Assembly (NCBI GenBank): GCA_021805865.1
Contig: JAJZDX010000001.1
Location: 62,001-126,000 of the forward strand
Source: Pseudomonadota bacterium
GTDB lineage: Bacteria; Pseudomonadota; Gammaproteobacteria; Steroidobacterales; Steroidobacteraceae
DNA: 64,000 nt
Reading direction: 5' to 3'
The position numbers and the translations under genes are program-made. Each line of letters opens with the position of its first letter. Positions within the stretch are counted from its first letter, which is position 1. Shown here one piece after another: positions 1 to 64,000 of the stretch. The notes beneath the pieces are model-generated. The model saw nothing but the letters and a program-made list of their open reading frames with translations. It was not told the origin of the DNA and made no database searches.

Positions 1-1
1 C

Positions 2-847
2 ATCGACCGCGCCGAGATCAACAAGGTCAAGCGCGTGCAGTGGAGCCACGTGGGAGTGCTGCCCGAGGCACTTCGCGCCCTCACCGCCCATGGACGGCGA
101 AGCGGTTTTCGGCAGGATCTCGCGCAGTGGCACGAGGCGCTCGCCGCGCTCAAGCGCCGCCACGCCATGGGCTACGACCGCGAAAGCCCGCTCATTCAAC
201 CGTACTACGTGATCGAGGAAATCAACAAGCTCACCCGCGGCGAGGCAATCATCTCCACCGGCGTCGGCCAGCATCAGATGTGGGCGGCACAGTACTGTGA
301 TTTCCGCCGGCCACGCCTGTGGCTGACCTCCGGCAGCATGGGCACCATGGGCTTCGGCCTGCCCGCGGCGATCGGCGCACAGCTCGCCCATCCTCGCACA
401 CTGGTGGTGGACATCGACGGGGACTCCAGCATCCGCATGAACCTCGGCGAGCTCGAGACCGTCACCACCTACGACCTGCCGATCAAGATCGTGGTGCTCA
501 ACAACTTCGGCGACGGCATGGTCAAGCAGTGGCAGAAGCTGTTCTTCAAGGGACGGCTCTCGGCCAGCGATCGCTCGCTGCACAAGAAGGACTTCATCAA
601 GGCCGCCCAGGCCGACGGTTTCCCGTATGCGGTGCGCCTGGACCGAAAGGAGGACGTGCCGCGGGTGGTGGCGGAATTCCTGAGCTCCCCGGGGCCCGCC
701 TTCCTTGAGGTGATGATCGACCCCGATGCGGGGGTGTACCCCATGGTCGGGCCGGGCCAGACCTACGAGGAGATGATCACGGGGGACTTCATTCCCTCGC
801 GCACCAAGGTGGATATCAAGCCGCCAGGACCTTCGGAAATGTTCTAG
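2..847 (+). CDS. ilvB: Acetolactate synthase large subunit, C-terminal part (5' end outside window)
   Basis: This is the last 281 residues of a thiamine-diphosphate enzyme; the frame is open to the left edge, so the start is not in the window. Acetolactate synthase condenses pyruvate with pyruvate or 2-ketobutyrate in branched-chain amino acid synthesis. The visible part is the ThDP-binding module: the cofactor motif has a GDS core followed by an asparagine (about base 420-440), and the downstream stretch with LNN, GMVKQWQ and LF is characteristic of acetolactate synthases rather than other ThDP decarboxylases. The protein ends on the usual GAGVYPMV-like region plus a short tail. The regulatory small subunit ilvN is not seen to the right; gloA follows after 22 bp. 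IlvA at 4971 makes the 2-ketobutyrate this enzyme would use. An anabolic or catabolic form cannot be decided from this fragment. Confidence 0.85.
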   Translation: MDRAEINKVKRVQWSHVGVLPEALRALTAHGRRSGFRQDLAQWHEALAALKRRHAMGYDRESPLIQPYYVIEEINKLTRGEAIISTGVGQHQMWAAQYCDFRRPRLWLTSGSMGTMGFGLPAAIGAQLAHPRTLVVDIDGDSSIRMNLGELETVTTYDLPIKIVVLNNFGDGMVKQWQKLFFKGRLSASDRSLHKKDFIKAAQADGFPYAVRLDRKEDVPRVVAEFLSSPGPAFLEVMIDPDAGVYPMVGPGQTYEEMITGDFIPSRTKVDIKPPGPSEMF

Positions 848-869
848 GCTCCCCCGGGAGGATCTGCCT

Positions 870-1289
870 ATGAAATACCTGCACACCATGGTTCGAGTGA
901 CCGATCTTGCGGCCTCGCTGCGCTTCTACTGTGATGCGCTCGGCCTGAGGGAACTCTCGCGCAAGGACTACCCCCAGGGCCGCTACACGCTGGTGTTCCT
1001 GGCCGCCCCCGGCGACGATTCGGCGCAGGTGGAGCTCACCTACAACTGGGATCCGGAGAATTACACGGGAGGGCGCAATTTCGGCCATCTCGCCTACGCG
1101 GTCGATGACATCTACGCGACCTGCGGGCGCTTGCAAGACCACGGCGTCGTGATCCACCGCCCCCCCCGCGACGGACACATGGCCTTCGTGCGCTCGCCGG
1201 ATGCGATCTCGATCGAGCTGTTGCAGCGCGGCGAGCCGCTGCCGCCCGCCGAGCCATGGAAATCGATGCAGAACGCCGGCAGCTGGTAG
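870..1289 (+). CDS. gloA: Glyoxalase I (lactoylglutathione lyase), VOC fold
   Basis: Glyoxalase I converts the hemithioacetal of methylglyoxal and glutathione to S-lactoylglutathione in the cytoplasm. The 139-aa protein has the length of bacterial GlxI and begins with the expected HTMVRV strand. The four metal ligands of the E. coli enzyme have counterparts at H5, E55 (in VELTYNW), H73 (in FGHLAY) and E116 (in SIELLQ), so a nickel- or zinc-dependent active enzyme is likely. A GGGAGG ribosome binding site lies about 8 bp before the ATG. It sits 22 bp after the acetolactate synthase gene. The second enzyme of the pathway, gloB, is at 16630 in the same orientation but not in the same operon. Confidence 0.93.
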   Translation: MKYLHTMVRVTDLAASLRFYCDALGLRELSRKDYPQGRYTLVFLAAPGDDSAQVELTYNWDPENYTGGRNFGHLAYAVDDIYATCGRLQDHGVVIHRPPRDGHMAFVRSPDAISIELLQRGEPLPPAEPWKSMQNAGSW

Positions 1290-1321
1290 CAGCCGGCTCC
1301 ATCCCCGGCGCGCAGCCGGCC

Positions 1322-1780
1322 ATGGCGACCGAGAGCCCCGAGGCGCTGATCGAGCGCTACCTGCACGAGCAAATTCCACTCTCCGCGGCCATGGGCGTGC
1401 GCGTTGCGCACGCGGCGGCTGACTGTGTCCGGCTCACGGCGCCCCTCGCCCCGAACATCAACCACAGCGAGACGGTGTTTGGCGGCAGCGCCGCATCGGT
1501 GGCCACACTGGCGGCCTGGGCACTGTTGCACCTTCGACTCACCGGCGAGGGACTGCGCGCGCGGGTGGTCATCCAGCGCAGCGGCATGGAATACCAGCGT
1601 CCCATCCCGGGGAGCTTCGAAGCCCGTTGCCGCTTTGCCGATGCGGCTGCCTGGGAGCGCTTCCGCACCCTGCTCGGACGGCGGGGCCGAGCCCGCATCC
1701 GGCTGACCGCGGAGCTCTTCTACCGGGACGAGAGGATGGGCGCGTTCGAAGGGGAGTTCGTGGCGATCGCCTCGCGCTGA
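1322..1780 (+). CDS. Hot-dog fold thioesterase, YiiD C-terminal-like
   Basis: A 152-aa protein resembling the putative thioesterase domain found at the C-terminus of YiiD and in stand-alone proteins. Such proteins are expected to hydrolyse an acyl-CoA or acyl-ACP; the substrate is unknown. The conserved core is the N-H-SETVFGGS segment followed by a helix (ATLAAWALLHL), where the central hot-dog helix should lie, and a later QRSGMEYQRPI strand. I chose the ATG at 1322, 32 bp after gloA. An in-frame ATG at 1256 would overlap the end of gloA and add 22 residues without similarity to the domain. No convincing ribosome binding site marks either start. Confidence 0.7.
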   Translation: MATESPEALIERYLHEQIPLSAAMGVRVAHAAADCVRLTAPLAPNINHSETVFGGSAASVATLAAWALLHLRLTGEGLRARVVIQRSGMEYQRPIPGSFEARCRFADAAAWERFRTLLGRRGRARIRLTAELFYRDERMGAFEGEFVAIASR

Positions 1781-1808
1781 GGCGCCAGTGGAACTGCGGC
1801 GCGGGACG

Positions 1809-1845
1809 GCGCACAATGTGCGCAGTTGGAATCGCCCGATTCCAA
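1809..1845. promoter_or_regulatory. Two adjacent palindromes ahead of the tailed VOC gene
   Basis: Two perfect dyads stand back to back in the 111-bp gap before the next gene. The first (1809-1823) has 7-bp arms, GCGCACA and TGTGCGC, around one A. The second (1826-1845) has 8-bp arms, TTGGAATC and GATTCCAA, around a 4-base loop GCCC. The second could form a small RNA hairpin but has no run of T after it, so a standard intrinsic terminator is unlikely. They could be an operator plus a transcript hairpin; function is inferred only. Confidence 0.45.
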
Positions 1846-1891
1846 ACCCAGTCCGCAAACGCGTAACGACGCAAGCAAGGGGAAGCTCGCC

Positions 1892-3040
1892 ATGAGTAAC
1901 GCCGAGATTCGAGGACTGTTCGTCTGGCACGAGTTGATGACGACCGACCCCCAGAGCGCGGCGGCATTCTACGCCGGGGTGTTCCGCTGGAAGGCGCAGC
2001 CCTCGAGCGTGCCCGGCTACACACTGTGGATGAGTGGGGAGGTCGGGGTGGGCGGCCTGATGGCCCAGCCCGAGGAGACCCGCATGGCCGGCATGCCGCC
2101 GAGCTGGCTGGCCTACCTGGGCACCCCCGACGTCGATGCCACGGTGCAGGCGGCCCAGCGTCTTGGCGGCAGGGTCGTCAAGGACGCGGTCGACATCCCG
2201 GCCGTCGGCCGTTTCGCCGTGCTTGCAGACCCTCAAGGCGCAGTCTTCGCGGTCTTCACGCCAGCCGCTCCGCCACCCAAGGATGCCGCCGCCTCCGGGG
2301 TGATCTCGCAGTTCTCCTGGCACGAGCTCGCCACCTCCGACCCTCAGGGCGCGCTCGATTTCTATTCAGCGCTGTTCGGTTGGAACGGTGGGGAAGCCCA
2401 CGATATGGGCGCCGGCAACCTCTACCAGATCATCGAGCGCGAGGGTGCGGCAATCGGGGGCATCCACCGGCTGCAGGACCCTTCCATGCCGCCGTACTGG
2501 CTGGCCTATGTCAAGGTCGACGACCTCGACGCCAGCGTGGCCAGCGTCCGAGCCGCCAGTGGTCAGATCGTCCAGGAGCCGCGGGAGGTGCGTGGCGGCG
2601 ATCGGGTCGCCCGGATCCTCGACCCACAGGGAGGCGTCATCGCGCTGCATGAGCGGCTTACGGCAAGCGCCTCGCAAGCCGGCAAGGTTGCCCGGAGGCC
2701 TGCAGCCGGCAAACGCTCTGGACCGCGCACCGTGAAACGGCCGCCCACCCGTGCCGCTGGATCCAAGGCGGCTCCCCGTCCCAAGGCCAAGGCCAAGGCA
2801 AAGACCGCCAGATCCAACGCTCCGGTGCGCAAGACCGCGGCCAAGCGCCCGACAGCCAAGGCCCCGGCACGCAAGACCGCGGCCAAGCGCCCGACAGCCA
2901 AGGCTCCGGCACGCAAGACCGCGGCCAAGCGCCCGACAGCCAAGGCCCCGGTGCGCAGGAACGTGAAGCTGAAGAAGGCGGTGAGAGCCGGCTCGGGCGG
3001 GAGAGCGGCTCGCAAGCGCAAGGTGGCCCGGCGACGCTAA
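1892..3040 (+). CDS. Tandem VOC-domain protein with a lysine/alanine-rich, histone H1-like tail
   Basis: A 382-aa protein with two glyoxalase/bleomycin-resistance (VOC) domains, residues about 5-125 and 133-250, each opening with a matching WHEL...DPQ segment typical of the CFP-30/27 kDa antigen-like VOC proteins. After residue about 262 the sequence becomes a low-complexity basic tail rich in K, A, P and R. It includes three identical 14-residue units RKTAAKRPTAKAPA and ends in basic residues, like AlgP or bacterial H1-like proteins that bind DNA. The ATG at 1892 is chosen because a purine-rich AAGGGGAAG lies before it and the first VOC domain starts there. The VOC substrate is unknown. The tail suggests nucleic-acid or polyanion binding; that is inference. 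Confidence 0.8.
   Translation: MSNAEIRGLFVWHELMTTDPQSAAAFYAGVFRWKAQPSSVPGYTLWMSGEVGVGGLMAQPEETRMAGMPPSWLAYLGTPDVDATVQAAQRLGGRVVKDAVDIPAVGRFAVLADPQGAVFAVFTPAAPPPKDAAASGVISQFSWHELATSDPQGALDFYSALFGWNGGEAHDMGAGNLYQIIEREGAAIGGIHRLQDPSMPPYWLAYVKVDDLDASVASVRAASGQIVQEPREVRGGDRVARILDPQGGVIALHERLTASASQAGKVARRPAAGKRSGPRTVKRPPTRAAGSKAAPRPKAKAKAKTARSNAPVRKTAAKRPTAKAPARKTAAKRPTAKAPARKTAAKRPTAKAPVRRNVKLKKAVRAGSGGRAARKRKVARRR
2828..2953 (+). repeat. Three 42-bp tandem repeats inside the VOC protein tail
   Basis: Copies begin at 2828, 2870 and 2912, each 42 bp and nearly identical at the DNA level, encoding RKTAAKRPTAKAPA. The fourth position (from 2954) starts with CGC but diverges. The near identity points to recent duplication or slippage, so the repeat number may vary between strains. 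Confidence 0.9.
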
Positions 3041-3280
3041 TCTGATGCGCTGACTCCGAATCTTTGCGCTGCCCTCGCCCCGCTGCGCTTTCCTTGCCCT
3101 GGAGCGCATCGGGGGCGGATTTCTCCCCGAGCGAGGCAAGAGCCGCTCCCTGCTTCGCGCGATCGTGGGCCATCCAGGGCTCCCGCGCGGGCGAATCAAT
3201 GGCTCGCTCAAAGGCACCACCTCGCCCTGCGCCCATGCCTCCGGATCGGATCATCGTGGTTCACCGATCACCGGTGGACC

Positions 3281-4234
3281 TCAAACCTTGACCAGCGCCT
3301 GTCCGAAATGCTCCCCGCGCAACACTTTATCGAGCTGCGCCGGCGCGTTCTCCAACCCGTCGATCACCTCTTCCCGGCACGCGAGCCGGCCGGCCCCGTA
3401 CCAGGCGATGGCGTCCTTGAAGAACTCGGTGCGACGATGCTCGTAGTCGCGCAGATCCAGGCGCAGGATCCGCATCTTGGCCCGCGCCGCAAGCTGCTCG
3501 CGGCCTGTGCTCACGTGGCCGGGATCGTGCGGACCGAGCACCACACGAGCGCCAGGCGCCAGATGCTGGCCGGCGAGCAAGGCATCGAGCAGCTCCCCGC
3601 TGCCGACGTCGAAAAAGATATCAAAGCCCCGGGGAGCGAGCTGCCAGAGACGCCTGCTGAGACTCTCCGTACGGCTGTTGATACAGGTGGCAAACCGGGC
3701 GTGTCGGGTGGCCCAGGCACATTTCTCCGCCGTATCGTCGATGCCGACCGCCCGCGCGTCTTTGATCACGGCCACCTGACCCGCCGTCGCGCCCGCTACG
3801 CCGGATGCGGCGGCGATCAGTACGGTCTCCCCGGGCCGCACGCCCGCCAGATCGATCAGGCCAAAATAGGCCGCCATCCCGGGCGGGCCCAGTACGCCGA
3901 GCGCCGTCCAGGGCGGAGAATGTCCGGGATGAAGGGCGATCACATGATGTCCGTCGCTCACGCAGATCTCGCGCATGCCGCAGTCCAGCACGATGGACTG
4001 GCCTGCGGTGAACACGTCGTTGCGGGATTCAATGACTTCATAAACACCCAGCGCCGGCACGACCTCGCCGGGTGTGGCCGGGCCCGCAGACCGGGTGAGG
4101 AAAGGGTCCACGGCCAGCCAGCGAGCGCGGCAGAGGATACCGCCGTTGGTGAGGCGGGGAGCCTCGGCCGGCACGACCTCGAACTCGCGGGGCGTTGCGG
4201 GAGCGCGCTTGAATCTGACTTCTAAGTTGCGCAT
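3281..4234 (-). CDS. NADP-dependent MDR-family oxidoreductase (CurA / leukotriene B4 dehydrogenase-like)
   Basis: A 317-aa medium-chain dehydrogenase/reductase of the zinc-free type that reduces activated double bonds of enones using NADPH. The N-terminal GroES-like part contains the usual W-LAVDPFLTR segment. The Rossmann part has GPPGMAAYFGL (residues about 130-140), a nucleotide-binding loop AASGVAGATAGQVA and the FDVGSGELLDA segment typical of this family. No structural zinc cysteine cluster is visible. An AGGAG ribosome binding site precedes the ATG. The gene is transcribed away from the hydrolase-like gene at 4319, with about 84 bp between starts. It is somewhat shorter than the usual 330-345 residues. 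The natural substrate cannot be read from sequence. Confidence 0.82.
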   Translation of the reverse strand: MRNLEVRFKRAPATPREFEVVPAEAPRLTNGGILCRARWLAVDPFLTRSAGPATPGEVVPALGVYEVIESRNDVFTAGQSIVLDCGMREICVSDGHHVIALHPGHSPPWTALGVLGPPGMAAYFGLIDLAGVRPGETVLIAAASGVAGATAGQVAVIKDARAVGIDDTAEKCAWATRHARFATCINSRTESLSRRLWQLAPRGFDIFFDVGSGELLDALLAGQHLAPGARVVLGPHDPGHVSTGREQLAARAKMRILRLDLRDYEHRRTEFFKDAIAWYGAGRLACREEVIDGLENAPAQLDKVLRGEHFGQALVKV

Positions 4235-4302
4235 GGGTGGAGCTCCTGCGGTCCGGCTTTTTCGGCTTTCACAAATAGCTTAAACCCGATTCGTCTCTGC
4301 GG

Positions 4303-4308
4303 CACAAT
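4303..4308 (+). promoter_or_regulatory. Possible -10 element (CACAAT) just before the hydrolase-like gene
   Basis: CACAAT ends 10 bp before the ATG at 4319, which would place transcription start only a few bases ahead of the start codon. No strong -35 is visible, though TTAAAC lies 17 bp upstream. It belongs to a set of similar sites in this window. Confidence 0.35.
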
Positions 4309-4318
4309 GTGGCATTGC

Positions 4319-4963
4319 ATGGCAAAGCGATCTCAATCCCCTACGCAAGCGGCAGCCCCGGCGCGTGTCCGGCGCAGCTATTTCGAGTGCCTTTACGGCC
4401 AGTTGCACGTCCATCACGCGATCCCTGCCGGAGGCGGTTTCGAGGAGGCTCCCCCCCTGCTGGCGCTGCATGCCGCGGCGCGGACCGGCCGCATGTTCGG
4501 TGGCATTCTGGCGGCGATGGGCGCCGACCGCTCGGCATTTGCGCCCGATCTGCCGGCTTTCGGACAATCGGACGGGCCATGGGAGGCGCTCACCGTCACC
4601 GATCATGCGGCGGCCATCGGGGATTTCCTCGACGCCATGCGCCTGCGGCAGGTGGATGTCCTGGGCTGTGGCCTCGGTGCCCTGGTGGCCGTTGAGCTCG
4701 CACTGTCGCGACCCGGTGTGCGGCGGGTAGCCGTGATGCCGCTGCCGCCGGAAGCCGAGCAGCGGCACTATCCGCTCAGCGCGCAGATGGCGCGCATCGC
4801 TCAGCCCACGCTGCTCCTGTATCCGCGTGACATGCCGCAGGCACTGCTCACAGCGGCAGCCGACCTGCCGGTCCGCGCGCGGCGCGAGTTGCCCGGCGAC
4901 CTCTCGCTGCTCGAGACCGCTCCCGAGACGGTCGCGGATGTGCTCAAGGACTTCCTCGGCTGA
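4319..4963 (+). CDS. Alpha/beta-hydrolase fold protein lacking catalytic serine and histidine
   Basis: A 214-aa protein with a recognisable alpha/beta-hydrolase plan: an initial PLLALH strand, the DLPAFGQSD loop, the VDVLG nucleophile elbow, and a final helix that reads LLETAPETVADVLKDFLG, as in many family members. The elbow should read G-x-S-x-G but is GCGLG (residues 116-120), so glycine replaces the nucleophile. The final histidine, normally just before the last helix, is absent (GDLSLLE). It is also shorter than typical family members. It is therefore probably a non-catalytic pseudoenzyme. An in-frame ATG at 4307 overlaps the possible -10 box, so 4319 is preferred. The stop is 7 bp before ilvA, suggesting co-transcription. 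Confidence 0.7.
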   Translation: MAKRSQSPTQAAAPARVRRSYFECLYGQLHVHHAIPAGGGFEEAPPLLALHAAARTGRMFGGILAAMGADRSAFAPDLPAFGQSDGPWEALTVTDHAAAIGDFLDAMRLRQVDVLGCGLGALVAVELALSRPGVRRVAVMPLPPEAEQRHYPLSAQMARIAQPTLLLYPRDMPQALLTAAADLPVRARRELPGDLSLLETAPETVADVLKDFLG

Positions 4964-4970
4964 AGCGCCC

Positions 4971-6488
4971 ATGACCAGTCCCTACATCGAACAGATCCTC
5001 AAGGCGCGCGTGTACGACGTCGCGGTCGAGTCCCCCCTGGAGGAGGCCCAGCGCCTGTCGCGTCGTCTGGGCAATCGCATCCTGCTGAAGCGAGAAGACC
5101 TCCAGCCGGTGTTCTCCTTCAAGCTGCGCGGCGCCTACAACCGCATCGCCCGCCTGTCCGACTCGGCGGCGCAGCGCGGCGTGGTGTGCGCCTCGGCGGG
5201 CAATCACGCCCAGGGTGTGGCGCTGGCTGCGCGCAAGCGCGGCATCGCCGCCGTGATCGTGATGCCGCAGACCACTCCCCGGATCAAGATCCAGGCGGTG
5301 ATGGACCTCGGCGGCGAGGTCGTGCTGCACGGCGATGATTACGATACGGCGTGCGAGCACGCGCTGCAGCTGGCGCGAGAGCGCAACCTCGTGTTCGTCC
5401 ACCCCTTCGACGATCCCGACGTCATCGCCGGACAGGGCACCATCGCTGTGGAGCTGATCCGCCAGACGGGCGGCAACCTCGACGCCCTGTTCGTGCCCGT
5501 AGGCGGCGGCGGTCTCATCGCCGGCATCTCGGTCTACGTGAAGTATCTCTACCCGGCCATCCGTATCATCGGCGTGGAGCCGGAAGATGCCGCCGGAATG
5601 TACGAGTCGCTCAAGGCCGGACGACGTGTGACGCTCGAGCGGGTGGGCATTTTCGCCGATGGCGTGGCCGTCAAGCGTGTCGGCGAGGAGACATTCGGGC
5701 TGTGCCGCCGGCACGTCGATGAGATCGTGCTGCTCGACAACGATGAGATCTGCGCAGCCATCCAAGACGTGTTCGAGGACACCCGCTCCATCGTGGAGCC
5801 GGCCGGCGCATTGGCGGTGGCGGGCCTGAAGAAGGTCGTCGCCCGCGAGGGCTGGCAGGGCAAGCGCCTCGCCGCCATCACGAGCGGCGCGAACATCAAC
5901 TTCGACCGGCTGCGCCACGTGGCCGAGCGCGCCGACCTCGGCGGCGAGCGCGAAGCGCTCCTTGCGGTCACCATCCCGGAGCAGCGGGGAAGCTTCCGGC
6001 GTTTCTGCGAAGTCCTCGGCCGGCGCAGCATCACGGAATTCAACTACCGGTACGAGAGCGAAGCGGCGGCCCAGGTCTTCGTCAGCTTCGGCCTCGCCCA
6101 GGGCAGGGAAGAGAAGGAGAGCGTGACGCGCGCCCTGCGCACAGCGGGCTATTCGGTCACCGACATGAGCGACAACGAGATGGCGAAACTCCATGTCCGC
6201 CACATGGTCGGCGGCCGTGCGCGCGGCATTCGCGACGAGCTGCTCTACCGGTTCGAGTTCCCGGAGCGGCCGGGAGCGCTGCTGAAATTCCTGGATGCGG
6301 TCGGCTCACGCTGGAACATCAGCCTGTTTCATTACCGCAACCAGGGCGCAGACTACGGACGCGTGCTCGCCGGCATCCAGGTTCCGCCGAAGGAGCGCGC
6401 CGAGTTCCTGCAGCATCTGAACGACCTGCACTACGCCTTCGCAGAAGAGACCGGCAACCCGGCCTACAAGATGTTCCTGGGAGCTTAG
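4971..6488 (+). CDS. ilvA: Threonine dehydratase, biosynthetic (threonine ammonia-lyase)
   Basis: IlvA deaminates L-threonine to 2-ketobutyrate, the first committed step to isoleucine, in the cytoplasm. The 505-aa protein has a fold-type II PLP domain (residues about 1-320) with the cofactor lysine K51 in SFKLRGAYN, the phosphate-binding glycine loop GGGGLIAG and the SGAN motif. Two ACT-like regulatory repeats fill about 330-415 and 425-505; the second begins at a RFEFPERPGALLKFL segment. Full-length two-ACT architecture predicts isoleucine feedback inhibition and valine activation, as in E. coli IlvA. The ATG at 4971 follows the hydrolase-like gene by 7 bp. Its TAG stop lies inside the left arm of an inverted repeat. 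Confidence 0.96.
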   Translation: MTSPYIEQILKARVYDVAVESPLEEAQRLSRRLGNRILLKREDLQPVFSFKLRGAYNRIARLSDSAAQRGVVCASAGNHAQGVALAARKRGIAAVIVMPQTTPRIKIQAVMDLGGEVVLHGDDYDTACEHALQLARERNLVFVHPFDDPDVIAGQGTIAVELIRQTGGNLDALFVPVGGGGLIAGISVYVKYLYPAIRIIGVEPEDAAGMYESLKAGRRVTLERVGIFADGVAVKRVGEETFGLCRRHVDEIVLLDNDEICAAIQDVFEDTRSIVEPAGALAVAGLKKVVAREGWQGKRLAAITSGANINFDRLRHVAERADLGGEREALLAVTIPEQRGSFRRFCEVLGRRSITEFNYRYESEAAAQVFVSFGLAQGREEKESVTRALRTAGYSVTDMSDNEMAKLHVRHMVGGRARGIRDELLYRFEFPERPGALLKFLDAVGSRWNISLFHYRNQGADYGRVLAGIQVPPKERAEFLQHLNDLHYAFAEETGNPAYKMFLGA

Positions 6489-6596
6489 GGGCCTGTCGGA
6501 TTCAGGAGCACCCCGTCCGCGAGGCGCTTCCCCAACAAACGACGTGCCGCTTCGGCTCGACCGCGGGGGGGCGAGCCTGAATCCGACAGGCCCCTA
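6486..6596. repeat. 111-bp inverted repeat between convergent genes, holding both stop codons
   Basis: Perfect 21-bp arms at 6486-6506 and 6576-6596 (each containing GGGGCCTGTCGGATTCAGG or its complement) enclose 69 bp. Imperfect pairing continues inward (CACCCCGTCCGCG against CGCGGGGGGGCG), and a GCCG-CTT-CGGC mini-hairpin lies inside. The TAG of ilvA is the first three bases of the left arm, and the TAG of the convergent AIM24-like gene is the last three of the right arm. It may act as a two-way transcription terminator or be a palindromic dispersed element (REP/MITE-like) that inserted at the junction. No flanking duplication is evident. Confidence 0.8.
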
Positions 6597-7352
6597 GCGC
6601 ATTCCGTCCAGCAGCGAGCCCACGATACCGCCCACGACGCCGGCCTCCGCCGCCTTGCCGGCGCCGCCCGCGGGCAGATAGTCCCGCAGCGCATGCGCGA
6701 GATTGGCGATCGGCAGCGTCTGCAGCCACACCCGGCCCGGCCCGGTGAGCGCGGCCAGAAAGATGCCATCACCGCCGAAGATCATGTTCTTGATCCCGGC
6801 CACGCGCGCGATCTGAAACGACACCGACGACTCGAACGCTCCCACGTGTCCCGGATGCACCCGCAGCGTCTCGCCCGGGCGCAGGTCCTTCACCACGACC
6901 TCGCCCGAGAGCTCGAGCCACGCCGTGCCGCTGCCACCGACCTTCTGCAGCAGAAAGCCGTCGCCCCCGAAGACGCCGGCCCCGAGCGACTGTTGGAACC
7001 CCAGGCCCAGTGTCACCTGCTCGGTCGCGCACAGGAAGCCGTGGCTGTGAATGAGGAACTCGTGCTCCGCATCCAGTTGTATCGCCAGGATGTGGCCCGG
7101 CATCCGGGCCGCGAACGCCACCTCGCCCGCCCCGCCGGCCGCACGGTACTCGGTCATGAAGAGCGTGCCTCCGCCCGTCACCCGCTTGAGCGCGCCGAAC
7201 AGCCCGCCACCGCCGGCCATCTGGGTATGCGTGCGCATCTGAATCGAGGCCGACATCCACGACAGCTGGCCGGACTCGGAAATGATCGCCTCGTTCGGAT
7301 CGAGAAGAAATTCGATGGCGGGCATCGTAGTGCCCACGATGCGTTGCTGCAT
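6594..7352 (-). CDS. AIM24/TIGR00266-family protein
   Basis: A 252-aa protein of the AIM24 family (beta-roll fold; bacterial members have unknown biochemical function, and mitochondrial AIM24 affects cristae organisation). It shows the glycine-rich repeats typical of the family: a GGG-rich segment near residue 45, the segment around GAGVFGGDGFLLQKV, and a late GGDGIFLAALTGPG. It ends with an alanine/glycine-rich C-terminus. The ATG at 7352 is chosen because AGGAG stands 7 bp upstream; longer in-frame N-termini have no family similarity. It follows the CBS gene by 17 bp and is the last gene of a leftward run. There is no signal peptide. Confidence 0.82.
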   Translation of the reverse strand: MQQRIVGTTMPAIEFLLDPNEAIISESGQLSWMSASIQMRTHTQMAGGGGLFGALKRVTGGGTLFMTEYRAAGGAGEVAFAARMPGHILAIQLDAEHEFLIHSHGFLCATEQVTLGLGFQQSLGAGVFGGDGFLLQKVGGSGTAWLELSGEVVVKDLRPGETLRVHPGHVGAFESSVSFQIARVAGIKNMIFGGDGIFLAALTGPGRVWLQTLPIANLAHALRDYLPAGGAGKAAEAGVVGGIVGSLLDGMR

Positions 7353-7369
7353 CCCGCGCTCCTGGTCGT

Positions 7370-7798
7370 CTAACCGTGTATGTAGCTCTCGAGCTGCTCG
7401 ATGGTGCGCTGCTGCTCCTCGATCACCGACTTCACCAGATCGCCGATCGAGATGATGCCGATCACCCGCTCCGCCTCCATCACGGGCAGATGGCGGATGC
7501 GCTTCTGCGTGACCAGTGTCATGCACTGCTGCACGGAAGTGTCCGGCGAGACCGTCACCACCGGCGAGCTCATGATCCGGCTCACGGGTGTCTCGGGCGA
7601 GGAGCGGCCGAGCAGGATGACTTTGCGCGCGTAGTCCCTTTCCGACACGATGCCGGCGAGCTCCTCGCCGCGCATGACGAGCAGGGCGCCGACGTGATGC
7701 TCGGCCATGGCGCGCACGGCCTGCAGGACCGAGTCCTCCGGAGCAACGGTAAACAGCGCAGACTGTTTGCGACTGAGCAGGTGACGGACGGTGATCAT
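7370..7798 (-). CDS. CBS-domain pair protein
   Basis: A 142-aa stand-alone protein made of two CBS motifs (residues about 8-62 and 75-130). Such pairs bind adenine nucleotides or related ligands and usually sense energy state or regulate a partner. Each motif shows the standard pattern: TVAPEDSVLQAV...VGALLV...GIVSERDYARK, and VTVSPDTSVQQCM...IRHLPV...GIISIGDLVKSVI. The end is a short acidic/glutamine helix. A GGAGGGG site precedes the ATG. It lies between the SIMPL and AIM24-like genes with short gaps. A partner is not identifiable; the SERDYARK and SIGDLVK motifs match proteobacterial stand-alone CBS proteins. Confidence 0.9.
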   Translation of the reverse strand: MITVRHLLSRKQSALFTVAPEDSVLQAVRAMAEHHVGALLVMRGEELAGIVSERDYARKVILLGRSSPETPVSRIMSSPVVTVSPDTSVQQCMTLVTQKRIRHLPVMEAERVIGIISIGDLVKSVIEEQQRTIEQLESYIHG

Positions 7799-7845
7799 GC
7801 CGGTCCCCTCCACGATGCCGCGACCCGCGGTTCTCTGCGCAGAGC

Positions 7846-8562
7846 CTACCTCGCCCGCGGAGCGACCGCCACTGTCAACGTGACGCTGGCGGAGACCTCG
7901 ACGGGACCCGTCTCGATCGGTGTCGGAAGCCTCGCCTGGGCAAAGCTCACGCCAGCCTCCCGGGGTCTGAGCACCGGCACCACCACGGGCCGGCTCTCCT
8001 CGACCGAGAGGATCCGCACGACCCTGAGGTTGAGCGCGGCGGCGAGCGCCTGCGCCTCGCGGCGCGCCGCGACCGCCGCCTTGCCCAGGGCCTGGGTCTT
8101 CGCGGCCTCTTTGCCTCGCAACGTGAAGCGCATGTCCTGCAGGAGGTTGGCGCCCGCACCGGTCGCGGCATCGATGACGTGGCCGATCCTGTCCAGGTGA
8201 TCGAGCCGCACCTGCACCACGTGGGTGGCGGTGTACCCCTCGAGCTTGGGCGGGGCTCCATTGGCGACGTACCGATATCTCGGGGCTACGGAATAGTCGG
8301 TGGTCATCAGTCGAGTGCCGGGACCTGCCGCCGCCCGCAGCGCGGCGAGCACGGCGGACATTCGTGCCGCATTGTGCGCGACGGCAGCCTGCGGCTTCGC
8401 CGCCTGGGTTCTCACTCCGATGTCGATATAGGCCTGATCCGGCGCTTTCGACACCTCGGCATGACCCGTGACCTGGATGGTCGCGGCAGATGACAGCGCC
8501 GGCGGTCCGGCCACCGCCAGACCCGGGACGGCCGCAAGCGCCAGAATGGCGAGGTATCTCAT
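7846..8562 (-). CDS. SIMPL-domain (DUF541) exported protein
   Basis: A 238-aa protein of the SIMPL/DUF541 family, related to E. coli YggE and Brucella BP26; periplasmic oligomeric proteins of uncertain role, linked to oxidative stress. An N-terminal signal peptide is clear: MRYLAILALAAVPGLAVAG with a likely AVA-G cleavage. The family pattern follows: an opening IQVTGHAEVSKAPDQAYI strand, a middle LMTTDYSVAPRY segment, and a closing VSASVTLTVAV strand. The gene lies 79 bp downstream of natB and 47 bp before the CBS gene, in the same orientation. Confidence 0.88.
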   Translation of the reverse strand: MRYLAILALAAVPGLAVAGPPALSSAATIQVTGHAEVSKAPDQAYIDIGVRTQAAKPQAAVAHNAARMSAVLAALRAAAGPGTRLMTTDYSVAPRYRYVANGAPPKLEGYTATHVVQVRLDHLDRIGHVIDAATGAGANLLQDMRFTLRGKEAAKTQALGKAAVAARREAQALAAALNLRVVRILSVEESRPVVVPVLRPREAGVSFAQARLPTPIETGPVEVSASVTLTVAVAPRAR

Positions 8563-8641
8563 GACGACTCCTTAACTCAGGTCTTCCCATGCGACCCGTG
8601 TGATCAAACCTTCGTTCCGCAGTCCCGACCGTGCCCCCGCC

Positions 8642-9822
8642 CTACCCGAGCAGTCTCTCCCGCCGATACAACCGTCCGGCGAGCCAGATCAGCGCCGCCG
8701 CCGACACCAGCGTGACGCCGACCGAGACGAGGGTGTAGGACGCCGGCAGGGGCTCGGCGCGCAGCACGCTCATGATGAGGAACTGCTGGCTCAGAAACGG
8801 TACCGCCATCAGCGGCAGGCTCGACCGCAGCCCCAGGATGCTCGCAAACATCAGCGGCATGGTCGGAATGAACACGATGAGCGAGACGTAGGTCTGCGCC
8901 TCCCGGTAACTGCGCGTAAACGACGCCACCAGAGTCATCAGCGCCGCGCCGAGCGGAATCAATGGCGCGCACTCGAGCACGATCGCCACCACACCCGCGG
9001 GACCGAGGTCGACGCTCATGCCGAGCCGAGCCAGTCCCACATGCTGCAGCATCACATCGAAGCCCGACACGGTCAACGCCAGGGACACCAGCATCATCGC
9101 GCCCGCCGCCAGCGTCTTGCCGTAGACCAGCTGCTCGCGCTCGACGGGCAAAGTGAGCAGCGGCTCGAGCGAGCCGCGCTCGCGCTCCCCTGCGGTCGCG
9201 TCGATCGCCAGATACAGTCCGCCCATCATCATGGTGAGCAATATGACGTAGCCCAGGCCTCCCAGCACCAGCACGGAGCGGCTTTGAGGCGTCGAGATGT
9301 CGACCGGATGCAATGCGATGGGCGTCAGGAGCAGCGGATTCAGGCCCCGCGCCACCAGGCGCAATCGGGCGATCTCCCCGCCGTAGGCTTCGACCAGCCG
9401 GTCCACCCGCTCGAGCGCCCCCTGCTCGGATCGATTGGACTCGTTGGCATACAGGCGCAGCGACGCGGGCCGCCCGGCGGCGAGTCGGACGCCGAACCCG
9501 CGCGACACATAGATCAACGGCCTGTGCAGCCGCTCGACCAGAAGGCGCGCTCCTGTACGATTCGTCTCGACGTCCACGGTCCGCACGCCGTATTGATGCA
9601 GGAAGGACAACAGATGCGGCGCACGCCCCGCATGCGCCACCGCCAGATGAACAGGCCGGGTGCTTTGGGTCCTGCCGTGATGGATGCCGATCGACAACAG
9701 GGCGGCGAACAACGCCGGCATGAGCACGGGCCCCACGATGAGCGCAGTGATCAGCGAGCGCCGATCGCGCAGGTTCTCGCGGAACTCCTTGCGAAAGACA
9801 CGCCAGATCGCGTTGCGAGGCT

Positions 9823-9826
<4 letters not shown>
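8642..9826 (-). CDS. natB: ABC-2 type permease, NatB-like (sodium export family)
   Basis: A 394-aa inner-membrane protein paired with the ATPase next to it. NatAB in Bacillus exports sodium; related pairs export other ions or small molecules, so the substrate here is uncertain. The protein has one N-terminal membrane segment (about residues 18-40), a large extracytoplasmic domain (about 41-180), then a cluster of about five hydrophobic segments that includes the conserved AGERERGSLEPLLTLPV coupling region near residue 210, a strong signature of this permease family. The ATG at 9826 overlaps the natA stop in the ATGA form. In-frame sequence further upstream lies inside natA and is not family-like. 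Confidence 0.87.
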
Positions 9827-10578
<752 letters not shown>

Positions 10579-10591
10579 GCCGGCCCCTCGC

Positions 10592-12073
10592 TCACGGGCC
10601 CGGCCCGTTCGGGGTGAGGAAGAAAGGCATCGGGCGCAGGTTGCGCAGACACTCGGTGTCGAGGCCCGCCACCGAGGCGCGCCGTACGAACTGCGCCATC
10701 ACCCGGCCCATGCACGGGTCCATCAGCTGCCCGTGCCCGAAGCCCGGAATCACCAGGCTCAGACTGTGCGTGAAGCCGCGTGCGGCTTCGGCGGCATAGC
10801 GCGGCGGGGTGATCGGGTCATCGCCCCCCGAGAGCAGCAGCGCCGGGACGTCCGAATGCAGCGGCGCGTGAAAGTCCGCGCCCACCGGCCCGTGCGGCCA
10901 CAGCCTGCACAGCTCTTCCAGATCGTCTATGGGAGCCGTGCCGAGAAAGGTGCGTCGCATCCGGACACGTTGCGCGGCGGTGATGTGAAAGAAGGGAACG
11001 TCCTCGGAGCACACCACGGTGTTGTTCATGCCGTCCGCGATGGCATTGCCATAGACCCGATCGATGAGCGCAAACTGGCCCGCCAGGGGAGCGAAGTCTC
11101 CGGCGGCGGCCTCGTGCAGGTCGAGGGGCAGGAGCGCCGCCAGCGCCGGCGTGTAGCTGGCCAGGCGCAGCACCTGCGCCAGTCGATAGTTGGTGAACTT
11201 CAGGCGGCGCGGCTTGCCGTCCCGGCCCGCCAGGGTGACCGGCGCTGGATGAGCGGCGAGCGCCCTGCGCACCCGGCGGTACAGCTGCTGCGGGTTGCCG
11301 AAACGCGCGCGGCAAGCGCCACTTCGTACGCAAGCGGCGAAGATGCGCAACACCGCGCGCTGCGCATCGATCGAGCTCATGGCGCCGATGGCCACCTGGG
11401 GCGGCACCACGCCGTCCAGGATGACGCTGCGAACCCGGCTCGGGTAGCGCCGGATGTAGGCCTGTGCGACCACCGTGCCGTAGGAGGATCCATAGAGGTT
11501 GATCCGCCGGTATCCCAGCGCGGCGCGCACCCGGTCGAGGTCCTGCACCGCCAGGTCGGTCGTATAGAAACGCACCCGTGCATGCTTGCGCAGCCGCCTC
11601 AGGCAGCGCTCGGTCTCGGCGGCGATCTGCGCCGGGGTCGGCGGGCCGCCCTCACCCGTGCCCGGTCCGCACTCGAGGGCGTTGGATCCGGCCGTGCCGC
11701 GCTGATTGACCAGGACGATGTCGCGGTCGCGGTGGATCCGCGCAAACGCGGACGCGACGCTCGCATAAAAAGCTGTCGCCGCCTCCCCGGGACCACCGGC
11801 CAGCACGAACAGCGGATCGGGCCGCCGGACCGTGCTGATCGCCGGTACGACCGCCACGGTGAGGCTGATCTGCCTCGCGGCCGGCCTCGCAGGGTCCTCC
11901 GGCACCGAAAGGTGCCCGCACCTGGCCTTCACCAGGCTCAAGCCGCCGGCGGAGCGCAGTTCGCAAGGCTTGAGCGGCAGCGGTCGGTGCGCCGGCGCGG
12001 CGTGGCCCGCCGCGCTGACAGCGGCAAGCCCCAGGCTCAGCAGGACGATGGCCATTCGCACGGTGCGCGTCAT
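10592..12073 (-). CDS. Exported alpha/beta-hydrolase, S33 tripeptidyl aminopeptidase-like
   Basis: A 493-aa secreted hydrolase resembling prolyl/tripeptidyl aminopeptidases of peptidase family S33 with a TAP-like C-terminal domain. The N-terminus carries a signal peptide (MTRTVRMAIVLLSLGLAAVSA followed by small residues). The oxyanion region reads VLAGGPGEAAT, then NQRGTAGSN, and the nucleophile elbow is GSSYGT. A later GGDDPITPP carries the acid, and GHGQLMDPC the histidine. All triad members are thus present. Upstream of natA by 13 bp, it may be the first gene of a six-gene leftward operon. It is divergent from mnmG. Substrate (short peptides or esters) is inferred from the family only. Confidence 0.85.
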   Translation of the reverse strand: MTRTVRMAIVLLSLGLAAVSAAGHAAPAHRPLPLKPCELRSAGGLSLVKARCGHLSVPEDPARPAARQISLTVAVVPAISTVRRPDPLFVLAGGPGEAATAFYASVASAFARIHRDRDIVLVNQRGTAGSNALECGPGTGEGGPPTPAQIAAETERCLRRLRKHARVRFYTTDLAVQDLDRVRAALGYRRINLYGSSYGTVVAQAYIRRYPSRVRSVILDGVVPPQVAIGAMSSIDAQRAVLRIFAACVRSGACRARFGNPQQLYRRVRRALAAHPAPVTLAGRDGKPRRLKFTNYRLAQVLRLASYTPALAALLPLDLHEAAAGDFAPLAGQFALIDRVYGNAIADGMNNTVVCSEDVPFFHITAAQRVRMRRTFLGTAPIDDLEELCRLWPHGPVGADFHAPLHSDVPALLLSGGDDPITPPRYAAEAARGFTHSLSLVIPGFGHGQLMDPCMGRVMAQFVRRASVAGLDTECLRNLRPMPFFLTPNGPGP

Positions 12074-12237
12074 TCTAAAGCAAGGGTCCCGGCAGCGCTG
12101 TCTTGGCTCGCCGACCGGTATCATCCGGCCGTCTATTGCGGCCAGCCGCCGATCGGCCCCGGCCTCGCTTCGGGCTCGCGAGGGGACAAGCCGCTCCCCC
12201 GCCGGACGCCCAAAGCGCCAGAAGCGCTTCGGGCCGT

Positions 12238-12243
12238 TACAAT
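12238..12243 (+). promoter_or_regulatory. -10 element TACAAT six bases before the mnmG start codon
   Basis: A perfect-looking TACAAT is separated from the ATG of mnmG by only AGGTGG. Transcription beginning about 7 bases after the -10 would start at the ATG itself, so a leaderless mRNA is plausible. No good -35 is present. The AGGTGG could alternatively be a displaced ribosome binding site for a longer transcript. Confidence 0.5.
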
Positions 12244-12249
12244 AGGTGG

Positions 12250-14157
12250 ATGCGTTTCGACCACCCCTTCGAGGTCATCGTCATCGGTGGCGGGCATGCC
12301 GGCACGGAAGCGGCGACGGCCGCGGCCCGCATGGGAGCCCGCACCCTGCTGCTGACCCAGAGCATCGAGACCGTGGGCCAGATGAGCTGCAATCCGGCCG
12401 TCGGCGGCATCGGCAAAGGTCACCTCGTGCGGGAGATCGATGCCCTCGGCGGCGCCATGGCGCGCGCCACCGACCGCGCGGGCATCCAGTTCAGGACGCT
12501 GAACGCCAGCAAGGGCCCGGCGGTGCGTGCCACGCGGGCACAGGCCGACCGGCAGCTGTACCGCCAGGCGATCCGGGCGGCGCTCGAGAGCGAGCCGCAT
12601 CTGTCGGTGTTTCAGCAGGAAGCGGCGGACCTCGTGGTCGAGGGAGAGAGCATCCGGGGCGTCATCACAGTCACCGGAATCGCCTTCGAAGCACCTTGCG
12701 TGGTACTCACCGTGGGCACCTTCCTCGGCGGACGGATCCACGTGGGCTTGGACAACCATGCCGGCGGCCGGGCCGGCGACCCGCCCTCGAGCCGCCTGGC
12801 CGCGCGCCTGCGGGAGCTGCCGCTGCGCGTCGGGCGGCTGAAGACCGGCACTCCACCGCGCATCGACGGGCGCACGCTCGATTACTCCGTGATGATGCGC
12901 CAGGCGAGCGATGATCCGCTGCCGGTGTTCTCCTTCCTGGGACGCGCGAGCGAGCATCCGCGGCAGGTGGACTGTTTCATCACCCACACGAACGAGCACA
13001 CGCACGAGATCATCCGGGCGGCGAGCGAGCGCTCGCCGATGTTCACCGGCGCAATCGAGGGCGTGGGCCCACGCTACTGTCCGTCCATCGAGGACAAGGT
13101 TTTCCGCTTCGCCGACCGGACTTCACATCAGATCTTCGTCGAGCCCGAAGGGCTCGCGACCCACGAGATCTACCCCAATGGCATTTCCACCAGCCTGCCG
13201 TTCGATGCGCAGTACGCGTTGGTGCGCAGCATTCCCGGATTCGAGAATGCACATCTGACGCGCCCCGGCTACGCGATCGAATACGACTTCTTCGATCCCC
13301 GCGATCTGCGCCCCTCGCTCGAGACCCGCGAGCTGCGCGGCCTGTATTTCGCCGGCCAGATCAACGGCACCACCGGTTACGAGGAAGCCGCGGCCCAGGG
13401 GCTGCTCGCCGGCATCAACGCCGCGCTCGCCGTCCGGGGACGCGAAGCGTGGGTGCCGAGGCGCAGCGAGGCTTATCTGGGCGTGCTCGTCGACGATCTG
13501 GTCACCCGCGGCACCCGCGAGCCGTACCGCATGTTCACCAGCCGCGCCGAGCACCGGCTGCTGCTGCGCGAAGACAACGCCGACCTGCGGCTGACGCCCA
13601 TCGGACGCGAACTCGGCCTCGTGGACGATGAGCGCTGGCGGCTGTTCGAGGCCAAGCGGCACCTCGTCGATCAGGAGATCGAGCGCCTGCAGAGCGTACG
13701 GCTGCGGCCGGATGACATCAGCGCGCGATGGTGCGAGCGTATTCTCGGTGGAATGCTCAGCCGCGACGTATCGGCGTTCGAGCTGTTGCGCCGCCCGGAA
13801 GTCGGCCATGAGGTGCTGTTGGAAGTCGCGGGCGCGGACACGGCCGCCGCAGTCGACGACCGCCTGCCCGCCCAGGTGCGCGTCCAGGTGGAGGCGCAGG
13901 CCAAGTACGCCGGATACATCGAGCGCCAGCACGAGGAAATCGACCGCCAGCGCCGCAACGAGGAGACCGTGTTGCCCGAGGACATCGACTACACACAAGT
14001 GGCGGGACTCTCGCACGAGGTGCGCGCCCGGCTCATCGAATATCGTCCGGCCACGGTCGGACAGGCAAGCCGGGTGCCGGGCGTGACGCCCGCCGCCGTG
14101 ACCTTGCTGTTGGTGCACATGAAGAGACGCCGCCTGGCCTACGGCGAGCGCGCGTGA
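12250..14157 (+). CDS. mnmG: tRNA uridine-34 carboxymethylaminomethyl modification enzyme MnmG (GidA)
   Basis: MnmG, with MnmE, uses FAD, NADH, methylene-tetrahydrofolate and glycine or ammonium to modify U34 of certain tRNAs. The 635-aa protein starts at the ATG at 12250. Family features are the FAD loop [10 protein letters not shown], the [15 protein letters not shown] segment, LKTGTPPRI, the [11 protein letters not shown] motif and the [18 protein letters not shown] motif. The C-terminal MnmE-binding helical domain ends normally. Length matches the family (about 630). The pyrF start overlaps its stop. In many gammaproteobacteria mnmG is followed by rsmG, which is not the case here. Confidence 0.97.
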
Positions 14158-14987
14158 GCGCCTTCCTCAGCCGACTCAGAAGCAGCTGGGAGCGCAGCGG
14201 CTCGCTCGTGTGCGTGGGGCTAGACCCGGAGATCGAGCGGTTCCCGCCCCAGGTGGCCGATCACCCCTCGCCCATCTTCCAGTTCAACAGGGCGATCATC
14301 GACGCCACGGCCGACCTGGTCTGCGCCTACAAGCCGCAGTTCGCCCACTACGCGGCCTACGAGGCCGAGGATCAGCTGCAGCGCACGATCGAATACATCC
14401 ACAGCGCCTACCCTGGCGTTCCGGTGATCCTCGATTCCAAGCGCGGCGATGTGGGCAACACGGCCGAGCGCTACGCCATCGAGGCCTTCGAGCGCTACGG
14501 CGCCGACGCCGTGACGGTCAACCCCTACCTCGGCGGGGACTCGCTCGAGCCCTTCCTCAGGCACGAGGACCGGGGCGTGATCGTCCTGTGCAGAACTTCC
14601 AACGCCGGCGCCCGCGACCTGCAGGATCTCTTCGTCGGCTCTGGCCGGCGGCTGTTTCACGCGGTGGCGGAGCTGGCCACCCGGCAGTGGAATTCCCGGG
14701 GCAACGTCATGCTGGTGGTCGGCGCGACGTACCCGGCGGAGCTTTCCGAGGTGCGGGCCATCGTCGGTGACATGCCGCTGCTCGTACCCGGCGTCGGCGC
14801 ACAGGGCGGGGATGTGGCCCAGGCCGTGCGCAGCGGACAGACGAGCGAGGGCACGGGGCTCGTGATCAGCTCCTCGCGGGGGATTCTCTATGCCTCGGGC
14901 GGCGAGGATTTCGCCGCCGCGGCCCGGACGGCGACGCTCGAGCTGCGTGAACGGATCAACGCCCAGCGGCTGCGCCCGGGGCGCTGA
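14154..14987 (+). CDS. pyrF: Orotidine 5'-phosphate decarboxylase, type 2
   Basis: PyrF decarboxylates OMP to UMP, the last step of de novo pyrimidine synthesis. The 277-aa protein belongs to the longer type-2 subfamily known from Myxococcus and actinobacteria rather than the roughly 235-aa E. coli type. Evidence: the opening [13 protein letters not shown], the catalytic [15 protein letters not shown] segment (the Lys and Asp charge network), [16 protein letters not shown] and [10 protein letters not shown]. It starts with GTG overlapping the mnmG stop (GTGA), so it is translationally coupled to mnmG. A type-2 enzyme in an otherwise gammaproteobacterial setting is somewhat unusual. Confidence 0.94.
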
Positions 14988-14993
14988 TCCGCC

Positions 14994-16613
14994 ATGGGGC
15001 TCGCGATCCGCGGTGGCGCGGCCCTGCTGATGCTGGCGGCGCTTGCCGCTTGCTCGCGCTCCCCCCAGGGGAACTCCCCGCGAGCGCACGGAAGCGGCCC
15101 GATCCTGCTGCGCGGCCTCGGCCTGGATCCCGGCTCCCTCGATGCGCAGAAGGCCCGCTCTGTGGAGGCGCAGAGAGTGCTCATGGACATCTGCGAGGGT
15201 CTGACCACCCTCAATCGCCGGGGTGGGGTCGCGCCGGGCATTGCCAAGACGTGGACGATCGGCCCCGGCGGCAAAACCTACACCTTCCACCTGCGCCACG
15301 ACGCCCGGTGGTCCACCGGCCAGCCGGTGGTGGCGCAGGATTTCGTGGCGGGGTTGCGCCGCCTCGTCAATCCGCACACCGGCTCCGACTACGCCGAGGT
15401 GGTCAACGTCATCGTCCATGCGCGCGGCATCATCGCAGGACGCCGGCCGCTCGAGAGCCTCGGGGTCCTCGCCCCCGATCCCTACACCGTGGTCATCAGG
15501 CTCCGCACCCTCGCCCCTTATCTACCTGCGCTGATGGCGCACCCGGCGACCTGCCCGGTCGATCCGCCGCTGCTCGCGAAATACGGAGCGAGCTACGCGC
15601 AACCCGGACACCTGCCCTCGGACGGCGCCTTCGTGCTCTCTCAATGGGTACGCGGCTCCTACATCTACCTGACACGCAACCGGTACTACTGGAGAAATTC
15701 CGCCACGCGTCTCGAGGGGGTGAAATACCTGATCAGCGTCGATGAGAACGCGGAGCTCAACCTGTACCGGGCCGGCGAGGTGGACATCATCGATGTGATC
15801 CCCAGGAGCGAGTTCGGCTGGATCAAACGCCATCTCGGCGCCCAGCTGCACATCGCCCCGCTGCTCGCCACGTACTACTACGGGTTCAATCTGCGGCGCG
15901 CGCCGTTCAAGGGCCAGCCGGGGCTGCGCCGGGCGCTCGCCATGGTGATCAACCGCAGGAGACTCACGCGGCTGGTGCTGCGCACCGGCGAGCGCCCGGC
16001 ATACGGCTGGGTCCCGCCGGGGTTCGCCGGATACACGCCCCAGTCACCCGCCTGGCGGCGGCTCACCCTGCCTCAGCGCATCGCCGAGGCACGCCGGCTG
16101 TACCGGCAAGCCGGCTACTCCGCCGCCCGGCCGCTTCGCTTCACGCTGAAATACAACACCGGGGAAATCCATGCCGAGCTAGCGATCGCGGTCGTCTCCA
16201 TGTGGCGGCGTGCGCTCGGCGTGCGCGTGCGGCTCATCGCCGAGGATTTCAGCTCCCTGATGCGGGACATCTACCGCGGCAATGTCGAGATGTTCCGCTC
16301 CAGCTGGAGCGCCGATTACGACGATCCGTATACGTTCGCGCAGTACTTCGAGAGTAATTTCGGCATCAACCTGCCCCATTATGACAACCCGGAATACGAC
16401 ACCCTGGTCAACCGCGCCGAGGCCGAACCCGACCCTGCGAAGCGCATGGCGCTGCTCGAGAAGGCCGAGCGGCTGATGCTGCGCGATCAGCCGGTTATCC
16501 CCCTCTATTTCTACGTGAGCAAGCACCTCGTAAAGCCGCAGGTGACGGGTTGGTACGACAACGACATGGATGTCACCTACAGCCGGCACCTGGGACTGCG
16601 GGGAACACCGTAA
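14994..16613 (+). CDS. Oligopeptide-type ABC solute-binding lipoprotein (SBP_bac_5)
   Basis: A 539-aa periplasmic binding lipoprotein of the OppA/DppA family. The N-terminus has a lipoprotein signal with lipobox LAAC at about residue 20. The family signature follows: an ICEGLTTL segment, the GKTYTFHLRHDARWSTGQPV block near residue 90, and the late SWSADYDDPYTFAQYFES and RDQPVIPLYFY blocks. The closest style is OppA of gammaproteobacteria, which binds peptides of 2-5 residues. No permease or ATPase genes adjoin it, so it is an orphan subunit that must use a transporter encoded elsewhere. It starts 7 bp after pyrF and may share its transcript; gloB follows after 16 bp. Confidence 0.9.
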   Translation: MGLAIRGGAALLMLAALAACSRSPQGNSPRAHGSGPILLRGLGLDPGSLDAQKARSVEAQRVLMDICEGLTTLNRRGGVAPGIAKTWTIGPGGKTYTFHLRHDARWSTGQPVVAQDFVAGLRRLVNPHTGSDYAEVVNVIVHARGIIAGRRPLESLGVLAPDPYTVVIRLRTLAPYLPALMAHPATCPVDPPLLAKYGASYAQPGHLPSDGAFVLSQWVRGSYIYLTRNRYYWRNSATRLEGVKYLISVDENAELNLYRAGEVDIIDVIPRSEFGWIKRHLGAQLHIAPLLATYYYGFNLRRAPFKGQPGLRRALAMVINRRRLTRLVLRTGERPAYGWVPPGFAGYTPQSPAWRRLTLPQRIAEARRLYRQAGYSAARPLRFTLKYNTGEIHAELAIAVVSMWRRALGVRVRLIAEDFSSLMRDIYRGNVEMFRSSWSADYDDPYTFAQYFESNFGINLPHYDNPEYDTLVNRAEAEPDPAKRMALLEKAERLMLRDQPVIPLYFYVSKHLVKPQVTGWYDNDMDVTYSRHLGLRGTP

Positions 16614-16629
16614 CGCGCAGGAGCACCAC

Positions 16630-17436
16630 ATGGAACATGCTGAACATATGTTGATCGAGCGCATCTGGTCGGGCAACGCCTACCGGAATTTCCACTATCT
16701 GATCGCCTGCGCCGAGACCGGCGAGGCCCTTGCCGTCGATCCGCTCGAGTGGCGCCTGTGCCTTGCAGCGGCGCGCCGGCGCGGCTGGACGATCACCCGT
16801 ATCCTCAATACGCACGAGCATGGGGATCACATCGGCGGCAACGCGGGCCTGGTGGGAGCCACCGGGGCCAGGGTCCTTGCGCACGCGGGGGCTGCCAAGC
16901 GCATCGGCGGCGTTGACCAGGGGCTCACCGAGGGCGACGTCATCCGAGTCGGACGAGTCGAGCTCGAGTGCCTGGACACCCCCGGACACACGATGGCGCA
17001 TATCTGCGCGCTGGCGCACGGGGAGCGGCCGGCGCTGTTCTGCGGCGACACGCTGTTCAACGCCGGCGCCGGCAACTGCCACAATGGCGGACACCCCGAG
17101 CAGCTCTACCAGACCTTCGCCACGCGTCTCGCAAGCCTTCCCGATGAGACACGGGTGTTCCCGGGGCACGAGTATCTGGTGCGCAATCTGCAGTTCACCC
17201 TGGACCGTGAGCCCGACAACATCGCGGCGCGCGATCTGCTCCATTCGCTACGCCAGGACGATCCGGCGGCGACGCCCGTGACCACCCTCGGCGAGGAGCG
17301 GCGAATCAACACCTTCTTCCGCCTGGCGAGTCCCACCGTGATCGAGCGCCTGCGCGCGGCGTTCCCGGACCTCGGGGAGCGGCCGGATGCGCGCACGGTG
17401 TTCCTGAGATTGCGGGAGCTGCGCAACCGCTGGTAA
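16630..17436 (+). CDS. gloB: Hydroxyacylglutathione hydrolase (glyoxalase II)
   Basis: GloB hydrolyses S-lactoylglutathione to lactate and glutathione, completing methylglyoxal detoxification begun by GloA. The 268-aa protein is a metallo-beta-lactamase-fold enzyme with the binuclear site motif THEHGDHIGG (near residue 60), the DTPGHTMAHI histidine, the CGDTLFNAGAGN aspartate and the FPGHEY histidine. The C-terminal substrate domain includes NPD-like DREPDN and a final FLRLRELRN. The ATG at 16630 is preferred because an AGGAG lies about 8 bp before it. A second ATG six codons later is possible. A strong structured hairpin follows the gene. Confidence 0.94.
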   Translation: MEHAEHMLIERIWSGNAYRNFHYLIACAETGEALAVDPLEWRLCLAAARRRGWTITRILNTHEHGDHIGGNAGLVGATGARVLAHAGAAKRIGGVDQGLTEGDVIRVGRVELECLDTPGHTMAHICALAHGERPALFCGDTLFNAGAGNCHNGGHPEQLYQTFATRLASLPDETRVFPGHEYLVRNLQFTLDREPDNIAARDLLHSLRQDDPAATPVTTLGEERRINTFFRLASPTVIERLRAAFPDLGERPDARTVFLRLRELRNRW

Positions 17437-17501
17437 GCGGCATGAGCGTCGCGCGGCGAAACTCCGCCGCCGTGGCCGGCGCGACCCGCCGATGCGAGAG
17501 T

Positions 17502-17551
17502 CGGTGCCCCGGGAAAACGGTCCGGAATCAAGGCGGACTCCGCGGGCACCG
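17502..17551. terminator. Two-tier hairpin in the gloB-uvrD gap
   Basis: Perfect 8-bp outer arms CGGTGCCC (17502-17509) and GGGCACCG (17544-17551) enclose an inner 5-bp stem GTCCG/CGGAC (17520-17524, 17534-17538) with a 9-base loop. It lies 65 bp after gloB and 72 bp before uvrD. There is no T-run after it, so it is not a textbook intrinsic terminator. It could be a terminator of the T-poor kind or a structured RNA. Confidence 0.45.
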
Positions 17552-17608
17552 GTCAAGTTAGTCGGGGCGCTCGCCGAAAGTGCCGCGGGCTCCCTTGGGC
17601 CAATGGGG

Positions 17609-17614
17609 TAGAAT
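17609..17614 (+). promoter_or_regulatory. -10 element TAGAAT close to the uvrD start
   Basis: TAGAAT ends 9 bp before the uvrD ATG, predicting a leader of only about 2-3 bases. No clear -35 was found at 16-18 bp upstream. Confidence 0.4.
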
Positions 17615-17623
17615 GGGCGCGCA

Positions 17624-19858
17624 ATGACCCTCGATCCCATCCTCGAGCCCCTCAACGAAGCCCAGCGCGCCGCGGTCACCGCGCCCCTCTCCCCCGTGCT
17701 GGTGCTGGCGGGCGCCGGCAGCGGCAAGACGCGCGTGCTCACGCATCGCATCGCATGGCTGATCGAGGCGGAGGGGGCCTCCCCGCATTCCATCCTGGCG
17801 GTGACCTTCACCAACAAGGCGGCCGGCGAGATGCGCGCGCGCGTCGAGCATCTCCTCGGCACACCGCCCGGGGCGCTCTGGATTGGCACCTTTCACGGCA
17901 TCGCGCACCGGCTCCTGCGCCGCCACTGGCGCGAGGCCGGACTGCTCGAAGGCTTCCAGATCCTCGACGGCGAGGACCAGCAGCGTCTCATCAAGAAGCT
18001 GCTGAAGGCCCAGCAGCTCGATGAGTCGCGCTGGGTGCCCCGGGAGGTGCAGTGGTTCATCAACTCCAACAAGGATGAGGGTCGCCGGCCGAAGGATCTC
18101 AAGGCCGGCAACGACCCGGTCCGTGCGCAGATGATTCGCCTTTACGGGCTGTACGAGGAGGCCTGCACGCGCAACGGCGTGGTGGATTTCGCCGAGCTGC
18201 TGCTGCGCGCCTTCGAGCTCTGGCGCGACCAGCCGGCGCTGCTCGCGCACTACCGCCAACGCTTCCGCCATGTGCTGGTCGACGAGTTCCAGGATACGAA
18301 CACCATACAGTACGCCTGGCTGCGCCTGATTGCCGGTCCCGACGGTCATCCGTACGTGGTGGGGGACGACGATCAATCGGTGTACCGGTGGCGGGGGGCG
18401 CGCGTCGAGAACCTGCAGCAGTTCCAGCGTGACTTCGCCGGCTCCAGGCTCTACCGCCTGGAGCAGAACTACCGCTCCACCGGCACCATCCTGGCCGCCG
18501 CCAACGGCCTCATCGCCAACAACTCAGGCAGGCTCGGCAAGACGTTGTGGACCAGCGGCGAGCGCGGCGAGCCCGTCCGCCTGTACGCCGCGTTCAATGA
18601 GCGCGACGAGGCGGAGTTCGTGAGCCACCGCATCCGCGATCACGTGACGCACGGCGGAGCGCGCCGCGACATCGCCGTCCTTTACCGCTCCAATGCCCAG
18701 TCGCGGGTGTTTGAGGAAACGTTCCTCGCCGCGCGCATCCCCTATCGCGTTTACGGCGGTCTCAGGTTCTTCGAGCGGGCGGAGATCAAGGATGCGCTGG
18801 CGTACCTGCGGCTGCTGGTGAACCGCCGCGACGACGCCTCCTTCGAGCGCGTCGTGAACCTGCCGACGCGCGGCATCGGCGCCAAGAGCCTGGATACGAT
18901 TCGCGAGGCGGCCAGGAGCTCCGGCGGCTCGCTATGGGAGGCGGCCGGCTGTCTCGGGTCGACGCTCGGCCCCAAGGCTTCCGGTGCGCTGCAGGGCTTC
19001 ACGGGGCTCATCGAGCGGCTCGCCGCCGAGGTCGCCGGGCTCCCGCTGCACGAGCAGGTCGACCGCGTGCTCGCCTCGAGCGGCCTGATCGAATTCCACA
19101 AGCGCGAGAAGGCCGAGCGCGGAGAGGCCCGGGTGGAGAACCTCGAGGAGCTCGTGAGCGCCGCCCGCGGCTTCGGCGCCGAGGGCACCGATAACGAGCT
19201 TGCTCCGCTCGAGGCGTTCCTCGCGCACGCGGCGCTGGAGTCCGGCGAGGGTCAGGCCGATGCATGGGAGGACTGCGTGCAGATGATGACGCTGCACACC
19301 GCAAAGGGCCTGGAGTTTCCCGTGGTGTTTCTCTGCGGCATGGAGGACGGGCTGTTTCCCCACCAGCGCTCGATCGGCGATCTCGAAGGCCTTGAAGAGG
19401 AGCGCCGTCTCTGTTACGTCGGCATGACCCGCGCCATGAGGCAGCTCTACCTGACCTACGCCGAGCAGCGCCGCCTGCACGGCATCGACAGCTACAGCCA
19501 ACCCTCGCGCTTCATCAAGGAGACCCCGGAGGAGCTGCTCGAGGAGATCCGGCCGCGCCTGCAAGTGACGCGGCCCGTCGCCTTCGGCACGGCCCGCGCC
19601 GGCGGCCCTCCCTGGCGGCAGGGCTCCCAACCCCGACCTCCTGCCGGAGCGTTCGGCGCTTCGCGCCTCGCCCACCTGCGCCGCGAGCCGGACATTCCCG
19701 GCATTCATCTCGGGGCACGGGTGCGCCACGGCAAGTTCGGCGAGGGCGTCATTCTCAACCTCGAGGGCTCCGGCCCCCAGGCCCGTGTGCAGGTCAATTT
19801 CGAGCGGCAGGGGACCAAGTGGCTGGTCGTGCAATACGCCAACCTGGAGCCGTTGTAG
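17624..19858 (+). CDS. uvrD: DNA helicase II (UvrD/Rep superfamily 1A)
   Basis: UvrD is a 3'-5' helicase of nucleotide excision and mismatch repair. The 744-aa protein shows the SF1A motifs in order: Q-motif LNEAQRAAV, Walker A AGAGSGKT, Ia TFTNKAAGEM, II VDEFQDTN, III GDDDQSVYRWRGA, IV NYRST, V TLHTAKGLEFPVVF and VI EERRLCYVGMTRA. The C-terminus has a Tudor-like end (GARVRHGKFGEGVILNLEGSG...) that in UvrD and PcrA contacts RNA polymerase. Length agrees with UvrD (about 720), a little long for Rep. The start ATG lies directly behind a -10-like TAGAAT. trkA follows after 4 bp, so the two may be co-transcribed. Confidence 0.95.
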   Translation: MTLDPILEPLNEAQRAAVTAPLSPVLVLAGAGSGKTRVLTHRIAWLIEAEGASPHSILAVTFTNKAAGEMRARVEHLLGTPPGALWIGTFHGIAHRLLRRHWREAGLLEGFQILDGEDQQRLIKKLLKAQQLDESRWVPREVQWFINSNKDEGRRPKDLKAGNDPVRAQMIRLYGLYEEACTRNGVVDFAELLLRAFELWRDQPALLAHYRQRFRHVLVDEFQDTNTIQYAWLRLIAGPDGHPYVVGDDDQSVYRWRGARVENLQQFQRDFAGSRLYRLEQNYRSTGTILAAANGLIANNSGRLGKTLWTSGERGEPVRLYAAFNERDEAEFVSHRIRDHVTHGGARRDIAVLYRSNAQSRVFEETFLAARIPYRVYGGLRFFERAEIKDALAYLRLLVNRRDDASFERVVNLPTRGIGAKSLDTIREAARSSGGSLWEAAGCLGSTLGPKASGALQGFTGLIERLAAEVAGLPLHEQVDRVLASSGLIEFHKREKAERGEARVENLEELVSAARGFGAEGTDNELAPLEAFLAHAALESGEGQADAWEDCVQMMTLHTAKGLEFPVVFLCGMEDGLFPHQRSIGDLEGLEEERRLCYVGMTRAMRQLYLTYAEQRRLHGIDSYSQPSRFIKETPEELLEEIRPRLQVTRPVAFGTARAGGPPWRQGSQPRPPAGAFGASRLAHLRREPDIPGIHLGARVRHGKFGEGVILNLEGSGPQARVQVNFERQGTKWLVVQYANLEPL

Positions 19859-19862
19859 AAAA

Positions 19863-21233
19863 ATGAAAATACTCATCCTCGGCGCCGGCCAGGTGGGCCG
19901 CACGGTCGCCCGCCATTTCTCGCGCGAGGAGGCCAACGATGTCACCGTCGTCGACATCGACGAGGACGTGCTGCGCGACCTGCAGGACCGGCTCGATGTG
20001 CATACCGTGGCCGGCAACGCCGCCCATCCGGGGGTGCTGCAGGCGGCGGGCGCGGCCGAGGCCGACATCCTGGTCGCATTGACCAGCAGCGATGAGGTCA
20101 ACATGGTGGCATGCGAGGTGGCTTTCTGCCTGTTCCGCACGCCCACCAAGATCGCCCGTATCCGCTCCGCCGCATACACAGGAAGACCCCAGCTCTTCGG
20201 CGAGCAGGCCATCGCGGTCGATGTGTTCATCAGCCCCGAGCAGCTGGTGACGGAAAACCTCGAGCAGCTGATCCGCCATCCGGGCGCACTGCAGGTGCTC
20301 GAGTTCGCCGGCGGCACGGTGCGCCTCGCCGGCGCGCGCGCCGAGCGGGGCGGGTCGATGACCGGGCGCAGGCTGCGCGAGCTGCCGGATCACCTGCAGG
20401 GCGTCGAGGCTCGCGTGGTGGCGATCTACCGCGGCAGCCGCGGCGTCCCCGCCGTTGGCGACACGGTGATAGAGGAGGGCGACGAGGTCTTCTTCCTCGC
20501 CGCCCGCGACGACCTCCACCGTGTGATCGTGGCGCTGCGCAAGGAGAGCGCCCGCCTCCGCCGTGTCGTCATCGCCGGCGGCGGCAACATCGGACTGCGG
20601 CTCGCGCGGGCACTGGAGGACACCGCCCAGATCAAGCTGATCGAGCACGACACGCGCCGGGCCCGCCTGGCGTCCGAGCAGCTGGAGAACACCATCGTGC
20701 TGGCCGGAGACGCGGCCGACGAGGAGCTGCTGATCGAGGAGAACATAGACAGCGCGGACGTGTTTGCGGCCGTGACGAACTCCGAAGAGGCCAACATCCT
20801 GTCCGCCATGCTCGCCAAGCGGCTCGGCGCGCGCAAGGTCATGGCTCTGGTCAACAGACCTTCCTATGTCGACCTCATCGAGAGCGGCAGCATCGATGTG
20901 GCGATCGCTCCGCAGATCATCACCATCGGATCGCTCCTGGCCCATGTCAGGCGCGGTGAGTTGGTGCGGGTATATTCGCTGCGGCGCGGCGCAGCGGAGG
21001 CCATCGAGGCGATCGCTCGCGGCGAGGAGGGCAGCTCGCGGGTGGTCGGCCGCATGGTCGGCGAGATCGAGCTGCCGGAGGGCGCCGCGATCGGGGCCAT
21101 CGTGCGCGGGGAGCGGCTGATCGTCGCGCATCACGACACGTCCATCCAGGCGAACGATCACGTGATCCTCTTCCTGCCCGATAGGCGCCACATCGAGGCG
21201 ATCGAGCATCTGTTCACGCGGGCGGCGCCCTAG
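19863..21233 (+). CDS. trkA: Trk potassium uptake system, NAD-binding peripheral subunit TrkA
   Basis: TrkA is the cytoplasmic regulatory ring of the TrkH potassium channel, binding NAD(H)/ATP. The 456-aa protein has the typical duplicated layout: RCK-N domain (GAGQVGRTVA near residue 8), TrkA_C domain, second RCK-N domain (GGGNIGLRLA near 240) and second TrkA_C domain. The first half contains the DIDEDVLRDLQDRLDV dinucleotide-acidic segment. The start ATG is 4 bp after uvrD; a short purine-rich AGAAAA lies there, so coupling to uvrD is plausible. trkH follows after 25 bp. Confidence 0.96.
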   Translation: MKILILGAGQVGRTVARHFSREEANDVTVVDIDEDVLRDLQDRLDVHTVAGNAAHPGVLQAAGAAEADILVALTSSDEVNMVACEVAFCLFRTPTKIARIRSAAYTGRPQLFGEQAIAVDVFISPEQLVTENLEQLIRHPGALQVLEFAGGTVRLAGARAERGGSMTGRRLRELPDHLQGVEARVVAIYRGSRGVPAVGDTVIEEGDEVFFLAARDDLHRVIVALRKESARLRRVVIAGGGNIGLRLARALEDTAQIKLIEHDTRRARLASEQLENTIVLAGDAADEELLIEENIDSADVFAAVTNSEEANILSAMLAKRLGARKVMALVNRPSYVDLIESGSIDVAIAPQIITIGSLLAHVRRGELVRVYSLRRGAAEAIEAIARGEEGSSRVVGRMVGEIELPEGAAIGAIVRGERLIVAHHDTSIQANDHVILFLPDRRHIEAIEHLFTRAAP

Positions 21234-21258
21234 CCGGGGCGCGGCGGAGGGGGAGAGC

Positions 21259-22713
21259 ATGCTCGGCGTGACGTATTTTCTCGGGTTCATCCTGGCCGCG
21301 TTCGGGCTCGTATACCTGCTTCCGATCGGCTGCTCGCTCGTCACCGGAGACGGGTTGTGGCCCACCTTTCTCCTGTGCGCGGCGCTCACCTCGGCGACCG
21401 GGCTGTTGCTGGCCGCCGCCACCTACCGGCACCGCCGGGAGCTCAAGCCGCGCGACGGCTTCATGCTGGTGACCCTCGCCTGGATCCTGCTGCCGGCCTC
21501 GGCCACGCTGCCGCTGCTGCTCGCCATTCCGGGACTGACCTTCACACGGGCATTGTTCGAGGCCATGTCAGGCCTCACGACCACCGGCTCGACGGTGCTC
21601 ACGGGCCTCGGCGCCCTGGCGCCATCGCTGAATTTCTGGCGTGCGTCGCTGACCTGGGTCGGCGGCCTCACGGGCATCGTGTTAGCCATGGGCGTCATGC
21701 CGCTGCTCGGAATCGGGGGCATGCAGCTTTACAAAGCCGAGGCGCCCGGGCCGGTCAAGGACGAGAGGCTCGAGCCGCGCATCACCGAGGCGGCCCGCTC
21801 CGTCTGGCTGGTCTACCTGCTGCTCACCGTCGCGGGCATCGCGGGACTTCGGCTGTCGGGCATGAGTTGGTTCGATGCCGTCTGCCACGCCTTTTCCGCG
21901 GTATCGCTCGGCGGGCTCTCGACACACGACGCCGGCATTGCCTATTTCCATTCGGCGGCGGTGCAAGTCGTGCTGATGGTGTTGATGCTGGCCGCGTCGA
22001 TCAATTTCACCCGCCATTTCGTGGCGCTGCGGCGGATGACATTGAAGCCCTACGGCAACGACCCGGAGCTCAAGGCCATGGCCGTCGTGCTCGTGGTCAG
22101 CATCGCCGTCATCGCCGGGCTGCTCACCGCCGACCATGTGTACCCGACGTTCAATACCGCGCTGCGCTACGCGGCCTTCAATGTCATTTCAATGGCCACC
22201 ACCACGGGCTGGGTGGCGACGGGGCACGCCTCCTACACAGTCTGGCCGGTGTTCGCGCCGATCTGGCTGCTGTTCCTTTCCGGCATCGTGTGCAGCACCG
22301 GCACCTCGGGCGGCGGCATCAGGATGTTTCGCACGCTGGTGCTGGTCAGGCAGGCCGGCAGGGAGTTGAAGCTTCTGGTGCACCCGAACGCAGTGGCGCC
22401 CGTGCGCATCGGCGGCCGCTCGATTCCCCAGCGCGCCGCGAACGCGGTGCTGGCGTTCATCTTTCTATACTTCATGGCGGTTGCGCTGCTGCTCTTCTCC
22501 ATGCTGCTGACGGGCATGGGATTCGACACCGCCTTCCGCGTGGTCGTCGCCTCGATCAACAACACGGCCTACGGGCTGGCGGGCCAGACCGGGTGGAACC
22601 TGCACAGCCTGAGCCCGGCGCAGACCTGGATCTGCACGGTGGCGATGCTGCTCGGGAGGCTGGAGATCTTCAGCGTGATCGTGCTGTTCACGCGCACGTT
22701 CTGGCGGAAGTAG
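21259..22713 (+). CDS. trkH: Trk potassium uptake system, membrane subunit TrkH
   Basis: TrkH is the inner-membrane potassium channel subunit gated by TrkA. The 484-aa protein has many hydrophobic segments and the four pore-loop regions expected in this family: MSGLTTTGSTVL, AVSLGGLSTHDAG, the STSGGGIRMFR region after CSTGTS, and INNTAYGLAGQTG, followed by the final LGRLEIFSVIVLFTRTFWRK end seen in TrkH/TrkG. A GGGGGAGAG ribosome binding site precedes the ATG. The gene overlaps the 3' end of the convergent MFS gene by 26 bp. Confidence 0.95.
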   Translation: MLGVTYFLGFILAAFGLVYLLPIGCSLVTGDGLWPTFLLCAALTSATGLLLAAATYRHRRELKPRDGFMLVTLAWILLPASATLPLLLAIPGLTFTRALFEAMSGLTTTGSTVLTGLGALAPSLNFWRASLTWVGGLTGIVLAMGVMPLLGIGGMQLYKAEAPGPVKDERLEPRITEAARSVWLVYLLLTVAGIAGLRLSGMSWFDAVCHAFSAVSLGGLSTHDAGIAYFHSAAVQVVLMVLMLAASINFTRHFVALRRMTLKPYGNDPELKAMAVVLVVSIAVIAGLLTADHVYPTFNTALRYAAFNVISMATTTGWVATGHASYTVWPVFAPIWLLFLSGIVCSTGTSGGGIRMFRTLVLVRQAGRELKLLVHPNAVAPVRIGGRSIPQRAANAVLAFIFLYFMAVALLLFSMLLTGMGFDTAFRVVVASINNTAYGLAGQTGWNLHSLSPAQTWICTVAMLLGRLEIFSVIVLFTRTFWRK

Positions 22714-24181
22714 CGAGCACCCCCGCCCGCGGCTCAGCCACGCGCAACGTGCACAGGCCGCCGATCAGCAGGCTCACGCCTCCCAGTACCAGGCCGAACA
22801 CCGGCCTGTCGCCGAAGAACACGCGCAGCAGCACGCCGAGCGCGCTCGCCGCCAGTATCTGCGGAATCACGATGAAGAAATTGAAGATCCCCATGTACAC
22901 GCCCATCTTCTCCGCCGGCAGATTGTCCGCCAGCAGTGTGTAGGGAAGCGAGAGGATCGATGCCCAGCCGAATCCGACCCCGAGCATGGAAAGCAGCAGC
23001 CAGTCCGGGTCGCGGACCCAGAGGAAGGAGATCAGCCCGAGCGCGGCCAGCGCCAGATTGACCACGTGACTGAAGCGCAGCCCCGCCAGGCGCACCATCA
23101 GCGGAATGACGGCCGCCGCCAGCACCGCGAAGCCGTTGTATGCGCCGAACAGCACGCCGACCCAGTTCGCGCCCGCGTTGTAGGCCGCCGAGAGGGGGTT
23201 GGAGCTGCCGAATTGCAGTGAAGTGACCGCGGGCGTGGTGTAGATCCACATGGCGAACATCGCGAACCACGAGAAGAACTGCACCCAGGCGAGGCGCCGC
23301 ATCGGTCCCGGCATGCCGTAGAGATCGGCCATCACCTGGCGAGGCATCCCGCGGCTGCGCGTCGCGCTCAGCCACAGGAACAGCCCCCCGGCCAGCGCAA
23401 GTCCAGCGGCCAGCAGATACAGCTGCCGGCTCAGTGAGAAGTGCCGGATCGCCCAGGCCGCACACGCACCGAGCGTCAGCCAGACGAGCCCCGGCCGCCA
23501 GGCTTTCGACACATCGGTATCACGCGCCGGCGGCGAGTCGCTGAAACCGTGCAGCTGCTCGGGCGGATATTCGCGCGTGGTCAGAACCGTCCACAACACC
23601 GCCCCGAGCAGCGCGGCACCGCCGATGTAGAAGGCGATGCGCACCGTGGCGGGAATCTGCCCGGGCGGCGCCACATTGGCGACACCGAACCGGGTGAGCA
23701 CCCACGGCAGCACCGAGGCCAGCACCGCGCCGAGGCCGATGAAGGAGCTCTGCAATGCAAAGCCCAGTGGCCGTTGCGAGGCCGGCAGCTGGTCGGCGAC
23801 AAAAGCACGAAACGGCTCCATCGAAATGTTGATGGATGCATCCATTACCCATAGCATCACCGCCGCCACCCACAGCACGGGGGACTCCGGCATCGCGAGC
23901 AACGCCAGCATGGTGAGGACCGCGCCGGTGAGAAAATATGGGCGCCGCCTGCCGAGCCGCCCCCAGGTGTGATCGGAAGCGTGGCCGATGAGCGGCTGCA
24001 CCACGAGCCCCGTGAGCGGGGCGGCCACCCACAGCAACGGGATCTGCGCGAGATGCGCCCCGAGGGTCTGGAAGATGCGGCTGACGTTGGCGTTCTGCAG
24101 CCCGAAGCCGAACTGGATGCCCAGAAAGCCGACAGACATGTTGCAGATCCGCCGGAACGACAGCGCAGGCCTGCCGCTCAC
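22688..24181 (-). CDS. MFS sugar transporter, maltose/maltodextrin type (SLC45-like)
   Basis: A 497-aa inner-membrane transporter with about 12 hydrophobic segments. The opening MSVGFLGIQFGFGLQNANVSRIF and the FQTLGA, PLIGHASDHTWGRLGRRRPY loops mark the GPH/SLC45-like symporters that import sucrose or maltose, such as MalY of Caulobacter. A start at GTG 24181 overlaps the stop of the upstream glycosidase (GTGA), giving translational coupling and the usual SFRRICNM lead-in; an ATG 14 codons later is possible but would cut the first segment short. The gene is the last of the leftward GH31 - six-hairpin - MFS group and is expected to carry maltose-like sugars into the cytoplasm for GH13. Confidence 0.87.
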   Translation of the reverse strand: MSGRPALSFRRICNMSVGFLGIQFGFGLQNANVSRIFQTLGAHLAQIPLLWVAAPLTGLVVQPLIGHASDHTWGRLGRRRPYFLTGAVLTMLALLAMPESPVLWVAAVMLWVMDASINISMEPFRAFVADQLPASQRPLGFALQSSFIGLGAVLASVLPWVLTRFGVANVAPPGQIPATVRIAFYIGGAALLGAVLWTVLTTREYPPEQLHGFSDSPPARDTDVSKAWRPGLVWLTLGACAAWAIRHFSLSRQLYLLAAGLALAGGLFLWLSATRSRGMPRQVMADLYGMPGPMRRLAWVQFFSWFAMFAMWIYTTPAVTSLQFGSSNPLSAAYNAGANWVGVLFGAYNGFAVLAAAVIPLMVRLAGLRFSHVVNLALAALGLISFLWVRDPDWLLLSMLGVGFGWASILSLPYTLLADNLPAEKMGVYMGIFNFFIVIPQILAASALGVLLRVFFGDRPVFGLVLGGVSLLIGGLCTLRVAEPRAGVLATSARTCA

Positions 24182-26475
24182 CGCCGGCGCTCCTGCGCGA
24201 GGGGTGCGATTCGTAGTCCGTAGATCTTCGCGCTGTTGACCGGGCCCGTGACCCCGCCCTGGCCGCCGGTGTAGTACGCGTAGTGCGCCAGATCGCTCAT
24301 ATTGAACCCGCCGGTGAGGCTGAACACGCAACGCTCGCCCGCACGCGCACGGAACCGGAGCACAGTGGAGGCCTGCACGCCGTCGCTTTGCGGCATGACC
24401 AGCGGACGCTTCCTGGGAGCCTCACCACCGCAGCGGATGACCATGCGCCGCACCGCCGCGGTGATGCCGGTGCTGATCGGACCATGATCATTGTCGTAGT
24501 CCACCCAAGCGAGGTACACCCCGGAGCGCGGCGGGCTCCAGTGGCGCGGCCAGGCCGAGCCCACCGTGCTCATGGGACCGACGCAGCGCGAGCGGCTGTG
24601 CAGCGACTGCAGGCCGCCCGCCCCGAGGGCGGTGACGCTGAAGCATTGCAGCCCGTTGCGCCGCGCGACCGAAGCCCTGCCCGAGATCGGTCCCCATCGC
24701 CGGCCGTTGACGTAAAGAATGCCGGGGACGGCCGAGCGGATGCGCCAGCGCGTCCCGCTCGCAGTCACTCCGGGCTCCGGCGGCGTTGCCGGCAGATACA
24801 TCGGCGCATGCAGCCGCAGCGCAGCGCAGGCGACGCGGCGGCTCACGAGCTGAACCTTCGTCCAGCGTCCCCGCCGCCGGACCTTCCCCGCCACCAGGAG
24901 ATTGCCCTCGATGTGCGCCGGCCGCTCGAGCACGATACGCCGGGCGCCCAGGCTCAGGCGGATGGCTCGGCCGGCGCCGAACAGCATCGGCACCAGTGAG
25001 ACGGGCAGCTCTGGATGAACGCTGCCGTCGTCACGGACGCCGAAAACCCCACGCACCACCATGTCGAGATAGCCGGCCACCGACCAGAGCTGCCGGCGCG
25101 AGTCGACCACCGGACCGCCGAGCCGGCCGGGCACATGCGTCGACTGTGCACGGAGCGAGAAATTCTCCATGTTCGAGCCGCTGAGCGCCGCGCCGCGCAC
25201 CAGCGAGCGCAGCTCGTGGGCGATGAGCGGCGCATCCCGCACCCGGCGCGCGGCGCGCAGTGTGAAATCACTGACAAACGGCCAGATGGCCCGATTGTGG
25301 TAGATGGGCTGGTCGTGCCGCTCCGGCCAGATCACGGGGCTCCCGGCCGGCCAGGTGGGATAGCGCGCGAGCACGAGCCGCGCCCGCGCCGGCGTGGCCA
25401 CTCCGCTGATCACCGCCAGATCCAGTCCGAGCAGATCGTACGCGTCGTACGGGGCCGGATGCACCCGCCCGCCGATGTAGCTCATGTACAGATCCTGCCC
25501 GGGCTGCCAGAAACGGCGGTTGATGGCCCGCTTCAGCGCCGCCGCTTGCGCCCGGTAACGCCGTGCGCGGGCCGCGTGCCCGCGTTGGCGCGACATCGAA
25601 GCGGCCAGCCGCAGAGCCTCATAATGCAGCACGTTCGTCGAAAGCGAGAACGACTGCGCGATGAAGACGACGTTGCGCGCGGTCCACTCCGGATAGGTCT
25701 GTTGGCGCCAGTCGAGAAATGAGGTCTCGCCGCGATAGAGTCCGACGTGGGGATCGAAGGCATAGCGTCGATCCTGCGCCAGATTGTCCTGCACCGCCTG
25801 GTAGACCGTGGCGGCGAAGTGACGGTTGCCGAGCAGATGCCGCGCGCCGAGAAACCACACCATCCGATCGGTGCTGACCGGCCAGCTGCCGCCCGACCCG
25901 GTGTCCTCCATGACGTACAGTCCCGGTCGCACACCGCTCGCGCGTACCGGCGAGAGTTTGAACAGCAGCGAGTCGCGTGCACGCCTCGGATCGAACCGCC
26001 ACAGCGCAAGATCGGTGGAGTAGGACAGATCACGCGTCCAGGCGAACGGCCAGTCCTTGCCCGCGATGAAGCAGCGGCAGGGGATGGGCTTGCCGTGATT
26101 GAAGGCCGGATCGTGTATGGAGCTCACGGAGTCCTTGCGCAGATCCGATTGCGCCATCGCGAACAGCGCATCGAACAGCGGGCTCGCGGTACGCACTCTG
26201 AAGCGCTGCCGGTGAATGAGCCGCTCGCCCGCAGGCGAGTGCAGCAGATAACCGCCGGGCCGAAGGCTCACCCAGGCCTTCCGTCCCCGCCACGCAAGCC
26301 CCTCGTGCCACGCGCGCGCCCCGGCTGCGGCGAGCGCCGGGATGAGGATTGCGCAGACGAGGACGGCCGCCCGCAGGCTGTGCGCAACCCCGCCTCTCAG
26401 AGAGCGCCCCGGAGCGGGTTCCCCCGCGATGCGCCCGCGGCTGGGGGCCGTTTCCCAATGCGGCTTCCGGCTCAC
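24178..26475 (-). CDS. Six-hairpin (alpha/alpha)6-barrel glycosidase-like protein, exported
   Basis: A 765-aa protein of the six-hairpin glycosidase superfamily, found next to maltose transporters in related bacteria. I cannot assign a CAZy family. Visible barrel features: WPFAWTRDLSYSTDLAL (the conserved W-x-RD of such barrels), VMEDTGSGGSWPVSTDRMVW, and NVVFIAQSFSLSTNVLHYEALRLA. A C-terminal beta-rich part follows from about residue 545. The GTG at 26475 is preferred: GAGAGG stands 7 bp upstream. A hydrophobic segment at about residues 33-53 (AAVLVCAILIPALAAAG) predicts export or membrane anchoring after a 30-residue basic lead. It likely trims maltodextrins or related glucans in the periplasm; substrate unproven. 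Confidence 0.72.
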   Translation of the reverse strand: MSRKPHWETAPSRGRIAGEPAPGRSLRGGVAHSLRAAVLVCAILIPALAAAGARAWHEGLAWRGRKAWVSLRPGGYLLHSPAGERLIHRQRFRVRTASPLFDALFAMAQSDLRKDSVSSIHDPAFNHGKPIPCRCFIAGKDWPFAWTRDLSYSTDLALWRFDPRRARDSLLFKLSPVRASGVRPGLYVMEDTGSGGSWPVSTDRMVWFLGARHLLGNRHFAATVYQAVQDNLAQDRRYAFDPHVGLYRGETSFLDWRQQTYPEWTARNVVFIAQSFSLSTNVLHYEALRLAASMSRQRGHAARARRYRAQAAALKRAINRRFWQPGQDLYMSYIGGRVHPAPYDAYDLLGLDLAVISGVATPARARLVLARYPTWPAGSPVIWPERHDQPIYHNRAIWPFVSDFTLRAARRVRDAPLIAHELRSLVRGAALSGSNMENFSLRAQSTHVPGRLGGPVVDSRRQLWSVAGYLDMVVRGVFGVRDDGSVHPELPVSLVPMLFGAGRAIRLSLGARRIVLERPAHIEGNLLVAGKVRRRGRWTKVQLVSRRVACAALRLHAPMYLPATPPEPGVTASGTRWRIRSAVPGILYVNGRRWGPISGRASVARRNGLQCFSVTALGAGGLQSLHSRSRCVGPMSTVGSAWPRHWSPPRSGVYLAWVDYDNDHGPISTGITAAVRRMVIRCGGEAPRKRPLVMPQSDGVQASTVLRFRARAGERCVFSLTGGFNMSDLAHYAYYTGGQGGVTGPVNSAKIYGLRIAPLAQERRR

Positions 26476-26941
26476 GATCGCGCCTCTCTGAGGGTGCTCG
26501 TTTTGCACGCGGGCGCATGCCGCCATCGCGGCTCGCCCACTCGGCTCATTGCTCAAGGGTGGCTCCGTAATCAGCCGGGACGCTGACCGCGACATTACCA
26601 CTGCTCAGCGCTCGAATATCACCGGTCGACAGGTCCTCCACGACGGCTTCCCCGGCAGACACCGATTCCGGCGTTCTCGGGAATCACGGCCCGGACCGCC
26701 TGGCGCCCGGGCACCGCCGCCCCGGAGGGGGACCGCGGCGGCGCCAGCGCCGGTTGCCCTGGTAGTCATATGGACATTTCATCGATCGACCCTCCGTTCA
26801 GGCGGTCCCTTGCATGACTGCTCCCACCCGATCGTCCTGGCCGGGCATCGGCTGCTCTGCATCGCCTCACCTCCGGTTCATCCGGGTGATCTGCGCCCAC
26901 GCCCGGTCCGGACCCCGGGCCGGGCGCGTGGGAAGCTTCAT
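26476..26941. other. 466-bp intergenic stretch between GH31 and the six-hairpin gene
   Basis: No open frame here has a plausible start or family resemblance. The only clear structure is a GC-rich imperfect hairpin (26897-26931) just after the GH31 stop. No copy of the TACGTA operator was found, so the downstream genes may be reached by read-through from GH31 or by an unrecognised promoter. Confidence 0.5.
26897..26931 (-). terminator. GC-rich hairpin after the GH31 stop codon
   Basis: Arms at 26897-26911 and 26915-26931 pair over about 15 bp with one mismatch and a two-base bulge, around a 3-base loop. It begins 11 bp past the GH31 stop. No T-run follows on the minus strand. It may stabilise the GH31 mRNA end or reduce read-through. 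Confidence 0.35.
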
Positions 26942-29326
26942 TCAGTGAGCCGTTGGGCTTCGCGGGGCGTCCGCCTCCTGGATGCTCACCCGGTAGGCGC
27001 GACCGGCGGGCACGGTGACATACGTCAGGGCACCGCCAGGGTTGTGGCCGTGCGCCCAACAGACCGTCGTGCAGCCGCTGAGTGCCGCCAGGTTGGCCTC
27101 GGGCCTTAGCATGCGGCCATCGAGGGTCAGGCCACGGGCCTGAACCCGGGCCACCACGAACAGGAAGCGGCGTAGCGCCGGCTTATACGTCCCCTTCGGC
27201 GCGCCTGTGCTCAGAGTGACCTCCCCGCCCTTGGCATCCGCGCCGATACGCTGCAGGAAGTAGCTGCCGCGCTCGTACGCGTAGGTCTCCCCGTCGTCGT
27301 CGTAGTAGTCGAAGTGGGTCGGGTGCGCGGCCGGATAGACGTGCACGGTGACCTCGGTCACGGGATGTTGCCCGATGTATTGCATCAACGGCCCGGTCGG
27401 GATGATGGCGCCCTGACGAATGAACAGCGGAATGTCCGTCCAGGTCTTGTAATCGAGCGCCAGCGTGTAGGTCCGGCCGCCGCGGTACACCCGGCCGGTG
27501 AAGAAATTCGTCCAGGTGCCCGGGGGCAGGTACAGGAGCTTCACACGCTGGTGGCGGTGCACCACGGGGGAGACGAGCAGCCACTTGCCGAACATCCAGG
27601 CGCTGTAGTCGTTGCGCACGCGCCGGTCATGCGGCCAGGCGAAGGTCAGCGGCCGCACGAGGCCGATGCCCGTGACGTGCTCGTGCCAGGCCTCGGAATA
27701 GATATAGGGCATCAGCCGATAGCGTAAATCGAGCGCCGCGGTGGCGGCGCGGGCGGCAGTCTGGCCGTAGATCCACGGCTGGCGGCGCTGCAGATGGCTG
27801 CCATGCACACGGCAGATGGGAGCGAAGGCGTCGAACTCGAGCCAGCGGGCGTAGTTCTCGCCCGAGGGATGCCCGTGGAAGCCTCCGCCATCCATGCCCC
27901 ACCACATCTCTCCCACGTCGATGGCGCTCAGCATGCGCTGGCGCTGCGCGGCCATGCTGGCAAAGCCGCTCCTGATATCCCCGGACCACAGTCCGTAGGC
28001 GTAGCGCTGCGCACCGAGCCAGAAGTTGCGGTTCAGGGACCAGACGCGCTGCTTGAAGTACTTGCGTTGGCCGTCGTAGAGGGCCCGCTCCATGTTGAAG
28101 AACTGCGTGTCATGGCCGGTCTCATCGTCCTCGTCGTTCCACCAGCCGACGATGCCGGTCTCGAAGCTGTGGCGCAGCGCCGGGTTGAAGAACCATGTAC
28201 GGGTCGCCGGGTCATCGAAGTCGAGGGTCTTGACGGGTTTGTGCGAAAAGTAGTCGATGCTTGCCCTCTCCCCGGGCATCCACAGATGATGTGTGGTGGC
28301 ATACTGCCCTTCGACGGTGTGGGTGTGGATGCGCGGCTTCATGATGCCGATGAGATGAATGCCGAGCGCCGTCAGCTCGCGGCCGAGCTTGCCGCTCGGG
28401 CCATCGGGAAATTTCCTGGTGTTCCAGCGGAACTCGCCGTAATTGTTCCGGCCCCAGGCCTTCCAGTCGAAGTCGAGCGCGAAGGCGTTGATCGGAATGC
28501 GCAACGCCCGGTAGCGGCGAACGATGTGCAGCAGCTCTTTCTCATCGATCCCCCACTGACTGTTGATGAAGCCGAATGACCACTTGGGAAACATCGGCGC
28601 ATGGCCGGTGAGCTCATCGACGGTGGAGAAAATGCGCTTCGGGGCACCGAGGATCAGGTAGTAATCGAGATCCGGGCGCGTCTGGCGCAGGACCTGGATG
28701 GTGCCCGGCGTGAGATCAAAGAGGGTTTTCTGACTGTCCACCAGCACGGCGAAGCCCGCCGTGCTCCAGAGGAGCGGCGCCCCCGCATCGCCCTGGAAGC
28801 CTGCGGTCGCAAGTTGCCGTCCTGTGCGCAGCAGACCGGCGCGGGCCGGTTGAAATGCATTGAAGCCATGCAGACCGTAAAGCGCCGCCGACATGGGCGC
28901 AAAGTACAGGGTCAACCTGCGCTCGGCGAGATCGGCCAGATTCTCCTGGCCGAGGACCACCCCCGGCTTGCCGGCGCGAAAGACGCGCAGCGTGTCCGTG
29001 GCGCGGTCGAACGCGATCCGCATGATGCGGCTGTTGAGCACCAGCTCGCTGCCGTGCTCGCGAACGGTCACGGGAGCGGCGGCCGCGCGCGGCGCGCGCG
29101 GTGACATCACCAACGCGGGCGGCGAAGCATGGCCACCCGGAAGAAAGTGCACGCGCAGCACGTTGCTGCGCACCAGGATCAGGTGCAGCGAGCCGCCCGC
29201 GAGCGCCACATCGACACCCTTCGGCAGCACTCGGACTGCGCCACCGGCCGCGAGCACACGCCGGCTGGTCCCTACCACCATCACGCCGGCCACCGCCATC
29301 GCGGCCCATCGATGCCCAAAACTCAT
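26942..29326 (-). CDS. GH31 alpha-glucosidase/alpha-xylosidase-type glycosidase, exported
   Basis: A 794-aa retaining glycosidase of family GH31. The N-terminus has a signal peptide (hydrophobic 8-20, ending near VLAAGG). After an N-terminal beta-sandwich, the (beta/alpha)8 barrel opens at PMFPKWSFGFINSQWGI (about 244-260). The catalytic nucleophile is predicted as D398 in GWWNDED and the acid/base as D450 in WSGDIRSGF. The distal beta domain has the usual VSPVVHRHQRVKLLYLPPGTW block. In this locus an alpha-glucosidase acting on maltodextrin in the periplasm is the best guess; alpha-xylosidase is possible. An operator-like TACGTA site lies about 160 bp before the start, so it likely heads its own transcript with the two genes after it. 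Confidence 0.88.
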   Translation of the reverse strand: MSFGHRWAAMAVAGVMVVGTSRRVLAAGGAVRVLPKGVDVALAGGSLHLILVRSNVLRVHFLPGGHASPPALVMSPRAPRAAAAPVTVREHGSELVLNSRIMRIAFDRATDTLRVFRAGKPGVVLGQENLADLAERRLTLYFAPMSAALYGLHGFNAFQPARAGLLRTGRQLATAGFQGDAGAPLLWSTAGFAVLVDSQKTLFDLTPGTIQVLRQTRPDLDYYLILGAPKRIFSTVDELTGHAPMFPKWSFGFINSQWGIDEKELLHIVRRYRALRIPINAFALDFDWKAWGRNNYGEFRWNTRKFPDGPSGKLGRELTALGIHLIGIMKPRIHTHTVEGQYATTHHLWMPGERASIDYFSHKPVKTLDFDDPATRTWFFNPALRHSFETGIVGWWNDEDDETGHDTQFFNMERALYDGQRKYFKQRVWSLNRNFWLGAQRYAYGLWSGDIRSGFASMAAQRQRMLSAIDVGEMWWGMDGGGFHGHPSGENYARWLEFDAFAPICRVHGSHLQRRQPWIYGQTAARAATAALDLRYRLMPYIYSEAWHEHVTGIGLVRPLTFAWPHDRRVRNDYSAWMFGKWLLVSPVVHRHQRVKLLYLPPGTWTNFFTGRVYRGGRTYTLALDYKTWTDIPLFIRQGAIIPTGPLMQYIGQHPVTEVTVHVYPAAHPTHFDYYDDDGETYAYERGSYFLQRIGADAKGGEVTLSTGAPKGTYKPALRRFLFVVARVQARGLTLDGRMLRPEANLAALSGCTTVCWAHGHNPGGALTYVTVPAGRAYRVSIQEADAPRSPTAH

Positions 29327-29486
29327 CTCGCCCGATCCCCCTCAAAGCGCAGCGCGCGTGCCTCGGGGCATTGTCACATGGGGTCTCTTCGGAGACGAGT
29401 TCCGTCGACAATGCCGCGCGTGCGCACGTGGCCCTCCGAGCTGTAGCGGCAGAATGCGGCCGCGGTGCCGGAGCTGGCAACGTCTT

Positions 29487-29498
29487 GCATACGTATTC
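29487..29498. promoter_or_regulatory. Operator-like site GCATACGTATTC ahead of GH31
   Basis: A 12-bp near-palindrome around TACGTA; the match to the copy at 34288 extends to 17 bases (GCATACGTATTCATTGC). It sits in the 209-bp gap between the halogenase and GH31 genes. Probable binding site of the LacI-family regulator at 36302. Confidence 0.65.
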
Positions 29499-29535
29499 AT
29501 TGCAACGCCACGTGCAACCCTCCCGAGAGCCCACC

Positions 29536-31044
29536 TCACCCGGCCGGCGACGCGCAGTGCTGCGCAATGAATTGCTCGTGAGCGCTCATGCGCTGCGCGG
29601 CGCCGTGGATCAGCGCGCGGATGTTGCCGAGGAACTCGTCCAATTGCTCCGCAGGCAGGTTATCGGCCCCCGGATGGTAGCGGCGCGGCCGGATGCCCTG
29701 CCCGAGCAGGACCTGCAGCCACGATTGCTCCGTGAACAGCTCCTCATTCTCCCGGAAGATCTGTCCGGTGGCCTGGAAAATCTCGAGCTTGCGGGCGAGT
29801 CCGGCGGGGGCCGGCAGGGCCGCGCAGTGTCGCCAGAAAGGCGTATCGCGCCGCTCGGTCGCGCGATAGTGCAACACCACGAAATCACGCACCTGCTCAT
29901 ACTCCTCGCGCATCTTGCGGTTGTATTCCTCGGCAATCGCCGGATCGAAGCCGCCGTCGGGAAAGAGCGCGAGCAGCCGGCCGATACCGGACTGCGCGAG
30001 GTGAATGGCCGTCGATTCCAGCGGCTCGATGAAACCCGCGGCGAGCCCGATCGCCACGCAGTTGCGCAGCCACAATCGGCGCCGCACGCCGGTCGAGATC
30101 CGAATGACCCGCGGCTCGCTCAACGCCGGCCCCTCGAGCCCCGCCAGCAGCAGCGCGGTCGCCTCGTCGTCGCTCATGTACTCGCTGCAATACACGTGCC
30201 CGTCACCGCTGCGGCGTTGCTGCGGAATGCGCCACTGCCACCCCGCGGGCCGGGCCGTAGCCTGGGTGAACGGGCGCACCGCGGCGCCGTTTGCCGCCGT
30301 CGTCGCCACGGCCCGATCACAGGGCAGCCACTCACGCCAGTCGTCGAATCCGCTGTGCAGCGCCCCCTCGATGAGCAGGCCGCGAAATCCTGAACAGTCG
30401 ATGAAAAGATCTGCCTCGATGCGCTCGCCGCTCTCCAGCACCACAGCCTCGATGAAGCCGTCCGTCCCACGCAGCTTCACCTCGACGATCTTGCCTTCCG
30501 TGCGGATCGCGCCGAGATGCACGGCGTACTCGCGCAGCATGCGCCCATAGAGCGCCGCGTCGAAGTGGAATGCGTAGTTGATACCGCCGACCGGCGAGTT
30601 GCCGATCTTCTCCACGCGCGCCATGCGATGCGCGCGCGCCGCCACGCCGTTCAGCGAATAGGCCCACAGGTCGGCTGCGGCCGCGGCCTTCCGGCTGCGC
30701 AACCAGTAGTGCTGAAACGGCAGCGGCCCGAGCGGCAGGCCGATCTGCCCGAAGGCGTGCAGGTAGGAATGTCCGAGGCGCAACCAGTCGTTGAACTCGA
30801 TGGCCAACTTGAACGTTCCGCCGGTCGCGCACAGCATCGCATCCTCCTCGATGCCGAGGAAGCGGTTGACGTTGCGGATCTGGGGGATCGTAGCTTCACC
30901 GACCCCGATGATGCCGATTGCGTCGGATTCGACGACGCGCACCTCCAGACTCGCGGTCATGGCGCGGGTCAGCACCGCAGCGCTCATCCAGCCGGCGGTG
31001 CCCCCGCCGACGATGACCACACGCTTGACCGCACGCTCAGCCAT
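29536..31044 (-). CDS. Flavin-dependent tryptophan halogenase-family protein
   Basis: A 502-aa flavoenzyme resembling PrnA/RebH-type halogenases, which use FADH2, oxygen and halide to form HOCl and chlorinate aromatic substrates. The diagnostic features are all present: FAD motif GGGTAGW (residues 13-19), the catalytic lysine K79 in TFKLAIEF, the W-x-W-x-I-P halogenase motif at 269-274, and a glutamate at 343 in EPLEST that matches the second catalytic residue of PrnA. Halogenase-like genes of this kind recur beside TonB receptors in Caulobacter and xanthomonads, but their substrates are unknown. It lies 138 bp downstream of the receptor gene and probably shares its transcript. No flavin reductase is in the window. 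Chlorination of free tryptophan should not be assumed. Confidence 0.88.
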   Translation of the reverse strand: MAERAVKRVVIVGGGTAGWMSAAVLTRAMTASLEVRVVESDAIGIIGVGEATIPQIRNVNRFLGIEEDAMLCATGGTFKLAIEFNDWLRLGHSYLHAFGQIGLPLGPLPFQHYWLRSRKAAAAADLWAYSLNGVAARAHRMARVEKIGNSPVGGINYAFHFDAALYGRMLREYAVHLGAIRTEGKIVEVKLRGTDGFIEAVVLESGERIEADLFIDCSGFRGLLIEGALHSGFDDWREWLPCDRAVATTAANGAAVRPFTQATARPAGWQWRIPQQRRSGDGHVYCSEYMSDDEATALLLAGLEGPALSEPRVIRISTGVRRRLWLRNCVAIGLAAGFIEPLESTAIHLAQSGIGRLLALFPDGGFDPAIAEEYNRKMREEYEQVRDFVVLHYRATERRDTPFWRHCAALPAPAGLARKLEIFQATGQIFRENEELFTEQSWLQVLLGQGIRPRRYHPGADNLPAEQLDEFLGNIRALIHGAAQRMSAHEQFIAQHCASPAG

Positions 31045-31182
31045 CACAGCCCTCCTGCATCGAACCGGCGGCGCACTGCCGGCTCCCCCCGCGACTCCCG
31101 CCCGCAATCCCTCACTCGGGAGGGGACCGTGCGAGCCGGGCCCGCCGGCGGGTGCCGCGCCCTTCTATCCGTGTCCGATCAA

Positions 31183-34131
31183 TCAGTAGAAGTCATAGGA
31201 AAATCCGAGTTGATACGTGCGCCCGTACTGCTCCCAGAGGACGATCTGCCGTGGATCGTTGTTCTGGTAGACCTTCTTGACTTCATTCCCCAGGTTGTAG
31301 CCCGAGGCGATCAGAGTCAGGCCCCTGAGCATGCCGCTGCCGAACGCGTAGCTGATCTGGGCATTGAGCCAATGCTGGCCCGCCTGAGTATCGTACTGGC
31401 GGGTCTCGCTGATGCCGTACATGCGCGTAAGGGATTTGGTTTTCGAGCTCAGGTTCACTTCGCCCTCGAACCCGTCACGCCCGTAGTACAGCGTATAGTT
31501 CTCCACCCACTTCGACAGTCCGTCGAGCGCCTGGGGCAGCGTGCTGCCCGCGTAGACGACCGAGCTGCGGGTCAGCGTCCCGCTGGCCATCAAGCCGAAG
31601 CCGTTCAGCCATGGGCTCAGATCGCCCAGCGGCAGGTTGGTCGCGAGCTGTGCCCCATAGATGTGCCCCGCGCCGTTGTTTTCCGGCACGGTCAGCAGGC
31701 CATACGGCGTGCCCAGAAGCTGTTGCTCCGCAGGGGTCAGATAGGATGGCTCGAACGCCGAGAAGTCGTACAGCGTCGTCGCCCCCGGGTTGATGTAATT
31801 TGTCAGCCTGTAGTAGAACCCGGACAGCGTTATGTATCCGGTGCCGCCGGTGAGGCACAGCGACGAATTCCTCCGCTGCTCGCTCGCGGTGCACTGATAC
31901 GCCCGGCCCGAGAAGTATTTCGACAGGCCGACGTTGACGTTCGTGGCCATGGTCGGCAGCAGATCCGGATTGCCCCCGCCGCTGCTGAAGTACGACAGGT
32001 TCGGATTCCTGATGGTCAGGTGGGCCGGAGTCGTGGAGATGTTCAGTCGGGCCGCCATGTCGCTCACCGGCGGCCGGGCCATGGTGCGCGCGACGCCGAG
32101 CCGCGCCTCATAGCCGTGCGGGAACGAGAACACCAGATTCAGGCTGGGCAGATAGCGCGTGAAGCTCGTTCCTCCTGACATCGGTATCAAAACCACATTC
32201 GACGAGCCGCCCGCGGTTGAGGCAGCCGCGATGCGCGATCCAAACGACTCCTGTGTCGTGTGGGCGACCTGCACGCCGAAGTTGCCGCGCAGGCCGACGT
32301 CCGGACCGATGGAGGTGCGGATGTTGAACTGCAGGAAGCCATATGAGTCGTTCTCCTGCAAATTCCATCCCGGAGGTCCCATGGGGCCGGTGTTCGACGC
32401 CACGGTGGGGTAGAACACGTCGACGCCGCTCGCCAGCAGCGTCCACGGATTGTATGTCACCTGTGGGCCGAGACCCATGAAGCCGAGGGCGTCCACCGCG
32501 CCGGTCATCGCGCCGGCGGGAATCGCAGCGGTCTCGGTCGGCGTGCAGGTGGTGCTGAAGACCAGGCAGTCGTGCCCGGGGGTTTGCGGCAGTACGACGA
32601 AGTCCTGGCGCAGCGCGGAGTTCTTGTGGTGATGCGCGTAGTCGCCGCCGATCACGACACTTGAGATGGGACCGCTCTCGAAGTAATGCTTGGCTTCGGC
32701 GCGCAGGTTGGCGAGGTATTCCTCGTTGTGCTGCTGGTTGAGGAAGCCTTGCTGGACCAGGCCGGCGCCGGCGCCCCAGCCAAGCGGATCGGTCAGCACG
32801 ATCGAGGAAGCTGCGAAATTTTGCGGCGAGTTCAACAGCAGCTCACCGTCCGGTGCGTAGCTGAAGTTGACGGTCGTCGGCATGACGGTCGCGTGGTTGG
32901 CGGCGCCGTCGTAGCCGAAGCCGGAATAGCTCTCGAGCTTGCCGTAGGTCCGCTTGGCGCTGTTGTAGCTCAGGCGGATGCTCCCCGTCCAGCTGTCGGT
33001 GAGTTTGAACTGGTTGTTCCAGTCTATGTCGTAGACGCGGTCCTTGTGCCGGTCATAGTCGTTGCGGATCACCGGATAGACATTGCTGTAGGTTCCGCTT
33101 TCGACGAATCCGTTGACTATCGGACCGACTCTGGACAGCGTCGTGTTGTTTCCATAGGCGAACTGCAGCTCCATGCCTTTGCGTTGGGTTGTCTTGCGGT
33201 AGTTTTCGTAAAACAGATCGAGCGTGCTGGTGTAGAAGCTGTTGGGCCGGTATTGCAGCGTGGCGAAATACGCCTGACGCTTCCTGAGGGTGGAGTAATT
33301 GTAGTTCTTCGAGCCACCGATCACGAGGTCCCCGGCCGAGTCGGTCGCCTGCCCGTAGGGCTTCTGGCGGAATCTCTTCGAGGGATACAGATCGAGATCG
33401 ACACCGACGGCGATGCCGATCTTATGATCATCGAACTGATTGAGGTACATCCCGTTGATGCCGTAGCCCTTGTCACCGACGCCGGGACCCGGCATCAGAT
33501 CCCCCGGGCTCTGCCAGTAGGAATTCACGTTGATCGAGGCCATCGGGCCGCGCTCATCGAGCGGCCGCCAGGTCTCCATGTCGAATGTGGCGCCCATGCC
33601 CTGGCCGATCAGGTCGGCCTTCGGGCTGATGTAGACCTTGATGGCCTTGAACCAGCCCGGAGGATACTGGTTGAAATGCACGCCCCGGTCCTTGGCGGTG
33701 GTCACCAGCGGAACCCCGTTGAGCAGCGCGGTATTGAAATCCTGACCGAGGCCGTGAACGCTCACCGACTGCGGCCGGCCGCCGACCATCTCGACGGCGA
33801 CGCCGGGCAGCTGGCTGAGGGCGGAGGCGATGTTCGTACCCGGAAGCCTGCCGATATCCTGGGCTGAGATCGCCTCGACGATGGAGTTTGAGTTCTTCTG
33901 AATGGCGATGGAGTTCTGGATGCTGCTGATGAAGCCGTTGACCACGACTTCATGCAGCAGATTCGCGTTGACGACCCGCTTGTGGACCTTGTTGTGGTGG
34001 GCGCTCCGTGCGCTCGCGCTCTGCGGCGCGGCGACGGCCGTTGCCGGGGCGGCTCCGACCACGGCGGCGGTGCCGAAACATGCGGTCGCGACCGCCAATT
34101 CTAGAATGTTGCGCTTGCGGCTTGTAATCAC
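31183..34131 (-). CDS. TonB-dependent outer-membrane receptor, maltodextrin-type
   Basis: A 982-aa TonB-dependent receptor of the large Xanthomonas/Caulobacter kind, comparable to MalA, which brings maltodextrins across the outer membrane. A signal peptide spans about residues 1-35 (ATACFGTAAVVGAAPATAVAA). The plug domain (about 55-190) has the NSIVEAISAQDIGRLPGTNIASALSQLPGVAV signature in separate blocks. The 22-strand barrel follows and ends in FSYDFY, with the terminal aromatic residue expected for BAM recognition. Substrate is inferred from the surrounding glucosidases. It is divergent from GH13 across a 334-bp gap with three operator-like sites, and is followed by the halogenase. Confidence 0.92.
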   Translation of the reverse strand: MITSRKRNILELAVATACFGTAAVVGAAPATAVAAPQSASARSAHHNKVHKRVVNANLLHEVVVNGFISSIQNSIAIQKNSNSIVEAISAQDIGRLPGTNIASALSQLPGVAVEMVGGRPQSVSVHGLGQDFNTALLNGVPLVTTAKDRGVHFNQYPPGWFKAIKVYISPKADLIGQGMGATFDMETWRPLDERGPMASINVNSYWQSPGDLMPGPGVGDKGYGINGMYLNQFDDHKIGIAVGVDLDLYPSKRFRQKPYGQATDSAGDLVIGGSKNYNYSTLRKRQAYFATLQYRPNSFYTSTLDLFYENYRKTTQRKGMELQFAYGNNTTLSRVGPIVNGFVESGTYSNVYPVIRNDYDRHKDRVYDIDWNNQFKLTDSWTGSIRLSYNSAKRTYGKLESYSGFGYDGAANHATVMPTTVNFSYAPDGELLLNSPQNFAASSIVLTDPLGWGAGAGLVQQGFLNQQHNEEYLANLRAEAKHYFESGPISSVVIGGDYAHHHKNSALRQDFVVLPQTPGHDCLVFSTTCTPTETAAIPAGAMTGAVDALGFMGLGPQVTYNPWTLLASGVDVFYPTVASNTGPMGPPGWNLQENDSYGFLQFNIRTSIGPDVGLRGNFGVQVAHTTQESFGSRIAAASTAGGSSNVVLIPMSGGTSFTRYLPSLNLVFSFPHGYEARLGVARTMARPPVSDMAARLNISTTPAHLTIRNPNLSYFSSGGGNPDLLPTMATNVNVGLSKYFSGRAYQCTASEQRRNSSLCLTGGTGYITLSGFYYRLTNYINPGATTLYDFSAFEPSYLTPAEQQLLGTPYGLLTVPENNGAGHIYGAQLATNLPLGDLSPWLNGFGLMASGTLTRSSVVYAGSTLPQALDGLSKWVENYTLYYGRDGFEGEVNLSSKTKSLTRMYGISETRQYDTQAGQHWLNAQISYAFGSGMLRGLTLIASGYNLGNEVKKVYQNNDPRQIVLWEQYGRTYQLGFSYDFY

Positions 34132-34287
34132 GTCTATCCCCCCTCAGGGATGAGTTGGCGGTCTCGGCGGACCTTGAGCCCCGGATTGCGACCCGGCGCC
34201 GGCGGAACGGACACGGGTAGCGCGGCTCGCCGGCGTCGCGAAGCCGCCACGAATGATTCGCAACGCACCCGATGATTGCAAGAGATC

Positions 34288-34299
34288 GCATACGTATTC
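34288..34299. promoter_or_regulatory. Operator-like site GCATACGTATTC, receptor side
   Basis: Identical in the 12-bp core, and for 17 bases in all, to the site ahead of GH31. It lies about 157 bp upstream of the TonB receptor start. Confidence 0.65.
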
Positions 34300-34358
34300 A
34301 TTGCGTCATGAGGCGTCAACGAGGCGCGGATGGATCCACGAAGCATTGGCCATGACAT

Positions 34359-34370
34359 GAATACGTATGC
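34359..34370. promoter_or_regulatory. Operator-like site GAATACGTATGC, GH13 side (distal)
   Basis: Same core on the opposite strand, about 96 bp before the GH13 start. Flanking bases (ATGACAT) differ from the other copies. Confidence 0.65.
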
Positions 34371-34382
34371 GACACTCCATAC

Positions 34383-34394
34383 GAATACGTATGC
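34383..34394. promoter_or_regulatory. Operator-like site GAATACGTATGC, GH13 side (proximal)
   Basis: Fourth copy of the core, 24 bp centre to centre from the previous one and about 72 bp before the GH13 start. Confidence 0.65.
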
Positions 34395-34465
34395 GGAGAC
34401 CGGAACGTGGGCCCACCGGCGAAAAGCTGTGTCACATTAGGATGATCGATGGGAAGCACACGATC

Positions 34466-36082
34466 ATGACTGACATTCCTTGGTGGCGGGGAGCGGTGAT
34501 CTATCAGATCTATCCGCGCAGCTTTCAAGACACCGACGGCGATGGCGTTGGCGATCTGCCCGGGATCATCCGCAGGCTCGGGTACGTCGCGAGCCTCGAG
34601 GTCGATGCGATATGGGTGTCGCCGTTCTTCAAGTCCCCCATGGCCGACTTCGGTTACGACGTGTCGGATTTCCGCGCCGTCGACCCGCTTTTCGGGAGCC
34701 TCGCGGACTTCGACCGGCTGGTCGCCGAGGCGCACCGCCTGGGCCTCAGGGTGATGATCGATCAGGTGATGAGCCACACCTCAGCGCAGCATCCCTGGTT
34801 CCTGGAAAGCCGCGAGAGCCGTGACAACCCGAAGGCCGACTGGTACGTCTGGGCCGACCCGCGTGATGACGGCTCGCCCCCCAACAACTGGCAGTCCATC
34901 TTCGGCGGACCGGCCTGGCGCTGGGAGTCGCGCCGGGAGCAGTACTATCTGCACAATTTTCTGGATTCCCAGCCGGACCTCAACTTTCACAACCCGCAAG
35001 TGCCGCCGGCCATGTTGGAAAACCTTAAATTCTGGCTGGATCGCGGCATCGACGGGGTGCGGCTCGATGCGATCAATTTCTGCTATCACGACCGCCTGTT
35101 ACGCGACAATCCCGCCAAGCCCGAGAGCGAGCGCGCAGGGCGCGGCTTCAGCGCGGACAATCCCTACGCATATCAATACCATTGGTACAACAACACCCAG
35201 CCGGAGAATCTCGCCTTCGTCGAGCGGATTCGCCGGCTGCTCGACGCCTATCCCGGCACGGCAGCACTCGGGGAGATCTCCTCGGAGGAGTCCCTCGCGA
35301 CGATGGCGGAGTACGTCGGCGAGGGCCGGCTGCACATGGCGTACTCCTTCGAATTGCTGACCGAGCGGTTCAGCGCCGCCCACATCTGTGACACGGTGGA
35401 GGCTCTTGAGCGGCAAATGCCGCAGGGCTGGCCGTGCTGGACCATTTCCAACCACGATGTGGCCCGGGTTCTCAGCCGCTGGGGCGGGTCGAATGTCTCT
35501 CCCCGGCTCGCCACACTGCTCTCCGCCATGGTCTGCTCGCTGCGCGGCTCCGTGTGCGTCTATCAGGGCGAGGAGTTGGGCCTGCCGGAGGCGGACTTGC
35601 CGTTCGAGGCACTGAGGGACCCGTTCGGGATCGCGTTCTGGCCCAACTTCAAGGGGCGCGACGGCAGCCGCACCCCCATGCCGTGGCGGGACAGTCCGGA
35701 CGGGGGCTTCAGCACTGCCGCTCCCTGGCTGCCGATCCCCCCCGAGCATCTGCCGCGAGCCGTCTCCCGACAAGACCCCGACCCCGGCGCACCGCTCAAC
35801 GGCTTCCGCCGGTTTCTGCGCTGGAGACACGAGCAGCCGGCGCTGCGCTGGGGCGAGATCCGCTTCCTCCCGATGCCGGAGCCGCTGCTCGCCTTCACGC
35901 GGTGCCTGGGCGGGCAGATCCGGCTGGCGGTGTTCAATCTCTCGGGCAAGGAGGAGCAAGCCCGGTTACCCGTCCTGGGCAAGGCCCACCCTCTGGAGGA
36001 GCACGGCCTGCCGGCGGCGCGGCTCGACGGTGAGACACTGCACCTGCCGGCATACGGCGCATTCTTCGCGAGCTTGGACTGA
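34466..36082 (+). CDS. GH13 alpha-glucosidase (oligo-1,6-glucosidase/maltase type)
   Basis: A 538-aa retaining alpha-glucosidase of family GH13 that releases glucose from maltose or short maltodextrins. No signal peptide is seen, so it acts in the cytoplasm. Conserved regions: an opening WWRGAVIYQIYPRSFQD, MIDQVMSHTS, GVRLDAINF with nucleophile D201, ALGEIS with acid/base E270, and ISNHD with D331. The segment YQGEELGLP is typical of GH13 subfamily 23. The ATG at 34466 has a GGGAAG 10 bp upstream and starts where the family does; an ATG at 34442 would add eight residues without a ribosome binding site. Expression is likely controlled by the two operators just upstream. lacI follows in the same direction. 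Confidence 0.92.
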   Translation: MTDIPWWRGAVIYQIYPRSFQDTDGDGVGDLPGIIRRLGYVASLEVDAIWVSPFFKSPMADFGYDVSDFRAVDPLFGSLADFDRLVAEAHRLGLRVMIDQVMSHTSAQHPWFLESRESRDNPKADWYVWADPRDDGSPPNNWQSIFGGPAWRWESRREQYYLHNFLDSQPDLNFHNPQVPPAMLENLKFWLDRGIDGVRLDAINFCYHDRLLRDNPAKPESERAGRGFSADNPYAYQYHWYNNTQPENLAFVERIRRLLDAYPGTAALGEISSEESLATMAEYVGEGRLHMAYSFELLTERFSAAHICDTVEALERQMPQGWPCWTISNHDVARVLSRWGGSNVSPRLATLLSAMVCSLRGSVCVYQGEELGLPEADLPFEALRDPFGIAFWPNFKGRDGSRTPMPWRDSPDGGFSTAAPWLPIPPEHLPRAVSRQDPDPGAPLNGFRRFLRWRHEQPALRWGEIRFLPMPEPLLAFTRCLGGQIRLAVFNLSGKEEQARLPVLGKAHPLEEHGLPAARLDGETLHLPAYGAFFASLD

Positions 36083-36121
36083 GCAGTAATAGCCACCATG
36101 GATCGCGTCCCGATGTGTGGC

Positions 36122-36137
36122 GTTGCGCATATGCAAC
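36122..36137. promoter_or_regulatory. Palindrome GTTGC-GCATAT-GCAAC before lacI
   Basis: Five-base perfect arms around GCATAT, with the inner GCATATGC itself palindromic, 11 bp upstream of the predicted lacI -35 element. It differs from the TACGTA sites. It could be an autoregulatory site or bind another factor. Confidence 0.4.
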
Positions 36138-36147
36138 ATATCCGATT

Positions 36148-36176
36148 TTGGGCAACAGGATGGGATGACTTAGACT
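36148..36176 (+). promoter_or_regulatory. Sigma-70-like promoter for lacI
   Basis: TTGGGC (36148-36153) and TAGACT (36171-36176) are separated by 17 bp. The predicted transcript start is about 120 bp before the lacI ATG. It is the best -35/-10 pair seen in the locus. Confidence 0.5.
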
Positions 36177-36301
36177 AACCGCCACGATGAGCAAAGATTG
36201 GAGGGGGCGGCCCATGGACCATAGGCTTGCGCATGCGAGCCGGGCCGACGGCCGCGATTGCAGTGAGCGGCGCACCGAGAATTCGACCGGGGACGTCGCG
36301 C

Positions 36302-37354
36302 ATGCGTGACAGGCGCCGCAAAGCCAATTCCTGGGACATCGCCCACCTGGCCGGCGTTTCCCAGTCGACCGTCTCCCGCGCCCTGCGCGGCGATCCGATG
36401 GTCTCCGCCGCCACGCGGGAGCGCATCCTGGATGTGGCCCGCCAGCTCAATTACCACGTCGATAAGAATGCCTCCAGCCTGCGCCGGCAGCACACCGGTA
36501 CCCTGGCGCTGCTTTTCTTCGAGGATCCCACGGCCGACGACTCGGCCATCAATCCGTTCTTCCACTCCATGCTGGGCTCGATCATCCGGGCCTGTTCCCG
36601 GCAGGGCTACGATCTTCTGGTCTCCTTCCAGGACCTGCTGCGCGACTGGCTGGCCGATTACGAGGACAGCCACAAGGCCGATGGCATCATCCTGCTCGGC
36701 TACGGCGACTATCTGGCATATCGCAACCGGCTGGAGGCTTTGATCGAGCATGGCGCGCACTTGGTGCGCTGGGGGCAGGTGCTGCCCGATCACCCCGGGG
36801 TGTCGATCGGCTGTGACAACCCGGCCGGCGGACGGCTGGCCGCCGAGCATCTGTTGCGTCTGGGCCGCAGACGCCTCGCGTTCATCGGCGAGGTCGCCCC
36901 GTCGGCGCCCGAAATGGAGGATCGCTACCGCGGCTATCGCGAAGCGCTGATCGAGGCCGGCCTGACGCCGGACCCGAGGCTGCAGGTGGCCGCGGTCTCG
37001 ACCGAGTCCTCGGGGAGCGAGGGCTTGCGGACACTGCTTGCCCGCGGAGTACCGTTCGATGCCCTCTTCGGCGCCAGCGATCTCATTGCCATCGGCGCAT
37101 TGAGCGCGCTCAGGGCTGCCGGCCGCCGCGTGCCCGAGGATGTGGCGGTGGTCGGGTTCGACGGCATTCCCATGGGAGCCGTCACTCGCCCCTCGCTCAC
37201 CACAGTCGCGCAGGATACCAAGCGCGCCGGCGAGGCGCTGGTGGCAAGCCTGATCAATCAGATCGACGGACGCCCGGTGGAGAACATGATCCTGCCGCCC
37301 CGGCTGATGGTCCGTGAGTCCTGCGGCGGCGGCGCCACGATCGATCTCGTATGA
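36302..37354 (+). CDS. LacI-family transcriptional regulator of the alpha-glucan locus
   Basis: A 350-aa DNA-binding repressor. The N-terminal helix-turn-helix (residues about 10-56) has the family pattern SWDIAHLAGVSQSTVSRALRG followed by the hinge helix ending in LNYHVDKNASSLR. The remainder is a periplasmic-binding-protein-like effector domain ending with FDGIPMGAVTRPSLTTV and a terminal PPRLMVRES, typical of SalR/MalR-like members. It most likely binds the TACGTA sites in this locus and responds to maltose, glucose or a derivative; that is inferred from proximity. The ATG at 36302 is used because the protein then starts just before the HTH; an upstream in-frame ATG at 36227 adds 25 unlikely residues. 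Confidence 0.92.
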   Translation: MRDRRRKANSWDIAHLAGVSQSTVSRALRGDPMVSAATRERILDVARQLNYHVDKNASSLRRQHTGTLALLFFEDPTADDSAINPFFHSMLGSIIRACSRQGYDLLVSFQDLLRDWLADYEDSHKADGIILLGYGDYLAYRNRLEALIEHGAHLVRWGQVLPDHPGVSIGCDNPAGGRLAAEHLLRLGRRRLAFIGEVAPSAPEMEDRYRGYREALIEAGLTPDPRLQVAAVSTESSGSEGLRTLLARGVPFDALFGASDLIAIGALSALRAAGRRVPEDVAVVGFDGIPMGAVTRPSLTTVAQDTKRAGEALVASLINQIDGRPVENMILPPRLMVRESCGGGATIDLV

Positions 37355-37439
37355 AGCCCGGGTCGGACTGCTGCGCTCATCCCACCCTGGAACTCCCCCT
37401 CCGGCGGCGGACACTCGCCTGTGCCCATGGTGCATGCTC

Positions 37440-37922
37440 ATGACTCATACCTACCTGTTCGAGCCGGGAATATGGACGGGCACCGGAACGTTCTGGAGGG
37501 AGGACGGGGAGCCGTTGCTGGCGCAGTGCCGGACGGAGGTGGCGCATCAGGGCGATTGCTGGCTGATCTGCGCCACGCTGAAAGTGCTGGGCGCACCGCC
37601 CGTGGAATTCCTCACCGCCTGCCAGATTGAGCCGCCCGGCCGAAAAAAAGGAGCGTGTCTGAAGTGGACGTCGGAAAACGCCACGCTCGGCAAGCTGCAG
37701 GGAACGTACTCGGTGCTGGAAAGCTGCATCGTATCGGTCTACCGGTGCAGCGCTTCGGGCTACCACGGCGCCGAGCACTACGGGCGGATCGACGCCGAGC
37801 ACTATCGGGCCGCGGGGGTGCTGCTGCTCGAGGAGCGGCGCCTGTCCTCGTGGGAGCTGCTGCTCACACGCGAAAGAGCAGCTGCGTCGTCGGCAGATAG
37901 TGATCGACCAGCAGCGCCGTGA
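37440..37922 (+). CDS. Hypothetical protein downstream of lacI
   Basis: A 160-aa protein I do not recognise. The body reads like a small beta-rich domain ([20 protein letters not shown], then alternating polar and hydrophobic strands), which could be a calycin or lipocalin-like barrel; this is a guess. It has four or more cysteines and no signal peptide. ATGs at 37434 and 37440 are both possible. The last 59 bases overlap the 3' end of the convergent cyoE gene, and the final 20 residues are alanine/serine-rich, unlike the rest. This suggests either a stop-codon loss or a frameshift extending the reading frame. It lies 85 bp after lacI in the same direction. Confidence 0.5.
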
Positions 37923-38781
37923 ACAGCCACATCAGGTAGCTGATCGAGTAGCGGAACAGGCGCATCGGCAGCTGCGGCCGGGGTCTGAGCTTGAGCCGGA
38001 CGGCGTAATAGAGAAAGCGCGCGTCGAGCACGAGCACGCAGGCGAGGTAGATGAGGCCGCTCATGCCGGTGATGAACGGCAGCAGCGTCACCAGCACCAG
38101 CAGCACTGAATACAACAATATCTGCAGGCGCGTGTGCTCCACACCGTGCGTGACCGGCAGCATCGGAATCCGGGCGCGGGCGTACTCGTCCTTGCGCGCG
38201 ATGGCGAGCGCCCAGAAATGCGGCGGCGTCCACACGAAGATGATGAGAAAGAGCAGCAGCGCGTGCGGATCGACGGTGTTGGTCACCGCCGCCCAGCCGA
38301 GCACCGGCGGTGCCGCACCCGCCGCTCCGCCGATCACGATGTTCTGCGGGGTGGCGCGCTTGAGCCAGGCGGTGTAGATGACCGCATAGCCGATGAGCGA
38401 CATGAAAGTCAGCATCGCCGTCAGCGGATTGACCAGGAACGACAGAATCATCATGGCCAGCACGCCGAGCACCGCGGCGAACAGCAGCGCATTGCGCTCC
38501 GTGAGCTGCCCTCTGGGCAGCGGCCGCGAGCGCGTGCGCGTCATCTGCTCATCGATGCGCCGGTCGAGGACGTGATTGATGGCCGCCGCGCACGCCGCGG
38601 CGAGGCCGATGCCGAGCGTGCCGAACAGCGCGGCGCGCAGCGGCGGCCAGCCGGGGCTTGCGAGCAGCGTGCCGACAAGCGCAGTGAACGTGATGAGCGC
38701 GCAGATCCGCGGCTTGGTGAGCTCCAGATATCGACGCCAGAACGTGGGTCCGGCGGCCGCCAATTGCGATATCGTCTGCAC
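37864..38781 (-). CDS. cyoE: Protoheme IX farnesyltransferase (heme O synthase)
   Basis: CyoE/CtaB transfers a farnesyl group to heme b, giving heme O, the precursor of heme A for the aa3 oxidase nearby. The 305-aa UbiA-superfamily membrane protein has about nine hydrophobic segments. The first aspartate-rich motif is [20 protein letters not shown] (near residue 68); the second lies in the [16 protein letters not shown] loop region, and [11 protein letters not shown] is a heme O synthase signature. It follows ctaA by 16 bp and its 3' end overlaps the convergent hypothetical gene. Confidence 0.95.
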
Positions 38782-38797
38782 TAGACTCGTCCCGCCC

Positions 38798-39910
38798 TTA
38801 CGTCCGCGCGGCGCGCAGCGAGCGCAACTTGTACACGAGCGCGAGCGCCGCCATCAGCAGCAGCGCCGCCCCGGCGGTATGCGCCGTGGTGAGCCCCAGT
38901 GGGAAGGACTTCAGCACCATGAAAATCCCGATGGCGAGCTGCAGGATGAGAGCCGCCAGCACCGCATAGGCATACGCGCACGCCTCGAGCAGCGCCCGCC
39001 GGCGGATGACATACACCGATGCCGCCCCCAATGCCACAGTCACCGCGAGCGCCCCCAGGCGGTGCGCCAGTTGGATCGCCACGCGAGCCGCGCTCGGGAG
39101 GATGCCGCCCTGGAAATCGGCCGAGATGCCCCGCCACAGCACAAAGGCCTGGCGAAAGTCGGCATGGGGCCACCATGCGCCGTTGCAGGTGGGAAAATCC
39201 GGGCAGGCGTACGCGGCGTAATTGGCGCTGGTCCAGGCCCCGAGAAAGAACTGAACGCCGAGCACAATGAGGCCCAGAACGGACAGCCGGTATGCCAGGC
39301 GCAGCGCTTCGGCCGCCGCGGGCGAGTCGCGCAGCGACGCTCGACCACGCGGGCTGCGTGCACCGGAGGCGTCGCCGGCCGGGATGGCCGGTGGACTTTT
39401 CCCGCCACCGTCCGCGGCGCCGGAGCGCTGCAGCGTCAGCCACATCCACCACAACAGCGCGAGCGTGATCATCCCGAAGATCAGGTGCGCCGTCACGATG
39501 AGCGGATTCAGCAGCCAGGTCACGGTGAGCATGCCGAGCAGGACCTGCGCGATCACGGTGGCGAACAGCGCCACTGCATAGCCCCTTGCGACGATCCGTC
39601 CCCGCGAGGCGATGGCCAGCGCCGTGATCACGAGGATGACGAGGCCCAGCACGCCCGCCGCATACCGGTGAATCATCTCGTGCCAGGCCCGCTCGACACC
39701 GAGTGGACGGCCCGGGAAGCGGGCCTGGGCGGCCGGGCTGTCCGCCGCGCCCAGGGGCGTGAGGTGCCCGTGGCACTGCGGCCAGTCCGGGCAGCGGATG
39801 CCCGCATTCGTCAATCGGGTGAATGCGCCGAGGAGAATGACGACGACGCACAGCAGCACCCCGGCGAGCGACAGGGCTCGAAGCCAGCGTTCGATGGCTG
39901 CGGGGATCAA
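38798..39910 (-). CDS. ctaA: Heme A synthase
   Basis: CtaA/Cox15 oxidises the C8 methyl of heme O to a formyl group, making heme A. The 370-aa membrane protein has eight hydrophobic segments in two halves. Heme-ligating histidines are visible in [28 protein letters not shown] and TTAHTAGA. Each half has a cysteine pair in an extracytoplasmic loop: [10 protein letters not shown] and [11 protein letters not shown] stretch of low similarity (about residues 180-205, Gly/Pro/Arg-rich) is an insert in the mid-loop. It precedes cyoE by 16 bp. Upstream lies a 227-bp gap before surf1 with a palindromic repeat. Confidence 0.94.
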
Positions 39911-39986
39911 CGTTCAGCTCCGACATCGGCAGAAATACGGATAGACGGGGTCCAGGGTGCGTGATCCTAGCATTGGAGAGGCCCTG

Positions 39987-40105
39987 GGGGCCTGTCCGGC
40001 TCATGACCGCCGTCGCGGGGGCGGCCCAGACCCTCAAACCTCGCTCCCGGCGATTTTTTCCCGTGGCCATTTGCGGCGCATGGTAAGCGCCTGGTACCGG
40101 ACAGG
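39987..40105. repeat. Long-spaced inverted repeat between surf1 and ctaA
   Basis: CCTGTCCGG (39991-39999) and CCGGACAGG (40097-40105) form 9-bp perfect arms 97 bp apart. The left end (GGGGCCTGTC) shares 10 bases with the arms of the element at 6486. A T-run (GATTTTTTCCC) lies between. It may be a decayed member of the same element type. Confidence 0.3.
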
Positions 40106-40137
40106 ATTGCTGAAAAGTGCCGCCATGAGGCGGCCGC

Positions 40138-40872
40138 TCAGGACGGCACCCGCTTCAGGCCCAGCGCGCCCCAGATGACCAGCGCCGCCGCGGCGAACGC
40201 CCACCATTGGATGGCGTACCCCCAGTTCTCCAGGGCCGGCATGCCCGGAAGACGCCAGTCCCGCTCATAGCCATTGGGCGCGGCGGGATCGAGCAGCAGG
40301 ATGCGTGGGTCCACCGGGCGGCCAAGGGAGGCGCTGAGCTCCGCCACCGTGGGAAAGCTGGTCACCTTGGGCCACTGGTTGCCGGAAGGCGGGGGTGCGC
40401 GCCCGAATGAAAGCCCCGGCGCCGGCAGGCGCCCCACCCGTCCGGTCACGCTCACCGAACCGCTGCTCTTGAGCGAGACGCCGGGCAGGCGGGCGCGGTT
40501 TCCCGTGAATGGCACCCATCCCCGGTCGATGAGTACGGTGTCTCCGTGGGCACGGCGCAGGGGGGTGAGCACCTGGTAGCCGTCCTGGCCTCGGTGGATG
40601 CTATTGTCGAGCAGGAACTGATGTGCGCCATCATAGCTTCCGGTGAGGCTGACGCGCTGATAGAGAGGCACTTGTGTCAGCGGCACCCACGCCAGCGCCA
40701 CCACCTGATCGGCGCCACGCTGAAAGCGCTCGAACTCGACCTCACGGGCATCTCCCACCCGCCACTGCCAGCGGCCGAGAGCGACAAAGACGGCCGCGAG
40801 CACGAACATCAAGCTCGTCAGGGCGATGGAAGGCGCGAACACGCGGCCCCCGAGTCTCAACCGAAAAGCCAT
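40138..40872 (-). CDS. SURF1/Shy1-family cytochrome oxidase assembly protein
   Basis: A 244-aa inner-membrane protein that helps insert heme A into subunit I of the aa3 oxidase. It has one membrane helix near each end (about residues 16-36 and 220-240) and a periplasmic domain between them, the standard SURF1 plan. Signatures are LGRWQWRVGDA near residue 32, the FLLDNSIHRGQDGYQVLTPL block, VLIDRGWVPF, and the end ENWGYAIQWWAFAAAALVIW. It is divergent from the DUF2909 gene by 30 bp and belongs with the oxidase cluster. Confidence 0.92.
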   Translation of the reverse strand: MAFRLRLGGRVFAPSIALTSLMFVLAAVFVALGRWQWRVGDAREVEFERFQRGADQVVALAWVPLTQVPLYQRVSLTGSYDGAHQFLLDNSIHRGQDGYQVLTPLRRAHGDTVLIDRGWVPFTGNRARLPGVSLKSSGSVSVTGRVGRLPAPGLSFGRAPPPSGNQWPKVTSFPTVAELSASLGRPVDPRILLLDPAAPNGYERDWRLPGMPALENWGYAIQWWAFAAAALVIWGALGLKRVPS

Positions 40873-40890
40873 GCTGCTGATTTAACGCGG

Positions 40891-40896
40891 TACAAT
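40891..40896 (+). promoter_or_regulatory. -10 element TACAAT six bases before the DUF2909 start
   Basis: TACAAT is followed by CGGGCG and then the ATG, exactly the same 6-bp spacing as at mnmG. This again predicts transcription beginning at the start codon. No clear -35 was seen. Confidence 0.5.
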
Positions 40897-40902
40897 CGGG
40901 CG

Positions 40903-41127
40903 ATGCCACCCTTGTTCCGGCTGCTGATCATTGTTGCGCTCGCCGCCATCATCGCGAGCCTGGGCTCGGCACTGTTTCACCTCTCGCGCGGCACCGGCGA
41001 GGAGGACTCGCGCAAGATGGCTCGCGCGCTGACGATCCGCATCGCACTGTCATTGGGGCTGTTCGCGCTGCTCATGATCGCCTGGTACGCGGGGCTGATC
41101 GCGCCGCAAGCCGTCATACCGCACTGA
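40903..41127 (+). CDS. DUF2909 twin-transmembrane small protein
   Basis: A 74-aa protein with two membrane helices (about residues 5-25 and 42-66) joined by a short charged loop containing RGTGEEDSRKMARAL. This is the DUF2909 family, found almost always between coxC and surf1 in beta- and gammaproteobacteria and presumed to aid oxidase assembly; its role is unproven. The gene is oriented opposite to all its oxidase neighbours, being divergent from surf1 and convergent with coxC, as seen in many relatives. Confidence 0.87.
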   Translation: MPPLFRLLIIVALAAIIASLGSALFHLSRGTGEEDSRKMARALTIRIALSLGLFALLMIAWYAGLIAPQAVIPH

Positions 41128-41188
41128 TCGAATCAATCAGCTGCGCGGCGCACCGGGGAAGCGGCCGATCAACTCCGCACATGAGTCC

Positions 41189-42067
41189 TCAAAGCCAATA
41201 GACGAAAATAAACAGACAAAGCCACACGACGTCGACGAAGTGCCAGTACCAGGCGACCGCCTCGAAGGCGAAGTGGCGCTCCGGCGTGAAATGCCCGCGC
41301 ATCACGCGCAGCCAGATCACCACCAGCATGATCGCTCCGATGGTCACATGCAGACCGTGGAAGCCGGTGAGCATGAAGAACGTCGTGCCGTAGATCCCGG
41401 TCGTCAGCTTCAGGTTCATGCGGGTGTAGGCCCCGATGTACTCGTGGGCCTGCAGCGCGACGAAGGTGAATCCCAGGAGAAACGTCAAGGCGAGGAACAC
41501 CTTCAGCCGGCCGCGCTTGCCGCTGCGCAGCGCATGATGAGCGATGGTGATGGTGAGGCCGCTCGTCAGCAGGATCAGGGTGTTCAGCGCGGCGATGCCC
41601 GTCGGGCTCATCGCCTCGAAGTGCTCACCGCCGAGGTGCCCCGGTCCGTTGGTCGGCCATGTTGCCTCGTAATGCGGCCAAAGCAGGAAGTTGGTGAGCG
41701 CCTTGACGCCCTGTCCGCCCAGCCATGGCACCGCGAACATGCGCGCGTAGAACAGCGCGCCGAAGAAAGCGGCGAAGAACATCACCTCGGAGAAAATGAA
41801 CCACATCATCGCCAGGCGGAACGAGCGGTCCACCCGCAGGTTGTAAACCCCCTTCTGGTTCTCGCCTATGACCGTGGCGAACCAGCCGATGAACAGGAAT
41901 ATCAGCAGCAGCGGCCCCGGCAGCAGCGACCACGCCGACGTCACCCCGTCGAGGAACAGCACCGCTCCCAGCATCAGGCAAAACAGCGCCAGGGCGGCGA
42001 CGATCGGCCAGGGACTGCCGTGGGGCACGTAGTAGTTGCTGTCGGCGTGTGCGTGTGCGTCTGTCAT
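41189..42067 (-). CDS. coxC: Cytochrome c oxidase subunit III
   Basis: Subunit III of the aa3 oxidase, an inner-membrane protein with seven predicted helices (292 aa) that stabilises proton uptake to subunit I. Signatures: YYVPHGSPWPIVAALALF near the start, MWFIFSEVMFFAAFFGALFYAR with the conserved glutamate, TTFFMLTGFHGLHVTIG, and the end VAWYWHFVDVVWLCLFIFVYWL. It follows the small membrane protein gene by only 34 bp. In most relatives cox11/ctaG stands between them; that gene is missing here. Confidence 0.96.
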   Translation of the reverse strand: MTDAHAHADSNYYVPHGSPWPIVAALALFCLMLGAVLFLDGVTSAWSLLPGPLLLIFLFIGWFATVIGENQKGVYNLRVDRSFRLAMMWFIFSEVMFFAAFFGALFYARMFAVPWLGGQGVKALTNFLLWPHYEATWPTNGPGHLGGEHFEAMSPTGIAALNTLILLTSGLTITIAHHALRSGKRGRLKVFLALTFLLGFTFVALQAHEYIGAYTRMNLKLTTGIYGTTFFMLTGFHGLHVTIGAIMLVVIWLRVMRGHFTPERHFAFEAVAWYWHFVDVVWLCLFIFVYWL

Positions 42068-42101
42068 AGGGCGCCTTTCGTGGCCGTGTCCGCCAGGTCG
42101 T

Positions 42102-42254
42102 TCACCGGTGCATCCGGATCGTCATGTAGATCATGTAGCCGAAATAGATCCCGAGCACGATGAGCCAGACGACCCAGGCGGTGCGCCGGATTCCTCGGCG
42201 CTGCTCGGCGGAGACCCCCCGGGGCGTCTGCCGCGGGGAAGGTATCGAGCTCAT
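42102..42254 (-). CDS. 50-aa single-pass membrane protein of the oxidase cluster
   Basis: A short gene between coxA and coxC. The 50-aa product has a basic N-terminal half (about residues 8-25, with RRGIRR) and one hydrophobic helix (TAWVVWLIVLGIYFGYMIYM). It has the place and form of the small cytochrome oxidase assembly proteins described near coxA in proteobacteria. A GAGGGG ribosome binding site, which includes bases of the coxA stop region, lies 8 bp before the ATG, so translation is likely coupled to coxA. Its role is inferred from position. Confidence 0.75.
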   Translation of the reverse strand: MSSIPSPRQTPRGVSAEQRRGIRRTAWVVWLIVLGIYFGYMIYMTIRMHR

Positions 42255-42266
42255 GCGCGCGGCCCC

Positions 42267-43871
42267 TCAGTGCTCGGCACCGTGTGCGAGCATCGCCTCC
42301 GACGGTGGGCTCTGCCAGGAGTGATACGGCGCCGGCGAAGGCAGCTCCCACTCCAGGCCGCGGGCGCCGTCCCAGGGCCTCGCCTCGGCCGGCTTGCCGG
42401 CGCGGACGCACCTCCAGATGATGTATGGGAACAGCAGCTGCGAGGCGCCGAACACGAATCCGCCGATGGAGGAGACCATGTTCCAGTCGGTGAACTGCGG
42501 AGCGTAGTCGGCGATGCGGCGCGGCATACCGGCGAGGCCGAGGAAGTGCTGCGGGAAGAACAGCACGTTCACGGAGATGACCGACAGCCAGAAGTGCCAT
42601 TTCGCGAGCCGCATGTCGTACATCCGCCCGCTCCACTTGGGCAGCCAGTAGTAGATCGCCCCTATGATGGCGAACACCGCTCCCGGCACCAGCACGTAAT
42701 GGAAGTGCGCGACCACGAAGTAGGTACCGTGGTACTGGTAGTCGGACGGCACCAAGGCGAGCATCAGGCCCGAGAAGCCGCCGATGGTGAACAGGAACAG
42801 GAACGCCACCGCGAACAGCATCGGGGGCTCGAACGACAGCGAGCCTCTCCACATGGTCGCCGTCCAGTTGAACACCTTCACGCCCGTCGGCACCGCGATC
42901 AGCATGGTCGAGAGCATGAAGAACAGCTGCGCGGCCACCGGCATCCCCACGGTGAACATGTGGTGGCCCCAGACGATGAACGACAGGAAGGCGATGGAAG
43001 CGGTGGCGTACACCATGGCCTCGTAGCCGAACAGGGGCTTGCGCGAGAAAGCGGGGATGATCTCGGAGATCACGCCGAAGGCGGGCAGGATGAGGATGTA
43101 GACCTCCGGATGGCCGAAGAACCAGAAGATGTGCATGAACATCACCGGGTCGCCGCCGCCGGCCGCATTGAAGAAGCTGGTGCCGAAGAAATGATCGGTG
43201 AGCAGCATGGTCACCGCGCCGGCGAGCACCGGCATGACCGCGATCAGCAGGTAGGCGGTGATCAGCCACGCCCACACGAACAGCGGCATGCGCAGCAGGG
43301 TCATTCCCGGGGCGCGCAGGTTCATGATGGTCACGATGATGTTGATCGCGCCCAGGATCGAGGAGATGCCGAGCAGGTGGATGGCGAATATCACCATCGG
43401 GAAGGAAGCTCCGAACTGCTCCATCAGCGGCGGATACATGGTCCAGCCGCCGGCCGGGGCGCCGCCCGGCACGAAGAACGAGCTCACGAGCAGCGCGCCG
43501 GCGAACGGCAGGATCCAGAAGCTCAGATTGTTCAGGCGCGGCAGCGCCATGTCCGGGGCGCCGATCTGCATCGGGATCATCCAGTTGGCGAGACCCACCC
43601 ACGCCGGCATCACCGCGCCGAAGATCATCAGCAGCGCGTGCATGGTCACCAGGGAGTTGTACACCCCGGGGTCGAACAGCTCCATCCCGGACTTGAACAG
43701 CTGCGCCCGGATGGCCATGGCCGCCGCGCCGCCGAGGAAGAACATGACCCCGGAGAAGATCAGGTACATCGTGCCGATGTCCTTGTGGTTGGTGGCGAAC
43801 ACCCAGCGCCGCCAGCCGTGCGGTTTGTGCTCGTGATCTGCGTGGGCGGTGCTCTCGTACGGCTGGTCCAT
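42267..43871 (-). CDS. coxA: Cytochrome c oxidase subunit I (aa3 type)
   Basis: Subunit I reduces oxygen at the heme a3-CuB centre and pumps protons. The 534-aa protein has 12 predicted helices. The ATG at 43871 gives a family-like N-terminus ending in GWRRWVFATNHKDIG. CuB/crosslink region: FFGHPEVYILILPAFG, with the E of the D-channel end and the Tyr-His pair, then GHHMF. Heme ligands appear in TMHALLM and VVAHFHYVL. The D-channel entry asparagine/aspartate segment NWMIPMQIGAPDMALPRLNN is intact. It follows coxB by 58 bp. Confidence 0.97.
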   Translation of the reverse strand: MDQPYESTAHADHEHKPHGWRRWVFATNHKDIGTMYLIFSGVMFFLGGAAAMAIRAQLFKSGMELFDPGVYNSLVTMHALLMIFGAVMPAWVGLANWMIPMQIGAPDMALPRLNNLSFWILPFAGALLVSSFFVPGGAPAGGWTMYPPLMEQFGASFPMVIFAIHLLGISSILGAINIIVTIMNLRAPGMTLLRMPLFVWAWLITAYLLIAVMPVLAGAVTMLLTDHFFGTSFFNAAGGGDPVMFMHIFWFFGHPEVYILILPAFGVISEIIPAFSRKPLFGYEAMVYATASIAFLSFIVWGHHMFTVGMPVAAQLFFMLSTMLIAVPTGVKVFNWTATMWRGSLSFEPPMLFAVAFLFLFTIGGFSGLMLALVPSDYQYHGTYFVVAHFHYVLVPGAVFAIIGAIYYWLPKWSGRMYDMRLAKWHFWLSVISVNVLFFPQHFLGLAGMPRRIADYAPQFTDWNMVSSIGGFVFGASQLLFPYIIWRCVRAGKPAEARPWDGARGLEWELPSPAPYHSWQSPPSEAMLAHGAEH

Positions 43872-43929
43872 GGGACGACCTCTCGAGGACTGTTGGGCTT
43901 TGACGGCTATGGAACTTGGGGAAGCGACC

Positions 43930-45000
43930 TCAGGTGCTGACCGCGGCCGACGTCGATGCCGGCGCACCGGCCGAAGCCTCCTTCCCGGCGGCCTCCTTCT
44001 GCTTCAGCCATGCCTGGAAGGCGGCCGGAGTCACCGCCCGGACCACGATCGGCATGAAGGCGTGGTCGCGGCCGCAGAGCTCGGTGCACTGGCCGCGGTA
44101 CACCCCCGCCTTGGACGGGTTGATGATGAAGGATGCCTGGTTGATGAAGCCGGGGATGGCGTCCTTCTTCACCCCGAGGTCCGGCACCCACCAGGAGTGA
44201 ACCACGTCGACAGAGGTGATGAGCAGGCGGATCTTCTCTCCGACCGGCACCACCAGCTGATGATCGACGCTGAGCAGGTAGTGCGGCACGCTGTTGACGT
44301 TGATGCCGGAATCGAGCATGCGGGCGGCGTCGCTGGCCATCGAGAGCTTGGAGATGATGCTCACGTTGGTGCCGAGGTATTTGTACTGCCAGCCCCACTG
44401 GAAGCCGTTGACGCGGATGCTCAGCTGGGAATTGGTGTTGTTGTTGATCCTCACCAGCAGCCTCGCCGCCGGGAGCGCCATGCCGACCAGGATCAGCACC
44501 GGGATCGCCGTCCAGATGACCTCCACCTTGGCGCTGTGCACCAGGGTCACGTCGGGCACCGCGCCGCGCGACTTGCGGTGGAAGATGAGCGACCAGATCA
44601 TCACTCCAAACACCACCGCGCCGATGCAGACGCAGACCCAGAACGCCATCATGTGCAGGGCGTAGATCCGGGTGCTGACGTTGGTGACGCCGCGCGGCAG
44701 ATTGACCTGCCCCCAGTCCGAGGCGGCGGCCGGCAGCGCGCCGAGCGCGGCGGCGGCGAGGGAGGCGACCCCCGCCAGTTTCCCGAGTCCTGCTCGATTG
44801 GCCGGCCGTTTCCCGAGGCCCCGCGGGGCGCATGTGCGGGTCTCAGAGCCCTCCCGGCCTACTTCCGCTGCGCGGTCCCTGCCCTGCGGAAGCCCAATGA
44901 GGTCATCCCGACCGCCCGTGCGAGGCGGTGTGTCGCACCCCGCGCTGTTGCGGGGGCCGCGCTTGCGCGCGTCATAAATTTCTCCCGGAAATTTATTCAT
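43930..45000 (-). CDS. coxB: Cytochrome c oxidase subunit II
   Basis: Subunit II accepts electrons from cytochrome c at its CuA site. The mature part is normal: two membrane helices (about residues 112-135 and 157-180), then a cupredoxin domain with the CuA ligands in GQCTELCGRDHAFM and an earlier HSWWVPDLG. The N-terminus is abnormal. From the ATG at 45000, about 72 mostly polar and basic residues precede the signal peptide (LAGVASLAAAALGALPAAAS), and no ATG, GTG or TTG lies nearer in frame; the only alternative is a CTG just before the signal. The start codon region also forms a 9-bp hairpin. The true initiation point is therefore uncertain. Confidence 0.93.
   Translation of the reverse strand: MNKFPGEIYDARKRGPRNSAGCDTPPRTGGRDDLIGLPQGRDRAAEVGREGSETRTCAPRGLGKRPANRAGLGKLAGVASLAAAALGALPAAASDWGQVNLPRGVTNVSTRIYALHMMAFWVCVCIGAVVFGVMIWSLIFHRKSRGAVPDVTLVHSAKVEVIWTAIPVLILVGMALPAARLLVRINNNTNSQLSIRVNGFQWGWQYKYLGTNVSIISKLSMASDAARMLDSGINVNSVPHYLLSVDHQLVVPVGEKIRLLITSVDVVHSWWVPDLGVKKDAIPGFINQASFIINPSKAGVYRGQCTELCGRDHAFMPIVVRAVTPAAFQAWLKQKEAAGKEASAGAPASTSAAVST
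44974..44996 (-). promoter_or_regulatory. Hairpin over the coxB initiation region
   Basis: A perfect 9-bp stem (ATAAATTTC with GAAATTTAT) around a 5-base loop begins four bases into the annotated coxB frame. In the mRNA it holds CGGGA, part of a GGGAG ribosome-binding-like sequence, in the loop and buries the ATG of a competing frame (44975). Confidence 0.55.
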
Positions 45001-45084
45001 CGTTGTCTAGCCCCCGACGCGCCGCCTGCGGAATCGCAGGGGGCGCGTGAACCGGTAACCGAACTCGAACCTGCTCCGACTCCG

Positions 45085-45567
45085 TCAGTGCCCCACGGCG
45101 AGCGGCGGCGACTCATTGACGCGCCCGATCAGGCGCCTCAGCCGCAGTGCCAGTCCGCGCCGCTCTTCCTCCGTCAGAAAGCCGCCCACTTCGCACCGGC
45201 GGCCGTGAGACTCGATGGTGAGCCGGCTCGGGTGCAGCCGCGATGCCGGACAGACCAGCCTCACCTGCGCCCAGTGCCGCTGGAATACGACTTCGCGGCG
45301 GCTCAAGCGCTCGCGCAGCTCGACGCTGACGTCGGAGTCGGTGATGGTGAGGGTCTGGCTCTGGTGGCGCCGCGCGAGACTCTCGTGCAGCGCCCAGCCG
45401 AGCAGGAGCATTTCGAGGCCCGCGGCGGGCAAGACGGGCCAGAGGCCGAAGAAGGCGAACACCGCGCCGATGCCGAGGGACAGTGCGCAGGCGCTCGAGA
45501 AGAACATCAGAGCGCCTCGCACGCTCAGCGAGCAATTTGGGCAGATGACGATGCGCAAGAACGGCAT
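45085..45567 (-). CDS. DUF2244-family membrane protein
   Basis: A 160-aa protein of family DUF2244, often found beside cytochrome oxidase genes in alpha- and gammaproteobacteria; function unknown. It opens with the family pattern FLRIVICPNCSLSVRG, then two hydrophobic helices with a short turn (about residues 20-60), then a cytoplasmic beta domain with W-Q(V)RLV and a final GGFLTEEERRGLALRLRRLIG. I used the ATG at 45567, where family similarity begins; a TTG 32 codons upstream is possible. It stands 84 bp upstream of coxB in the same direction. Confidence 0.78.
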   Translation of the reverse strand: MPFLRIVICPNCSLSVRGALMFFSSACALSLGIGAVFAFFGLWPVLPAAGLEMLLLGWALHESLARRHQSQTLTITDSDVSVELRERLSRREVVFQRHWAQVRLVCPASRLHPSRLTIESHGRRCEVGGFLTEEERRGLALRLRRLIGRVNESPPLAVGH

Positions 45568-45804
45568 GTCGTAGCCGAAACTGGCCTCAAATCGCCTCGG
45601 GACGCGGCTCTCGGGCCGCAATCCCACACTCTCCCCCGGCAGTTTCCTCTGTACCGGCGGCAACCTCCGTTCAGCGAGATCGAGCGTCCGCGCGCCGGTG
45701 TCCTAAGATGACGGATGTCATGGTATTGCGCCCACCGTGACGATTGCAAGGCCAGGTGGGCCTCGGTCTGAGCGGTTCAAGGAGCCTTGGGGCGTCCGAC
45801 AGCC

Positions 45805-46485
45805 CTAGAGACCTTCCAGCCTGGCCGCAGCTTCCCCGAGATCGGGCGAAGCGCCGCGGGGGTCGAGCGAGGGGATGCGCGCCAGTGGCTCGCCGAGCCG
45901 CCCCACCAGCGTGGCCAGGTTCTCAGTGACACGCTCCATCGCCGGATCGATGCCGTTCGCCACCCATCCGGCGAAGCTCGCGCCATGCGCGCGAATGGAT
46001 TCCTGCGTGAGAAACGCGTGATTGAGGCAGCCCAGGCGCAGCCCTACCACCAGGATCACCGGGATCCGAAGGGCAAGCGCCAGGTCGGCCATGGCGGTGC
46101 TCTCGGTGATGGGCGCGAGCCATCCGCCCGCCCCCTCCACCACGACGCAATCCGCGCGCCCGGCCAGCGCATCGAAGCACCCGCGAATCACGGCGAGATC
46201 GGTGACCGCACCGCACTCATGGGCGGCGATGTGGGGGGAAACGGCCGGGCTGAAGCAATAGGGGTTCACCGTTTCGTAGGGCGCCGGCACGTTGGCGGCC
46301 GCCATCAATGCCAGCGCGTCGGCGCTCCTCAACCCCTCGGGAGCCGGCTCCGCACCCGAGGCCACGGGCTTCATGACGGCCACTCGCCGCCCGCGTACGG
46401 AGAACGCGCGAGCCAAAGCGGCGGCCACCACGGTTTTGCCCACCCCAGTGTCGGTGCCGGTGATGAAGAACCCTTTCGCGCTCAT
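45805..46485 (-). CDS. bioD: Dethiobiotin synthetase
   Basis: BioD uses ATP and CO2 to close the ureido ring of dethiobiotin from 7,8-diaminopelargonate. The 226-aa cytoplasmic P-loop enzyme has GTDTGVGKT (residues 10-18), MKPVASG with the substrate lysine, and VVVEGAGGWLAPI. It is the last gene of the bioB-F-H-C-D operon and its ATG overlaps the bioC stop (ATGA). AAAGGAG lies 5 bp upstream. A 237-bp gap without a recognisable gene follows toward the DUF2244 gene. Confidence 0.95.
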   Translation of the reverse strand: MSAKGFFITGTDTGVGKTVVAAALARAFSVRGRRVAVMKPVASGAEPAPEGLRSADALALMAAANVPAPYETVNPYCFSPAVSPHIAAHECGAVTDLAVIRGCFDALAGRADCVVVEGAGGWLAPITESTAMADLALALRIPVILVVGLRLGCLNHAFLTQESIRAHGASFAGWVANGIDPAMERVTENLATLVGRLGEPLARIPSLDPRGASPDLGEAAARLEGL

Positions 46486-47384
46486 GTGCGCTCCTTTCGG
46501 CGGATCTGCGCGGGCGGGATGTGGACTTCGGCCGGGGGCGTGTTGTGGGCGGCGCGGCTCGGGCGCTCGCCGCCGTCGCCGCTCGCCCAAGCAGCCCCAT
46601 AGATCACTTCGTAGGTCGCCGGAAGCCGCCCGTCGCGACGGTACGCTTCATAGCGCTCCGTCATGCGCTGCAGGCGCCCCTTTCCGGTGAGCCCGCGCCA
46701 CCTGCCCGCGGTCATGTTGCGCGCGCCGATCAACTTCAGGTCTCGCATCAGCGAGCGCACCTCGGCATAGGAGACCGTCAACCGCTCGACATCCAACACC
46801 GGCTCCGTGAAGCCGGCGCGCACCAGGGCGTCGCCCACATCATGCATGTCGAGGAAGCGGTTGACATGGGTGCTCGCATCGGCTTCGCCCCAGGCGTTGC
46901 GCAGCTCCTTCAGCGTGTCGGGACCGAGCGTGCTGAAGGCGAAGAACCCCCGGGGCTTGAGCACGCGCCGTACCTCCGCCAGGACGCTGTCCGGGGGATC
47001 GCACCACTGCAGCATCAGGTTGCTGAAGACCACATCGGCGCACTCGGACGACAGCGGCAATCGGCCGGCATCGGCGCAGACCCGGTCGAACCGCCGCAGC
47101 CATCCCTGGTGGCGCGCCGCCTCACGGAGCATGCCGGGCGCCAGATCCAGCGCAATGACCCGGGAGCGGCGGTAGCGGCGCTTGAGCCGGCCAGAGAGCC
47201 TGCCGGTCCCGGCGCCGAGATCCAGGGTCACTGCAGGGTCGAAATCAAAAGGCTCCAGACGCTCGAGCAGCTCCTCACCCACTCTCGCCTGCAGCACCGC
47301 CGCGGCATCGTACGTCGCGCCGGCCCGATCGAATGCCGCACGCACGCCGGGCCGGTCGAGCCGGAAAGGGTCATGCACGCTCAT
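46482..47384 (-). CDS. bioC: Malonyl-[ACP] O-methyltransferase
   Basis: BioC methylates malonyl-ACP with SAM, disguising it so that fatty acid synthase can build the pimeloyl chain. The 300-aa methyltransferase has the SAM motif LDLGAGTGRLS (near residue 53), the acidic second strand ALDLAPGML, and the SNLMLQWCDP motif characteristic of BioC. The last 25 residues are polar and unlike the domain. It overlaps bioH upstream and bioD downstream by 4 bp each. Confidence 0.94.
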   Translation of the reverse strand: MSVHDPFRLDRPGVRAAFDRAGATYDAAAVLQARVGEELLERLEPFDFDPAVTLDLGAGTGRLSGRLKRRYRRSRVIALDLAPGMLREAARHQGWLRRFDRVCADAGRLPLSSECADVVFSNLMLQWCDPPDSVLAEVRRVLKPRGFFAFSTLGPDTLKELRNAWGEADASTHVNRFLDMHDVGDALVRAGFTEPVLDVERLTVSYAEVRSLMRDLKLIGARNMTAGRWRGLTGKGRLQRMTERYEAYRRDGRLPATYEVIYGAAWASGDGGERPSRAAHNTPPAEVHIPPAQIRRKERT

Positions 47385-48166
47385 GATTCAAGGAACTCGG
47401 TCATCAGGCCGGCGATCTCGCTCGCATGCGACAGGAAGGGTGCGTGAGCGGCGCGCCGGATCTCCACGTAGCGTGCCCGAGGCATGGCCTCTGCCAGTGC
47501 CCGCGATGCCGCGGGCAGCACTACGCGGTCGTACTGTCCGGCGACCACCAGCGCGGGCGTGTCCATGTCGCCCATCCCCGTCCGCAGGTCCGTCTCGCGC
47601 AAGATATCCAGGCCGGCTGCCAGCGCCTGCGCAGAGGCCTCCCCATGCGCAAAGAGTGCCGCGCGCAGCTGCGCCAGCACCGCCTCTCCCGAAGTGCTGC
47701 CGCGCACCTGCAGCTCGAGAAAATCGCTCACGGTACGCCGATAATCGCTCCTCAAGCCTTGCGCGAGGCGCTCCAGCCGCTCCTCGGGCGCTCCGTACGG
47801 CCAATCGGGCGCCGAAGTGAAGCGCGGTGTCGCCGCGAAGAGAACCAGGCGCTCGAGCCCCTGCGGCCGCGCCGAGGCCCACTCCAACGCCAACTCCGCG
47901 CCCAGCGACCAGCCGAGCAGCGCATAGGGGTTGTGTCCGAGGAGGGACGCCACGGCGGCGCGGATCCCCTCCACCTGGCGGCGCGCCGTGGCGCGCGCCG
48001 GCTGCCAGGGGCTGTGTCCGTGTCCGGGCAGGTCCAGGGCGATGAGTCGGAATCTGCCCCCAAGCGCCTCGGCAAGCGGGTCCCAGACTCGCACATTCAG
48101 ACCCCAGCCGTGCAGCAGCACCAGGGCGGGGCCTTCTCCGCGAGCCTCGACATACAGCCCGGTCAT
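47381..48166 (-). CDS. bioH: Pimeloyl-[ACP] methyl ester esterase
   Basis: BioH hydrolyses the methyl ester of pimeloyl-ACP, ending chain building and releasing the substrate of BioF. The 261-aa alpha/beta-hydrolase has LLHGWGLN (oxyanion), nucleophile elbow GWSLGAE with serine near residue 81, acid in GQYDRV and histidine in AAHAPFLSH, so the triad is complete. The ATG at 48166 overlaps the bioF stop by 4 bp; sequence further upstream in frame lies inside bioF and is not used. Confidence 0.94.
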   Translation of the reverse strand: MTGLYVEARGEGPALVLLHGWGLNVRVWDPLAEALGGRFRLIALDLPGHGHSPWQPARATARRQVEGIRAAVASLLGHNPYALLGWSLGAELALEWASARPQGLERLVLFAATPRFTSAPDWPYGAPEERLERLAQGLRSDYRRTVSDFLELQVRGSTSGEAVLAQLRAALFAHGEASAQALAAGLDILRETDLRTGMGDMDTPALVVAGQYDRVVLPAASRALAEAMPRARYVEIRRAAHAPFLSHASEIAGLMTEFLES

Positions 48167-49335
48167 TGCCCGCACACCCGGCTCAGCGCCTCGACCAGCG
48201 CATCGACCTGATCCTCGCGGTGCGCCGCGGTCAGCGTCACCCGCAGCCGCTCCTGCCCCGCGGGCACCGTGGGCGCGCGAATTGCCACCACCCAGAAGCC
48301 GGCCTCGCGCAGCGCCTGCTGGGCCCGCAGCGCCGCGCCGGCGCTGCCCAGGGGAACGGGCTGAATGGGCGTTGCCGAATCGGCGAGTGGAACACCGGCC
48401 TGCCCGGCCGCCGCGCGAAACCGGCGGGTGAGCTGAAGGGCCCGCTCGCGCCGCCAACACTCCCGCTGCATGATGCGCAGCGCCTCGCGCGTGGCGGCGG
48501 CGACCGGCTGCGGCAGCGCCGTCGTGTAGATGTAGGAGCGGGCTTTCTGCAGCAGCAGCTCGATGAGTGCGCCGGAGCCGGCGACAAAGGCGCCGAACGA
48601 GCCGAATGCCTTGCCCAGGGTGCCGACCAGCACCGGCACGTCGTCGGCCGTCAGGCCCGCCGATTCCAACACGCCGCGGCCGTTCGGCCCCATCACCCCG
48701 ATACCGTGGGCATCATCCACGACCAGCCACGTCTCGTGCTCGAGGGCGGCCTGCGCAAGCTCCGCAAGCGGCGCGATATCGCCGTCCATGCTGAACACCC
48801 CGTCGGTGGCCAGCACGGCGGTGCGCCGGGAGCTGTCGGCGAGCATGCGCCGGGCCGCGCCGGCATCGCAATGCGGATAACGCCGGAAGCGCGCGCCCGA
48901 GAGCCGGCCGCCGTCGATGAGCGAAGCGTGGCTCAGGCGATCGAGCAGCGCGGTCTCGCCCCGTTCCGCCAGCGCGCTCATGACCCCGAGGTTCGCCAGG
49001 TAGCCGGTGGAGAAGAGCAGCGCTCGCTCGCGGCCCGTGAAGGCCGCGAGCTCCTCTTCGAGCGCCGCGTGCTCGGCCCCGTGGCCGCTCACAAGGTGCG
49101 AGGCCCCGCTGCCTGAGCCGCAGCGTGAGGCGCACTCGGCCATGGCCGCCGCCAGGGCGGGATGGGCGGCGAGGCCAAGGTAGTCGTTGCTGCTGAAATC
49201 GACGAGCCGCCGGCCCTCGACGATCACCTCGGCGCGGCTGCCGCGCTCCGGGAGGCTCTCGATGGTGTGGCGTCGGCGGCGAAGATTACGGAGCTCGAGC
49301 CGCTCGAGCTCCGGCTCAAGAGGCTGTCTCTGCAT
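48163..49335 (-). CDS. bioF: 8-amino-7-oxononanoate synthase
   Basis: BioF condenses pimeloyl-ACP with alanine, with loss of CO2, in a PLP-dependent reaction. The 390-aa protein has the oxoamine synthase pattern: [11 protein letters not shown] near residue 45, the [10 protein letters not shown] segment, [10 protein letters not shown] with the cofactor-pairing aspartate and histidine, and the Schiff-base lysine in [10 protein letters not shown]. The ATG at 49335 lies inside the end of bioB (20-bp overlap), suggesting translational coupling. Confidence 0.95.
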
Positions 49336-50395
49336 GCGCGTGCAAGCGGGAGCAGCCGCAGCCGCCGCTTTCCTGTCCCGGGGCGTTTCCATGGCCATCC
49401 CCGTGCCCGCTCTCGCGCCCGCTGGAGGTTTCGGCTCTGAGGCCGAGCCGCTCGAACAGCTGCCGGTCGCGCTCGACATCCGGATTGCCGGTGGTGAGCA
49501 GTTTCTCTCCGTAGAAGACCGAGTTGGCGCCCGCCATGAAGCACAGCGCCTGCATCTCCTCGCTCATTGCCTGGCGGCCCGCGGACAGACGCACATGCGA
49601 GCGCGGCATGAGGAGGCGCGCCACCGCGATGGCGCGCACGAACTCGAACGGAGCGAGCGGCGCGGTGCCGGCGAGCGGCGTTCCCTGCACCTGCACAAGC
49701 TGATTGATGGGAACACTCTCGGGGTGCTCGGGCAGATTGGCGAGGGTGAGCAGCAGCTCGGCGCGATCCGCCGGCGACTCGCCCATGCCGAGGATGCCGC
49801 CGCAGCAGACCTTGAGGTCGGCCGCGCGCACCGCCCGCAGCGTGTCGAGACGATCCTGGTAGGTGCGGGTGGTGATGATCTCGCCGTAGAATTGCGGCGA
49901 GGTGTCGAGGTTGTGGTTGTAGTAGTCAAGACCCGCTTCCTTCAGCTCCTTCGCCTGCTCCGGGCTCAGCATCCCCAGCGTGGCGCAGGTCTCGAGCCCG
50001 AGCGCATGGACCTCGCGGATCATCTGGGCGATCACCTTGAGCTCCCTGGCCTTGGGCGAGCGGTAGGCCGCACCCATGCAAAAGCGCGTCGCTCCGGCCT
50101 CTCGGGCACGCAGCGCACTCTCGCGCACCGCGGCGACCTCCATCAGCGCCTCATGCGTAAGCCCGGTGTCGTAGCGAACGCTCTGGGGACAGTAGGCGCA
50201 ATCCTCCGGGCACGCACCGGTCTTGATCGAGAGCAACGTGCTCATCTGGACGGTGTTCGGCTCGTGGTGCTCGCGGTGCACGCGTTGAGCGTGAAACAGC
50301 AGGTCCATCAGTGGCAGGGCGAACAGGGCCTGCACCTCAGGCAGCGTCCAGTCGTGGCGGATGGCGCCAAGGGGGAAGGCAGTCGGCGAGGTCAT
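49316..50395 (-). CDS. bioB: Biotin synthase
   Basis: BioB is a radical SAM enzyme inserting sulfur into dethiobiotin. The 359-aa protein has the [4Fe-4S] motif [11 protein letters not shown] (near residue 55), the [10 protein letters not shown] segment, and the RFCMGAAYR and [11 protein letters not shown] blocks with cluster ligands. Residues after about 325 form an extra tail rich in His, Gly, Ser and Cys ([20 protein letters not shown]) that could bind metal. The ATG at 50395 is preceded by no clear ribosome binding site but by a short GC microsatellite. It is the first gene of the biotin operon; bioA is not in the window. Confidence 0.96.
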
Positions 50396-50404
50396 GAGCG
50401 GTCC

Positions 50405-50425
50405 GGTGGCGGTGGCGGTGGCGGT
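50405..50425 (-). repeat. Hexanucleotide microsatellite in the bioB leader
   Basis: The plus-strand unit GGTGGC is repeated three times plus a half (21 bp), ending 9 bp from the bioB start, where a ribosome binding site would be expected. The repeat could slip; it also removes any purine-rich anti-rRNA site on the minus strand. Confidence 0.7.
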
Positions 50426-50526
50426 CGAGTTTCGGTCCTGAGATAGTCGCGAGCGGCGGCTCAATTGTCAACGGATCGCCCGTCTTTCAGTCGACGATTG
50501 CTTATTCTCCGGGCACCCAGGCCACT

Positions 50527-50892
50527 TCAGCGGCGCGCGACATGCACGGCCAGGGCGATGGCGACGGCCACGGCGCCGAGCGCCGCGATCAGCACCGCGG
50601 CGGCCGCACAGTCCTTGACGATGCGGATCCGCGGGTGCTGCTCGGGATGCAGATGGTCGGCCAGGGCCTCGAGCGCGGTGTTGAACAGTTCCGCCGCCAG
50701 CACCCCGGCGCTCGCCAGCATCACCGCCGCCCACCACAGTGGTCCCGGGCGCAGCACGATCAGCAGCACAACCACCAGCGCGAGCACGACCGCCTGCGTG
50801 CGCAGGCTGCGCTCCACCCTCAGGGCATGCCCCAGCCCGGCAAGCGCGAAGCCCAGGCGTCGGACGAAGGTTTGGTTCTTCTGATTGCTCAA
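50527..50892 (-). CDS. dgkA: Diacylglycerol kinase
   Basis: DgkA recycles diacylglycerol to phosphatidic acid in the inner membrane. The 121-aa protein has three helices and the family core ELFNTALEALADHLHPEQHPRIRIVKDCAAAAVL, with the catalytic glutamates and the KD-AAAAVL block, at residues about 65-100. Its N-terminal amphipathic helix (about 8-25) is also present. Length matches the family. It stands alone, divergent from the NUDIX gene and downstream of the biotin operon's promoter side. Confidence 0.95.
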   Translation of the reverse strand: MSNQKNQTFVRRLGFALAGLGHALRVERSLRTQAVVLALVVVLLIVLRPGPLWWAAVMLASAGVLAAELFNTALEALADHLHPEQHPRIRIVKDCAAAAVLIAALGAVAVAIALAVHVARR

Positions 50893-51285
50893 GAACGGGC
50901 CGGCTGTCAGCTGCCGGATCGATGTCGCGGCATCCCCACGCTCGGCACTTTACTCCATTCCCACAACCGGCGCCCGGGACCAACCTCCGAGAAGGCCTTC
51001 GCGACAGCTGCCATTGCATCCACGACGTACGTGCGCGTCGCTGAAGCGGCGGTCAGGCAGGCTGCCCATCCGTCCCTGAGGGAGGCCGAGGCCTTCGAGC
51101 GGCCGAAGCCGGCGCATTCCATCCCCCGGGCGCCACGCGAAGGGCGAGGGCGGCGAGAACGGGTCCAAGGCCCCTCATTCCCGCAAATTGCCGCGCGCGA
51201 CGCCGGGCTCTCCCGGAGATATAGTTGATGCGGCTCCAGCCGCATGGCGCCCGGAGCCCAGACGTTCCCACTTCGGAGTCCTGCG
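50893..51285. other. 393-bp divergent gap between dgkA and the NUDIX gene
   Basis: No convincing gene. Near its right end it holds TATAGT (51220-51225), a possible -10 for the NUDIX gene, then a perfect hairpin (51228-51245). A small CCGGG/CCCGG stem lies just before the -10. Confidence 0.5.
51228..51245 (+). promoter_or_regulatory. Hairpin at the predicted 5' end of the NUDIX mRNA
   Basis: Perfect 8-bp arms ATGCGGCT and AGCCGCAT with a 2-base centre start 3 bp after the possible -10 TATAGT. If transcribed, the mRNA would begin with a stem that protects its 5' end. Confidence 0.35.
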
Positions 51286-51909
51286 ATGGAAGATATTTGG
51301 CTGGCGTGGGCCAAACGCCTGCAGAGCGTCGCTTCCACCGGACTTCACTTCGCGCGCGACGAGTACGACCGGGAGCGATATGCGCAGGTGGCTGCGATCG
51401 CGAACGAAATGCTGTCGTCTCTCGCCGGCGTGCCGATCGGCAGGATTGAAGATCTGGCGTCCGATTTCGCCACGGGATACGCGACACCGAAGGTGGACGT
51501 GCGCGGCGCGGTGTTTGATGATGAGAAGATTCTGTTGGTGAGAGAGAGGAGCGATGGCCTGTGGACGCTGCCGGGTGGCTATGCGGATGTCGGCATGTCC
51601 GCGAGCGAAAACGTCGTCAAGGAGATCCGGGAAGAAGCGTCGCTCAGGGTGCGGGTGAAGGCTCTTTACGGAATTCGCCACAAGGCGAAGCACGAATATG
51701 CCCCGGACCTCAGGGACTTCTACAAGCTTTTCTTCCTGTGCGAGCGAACCGACAGCCTGGCGCCGCAACCGGGGCTGGAGACCGCCGAGGTGGGTTTTTT
51801 CGCGATGAGCGAGCTGCCGCCGCTCTCGAAGGGGCGGACGTTGGAGAAGGACATCGTGGCGGCTTTCGCGTTCAAGGGCGATCCACGGAAACTCGCATTG
51901 TTCGACTGA
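51286..51909 (+). CDS. NUDIX hydrolase with N-terminal helical domain
   Basis: A 207-aa hydrolase of nucleoside diphosphates linked to another moiety; the exact substrate (ADP-ribose or similar) is unknown. Residues 1-60 resemble the NUDIX_N_2 helical domain (WLAWAKRLQSVASTGL...), and the NUDIX box spans about 98-120. The box reads GYADVGM then KEIREEASL: the metal-binding EE pair is intact, while three positions differ from the general consensus (M for E, K for R, S for G). Such changes are common in this subfamily, so activity is still expected. The ATG at 51286 is chosen as the start of the N-terminal domain. Confidence 0.85.
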   Translation: MEDIWLAWAKRLQSVASTGLHFARDEYDRERYAQVAAIANEMLSSLAGVPIGRIEDLASDFATGYATPKVDVRGAVFDDEKILLVRERSDGLWTLPGGYADVGMSASENVVKEIREEASLRVRVKALYGIRHKAKHEYAPDLRDFYKLFFLCERTDSLAPQPGLETAEVGFFAMSELPPLSKGRTLEKDIVAAFAFKGDPRKLALFD

Positions 51910-52026
51910 GCCGGACGGAAATTCCCGGGCGCGGCGCCGCGGGCTCGATCGTTTTCACCGGGGCTTGCGGACGGGAGAAGCTCCGAGGCGCCGGCCGGGC
52001 CCGGGCCACGGAGGCATTCGCCGCGA

Positions 52027-52968
52027 TCACGGCTTGCCGGCCGGATCCAGCGCGACCCCTCGGCCGGGGACACCGGGCCGCCGGCGGATCAACAAAGGCA
52101 GCGCCAGGATGGCGGCGAGCAGGACCGCGAGGCACAACAACGACCCCTCGGGCCCGTCCGTGCCGCCGCTGAGATGCGCGTTGCCGTGCGGCAGCAGCGT
52201 GAACAGCCTGCCGGAGGAGTACATACCGCTGTCGGCGCTGCCGAAGAAATAGCTTTCGGCCCAGTCCCAGGCTGCATGGCAGCCGATCACCCACCACAGC
52301 GTGCCGGTGCGGAGGATGGCGAGGCAGAACAATACGCTCACCACCGCGGTGGTGAGCAGGCCGATGAGATTCTCGTCGGGATTGTGGCCATGCGCCACCA
52401 TGAACAGGGCCGTGACCACCAGAGCGCCGATCCAAAAGCCGTATCTCTCGCGCAGAATGGTGAACAGATAGCCGCGGAAGGCGATCTCCTCGGTGAAGCC
52501 GATCAGCATGGCCGCCACCGCCCACGCCAATCCCGACCACAGCGCCACCGCCCATCCCGCCGTCGGCGGCTCGAGCCGCCCGAACCCGAACGCCAGCAGC
52601 GCAGCCACCAGCAGCCCGATCATGCAGAATCCAACGGCGCATCCTGCCGCGAGGTCGCGCAGCCACCGAGCCCGCGGCAAGCCGATGCTGACGAAAGGAC
52701 TGCCGTCGAGCCGGGTCATGACCCACGTGGCGAGCAATGTGCAACCGAGCAGCATCACCTCATCGAGGATGAGGATCCAGGGCGGAAGGTTGCCGCCGGC
52801 TTTCACGTGCTGCTGCACCGCATGGATGCGCCGATACAGCTCCGGAACGGAGGAGATGACGCGCTGGAACGTGATGAAGGCGATCACCAGGAAAATCGCG
52901 AAGAGGGCGATGAATAACAGTGCTCGGGCCCAGCTGCGCACGCCGCGCTCATCGAGCACCAGGCGCAT
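52027..52968 (-). CDS. CPBP-family intramembrane metalloprotease
   Basis: A 313-aa membrane protein of the CPBP/Abi family (related to CAAX prenyl protease 2). About seven or eight hydrophobic segments are seen. The catalytic motifs are present: EEIAFRGYLF (EExxxR, about residue 165), FMVAHGHNP (histidine), and GCHAAWDWAE with a further histidine/aspartate. Substrate and function are unknown; members mature peptides or give bacteriocin immunity. The ATG at 52968 has a GGGGAGG 6 bp upstream; an ATG at 53034 would add 22 residues. Gaps of 117 bp and 235 bp separate it from its neighbours. Confidence 0.87.
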   Translation of the reverse strand: MRLVLDERGVRSWARALLFIALFAIFLVIAFITFQRVISSVPELYRRIHAVQQHVKAGGNLPPWILILDEVMLLGCTLLATWVMTRLDGSPFVSIGLPRARWLRDLAAGCAVGFCMIGLLVAALLAFGFGRLEPPTAGWAVALWSGLAWAVAAMLIGFTEEIAFRGYLFTILRERYGFWIGALVVTALFMVAHGHNPDENLIGLLTTAVVSVLFCLAILRTGTLWWVIGCHAAWDWAESYFFGSADSGMYSSGRLFTLLPHGNAHLSGGTDGPEGSLLCLAVLLAAILALPLLIRRRPGVPGRGVALDPAGKP

Positions 52969-53203
52969 CAGGCCTCCCCGGACACCGGAAGAGGGCACCG
53001 CCGCCGGCCGCTGCAGACACCCGCGTAGATTCATGGGACAGCCCCTGATTCCAACGTTTCAGCTGGTTCCCGTCGAGGCCGCGGAACGACCCGGCGGGAA
53101 TCGAGATCAGACCGACCGGCCACCAGATGCCGAGGCCGCCTGGTGCCGGTCAGGGTCCGCCCCGCGGAAAGAACCCCGCCGGCGGGAAAAGGTTGCAGAT
53201 CGC

Positions 53204-54133
53204 TCAGCGGACGTAGACGTATTGCAGCGCCACACCGGCGAAAATCGCCATGCCGACGTAATTGTTGTTGAGGAATGCGCGCAGGCAGGCAGCCGGCTCG
53301 CGCTTGCGGATCAGCCACTGCTGATAGAGAAACAGCACCGCCGCCACGGCAATTCCGGCGTAGTACCAGTGGCCGAACTTCAAGGTCCGCCCCGCCAGCG
53401 CCAGCGCGCCGAGCATCACCACCTGCATCACGCCGATCAGGAGGCGGTCGAGGTCCGCGAACAGGATGGCGCTCGACTGCACGCCGATCCTGAGGTCATC
53501 GTCCCGGTCGACCATGGCGTACATGGTGTCGTACACCACCGCCCATACCACCGCTGCGATATACATCACCCAGGCGATGCGCGGCAGCGCGTCGCGCTGT
53601 GCGGCAAAGGCCATGGGGATGCTCCAGCCGCCGAACGACAGCCCCAGGTACAGCTGCGGCAGCGGGAAGAACCTCTTCACGAACGGGTAGGACGCCGTCA
53701 GCGCCGCGCCGACCACGGCCAGCTCGACCGTCAGGACATTCAGCCGTGTGACCAGCCACAGCGCGGCCAGCATGAGCGAGCCGAACAACGCCAGCGCCTC
53801 GGCGGGCGAGACGCGGCGGGCCGCGAGCGGCCGGTCGCGTGTGCGCTTGACGTGTGGATCGATGTTGCGGTCCGCGAAGTCGTTGATGATGCAGCCGGCG
53901 GCCCGCATGACGGCCACGCCCGCCACGAAGACGATCAATACGGTCTGACCGGGCCGTCCCGCGCCCGCGATCCACAGCGCCCAGAGCGCCGGCCACAGCA
54001 GCAGCCACGTGCCGATCGGGCGATCGATGCGCGCAAGCCGCCCGTACTCCTGTGCCCGCCGCGCCAGGCGGTGCAGGAACGGCGCTTCCTGCGGCTTCAG
54101 GCCGGCTCCGACCGGCTCAATCGTGGCTGACAT
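53204..54133 (-). CDS. ubiA: 4-hydroxybenzoate octaprenyltransferase
   Basis: UbiA prenylates 4-hydroxybenzoate, an early step of ubiquinone synthesis, in the inner membrane. The 309-aa protein has about nine hydrophobic segments and both aspartate-rich motifs: NDFADRNIDPHVKRTRDRPL (near residue 85) and DTMYAMVDRDDDLRIG (near 205). Length and opening (RLARIDRPIGTWLLLWPALWAL) match UbiA. It begins 5 bp after recG, so the two may share a transcript. The usual partner ubiC (chorismate lyase) is not adjacent. Confidence 0.94.
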   Translation of the reverse strand: MSATIEPVGAGLKPQEAPFLHRLARRAQEYGRLARIDRPIGTWLLLWPALWALWIAGAGRPGQTVLIVFVAGVAVMRAAGCIINDFADRNIDPHVKRTRDRPLAARRVSPAEALALFGSLMLAALWLVTRLNVLTVELAVVGAALTASYPFVKRFFPLPQLYLGLSFGGWSIPMAFAAQRDALPRIAWVMYIAAVVWAVVYDTMYAMVDRDDDLRIGVQSSAILFADLDRLLIGVMQVVMLGALALAGRTLKFGHWYYAGIAVAAVLFLYQQWLIRKREPAACLRAFLNNNYVGMAIFAGVALQYVYVR

Positions 54134-54138
54134 CGATC

Positions 54139-56238
54139 CTACCCCACCCTGCCGTATTGCTCGCCGCCGGCGATCCAGCGCGCCGATAAGGCGGCGATGA
54201 TATCCGGATAGCGCTCGATCAGCATCTGTGCTGCGGCCTGTACACGCGGCAACAGATCCGCATCGCGGCTCAGGTCCGCGACCCTCAGCTGCGCCAGCCC
54301 GGTCTGGCGCGTGCCGAGCAGCTCGCCCGCCCCGCGCAATTCCAGGTCCCGCCGCGCGATCTCAAAGCCGTCATTGGTCCGGCGCACCACCTCCAGGCGC
54401 TCACGCGCGAGCGGCGACAGCGGCGCCCGGTACAGCAGCACACAGGTGCTGGCCTGCGCTCCCCGGCCCACGCGGCCGCGCAGCTGATGCAGCTGGGAGA
54501 GTCCCATGCGCTCGGCGTTCTCGATGACCATCAGCGTCGCGTTGGGCACATCGACGCCGACCTCGATGACCGTGGTCGCCACCAGCAGCTGGATGCGGCC
54601 CGCCTTGAAAGCGAGCATCGCCTCATCCTTCTTCGCCGAGGGCATGCGGCCGTGGACCAGCCCGACGCGGACATCCGGCAGAGCAGCCTCGAGCGCGACG
54701 GCGGTCTCCTGCGCCGCCTGAGAGCGCAGCTCCTCCGACTCCTCGATGAGCGGGCAGACCCAGTACACCTGGCGGCCCGCGCGGCACGCCTGATCAACAC
54801 GCGCGACCACCTGGTCGCGCCGCTGCTGCGGCACGACCACGGTCTGCACGGGTGTGCGGCCTGGCGGCAGCTCATCGATCACTGAAATATCGAGATCCGC
54901 ATAGGCGGTCATGGCCAGAGTGCGCGGGATGGGCGTCGCCGTCATGATGAGCTGATGCGGGAAGCGCCCGAGCTTGCGCCCTTTTTCCTGCAGGCGCAGC
55001 CGCTGCTGGACGCCGAAGCGATGCTGCTCGTCGACGATGACGAGCGCCAGGTTCGCGAATTCGATGCCGTCCTGGAACAGCGCGTGCGTGCCCACCACGA
55101 CGCGCACTTCACCCGAGGCCACGGTCTCGAGCACGCTGCGCCGCGCACGGACCGGTTGTGTGCCGGAAAGCAGCGCCACGGGCAGCCCCAGCGGCTCGAG
55201 CCAGTCGCGAAAATTGCGCCAGTGCTGCTCGGCCAACAGCTCCGTGGGCGCCATGAGCGCGGCCTGCATGGCGCTGCCCGCGGCCCGCGCCGCGGCCACG
55301 GCGGCGACCACGGTCTTGCCGCAGCCCACATCACCCTGCACCAGGCGCACCATGGGCACATCGGACCTGAGGTCGGCTTCGACTTCGGCGAGGGCGCGCG
55401 CCTGGGCCTTCGTCAGCTGAAACGGCAGAGACGAAAGCAGCCGCGCAGACAATCCGGCCGCGTCCGCGAGCGCCGGCGCCGGGTCCGTCCGGGCCGCCTG
55501 CTTCAACAGCCTCAGGCTGGCGTGGTGCGCCAGCAGCTCCTCGAACGCCAGCCGGCGCTGCGCCGGATGGCGGCGTGCGATGAGTTCCGCGAGCCGCGCG
55601 TCCTTCGGCGGCCGGTGCACGTAGCGCAGCGCCTCGCGCAGCGGCGGCAGGGCCAGGGTGTCGGTGAGCTCGCGCGGCAGCCAGTCGCGCACCCCCGCGG
55701 TGTCCAGCTCCCGCAGCGCCTGCGCGATCAGCATGCGCAACCGGCCCTGGGTCACCCCTTCCGTCAGGGGATAGAGCGGCGTCAACGTATCCTCCACCGG
55801 CTCCGACTGATCAGTGACCCGTCGGTACTCGGGGTGGACCATCTCCAGGCCCTGCGGACCGCGCCGCACCTCGCCGAAACAGCGCAGGCGCGTGCCGCGC
55901 TCGAGGCCCTCCTGTTGGGTGGAGGAGAAATGGAAGAATCGGAGCGTGAGGAATCCCGAGCCGTCGGACAGCCGCGTCAGCAGCTGGCGCCGGCGACGGA
56001 ACGCCACTTCGGTGAGCTGGATTTCGCCCTGCACGACCGTGCGCATTCCCGGAACGAGTGCGCCCATGGCCGTGCGGGTGGTGCGGTCGTCATAATCGAC
56101 GGGCAGGACGAACAGCAGGTCCTGCACCTGGGTGACGCCGAGACGCCGCAGCCGCTCGGCGAGCGCCGCTCCGACCCCGCGCAGCGCCGTGACCGGGCGC
56201 TGCTCGCTAGCGCCCGGCTCGCGGGCCGTTTCAGCCAA
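54139..56238 (-). CDS. recG: ATP-dependent DNA helicase RecG
   Basis: RecG remodels stalled replication forks and branched DNA. The protein is 699 aa from the TTG at 56238. An OB-fold wedge domain occupies about residues 60-160, followed by the helicase core: [11 protein letters not shown] (Walker A), [21 protein letters not shown] (motif II), [40 protein letters not shown] and the QLRGRVGRG motif. The start is uncertain: the candidate TTG overlaps the end of ridA by 8 bp (TTGGCTGA), giving coupling and the normal length. Another TTG 51 bp upstream lies deeper in ridA. Confidence 0.93.
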
Positions 56239-56614
56239 GGTACAAGATGCACTCGGCCTCGACCCGCGCGCCCCTGGGCAACTGCGCAACGCCGACGGCC
56301 GCCCGCGCCGGGTAGGGCTGCGGGAAGTACTGCGCCATGATCTCGTTGACCTTGGCGAAGTGCCCGAGGTCGGTCAGGTAAAGGTTGACTTTCACGGCCT
56401 GCGCCAGAGTCCCGCCGGCGGCCTCGGCCACCGACCTGAGGTTCTCGAACACGCGACGGATTTCGGCCTCGATGTCGCCGCTCACCAGCTCCTTCGTGGT
56501 CGGGTCCAGCGGGATCTGGCCGGAAAGGTACACGGTGTCGCCCGCGCGCACCGCTTGTGAATAGGTTCCGATCGCCTGCGGCGCCTTGTCGGTCTGGATG
56601 ATCGTGCGGCTCAT
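56231..56614 (-). CDS. ridA: RidA-family 2-iminobutanoate/2-iminopropanoate deaminase
   Basis: RidA hydrolyses reactive enamine/imine intermediates released by PLP enzymes, notably IlvA, which is also in this window. The 127-aa protein has the RidA pattern: AIGTYSQAV near residue 15, [11 protein letters not shown], the [12 protein letters not shown] helix, and the catalytic arginine in [23 protein letters not shown]. The ATG at 56614 is preceded by GAGGAG 4 bp upstream and starts where the family does. It is 11 bp after spoT and overlaps recG, in the spoT-ridA-recG order common in gammaproteobacteria. Confidence 0.94.
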
Positions 56615-56625
56615 GCTGCTCCTCG

Positions 56626-58845
56626 TCAAGGGTTTTCCGAATTCGAATCCTGCTCGTCAAAATCGTCCTCGGTCCGCCCGTCGCGCGCATGCGCGGCGAT
56701 CGTGCGGCTGACACGGGTCACGTCCGGCAGGCGGCGGATGACACGCATCACGCGCGCCAGCTGCTTGCGATCGCGCACCTTCAGCTCGAACGTGAGGATC
56801 GAGGCATCGCCTTCCTGCTCCTCGATCGAGACATGATGAATGTTGGTATCGGCGCTGGCAATGGCCGCCGCCACCCTGGCGAGCACGCCGGTGCGGTTGA
56901 CCACGTACACGCGGATCTCCGAGCTGAACAGCCGCTCCGGCGCGCTCTGCCAGCTCACCGGCAGCCACTTCTCGGGGTGCTTGCGATAGTCCTCGACGTT
57001 CACGCAGCGGTCGCGGTGGATCACCACGCCGCGCCCTGCCGAGAGGAACGCGAACACCGGGTCGTTCGGCAGCGGGAAGCAGCAGCGCGCGTAGGTGACC
57101 AGCAACCCCTCGGTGCCGGCGATGGCGAGCGGCAAAGGCGTGCCTGCACCCCTCTCCGGCGCCGCGCCGGGCAGCAGGCGGCGCGCCACGAGCGGCGCCA
57201 GGCGCTCCCCGAGGCCGATCTTCTCGTACAGATCGTCGATGTTCTTCATGCCGAGCTCGCCCACGATCGCCTCGCGGGTCTCCGCATGGACGTCCTCCAG
57301 GGACAGATGAAACTCGGCGAGCGCCTGCGAGAGCAGCCGCTGGCCGAGCTCGATCGCCTCGGTGCGCCGCAGGCCCTTCAGGTAGTGGCGGATGGCGCTG
57401 CGCGCCTTGGCGGTGACGACGAAGCCGACCCACGCGGGATTGGGCACCGCGCCCTTGGCGGTGATGATCTCCACCGTCTGGCCATTGCGCAGCACGGTGC
57501 GCAGCGGCGTCAGTCGCCGGTCGACCTTGGCCGCGACGCAGCGGTTGCCGACATCGGTGTGCACCGCGTAGGCGAAATCGACCACCGTCGCGCCGCTCGG
57601 AAGTCTCAGGATCTTGCCCTTGGGAGTGAAGACATACACCTTGTCGGGGAAGAGATCGACCTTGACGCTCTCCAGGAACTCCTCCGAAGTGCCGTCTTCC
57701 TGAAGCTCCACCAGCCCCGACAGCCACTCCCGCGCGCGCTCCTGTTGCATCGACTCTTCACTGCCGCCGGATTTGTATTTCCAGTGCGCGGCGATGCCGG
57801 ATTCGGCCACGCGGTCCATGTCCTCTGTGCGGATCTGCACCTCGATCGGCACGGCGTTGGGACCGAAGAGCATCGTATGGAGCGATTGGTAGCCGTTCAC
57901 CCGCGGGATGGCGATGTAGTCCTTGAACCGGCCGGGCATGGGCTTGAACACCGAGTGCACCACCCCGAGGGCGCGGTAGCAGGTGTCGAACTCGTCGACG
58001 ATGATGCGCAGGCCGTAGACGTCGACGATCTCGGCGAGCGAGGCGCGCTTGCGCAGCATTTTCTTGTAAATGCTGTAGATGTGCTTCTCGCGCATCTCGA
58101 CTCGGGCGCGGATGTCCCGCTTCTCGAGCGCGGCGGACAGCTGCCGCGCGATCTTCTTCAGGAACTCCTTCTGGTTGCCGCCCGCCTTGCGCAGCGCGCG
58201 CTCCAGCACCCGGTAGCGCTGCGGATACAGCGCCTGGAAACCCAGCTCCTCGAGCTCGAGTTTCAGGCTGTACAGGCCCAATCGCTCGGCGATGGGCGCA
58301 TAGATGTCCAAGGTCTCGCGCGCGATCGCGCGCCGCCGGTGCGGCGGCATCGCGTCGATGGTGCGCATGTTGTGCGTGCGATCAGCGAGCTTGACCAGGA
58401 TGACGCGCAGGTCGCGCACCATCGCGAGCAGCATCTTGCGGAAGGATTCCGCCTGCGCCTCCTCGCGGCTCTTGAACTGGATGGCATCGAGCTTGGTCAC
58501 CCCGTCGACCAGCTCCGCCACATCGGCGCCGAAGCGCGCGGCCAGCTGATCCTTCGGCGTCGGAGTATCCTCGATGACGTCGTGAAGGATGGCGGCGACG
58601 AGCGTGTCGGGATCGAGATGCAGGTCGGCGAGGATCGCCGCGGTGGCCACGGGGTGCGCGATGAAAGGCTCGCCCGAGAGCCGCTTCTGCCCCTTGTGGG
58701 CCGAGGCGCCAAACTCCGCAGCTTCGCGTACGCGCTCGACCTGCTCCGGCGGCAGATAGCCGCCGACCGTAGCCAGCAGCTCCTTCAGCCCGGGAGTACG
58801 CCTTCCGCCGGGAAGCAGCCCCAGGAGAGAAGACGCATAGTCCAT
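56626..58845 (-). CDS. spoT: Bifunctional (p)ppGpp synthetase/hydrolase SpoT
   Basis: SpoT makes and degrades the stringent response alarmone (p)ppGpp. The 739-aa protein has the HD hydrolase domain with FIAHPVATA and LHDVIEDT (about residues 60-95), then the synthetase domain with [20 protein letters not shown]. The RFKD (RxKD) sequence is typical of bifunctional enzymes as opposed to RelA. TGS follows ([29 protein letters not shown]), then helical and conserved-cysteine regions, and a C-terminal ACT domain. The conserved YARCCFPLP block is present. It is 30 bp after rpoZ and 11 bp before ridA. Confidence 0.96.
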
Positions 58846-58875
58846 ATGTTCACTGGGGCAGACCGGTCCCCGGTA

Positions 58876-59163
58876 TCAATCTCCCAGACCAAACTGCGGA
58901 GCACGGAAGGTGGACTGCATGTCCAGCTCCGCAACGGCCGGGGCGGCCTCGGCCGCCGGCGGCTCGGGCTCACGGAGCATATCCACCGTGACGTTGCCGG
59001 CGGCGATCTCGCGCAACGCGACGACGGTCGGCTTATCGTTCTCGAGCGGCACGGTTGGCTCGGCGCCATTGGCAATGCGTCGGGCCCGCTGGGCCGCCAG
59101 AATCACCAGCTGGAAGAGGTTATCGACGTTTTGCAGGCAGTCTTCGACGGTGATTCGAGCCAT
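58876..59163 (-). CDS. rpoZ: RNA polymerase omega subunit
   Basis: RpoZ binds the beta-prime subunit and is part of the ppGpp site. The 95-aa protein begins [20 protein letters not shown] and has [12 protein letters not shown] and the [16 protein letters not shown] block typical of gammaproteobacterial omega. The C-terminal 30 residues are Ala/Pro/Glu-rich, as in longer xanthomonad-type omegas. It lies between the rdgB-gmk fusion (75 bp upstream) and spoT (30 bp downstream). Confidence 0.95.
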
Positions 59164-59238
59164 GACGATCCGGGAACCAGCGGTTAAAGGGCGCGGCCAG
59201 CGCGCAAGGAAGCCGTATTGTACGGCAAAGAGGGGGGC

Positions 59239-60477
59239 TCAGGCCAGCAGCCGCTTGAGGAGCGGGGCCAGATCCGGCCGGCTCGCCAGGAGCGCCTCGC
59301 CGCCGCCGCCCACGATCCGCATCAGGTCCGCCACCGCACGCTCGAAATCGTCGTTCACCACGACGTAGTCGAATTCATTCCAATGGGACATGTCGCTCAC
59401 TGCGTCGCGCAGCCGGCGGACGATCACTTCGGTGGAATCCGTGGCCCGTCCGCGAAGCCGCTGCTCCAGGGACTCCCGGGACGGCGGCAGCACGAAGACG
59501 GTCAGGCAGGAGGGCATGGCGGCCCGGACCTGCCGCGCGCCCTGCCAGTCGATCTCGAGCACCACGTCCCTGCCCTGCGTGAGCTTCTCCTCGACCGGCT
59601 CACGGGCGGTGCCGTAGCAATTGTCGAAAACCCGGGCGTGCTCCAGGAAGGAGCCTGCGTTCACCATCCTCTCGAATTCCGCCACGGTGACGAAGCAGTA
59701 CTCCCGGCCTGGAATCTCGGTGGGGCGCTGGGGCCGGGTAGTGTGCGAGATGGACAGCTGCAGCATCGGCATGCGCTGAAGCAGCTCCCGGACGAGCGAA
59801 GTCTTGCCGGCGCCGGAGGGGGCGGCCAGCACGAACAGCCGGCCCCGCGCCCCGGACCTGCCGGATGGCTCGCCGGGGGAGTGCTCGAAGAGCGCGCGGG
59901 CACCGCACGCCAATGCCCGCAGGGCCTGCCCGCGATGGCTGACCGCGTTCTTTTCGCCCGCATCGAGCTCGGCCGCGGTGCGCTGCGAGCCGGCCGGCAG
60001 AAAGATCGGGTCATAGCCGAAGCCTCCCGAGCCTCGAGGCGCCTGCGCGATCCGGCCTTCCCATGTCCCGTGCGCGATGAGCGGCTCGGGATCATCGTGA
60101 CGCCGGACCAAGGCGATCACACACTGGTAGCGGGCACGTCGGCGCTCCTCCGGCACCGCCTCGAGGTCGGCCAGGAGCTTGCGGAGATTGTCCTCGTCAC
60201 TGGCTCCCTCGCCCGCGAAACGGGCGGAATACACGCCCGGCCGGCCGTGCAGCGCATCCACTTCGATGCCGGAATCGTCCGCAAGCGCCGGCAATCCGGT
60301 GACTCGCGCGGCATGGCGGGCCTTGAGCAGTGCGTTGTCGACGAAGGTCGTGCCGGTCTCCGGGGGCGGCGTTATCCCGAAGGCACTCTGAGGGACGAGC
60401 GTGAGCCCGTGCGGGGCCAGCAATGCGCCGATCTCCCGCAGCTTGCCGGCATTGCCGCTGGCCAGGATTATTTTCAT
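59239..60477 (-). CDS. Fused XTP/dITP pyrophosphatase (RdgB) - guanylate kinase (Gmk)
   Basis: One continuous 412-aa frame covers two enzymes usually encoded by separate genes. Residues 1-198 are RdgB, which hydrolyses dITP, dXTP and ITP: SGNAGKLREI, ADDSGIEVDALHGRPGVYSAR, GGFGYDPIF and SHRGQALRAL are all in place. Residues about 213-412 are guanylate kinase, converting GMP to GDP: P-loop APSGAGKT (219-226), SHTTRPQRPTE, GREYCFVTVAEFE, VVLEIDWQGARQVR and the RLRGRATDSTEVIVRRL lid. A short linker rich in Gly, Ser, Pro and Arg (199-212) joins them. No stop codon lies between. A GTG at 59832 could start Gmk separately but would trim its first strand. All catalytic motifs look intact in both halves. 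Confidence 0.88.
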   Translation of the reverse strand: MKIILASGNAGKLREIGALLAPHGLTLVPQSAFGITPPPETGTTFVDNALLKARHAARVTGLPALADDSGIEVDALHGRPGVYSARFAGEGASDEDNLRKLLADLEAVPEERRRARYQCVIALVRRHDDPEPLIAHGTWEGRIAQAPRGSGGFGYDPIFLPAGSQRTAAELDAGEKNAVSHRGQALRALACGARALFEHSPGEPSGRSGARGRLFVLAAPSGAGKTSLVRELLQRMPMLQLSISHTTRPQRPTEIPGREYCFVTVAEFERMVNAGSFLEHARVFDNCYGTAREPVEEKLTQGRDVVLEIDWQGARQVRAAMPSCLTVFVLPPSRESLEQRLRGRATDSTEVIVRRLRDAVSDMSHWNEFDYVVVNDDFERAVADLMRIVGGGGEALLASRPDLAPLLKRLLA

Positions 60478-60571
60478 GTGCTGCGCGCGGGACGCACGGC
60501 ACTCGCCGAAGCGCAAACCGCGTACGGATGGCGAGGCTGTGCACCGGTAAGCGACACCATCGTAGCCTCGG

Positions 60572-61291
60572 TCACAGCTCCAACGCCTGCCCCTGCAGGG
60601 AGAACAGCTTCTCGATGCCGCCGGCGGCGAGCGCGAGCATGGTGTCGAGTTCGTGCCGGCGAAACGCGTGCCCCTCGGCGGTGCCTTGCAGCTCGATGAA
60701 GGCGCCGCCGTCGTTCATCACCACGTTCATGTCAACCTCGGCCTGGGAGTCCTCCCGGTAATCGAGGTCCAGCACCGGGGCCCCGCCGACGATGCCAACC
60801 GAGATCGCCGCCACCTGGCCGTGCAAAGGGCTGGCTGAGATCAGCCGCCGCTTGGCGAGCAGCCGGCATGCCTGGGCGAGCGCCACAAAGCCGCCGGAGA
60901 TGGAGGCGGTGCGCGTGCCCCCATCGGCCTGCAGCACATCGCAGTCCACGGTAATGGTGCGCTCGCCGAGGGCCTTGAGGTCGGTCACCGCGCGCAGCGA
61001 GCGGCCGATGAGCCGCTGAATCTCCAGCGTGCGGCCGCCCTGCTTGCCGCGCGCCGCTTCCCTCGCCGAGCGGGTGTGGGTGGAGCGCGGCAACATGCCG
61101 TATTCGGCTGTGACCCACCCCTGGCCCTTGCCGCGCAGAAATGCGGGCACGCTCTCCTCGATGCTGGCGGTGCACAGCACCTGGGTGTCCCCGAACTCGA
61201 CCAGTACGGCGCCTTCGGCGTGCTTGCCGAAGCGGCGCGAAAAGCTCACGGGCCGCATTTGATCGGGGGAACGTCCGCTGGGTCGGATCAT
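60572..61291 (-). CDS. rph: Ribonuclease PH
   Basis: RNase PH trims tRNA 3' ends phosphorolytically. The 239-aa protein starts with [19 protein letters not shown] and has [54 protein letters not shown] and the final [20 protein letters not shown], all standard. Full length indicates an active enzyme, unlike the truncated rph of E. coli K-12. Order rph then rdgB (here fused) is common. It starts 82 bp after the PP2C gene. Confidence 0.96.
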
Positions 61292-61373
61292 GTCTCTACG
61301 TCTCTCTACCGTTGTCCGCACTGGTCATCAGGCTGCGCCGTCGTTGGCTGCACGACAGCTCCGGTGTCTCGCA

Positions 61374-62150
61374 CTAGCCATTGCACCCGCGCGGCTCCCC
61401 CAGCCACCGCAAGGCGGCGGCGGAGGTGTTGTCGCTCGCCGCTCCGATGCGGCTCACGGCGTTGCGGGCCAGCTCCTGCAGCGCTTCGCGCAGCGGCGCA
61501 CCGCAGCCGAGCGCCGCTGCCAGCTCCTCGTCCTTGAGCGGACCCCACAGGCCGTCGCTGCAAACGAGCAGCACGTCACCAGGCACCAGCGGCCTGCGGC
61601 GGGTGATCGCCATGTCCGGCAGGATCGGAACTCCGCCGAGACAGCACTCGACATAATTGCGCTGGGGATGGACCTGAGCCTGCTCGGCGGTGATCAGCCC
61701 CTCGCGCAGCAGCCCTTCCACGTGACTGTGGTCGCGACTGCGCTCGACCAGCGTGCCGCCGCGGATGTGGTAGATCCGGCTGTCGCCGACATGTGCCCAC
61801 CACGATGCGCCCTGCTGGACGAGGCACAGCGCGCATGTGGCTCGCGGGCGCCGATCGATCGGCAGGGACCCTCCCAACTTCACCACCTCTTCGTGCGCGC
61901 GGCCGAGGATCAGGTGAAGAAAGCCCATGGGATCGAAAAGCGGCTGCGGCGTGCGCCCGAAGGCCTCCAGCACGACCTGTCGCGCGACCTCTGCGGCGTG
62001 CGCGCCATCGGCATATCCACCCATCCCATCGGCGACGACCAGCAGCGCCGCATGCTCCGCGACGGCGACCGTGACTCTGTCCTGGTTCTCCGCGCGTCCG
62101 CCCACGAGGCTGACGTCGGCATATTCGATCCGCAAAGGAGATCTGCGCAA
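61374..62150 (-). CDS. PP2C-family serine/threonine protein phosphatase
   Basis: A 258-aa cytoplasmic PPM/PP2C phosphatase, no membrane segment. Metal-binding motifs are in order: R-ENQDRV near residue 20, VVADGMGGYADG, WWAHVGDSRIYHIR, VCSDGLWGPL and a final SDNTSAA. It would reverse phosphorylation by a Hanks-type kinase, but no such kinase gene lies in the window. Start codons are weak: TTG at 62150 and TTG at 62135 are both possible, with no ATG. A TATAAA-like -10 on the minus strand (62177-62172) would give a leader of about 15 bases to the first TTG. It is divergent from yicC and upstream of rph. Confidence 0.88.
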   Translation of the reverse strand: MRRSPLRIEYADVSLVGGRAENQDRVTVAVAEHAALLVVADGMGGYADGAHAAEVARQVVLEAFGRTPQPLFDPMGFLHLILGRAHEEVVKLGGSLPIDRRPRATCALCLVQQGASWWAHVGDSRIYHIRGGTLVERSRDHSHVEGLLREGLITAEQAQVHPQRNYVECCLGGVPILPDMAITRRRPLVPGDVLLVCSDGLWGPLKDEELAAALGCGAPLREALQELARNAVSRIGAASDNTSAAALRWLGEPRGCNG

Positions 62151-62210
62151 GTGTTAAGCTTCGGGGTCCGCTTTATAGCATTCCAGGGCGCCGTCGGCGT
62201 AGCGTTTACC

Positions 62211-63071
62211 ATGATTGCCAGCATGACAGGCTTTGCCCGGCGCGAGGCTTCCGGCCCCTGGGGGACGCTCGTGTGCGAGCTGCGCAGCGTCAATCACCGC
62301 TTCCTCGAGGCCGGCTTCCGCCTGCCCGAAGAGCTGCGCTCCCTCGAGGGCGAGCTGCGGCAGCGGCTCGCGCGCGATATCCGCCGCGGCAAGGTCGACT
62401 GCACGATCACCTACCGGGCCGCTCAGGGGGCGGGCAGCCTGGAGGTCGACCCGCAGGTGCTCGAGCGACTCACGGCCCGGCTCGATGACCTGGAACGGGT
62501 CATTCCGGTCGGCTCGGTCAACCTGCTCGAGGTTCTGCGCTGGCCCGGGGTGCTGAAGGACGTGACCGCGGGCGGGGAGGAGCTGCTGGGCGCGGCCCGG
62601 GCGCTATTCGATGGCGCGACGGAAGAGCTCAAGGCGGCCCGGGCACGCGAGGGGCAGAAGCTGCGCGAGGTGCTCGAGCAGCGCTGCGGCGGCCTGGAGG
62701 CGCTCGTCAAACAGGTACAGGCGCGGCTGCCCGAGATCCAGGCGCGGCTCACCAACCGGATGCGCGAGCGGGTCAAGGAGCTGGCCTCCGCCGTGGATCA
62801 GGAGCGCCTGGAGCAGGAAATCGCGCTGCTGCTGCAAAGGCTCGACGTGGACGAGGAGATCGAGCGCCTGACAGGGCACATCTCGGAGGTGCGACGTGTC
62901 GTCGCCGCCGAGGAGCCCGCCGGCCGGCGGCTCGACTTCCTGATGCAGGAGCTCAACCGCGAGGCCAACACCCTCTCCTCGAAATCCCAGGACCTCGAGA
63001 CCACCCGTACCGCGGTGGACATGAAGGTCACCATCGAGCAGATGCGCGAGCAGGTGCAGAACGCCGAATAG
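62211..63071 (+). CDS. yicC: YicC-family endoribonuclease
   Basis: YicC proteins are a widely conserved stress-related endoribonuclease family. The 286-aa protein begins MIASMTGFARRE, with the family-typical SMTGFAR, then LVCELRSVNHRFLE, RRGKVDCTITY, and the C-terminal DUF1732 part with RLDVDEEIERLTGHI and KSQDLETTRTAVDMKVTIEQMREQVQN in blocks. The ATG at 62211 gives the normal start; the second ATG at 62223 (MTGFAR) is also possible. It is divergent from the PP2C gene by about 60 bp. In many gammaproteobacteria yicC, rph and gmk are neighbours. Confidence 0.94.
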   Translation: MIASMTGFARREASGPWGTLVCELRSVNHRFLEAGFRLPEELRSLEGELRQRLARDIRRGKVDCTITYRAAQGAGSLEVDPQVLERLTARLDDLERVIPVGSVNLLEVLRWPGVLKDVTAGGEELLGAARALFDGATEELKAARAREGQKLREVLEQRCGGLEALVKQVQARLPEIQARLTNRMRERVKELASAVDQERLEQEIALLLQRLDVDEEIERLTGHISEVRRVVAAEEPAGRRLDFLMQELNREANTLSSKSQDLETTRTAVDMKVTIEQMREQVQNAE

Positions 63072-63126
63072 CGCTCGGGGGTGTCGAGGCGTGTCTGTCG
63101 GCGTCCTGAATGCCCCGCGTTTCTAG

Positions 63127-63233
63127 CGATTTCTGCCGCAACTCGAGCAGGCCCACCGATCGGACAAGCCGATGCTGCTCAGCAACGGCGATGGGCTGTA
63201 CCTGCGCAAGCAGACCCGCGATGAGCTCATCGG
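63127..63233 (+). pseudogene. Possible tyrosine-integrase N-terminal remnant
   Basis: A short open stretch after a TAG reads ...SDKPMLLSNGDGLYLRKQTRDE, resembling the arm-type DNA-binding domain (DUF4102) at the start of P4-like phage integrases, where a K-P-x-x-LSDGxGLYL pattern is normal. It has no start codon and passes into unrelated sequence within about 35 codons. It may be a decayed integrase fragment or chance similarity. Confidence 0.35.
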
Positions 63234-63284
63234 CCGGACGCGATCGCGTGGCGGCGGCTCGCTACCCCGGCATTCACCAAACCC

Positions 63285-63998
63285 TCAGCCGCCGCGCTCG
63301 CCTCTCGAGAGGCCGTGCGCCATGCGCAGCACGTTCTCGCGATGAAATTCGAGAAACTGCCGCTGCCCTTCAGAGAAGGCACCGACATTGACCCGGGCGT
63401 CGGGATCGATTCCCATCCGCCTGAGCGAGACGGGATCCGCCACCGGAGACACAATGAGCTGTCCCGTGTTCTCGAAGGAAATGAATCCCTTGTCGAACAG
63501 GTGGTCCGCCGTCGGGGTCAGGAGCAGACCGTTTTCGCCATCGAGCCGCCCCTCGTTGCTGCTGTCGCGCCAGGGCTGGATATGGCTGGCAATGAGATGC
63601 TCGGGGAGCTCTACCCGGGTAATGCGGCAGGCGTGCTCAATCGAGCGCACGTTGTCCCGGAAGATCCCCTGGCCGCGACGTGCCTGAACGAGCGCGGTTC
63701 TCTCGGTCTCAGGGATCGTCGTGCTCGTATCAATGGCGACCTCGATGCGCCGCTCCCATTCCTCGATGTCCCGTTCCGGTGCCGGGGAGTCGCGCTCGAT
63801 CCGGCCGACCTCCCGCCCGGCATCCGCCACCTGATTGACCTCAGCCCCGATCAGAGAGAAGAGCTCCGATGCGAGGACCGGGCTGATCTGGGTCAGATAG
63901 ATGCCCTGCAGCCCGTTGCCGTCCTGCCTCAGAGGTGCGTACTGCCGTGGCAGGGCCGATCGGAGCCGCGCGATGTGATCCTTGGGGCGAATCGCATT
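63285..63998 (-). CDS. HNH endonuclease domain protein (5' end outside window)
   Basis: The frame is open to the right edge of the window, so the N-terminus is missing; 237 residues are visible. The C-terminal half has the HNH_2 pattern of restriction-like nucleases: a histidine-containing ASHIQPWRDSS, then RLDGENGLLLTPTADHLFDKGFISFE. The upstream part (GIYLTQISPVLASELFSLIGAEV...) is helical and I cannot assign it. The cysteine of RITRVELPEH-type zinc sites is partly present (ACRIT). Its tail ends with HRENVLRMAHGLSRGERGG. Proteins of this type act in DNA restriction or as stand-alone nucleases. The neighbouring integrase-like scrap suggests accessory DNA. Confidence 0.8.
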   Translation of the reverse strand, partial: NAIRPKDHIARLRSALPRQYAPLRQDGNGLQGIYLTQISPVLASELFSLIGAEVNQVADAGREVGRIERDSPAPERDIEEWERRIEVAIDTSTTIPETERTALVQARRGQGIFRDNVRSIEHACRITRVELPEHLIASHIQPWRDSSNEGRLDGENGLLLTPTADHLFDKGFISFENTGQLIVSPVADPVSLRRMGIDPDARVNVGAFSEGQRQFLEFHRENVLRMAHGLSRGERGG

Positions 63999-64000
63999 CG

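Follow-up and report, generated by a model that had tools for sequence, protein, structure and literature searches.

The minus strand of the window, the 64,000-nucleotide stretch of DNA analysed here, encodes an RdgB/HAM1 pyrophosphatase and a guanylate kinase (Gmk), purine-nucleotide enzymes that usually occur separately, as one protein. The fusion is real and not an artefact. It goes back to a single fusion event and is present in every examined species (30) of one gammaproteobacterial clade. Judged from sequence, it is very probable that one gene fusion produced a bifunctional two-domain enzyme, in which a flexible linker of about 10–20 residues would hold together two co-produced activities.

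The fused gene and its neighbours

The locus comprises the following features.

59239..60477, minus strand: fused rdgB-gmk coding sequence of 412 codons followed by TGA; 28 orthologous fused genes are likewise intact
59905..60477, minus strand: RdgB/HAM1 (XTP/dITP pyrophosphatase) domain, residues 1–191; Pfam match at residues 3–190, TIGR00042; best PDB match E. coli YggV/RdgB (1k7k)
59848..59904, minus strand: variable linker, residues 192–210; pLDDT below 50 at residues 199–209, mean pairwise identity 25%
59242..59847, minus strand: guanylate kinase domain, residues 211–412; Pfam match at residues 212–389, TIGR03263; best PDB match 2an9
60572..61321, minus strand: rph (RNase PH), upstream neighbour in the same direction; TIGR01966, 369.9 bits
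61374..62150, minus strand: PP2C-type phosphatase gene, in the inverted block; PF13672 above cut-off, NF033484 at 134.2 bits, below its cut-off of 230, and gene order
62196..63071, plus strand: yicC, divergent from the block; PF03755 and PF08340 above cut-off, and gene order
58876..59163, minus strand: rpoZ (omega), next gene downstream; TIGR00690 above cut-off; follows gmk in most, not all, relatives
56626..58845, minus strand: spoT/rsh; TIGR00691, 775.2 bits, and gene order

The PP2C phosphatase gene, rph, rdgB-gmk, rpoZ, and spoT all lie on the minus strand, with yicC divergent from them. Between 58800 and 62300, neither a sigma-70-like promoter consensus nor a terminator consensus was detected. 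The N-terminus of the RpoZ encoded in the window (58876–59163) reads MARITVEDC, a motif that belongs to ppGpp site 1 of proteobacterial RNA polymerase.

The fused frame extends from the ATG at 60477 to the TGA stop at 59241–59239, and the plus strand of 59239–60477 is also an open frame. The longest open reading frame reaches further upstream, to a TTG at 60516 (425 aa). This start is possible, but the product of the ATG at 60477 already begins at the start of the matched RdgB domain: in the alignment with the deposited E. coli RdgB chain, its residue 2 pairs with residue 25.

The original prediction of one uninterrupted 412-codon frame spanning both enzymes is confirmed, the frame being intact and both families scoring above their cut-offs. 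Pfam Ham1p_like (PF01725) matches residues 3–190 with 224.4 bits against a cut-off of 22.5, and the RdgB half also passes TIGR00042 (181.4, cut-off 145.35). Guanylate_kin (PF00625) matches residues 212–389 with 175.6 bits (cut-off 25.2), and the Gmk half passes the equivalog model TIGR03263 with 235 against 160.45 bits. It is distinct from PhnN, for which it scores 53 against a cut-off of 156.

The catalytic motifs of both enzymes, predicted to be intact, are indeed preserved, with residues that are invariant or nearly so in 29 fused proteins. The RdgB/HAM1 family is characterized by the motifs SGNxxK, ETGxTFxxNAxxKA, DDSG, GGFGYDPxF, and KNxxSHRxxA, the roles of whose residues are known. N9, K12, E40, K52, D67, D68, S69, F153–D156, K176, H181, and R182 are invariant in 29/29 fused proteins, and S7, G8, and G11 are conserved in at least 90% of them. 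Guanylate kinases have a corresponding set of motifs with known residue roles: the P-loop APSGAGKT, SHTTR, GREY, YGT, and EIDWQGA. Each of these is invariant in all 29 fused proteins, and the domain aligns to a solved Gmk structure.

The window genome (4.68 Mb, 83 contigs, 98.75% complete) has a single PF01725 match, the fused RdgB half, and a single PF00625 match above the cut-off, the fused Gmk half. A weak match on contig C82 was considered as a second guanylate kinase and rejected, as it scores as PhnN (TIGR02322, 167.3 against a cut-off of 156). Among 14 control genomes, the RdgB family is present in all and the guanylate kinase family in 10.

Distribution of the fusion

Within the genus of the window genome, 30 of 58 species carry the fusion (29 intact, one split over two contigs), 23 have separate genes, and five are unscorable. 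All listed genus genomes are multi-contig drafts, 54 of the 58 having given a match; the unscorable ones are the four without a match (63–75% completeness) and G061, which holds a 42-residue fragment. In the split case (G019), the fused frame continues through the linker to the contig edge, where the gene is broken. The intact fused genes encode proteins of 408–435 residues and account for 29 of the 49 loci in the genus where rdgB and gmk are found in the same orientation on a single stretch. The junction was read in 20 of the 23 separate-gene species; in G004 and G009 the genes are not adjacent, and G015, at a contig end, was scored from the match listing alone.

Outside the genus, the matches listed for the family (217 genomes), order (396), class (369), and phylum (398) include no full-length one. 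The four sets share genomes, and each contains the window genome; the family and order sets also contain other fused members of the genus, and the order, class, and phylum sets are samples. A fused protein should outrank single-domain matches in these searches, while a very divergent fusion could escape the matches listed. Furthermore, no fusion is found among 80 named loci, the best 80 of 588 matches in the genome collection. Four of these best 80 contain both RdgB and Gmk matches, in every case on opposite strands. A candidate second fusion in Micromonospora sp. ATA32 (L103), with residues 2–287 covered, was rejected: its RdgB frame stops after 207 residues, with no in-frame guanylate kinase behind it.

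A single origin

We placed the fusion on a tree built from the flanking proteins only (SpoT, RNase PH, YicC, PP2C, RpoZ, and RidA). The tree contains 57 of 64 rows; G016 and G024 were dropped for having too few columns, and five distant outgroup rows were omitted. All 30 fused species lie on one side of a single branch, which has 100/100 support and appears in 100% of 200 bootstrap trees. An earlier quick tree of 63 rows gives the same grouping.

The original prediction named relatives whose separate genes are divided by a stop at this junction as a refuting observation. Such relatives do exist, yet all 21 separate-gene species of the genus that the tree includes fall outside the fused clade. 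With unfused outgroups and a single clade of fused species, the distribution indicates that the fusion was gained once, and no loss is seen. Support for the placement of the clade's sister group is weak (80/48).

Gene order and a proposed block inversion

Fourteen genomes of other genera or families served as the outgroup. An old order, rdgB−, rph−, PP2C−, yicC+, gmk+, is seen in all 10 outgroup loci where a single stretch contains both the block and gmk, with two exceptions in detail: G218 has no PP2C match, and about 6 kb separate yicC and gmk in G111. Genus loci containing the block have a PP2C-type gene between yicC and rph, as do 10 of the 11 outgroup loci with these two genes. In three outgroup sequences read by eye (L151, L158, and L161), the end of yicC overlaps the start of gmk as ATGA.

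Within the genus, rdgB and gmk are co-oriented in 49 of the 50 loci that have both genes on one stretch, and yicC, where visible, points away. This is the arrangement that inversion of a block from rdgB to yicC would give, and we infer that such an inversion of the rdgB-rph-PP2C-yicC block put rdgB upstream of gmk. Two large genomes deviate from it. In G009 (L129) the block keeps its old orientation, and yicC and gmk are about 5 kb apart; in G004 (L127/L128) rdgB and gmk sit on separate contigs. Since both genomes nest within the genus, a reversal or a second rearrangement is needed.

Downstream of gmk, rpoZ and spoT follow in 7 of the 10 outgroup loci. The contig ends there in G159, and G194 (L161) and G198 (L162), from one sister genus, show yicC-gmk as usual with no rpoZ or spoT match in the next 7–8 kb. 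The gmk-rpoZ-spoT neighbourhood is old, though not universal.

Separate genes in the sister species

The unfused sisters have the same gene order as the fused species (YicC−, PP2C+, RNase PH+, RdgB+, Gmk+, usually then RpoZ+ and SpoT+), but their two enzymes are encoded in two frames. In 16 of the 20 separate junctions read, the rdgB stop overlaps the gmk start as a 4-nt ATGA, which sets the start of gmk. Overlaps of this type are reported to couple translation tightly, according to excerpts of PMC10666635. The other four junctions are those of G032, with a short gap, G077 and G078, with gaps of about 200 nt, and G060.

An exact TATATT precedes the gmk ATG in 17 of the 20 junctions, namely the 16 with ATGA and G060; examples are L141 (G064), L125 (G001), and L133 (G020). 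The spacing to the ATG is 7 nt in 6 species and 8 nt in 11. The hexamer is read in two rdgB frames, giving Tyr-Ile in some species and Val-Tyr-Ser/Phe in others, which suggests that the DNA and not the peptide is conserved. It arose in 9 of 10,000 shuffles of the separate junctions. These junctions are not independent, since the tree-placed species of the 17 fall in one clade apart from the fused one (G024 is in neither tree).

The TATATT before gmk is a conserved DNA element with a putative function, and its spacing would suit the −10 box of a leaderless gmk transcript. The pattern TATATT-N7/8-ATG is rare, not clearly above controls, and no general leaderless signature: it occurs 7, 2, 3, and 5 times in G000, G001, G064, and G002, against 5, 2, 0, and 4 for the reversed pattern and 3, 2, 3, and 2 for a spacing of 17–18 nt in the same genomes. 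G060 (L180) has the usual TATATT and ATGA, but behind them come a short frame and a TGA, and gmk probably starts anew at a GTG further downstream.

The fused junction

The ATGA stop/start overlap is absent from the window junction, and TATATT, with at most one mismatch allowed, occurs in none of the 29 fused junctions. The gmk start codon is gone in the fused genes, and no internal start is common to all 29. The GTG at 59832, which had been named as a possible site of initiation, is the codon of Val216, within the first Gmk strand. It is a GTG in 21 of the 29 fused genes, is absent in 8, and follows a Shine-Dalgarno-like GAGG in 1 of the 21; we therefore reject it as a conserved start. Isolated start candidates occur in the linker, an ATG at residue 201 after AGGAG in L122 and a GTG at residue 208 after GGAGG in L015 and L016. 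L018 has an ATG at residue 206 that lacks a Shine-Dalgarno-like motif.

The junction measures 99, 102, 105, 108, and 111 nt in 1, 6, 6, 5, and 11 species, respectively. At least five changes in length are placed on the tree, all multiples of three; five frame-keeping indels would have a chance of about (1/3)^5 = 0.004 if the frame were ignored. Mean pairwise amino acid identity among the fused proteins is 76% for RdgB, 25% for the linker, and 79% for Gmk. In 14 chosen close pairs, dN/dS is 0.09–0.36 for RdgB and 0.07–0.35 for Gmk, and both domains are under purifying selection. The linker gives values of 0.05–1.69 in the 12 of 14 pairs that are calculable, which are noisy over 16–19 codons.

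An AlphaFold2 model based on 51 aligned sequences has a mean pLDDT of 88 and a pTM of 0.53. The last RdgB helix spans residues 181–197 and the first Gmk strand residues 214–218, and pLDDT stays below 50 over three or more consecutive residues only at 199–209. The domain boundaries originally proposed, 1–198 and 213–412 with a 14-residue linker, are thus about right. We read the model as two well-formed domains on a flexible tether, whose relative placement and packing carry no confidence.

Probable origin and consequences of the fusion

The comparison of gene orders points to a block inversion that would have set rdgB against gmk. The rdgB stop would then have been lost, fusing the frames, and gmk would have lost its own start signals. 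Each Gmk chain would from then on be made with an RdgB chain, and gmk expression would depend on rdgB. The RdgB domain is predicted to hydrolyse (d)ITP and XTP to the monophosphate and the Gmk domain to make GDP and dGDP, the two halves probably working as they do when alone. RdgB forms dimers; the fused RdgB probably still dimerises, carrying Gmk along. Most likely, the fusion would oblige the cell to make the two enzymes 1:1 and in the same place; substrate channelling and a ppGpp circuit are less likely effects. The products of RdgB (IMP, dIMP, and XMP) are not the standard substrate of Gmk, which makes classical channelling unlikely. Gmk is essential in bacteria, and with the gmk start gone the fused state would be hard to reverse.

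A functional synergy, in which RdgB placed beside Gmk cleans IMP- and XMP-derived triphosphates as a local quality control of the guanylate pool, appears unlikely. The occurrence of the fusion in all 30 species of the clade and the purifying selection on both domains speak for it. Moreover, according to excerpts of PMC13266583, by-products of nucleotide kinases can include inosine di- and triphosphate; of the two references cited there, one deals with human erythrocyte guanylate kinase. However, the linker is poorly conserved and modelled with low confidence, and the model has no confident contact between the domains. The absence of any full-length match among those listed outside the genus (217, 396, 369, and 398 genomes in overlapping sets) gives no sign of recurrent selection. 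Retention is also expected anyway if splitting the gene leaves an essential Gmk with no start. It is distinctly improbable that the fusion is a self-cleaning guanylate kinase, whose tethered RdgB would remove non-canonical triphosphates arising from the kinase's own occasional use of IMP or XMP. Were this true, the fused chain would lower ITP, dITP, and XTP pools, and mutation, more than two separate enzymes.

We also give little credence to one frame with two products, in which separate RdgB and Gmk would arise because translation starts a second time close to the junction or because proteases cut the linker. The linker is predicted to be flexible, and the fused genes have some in-frame GTG, TTG, or ATG codons near the junction. 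However, these starts have no member common to all genes and are only sporadically preceded by Shine-Dalgarno-like motifs; initiation at codon 216, which is not GTG in 8 of 29 genes, would cut into the first Gmk strand. The TATATT and ATG start of most unfused sisters are missing as well.

The original prediction further proposed that, next to rpoZ and spoT, the fusion could link the quality of the purine pool and the supply of GDP to the making of (p)ppGpp, here by the adjacent SpoT. The adjacency of gmk, rpoZ, and spoT prompts this reading, but the neighbourhood predates the fusion and also occurs in relatives that lack it (7 of 10 outgroup loci and most of the unfused loci in the genus), and therefore says nothing about the fusion. 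In addition, proteobacterial GMK is reported not to be inhibited by (p)ppGpp in excerpts of PMC6783271. We regard such coupling as highly improbable. Finally, the probability that a sequencing, assembly, or binning artefact removed the junction stop is virtually nil even with multi-contig drafts throughout the genus, and a missed stop or indel is excluded, as 28 further species share the same intact frame, the 29 having five junction lengths and all belonging to one clade.

Relation to known enzymes

The bifunctional enzyme favoured here combines two known families. Its first half resembles RdgB/HAM1/ITPA proteins (PDB 1k7k and 2pyu) over the full domain and in the motifs, including the C-terminal SHR motif, but no stop follows the domain and a kinase continues the chain. 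The second half has the P-loop and other conserved motifs of bacterial guanylate kinases (PDB 2an9 and 1s96) and passes the TIGR03263 cut-off; in contrast to these, it has no separate start codon and follows RdgB and a linker. The MAGUK family, represented among the PDB matches, likewise has a GK fold as part of a longer chain. The GK-like domains of MAGUKs carry SH3/PDZ or similar partners, whereas the fused Gmk has an intact P-loop and a nucleotide pyrophosphatase as its partner. Each of the 57 PDB sequences listed matches one half only.

No earlier description of an RdgB-Gmk fusion was found in the open-access PMC literature, in agreement with the statement in the original prediction that no such enzyme was known. 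The one paper with both gene names, PMC3814617, mentions them in its available excerpts among the purine-metabolism genes that are linked to a further gene; it does not present them as fused. We consider the fusion a real but modest new enzyme architecture, an enzyme gene fusion for which automatic annotation may exist. Both enzymes are widespread, yet no fused form is listed outside the genus. The sister species display adjacent, overlapping, and unlinked states, and so offer a stepwise view of how inversion, overlap, and loss of start signals may make one enzyme from two housekeeping genes. The clade also offers a natural test of whether a house-cleaning pyrophosphatase benefits when it is joined to a purine nucleotide kinase.

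In the first-branching subclade of the fused species, comprising six species (L018, L019, L022, L121, L122, and L123), a variable insertion lies in the Gmk domain, a short way ahead of its C-terminal end. The insertion sits near the C-terminal tail that, according to excerpts of PMC6783271, contacts the lid of the neighbouring Gmk subunit.
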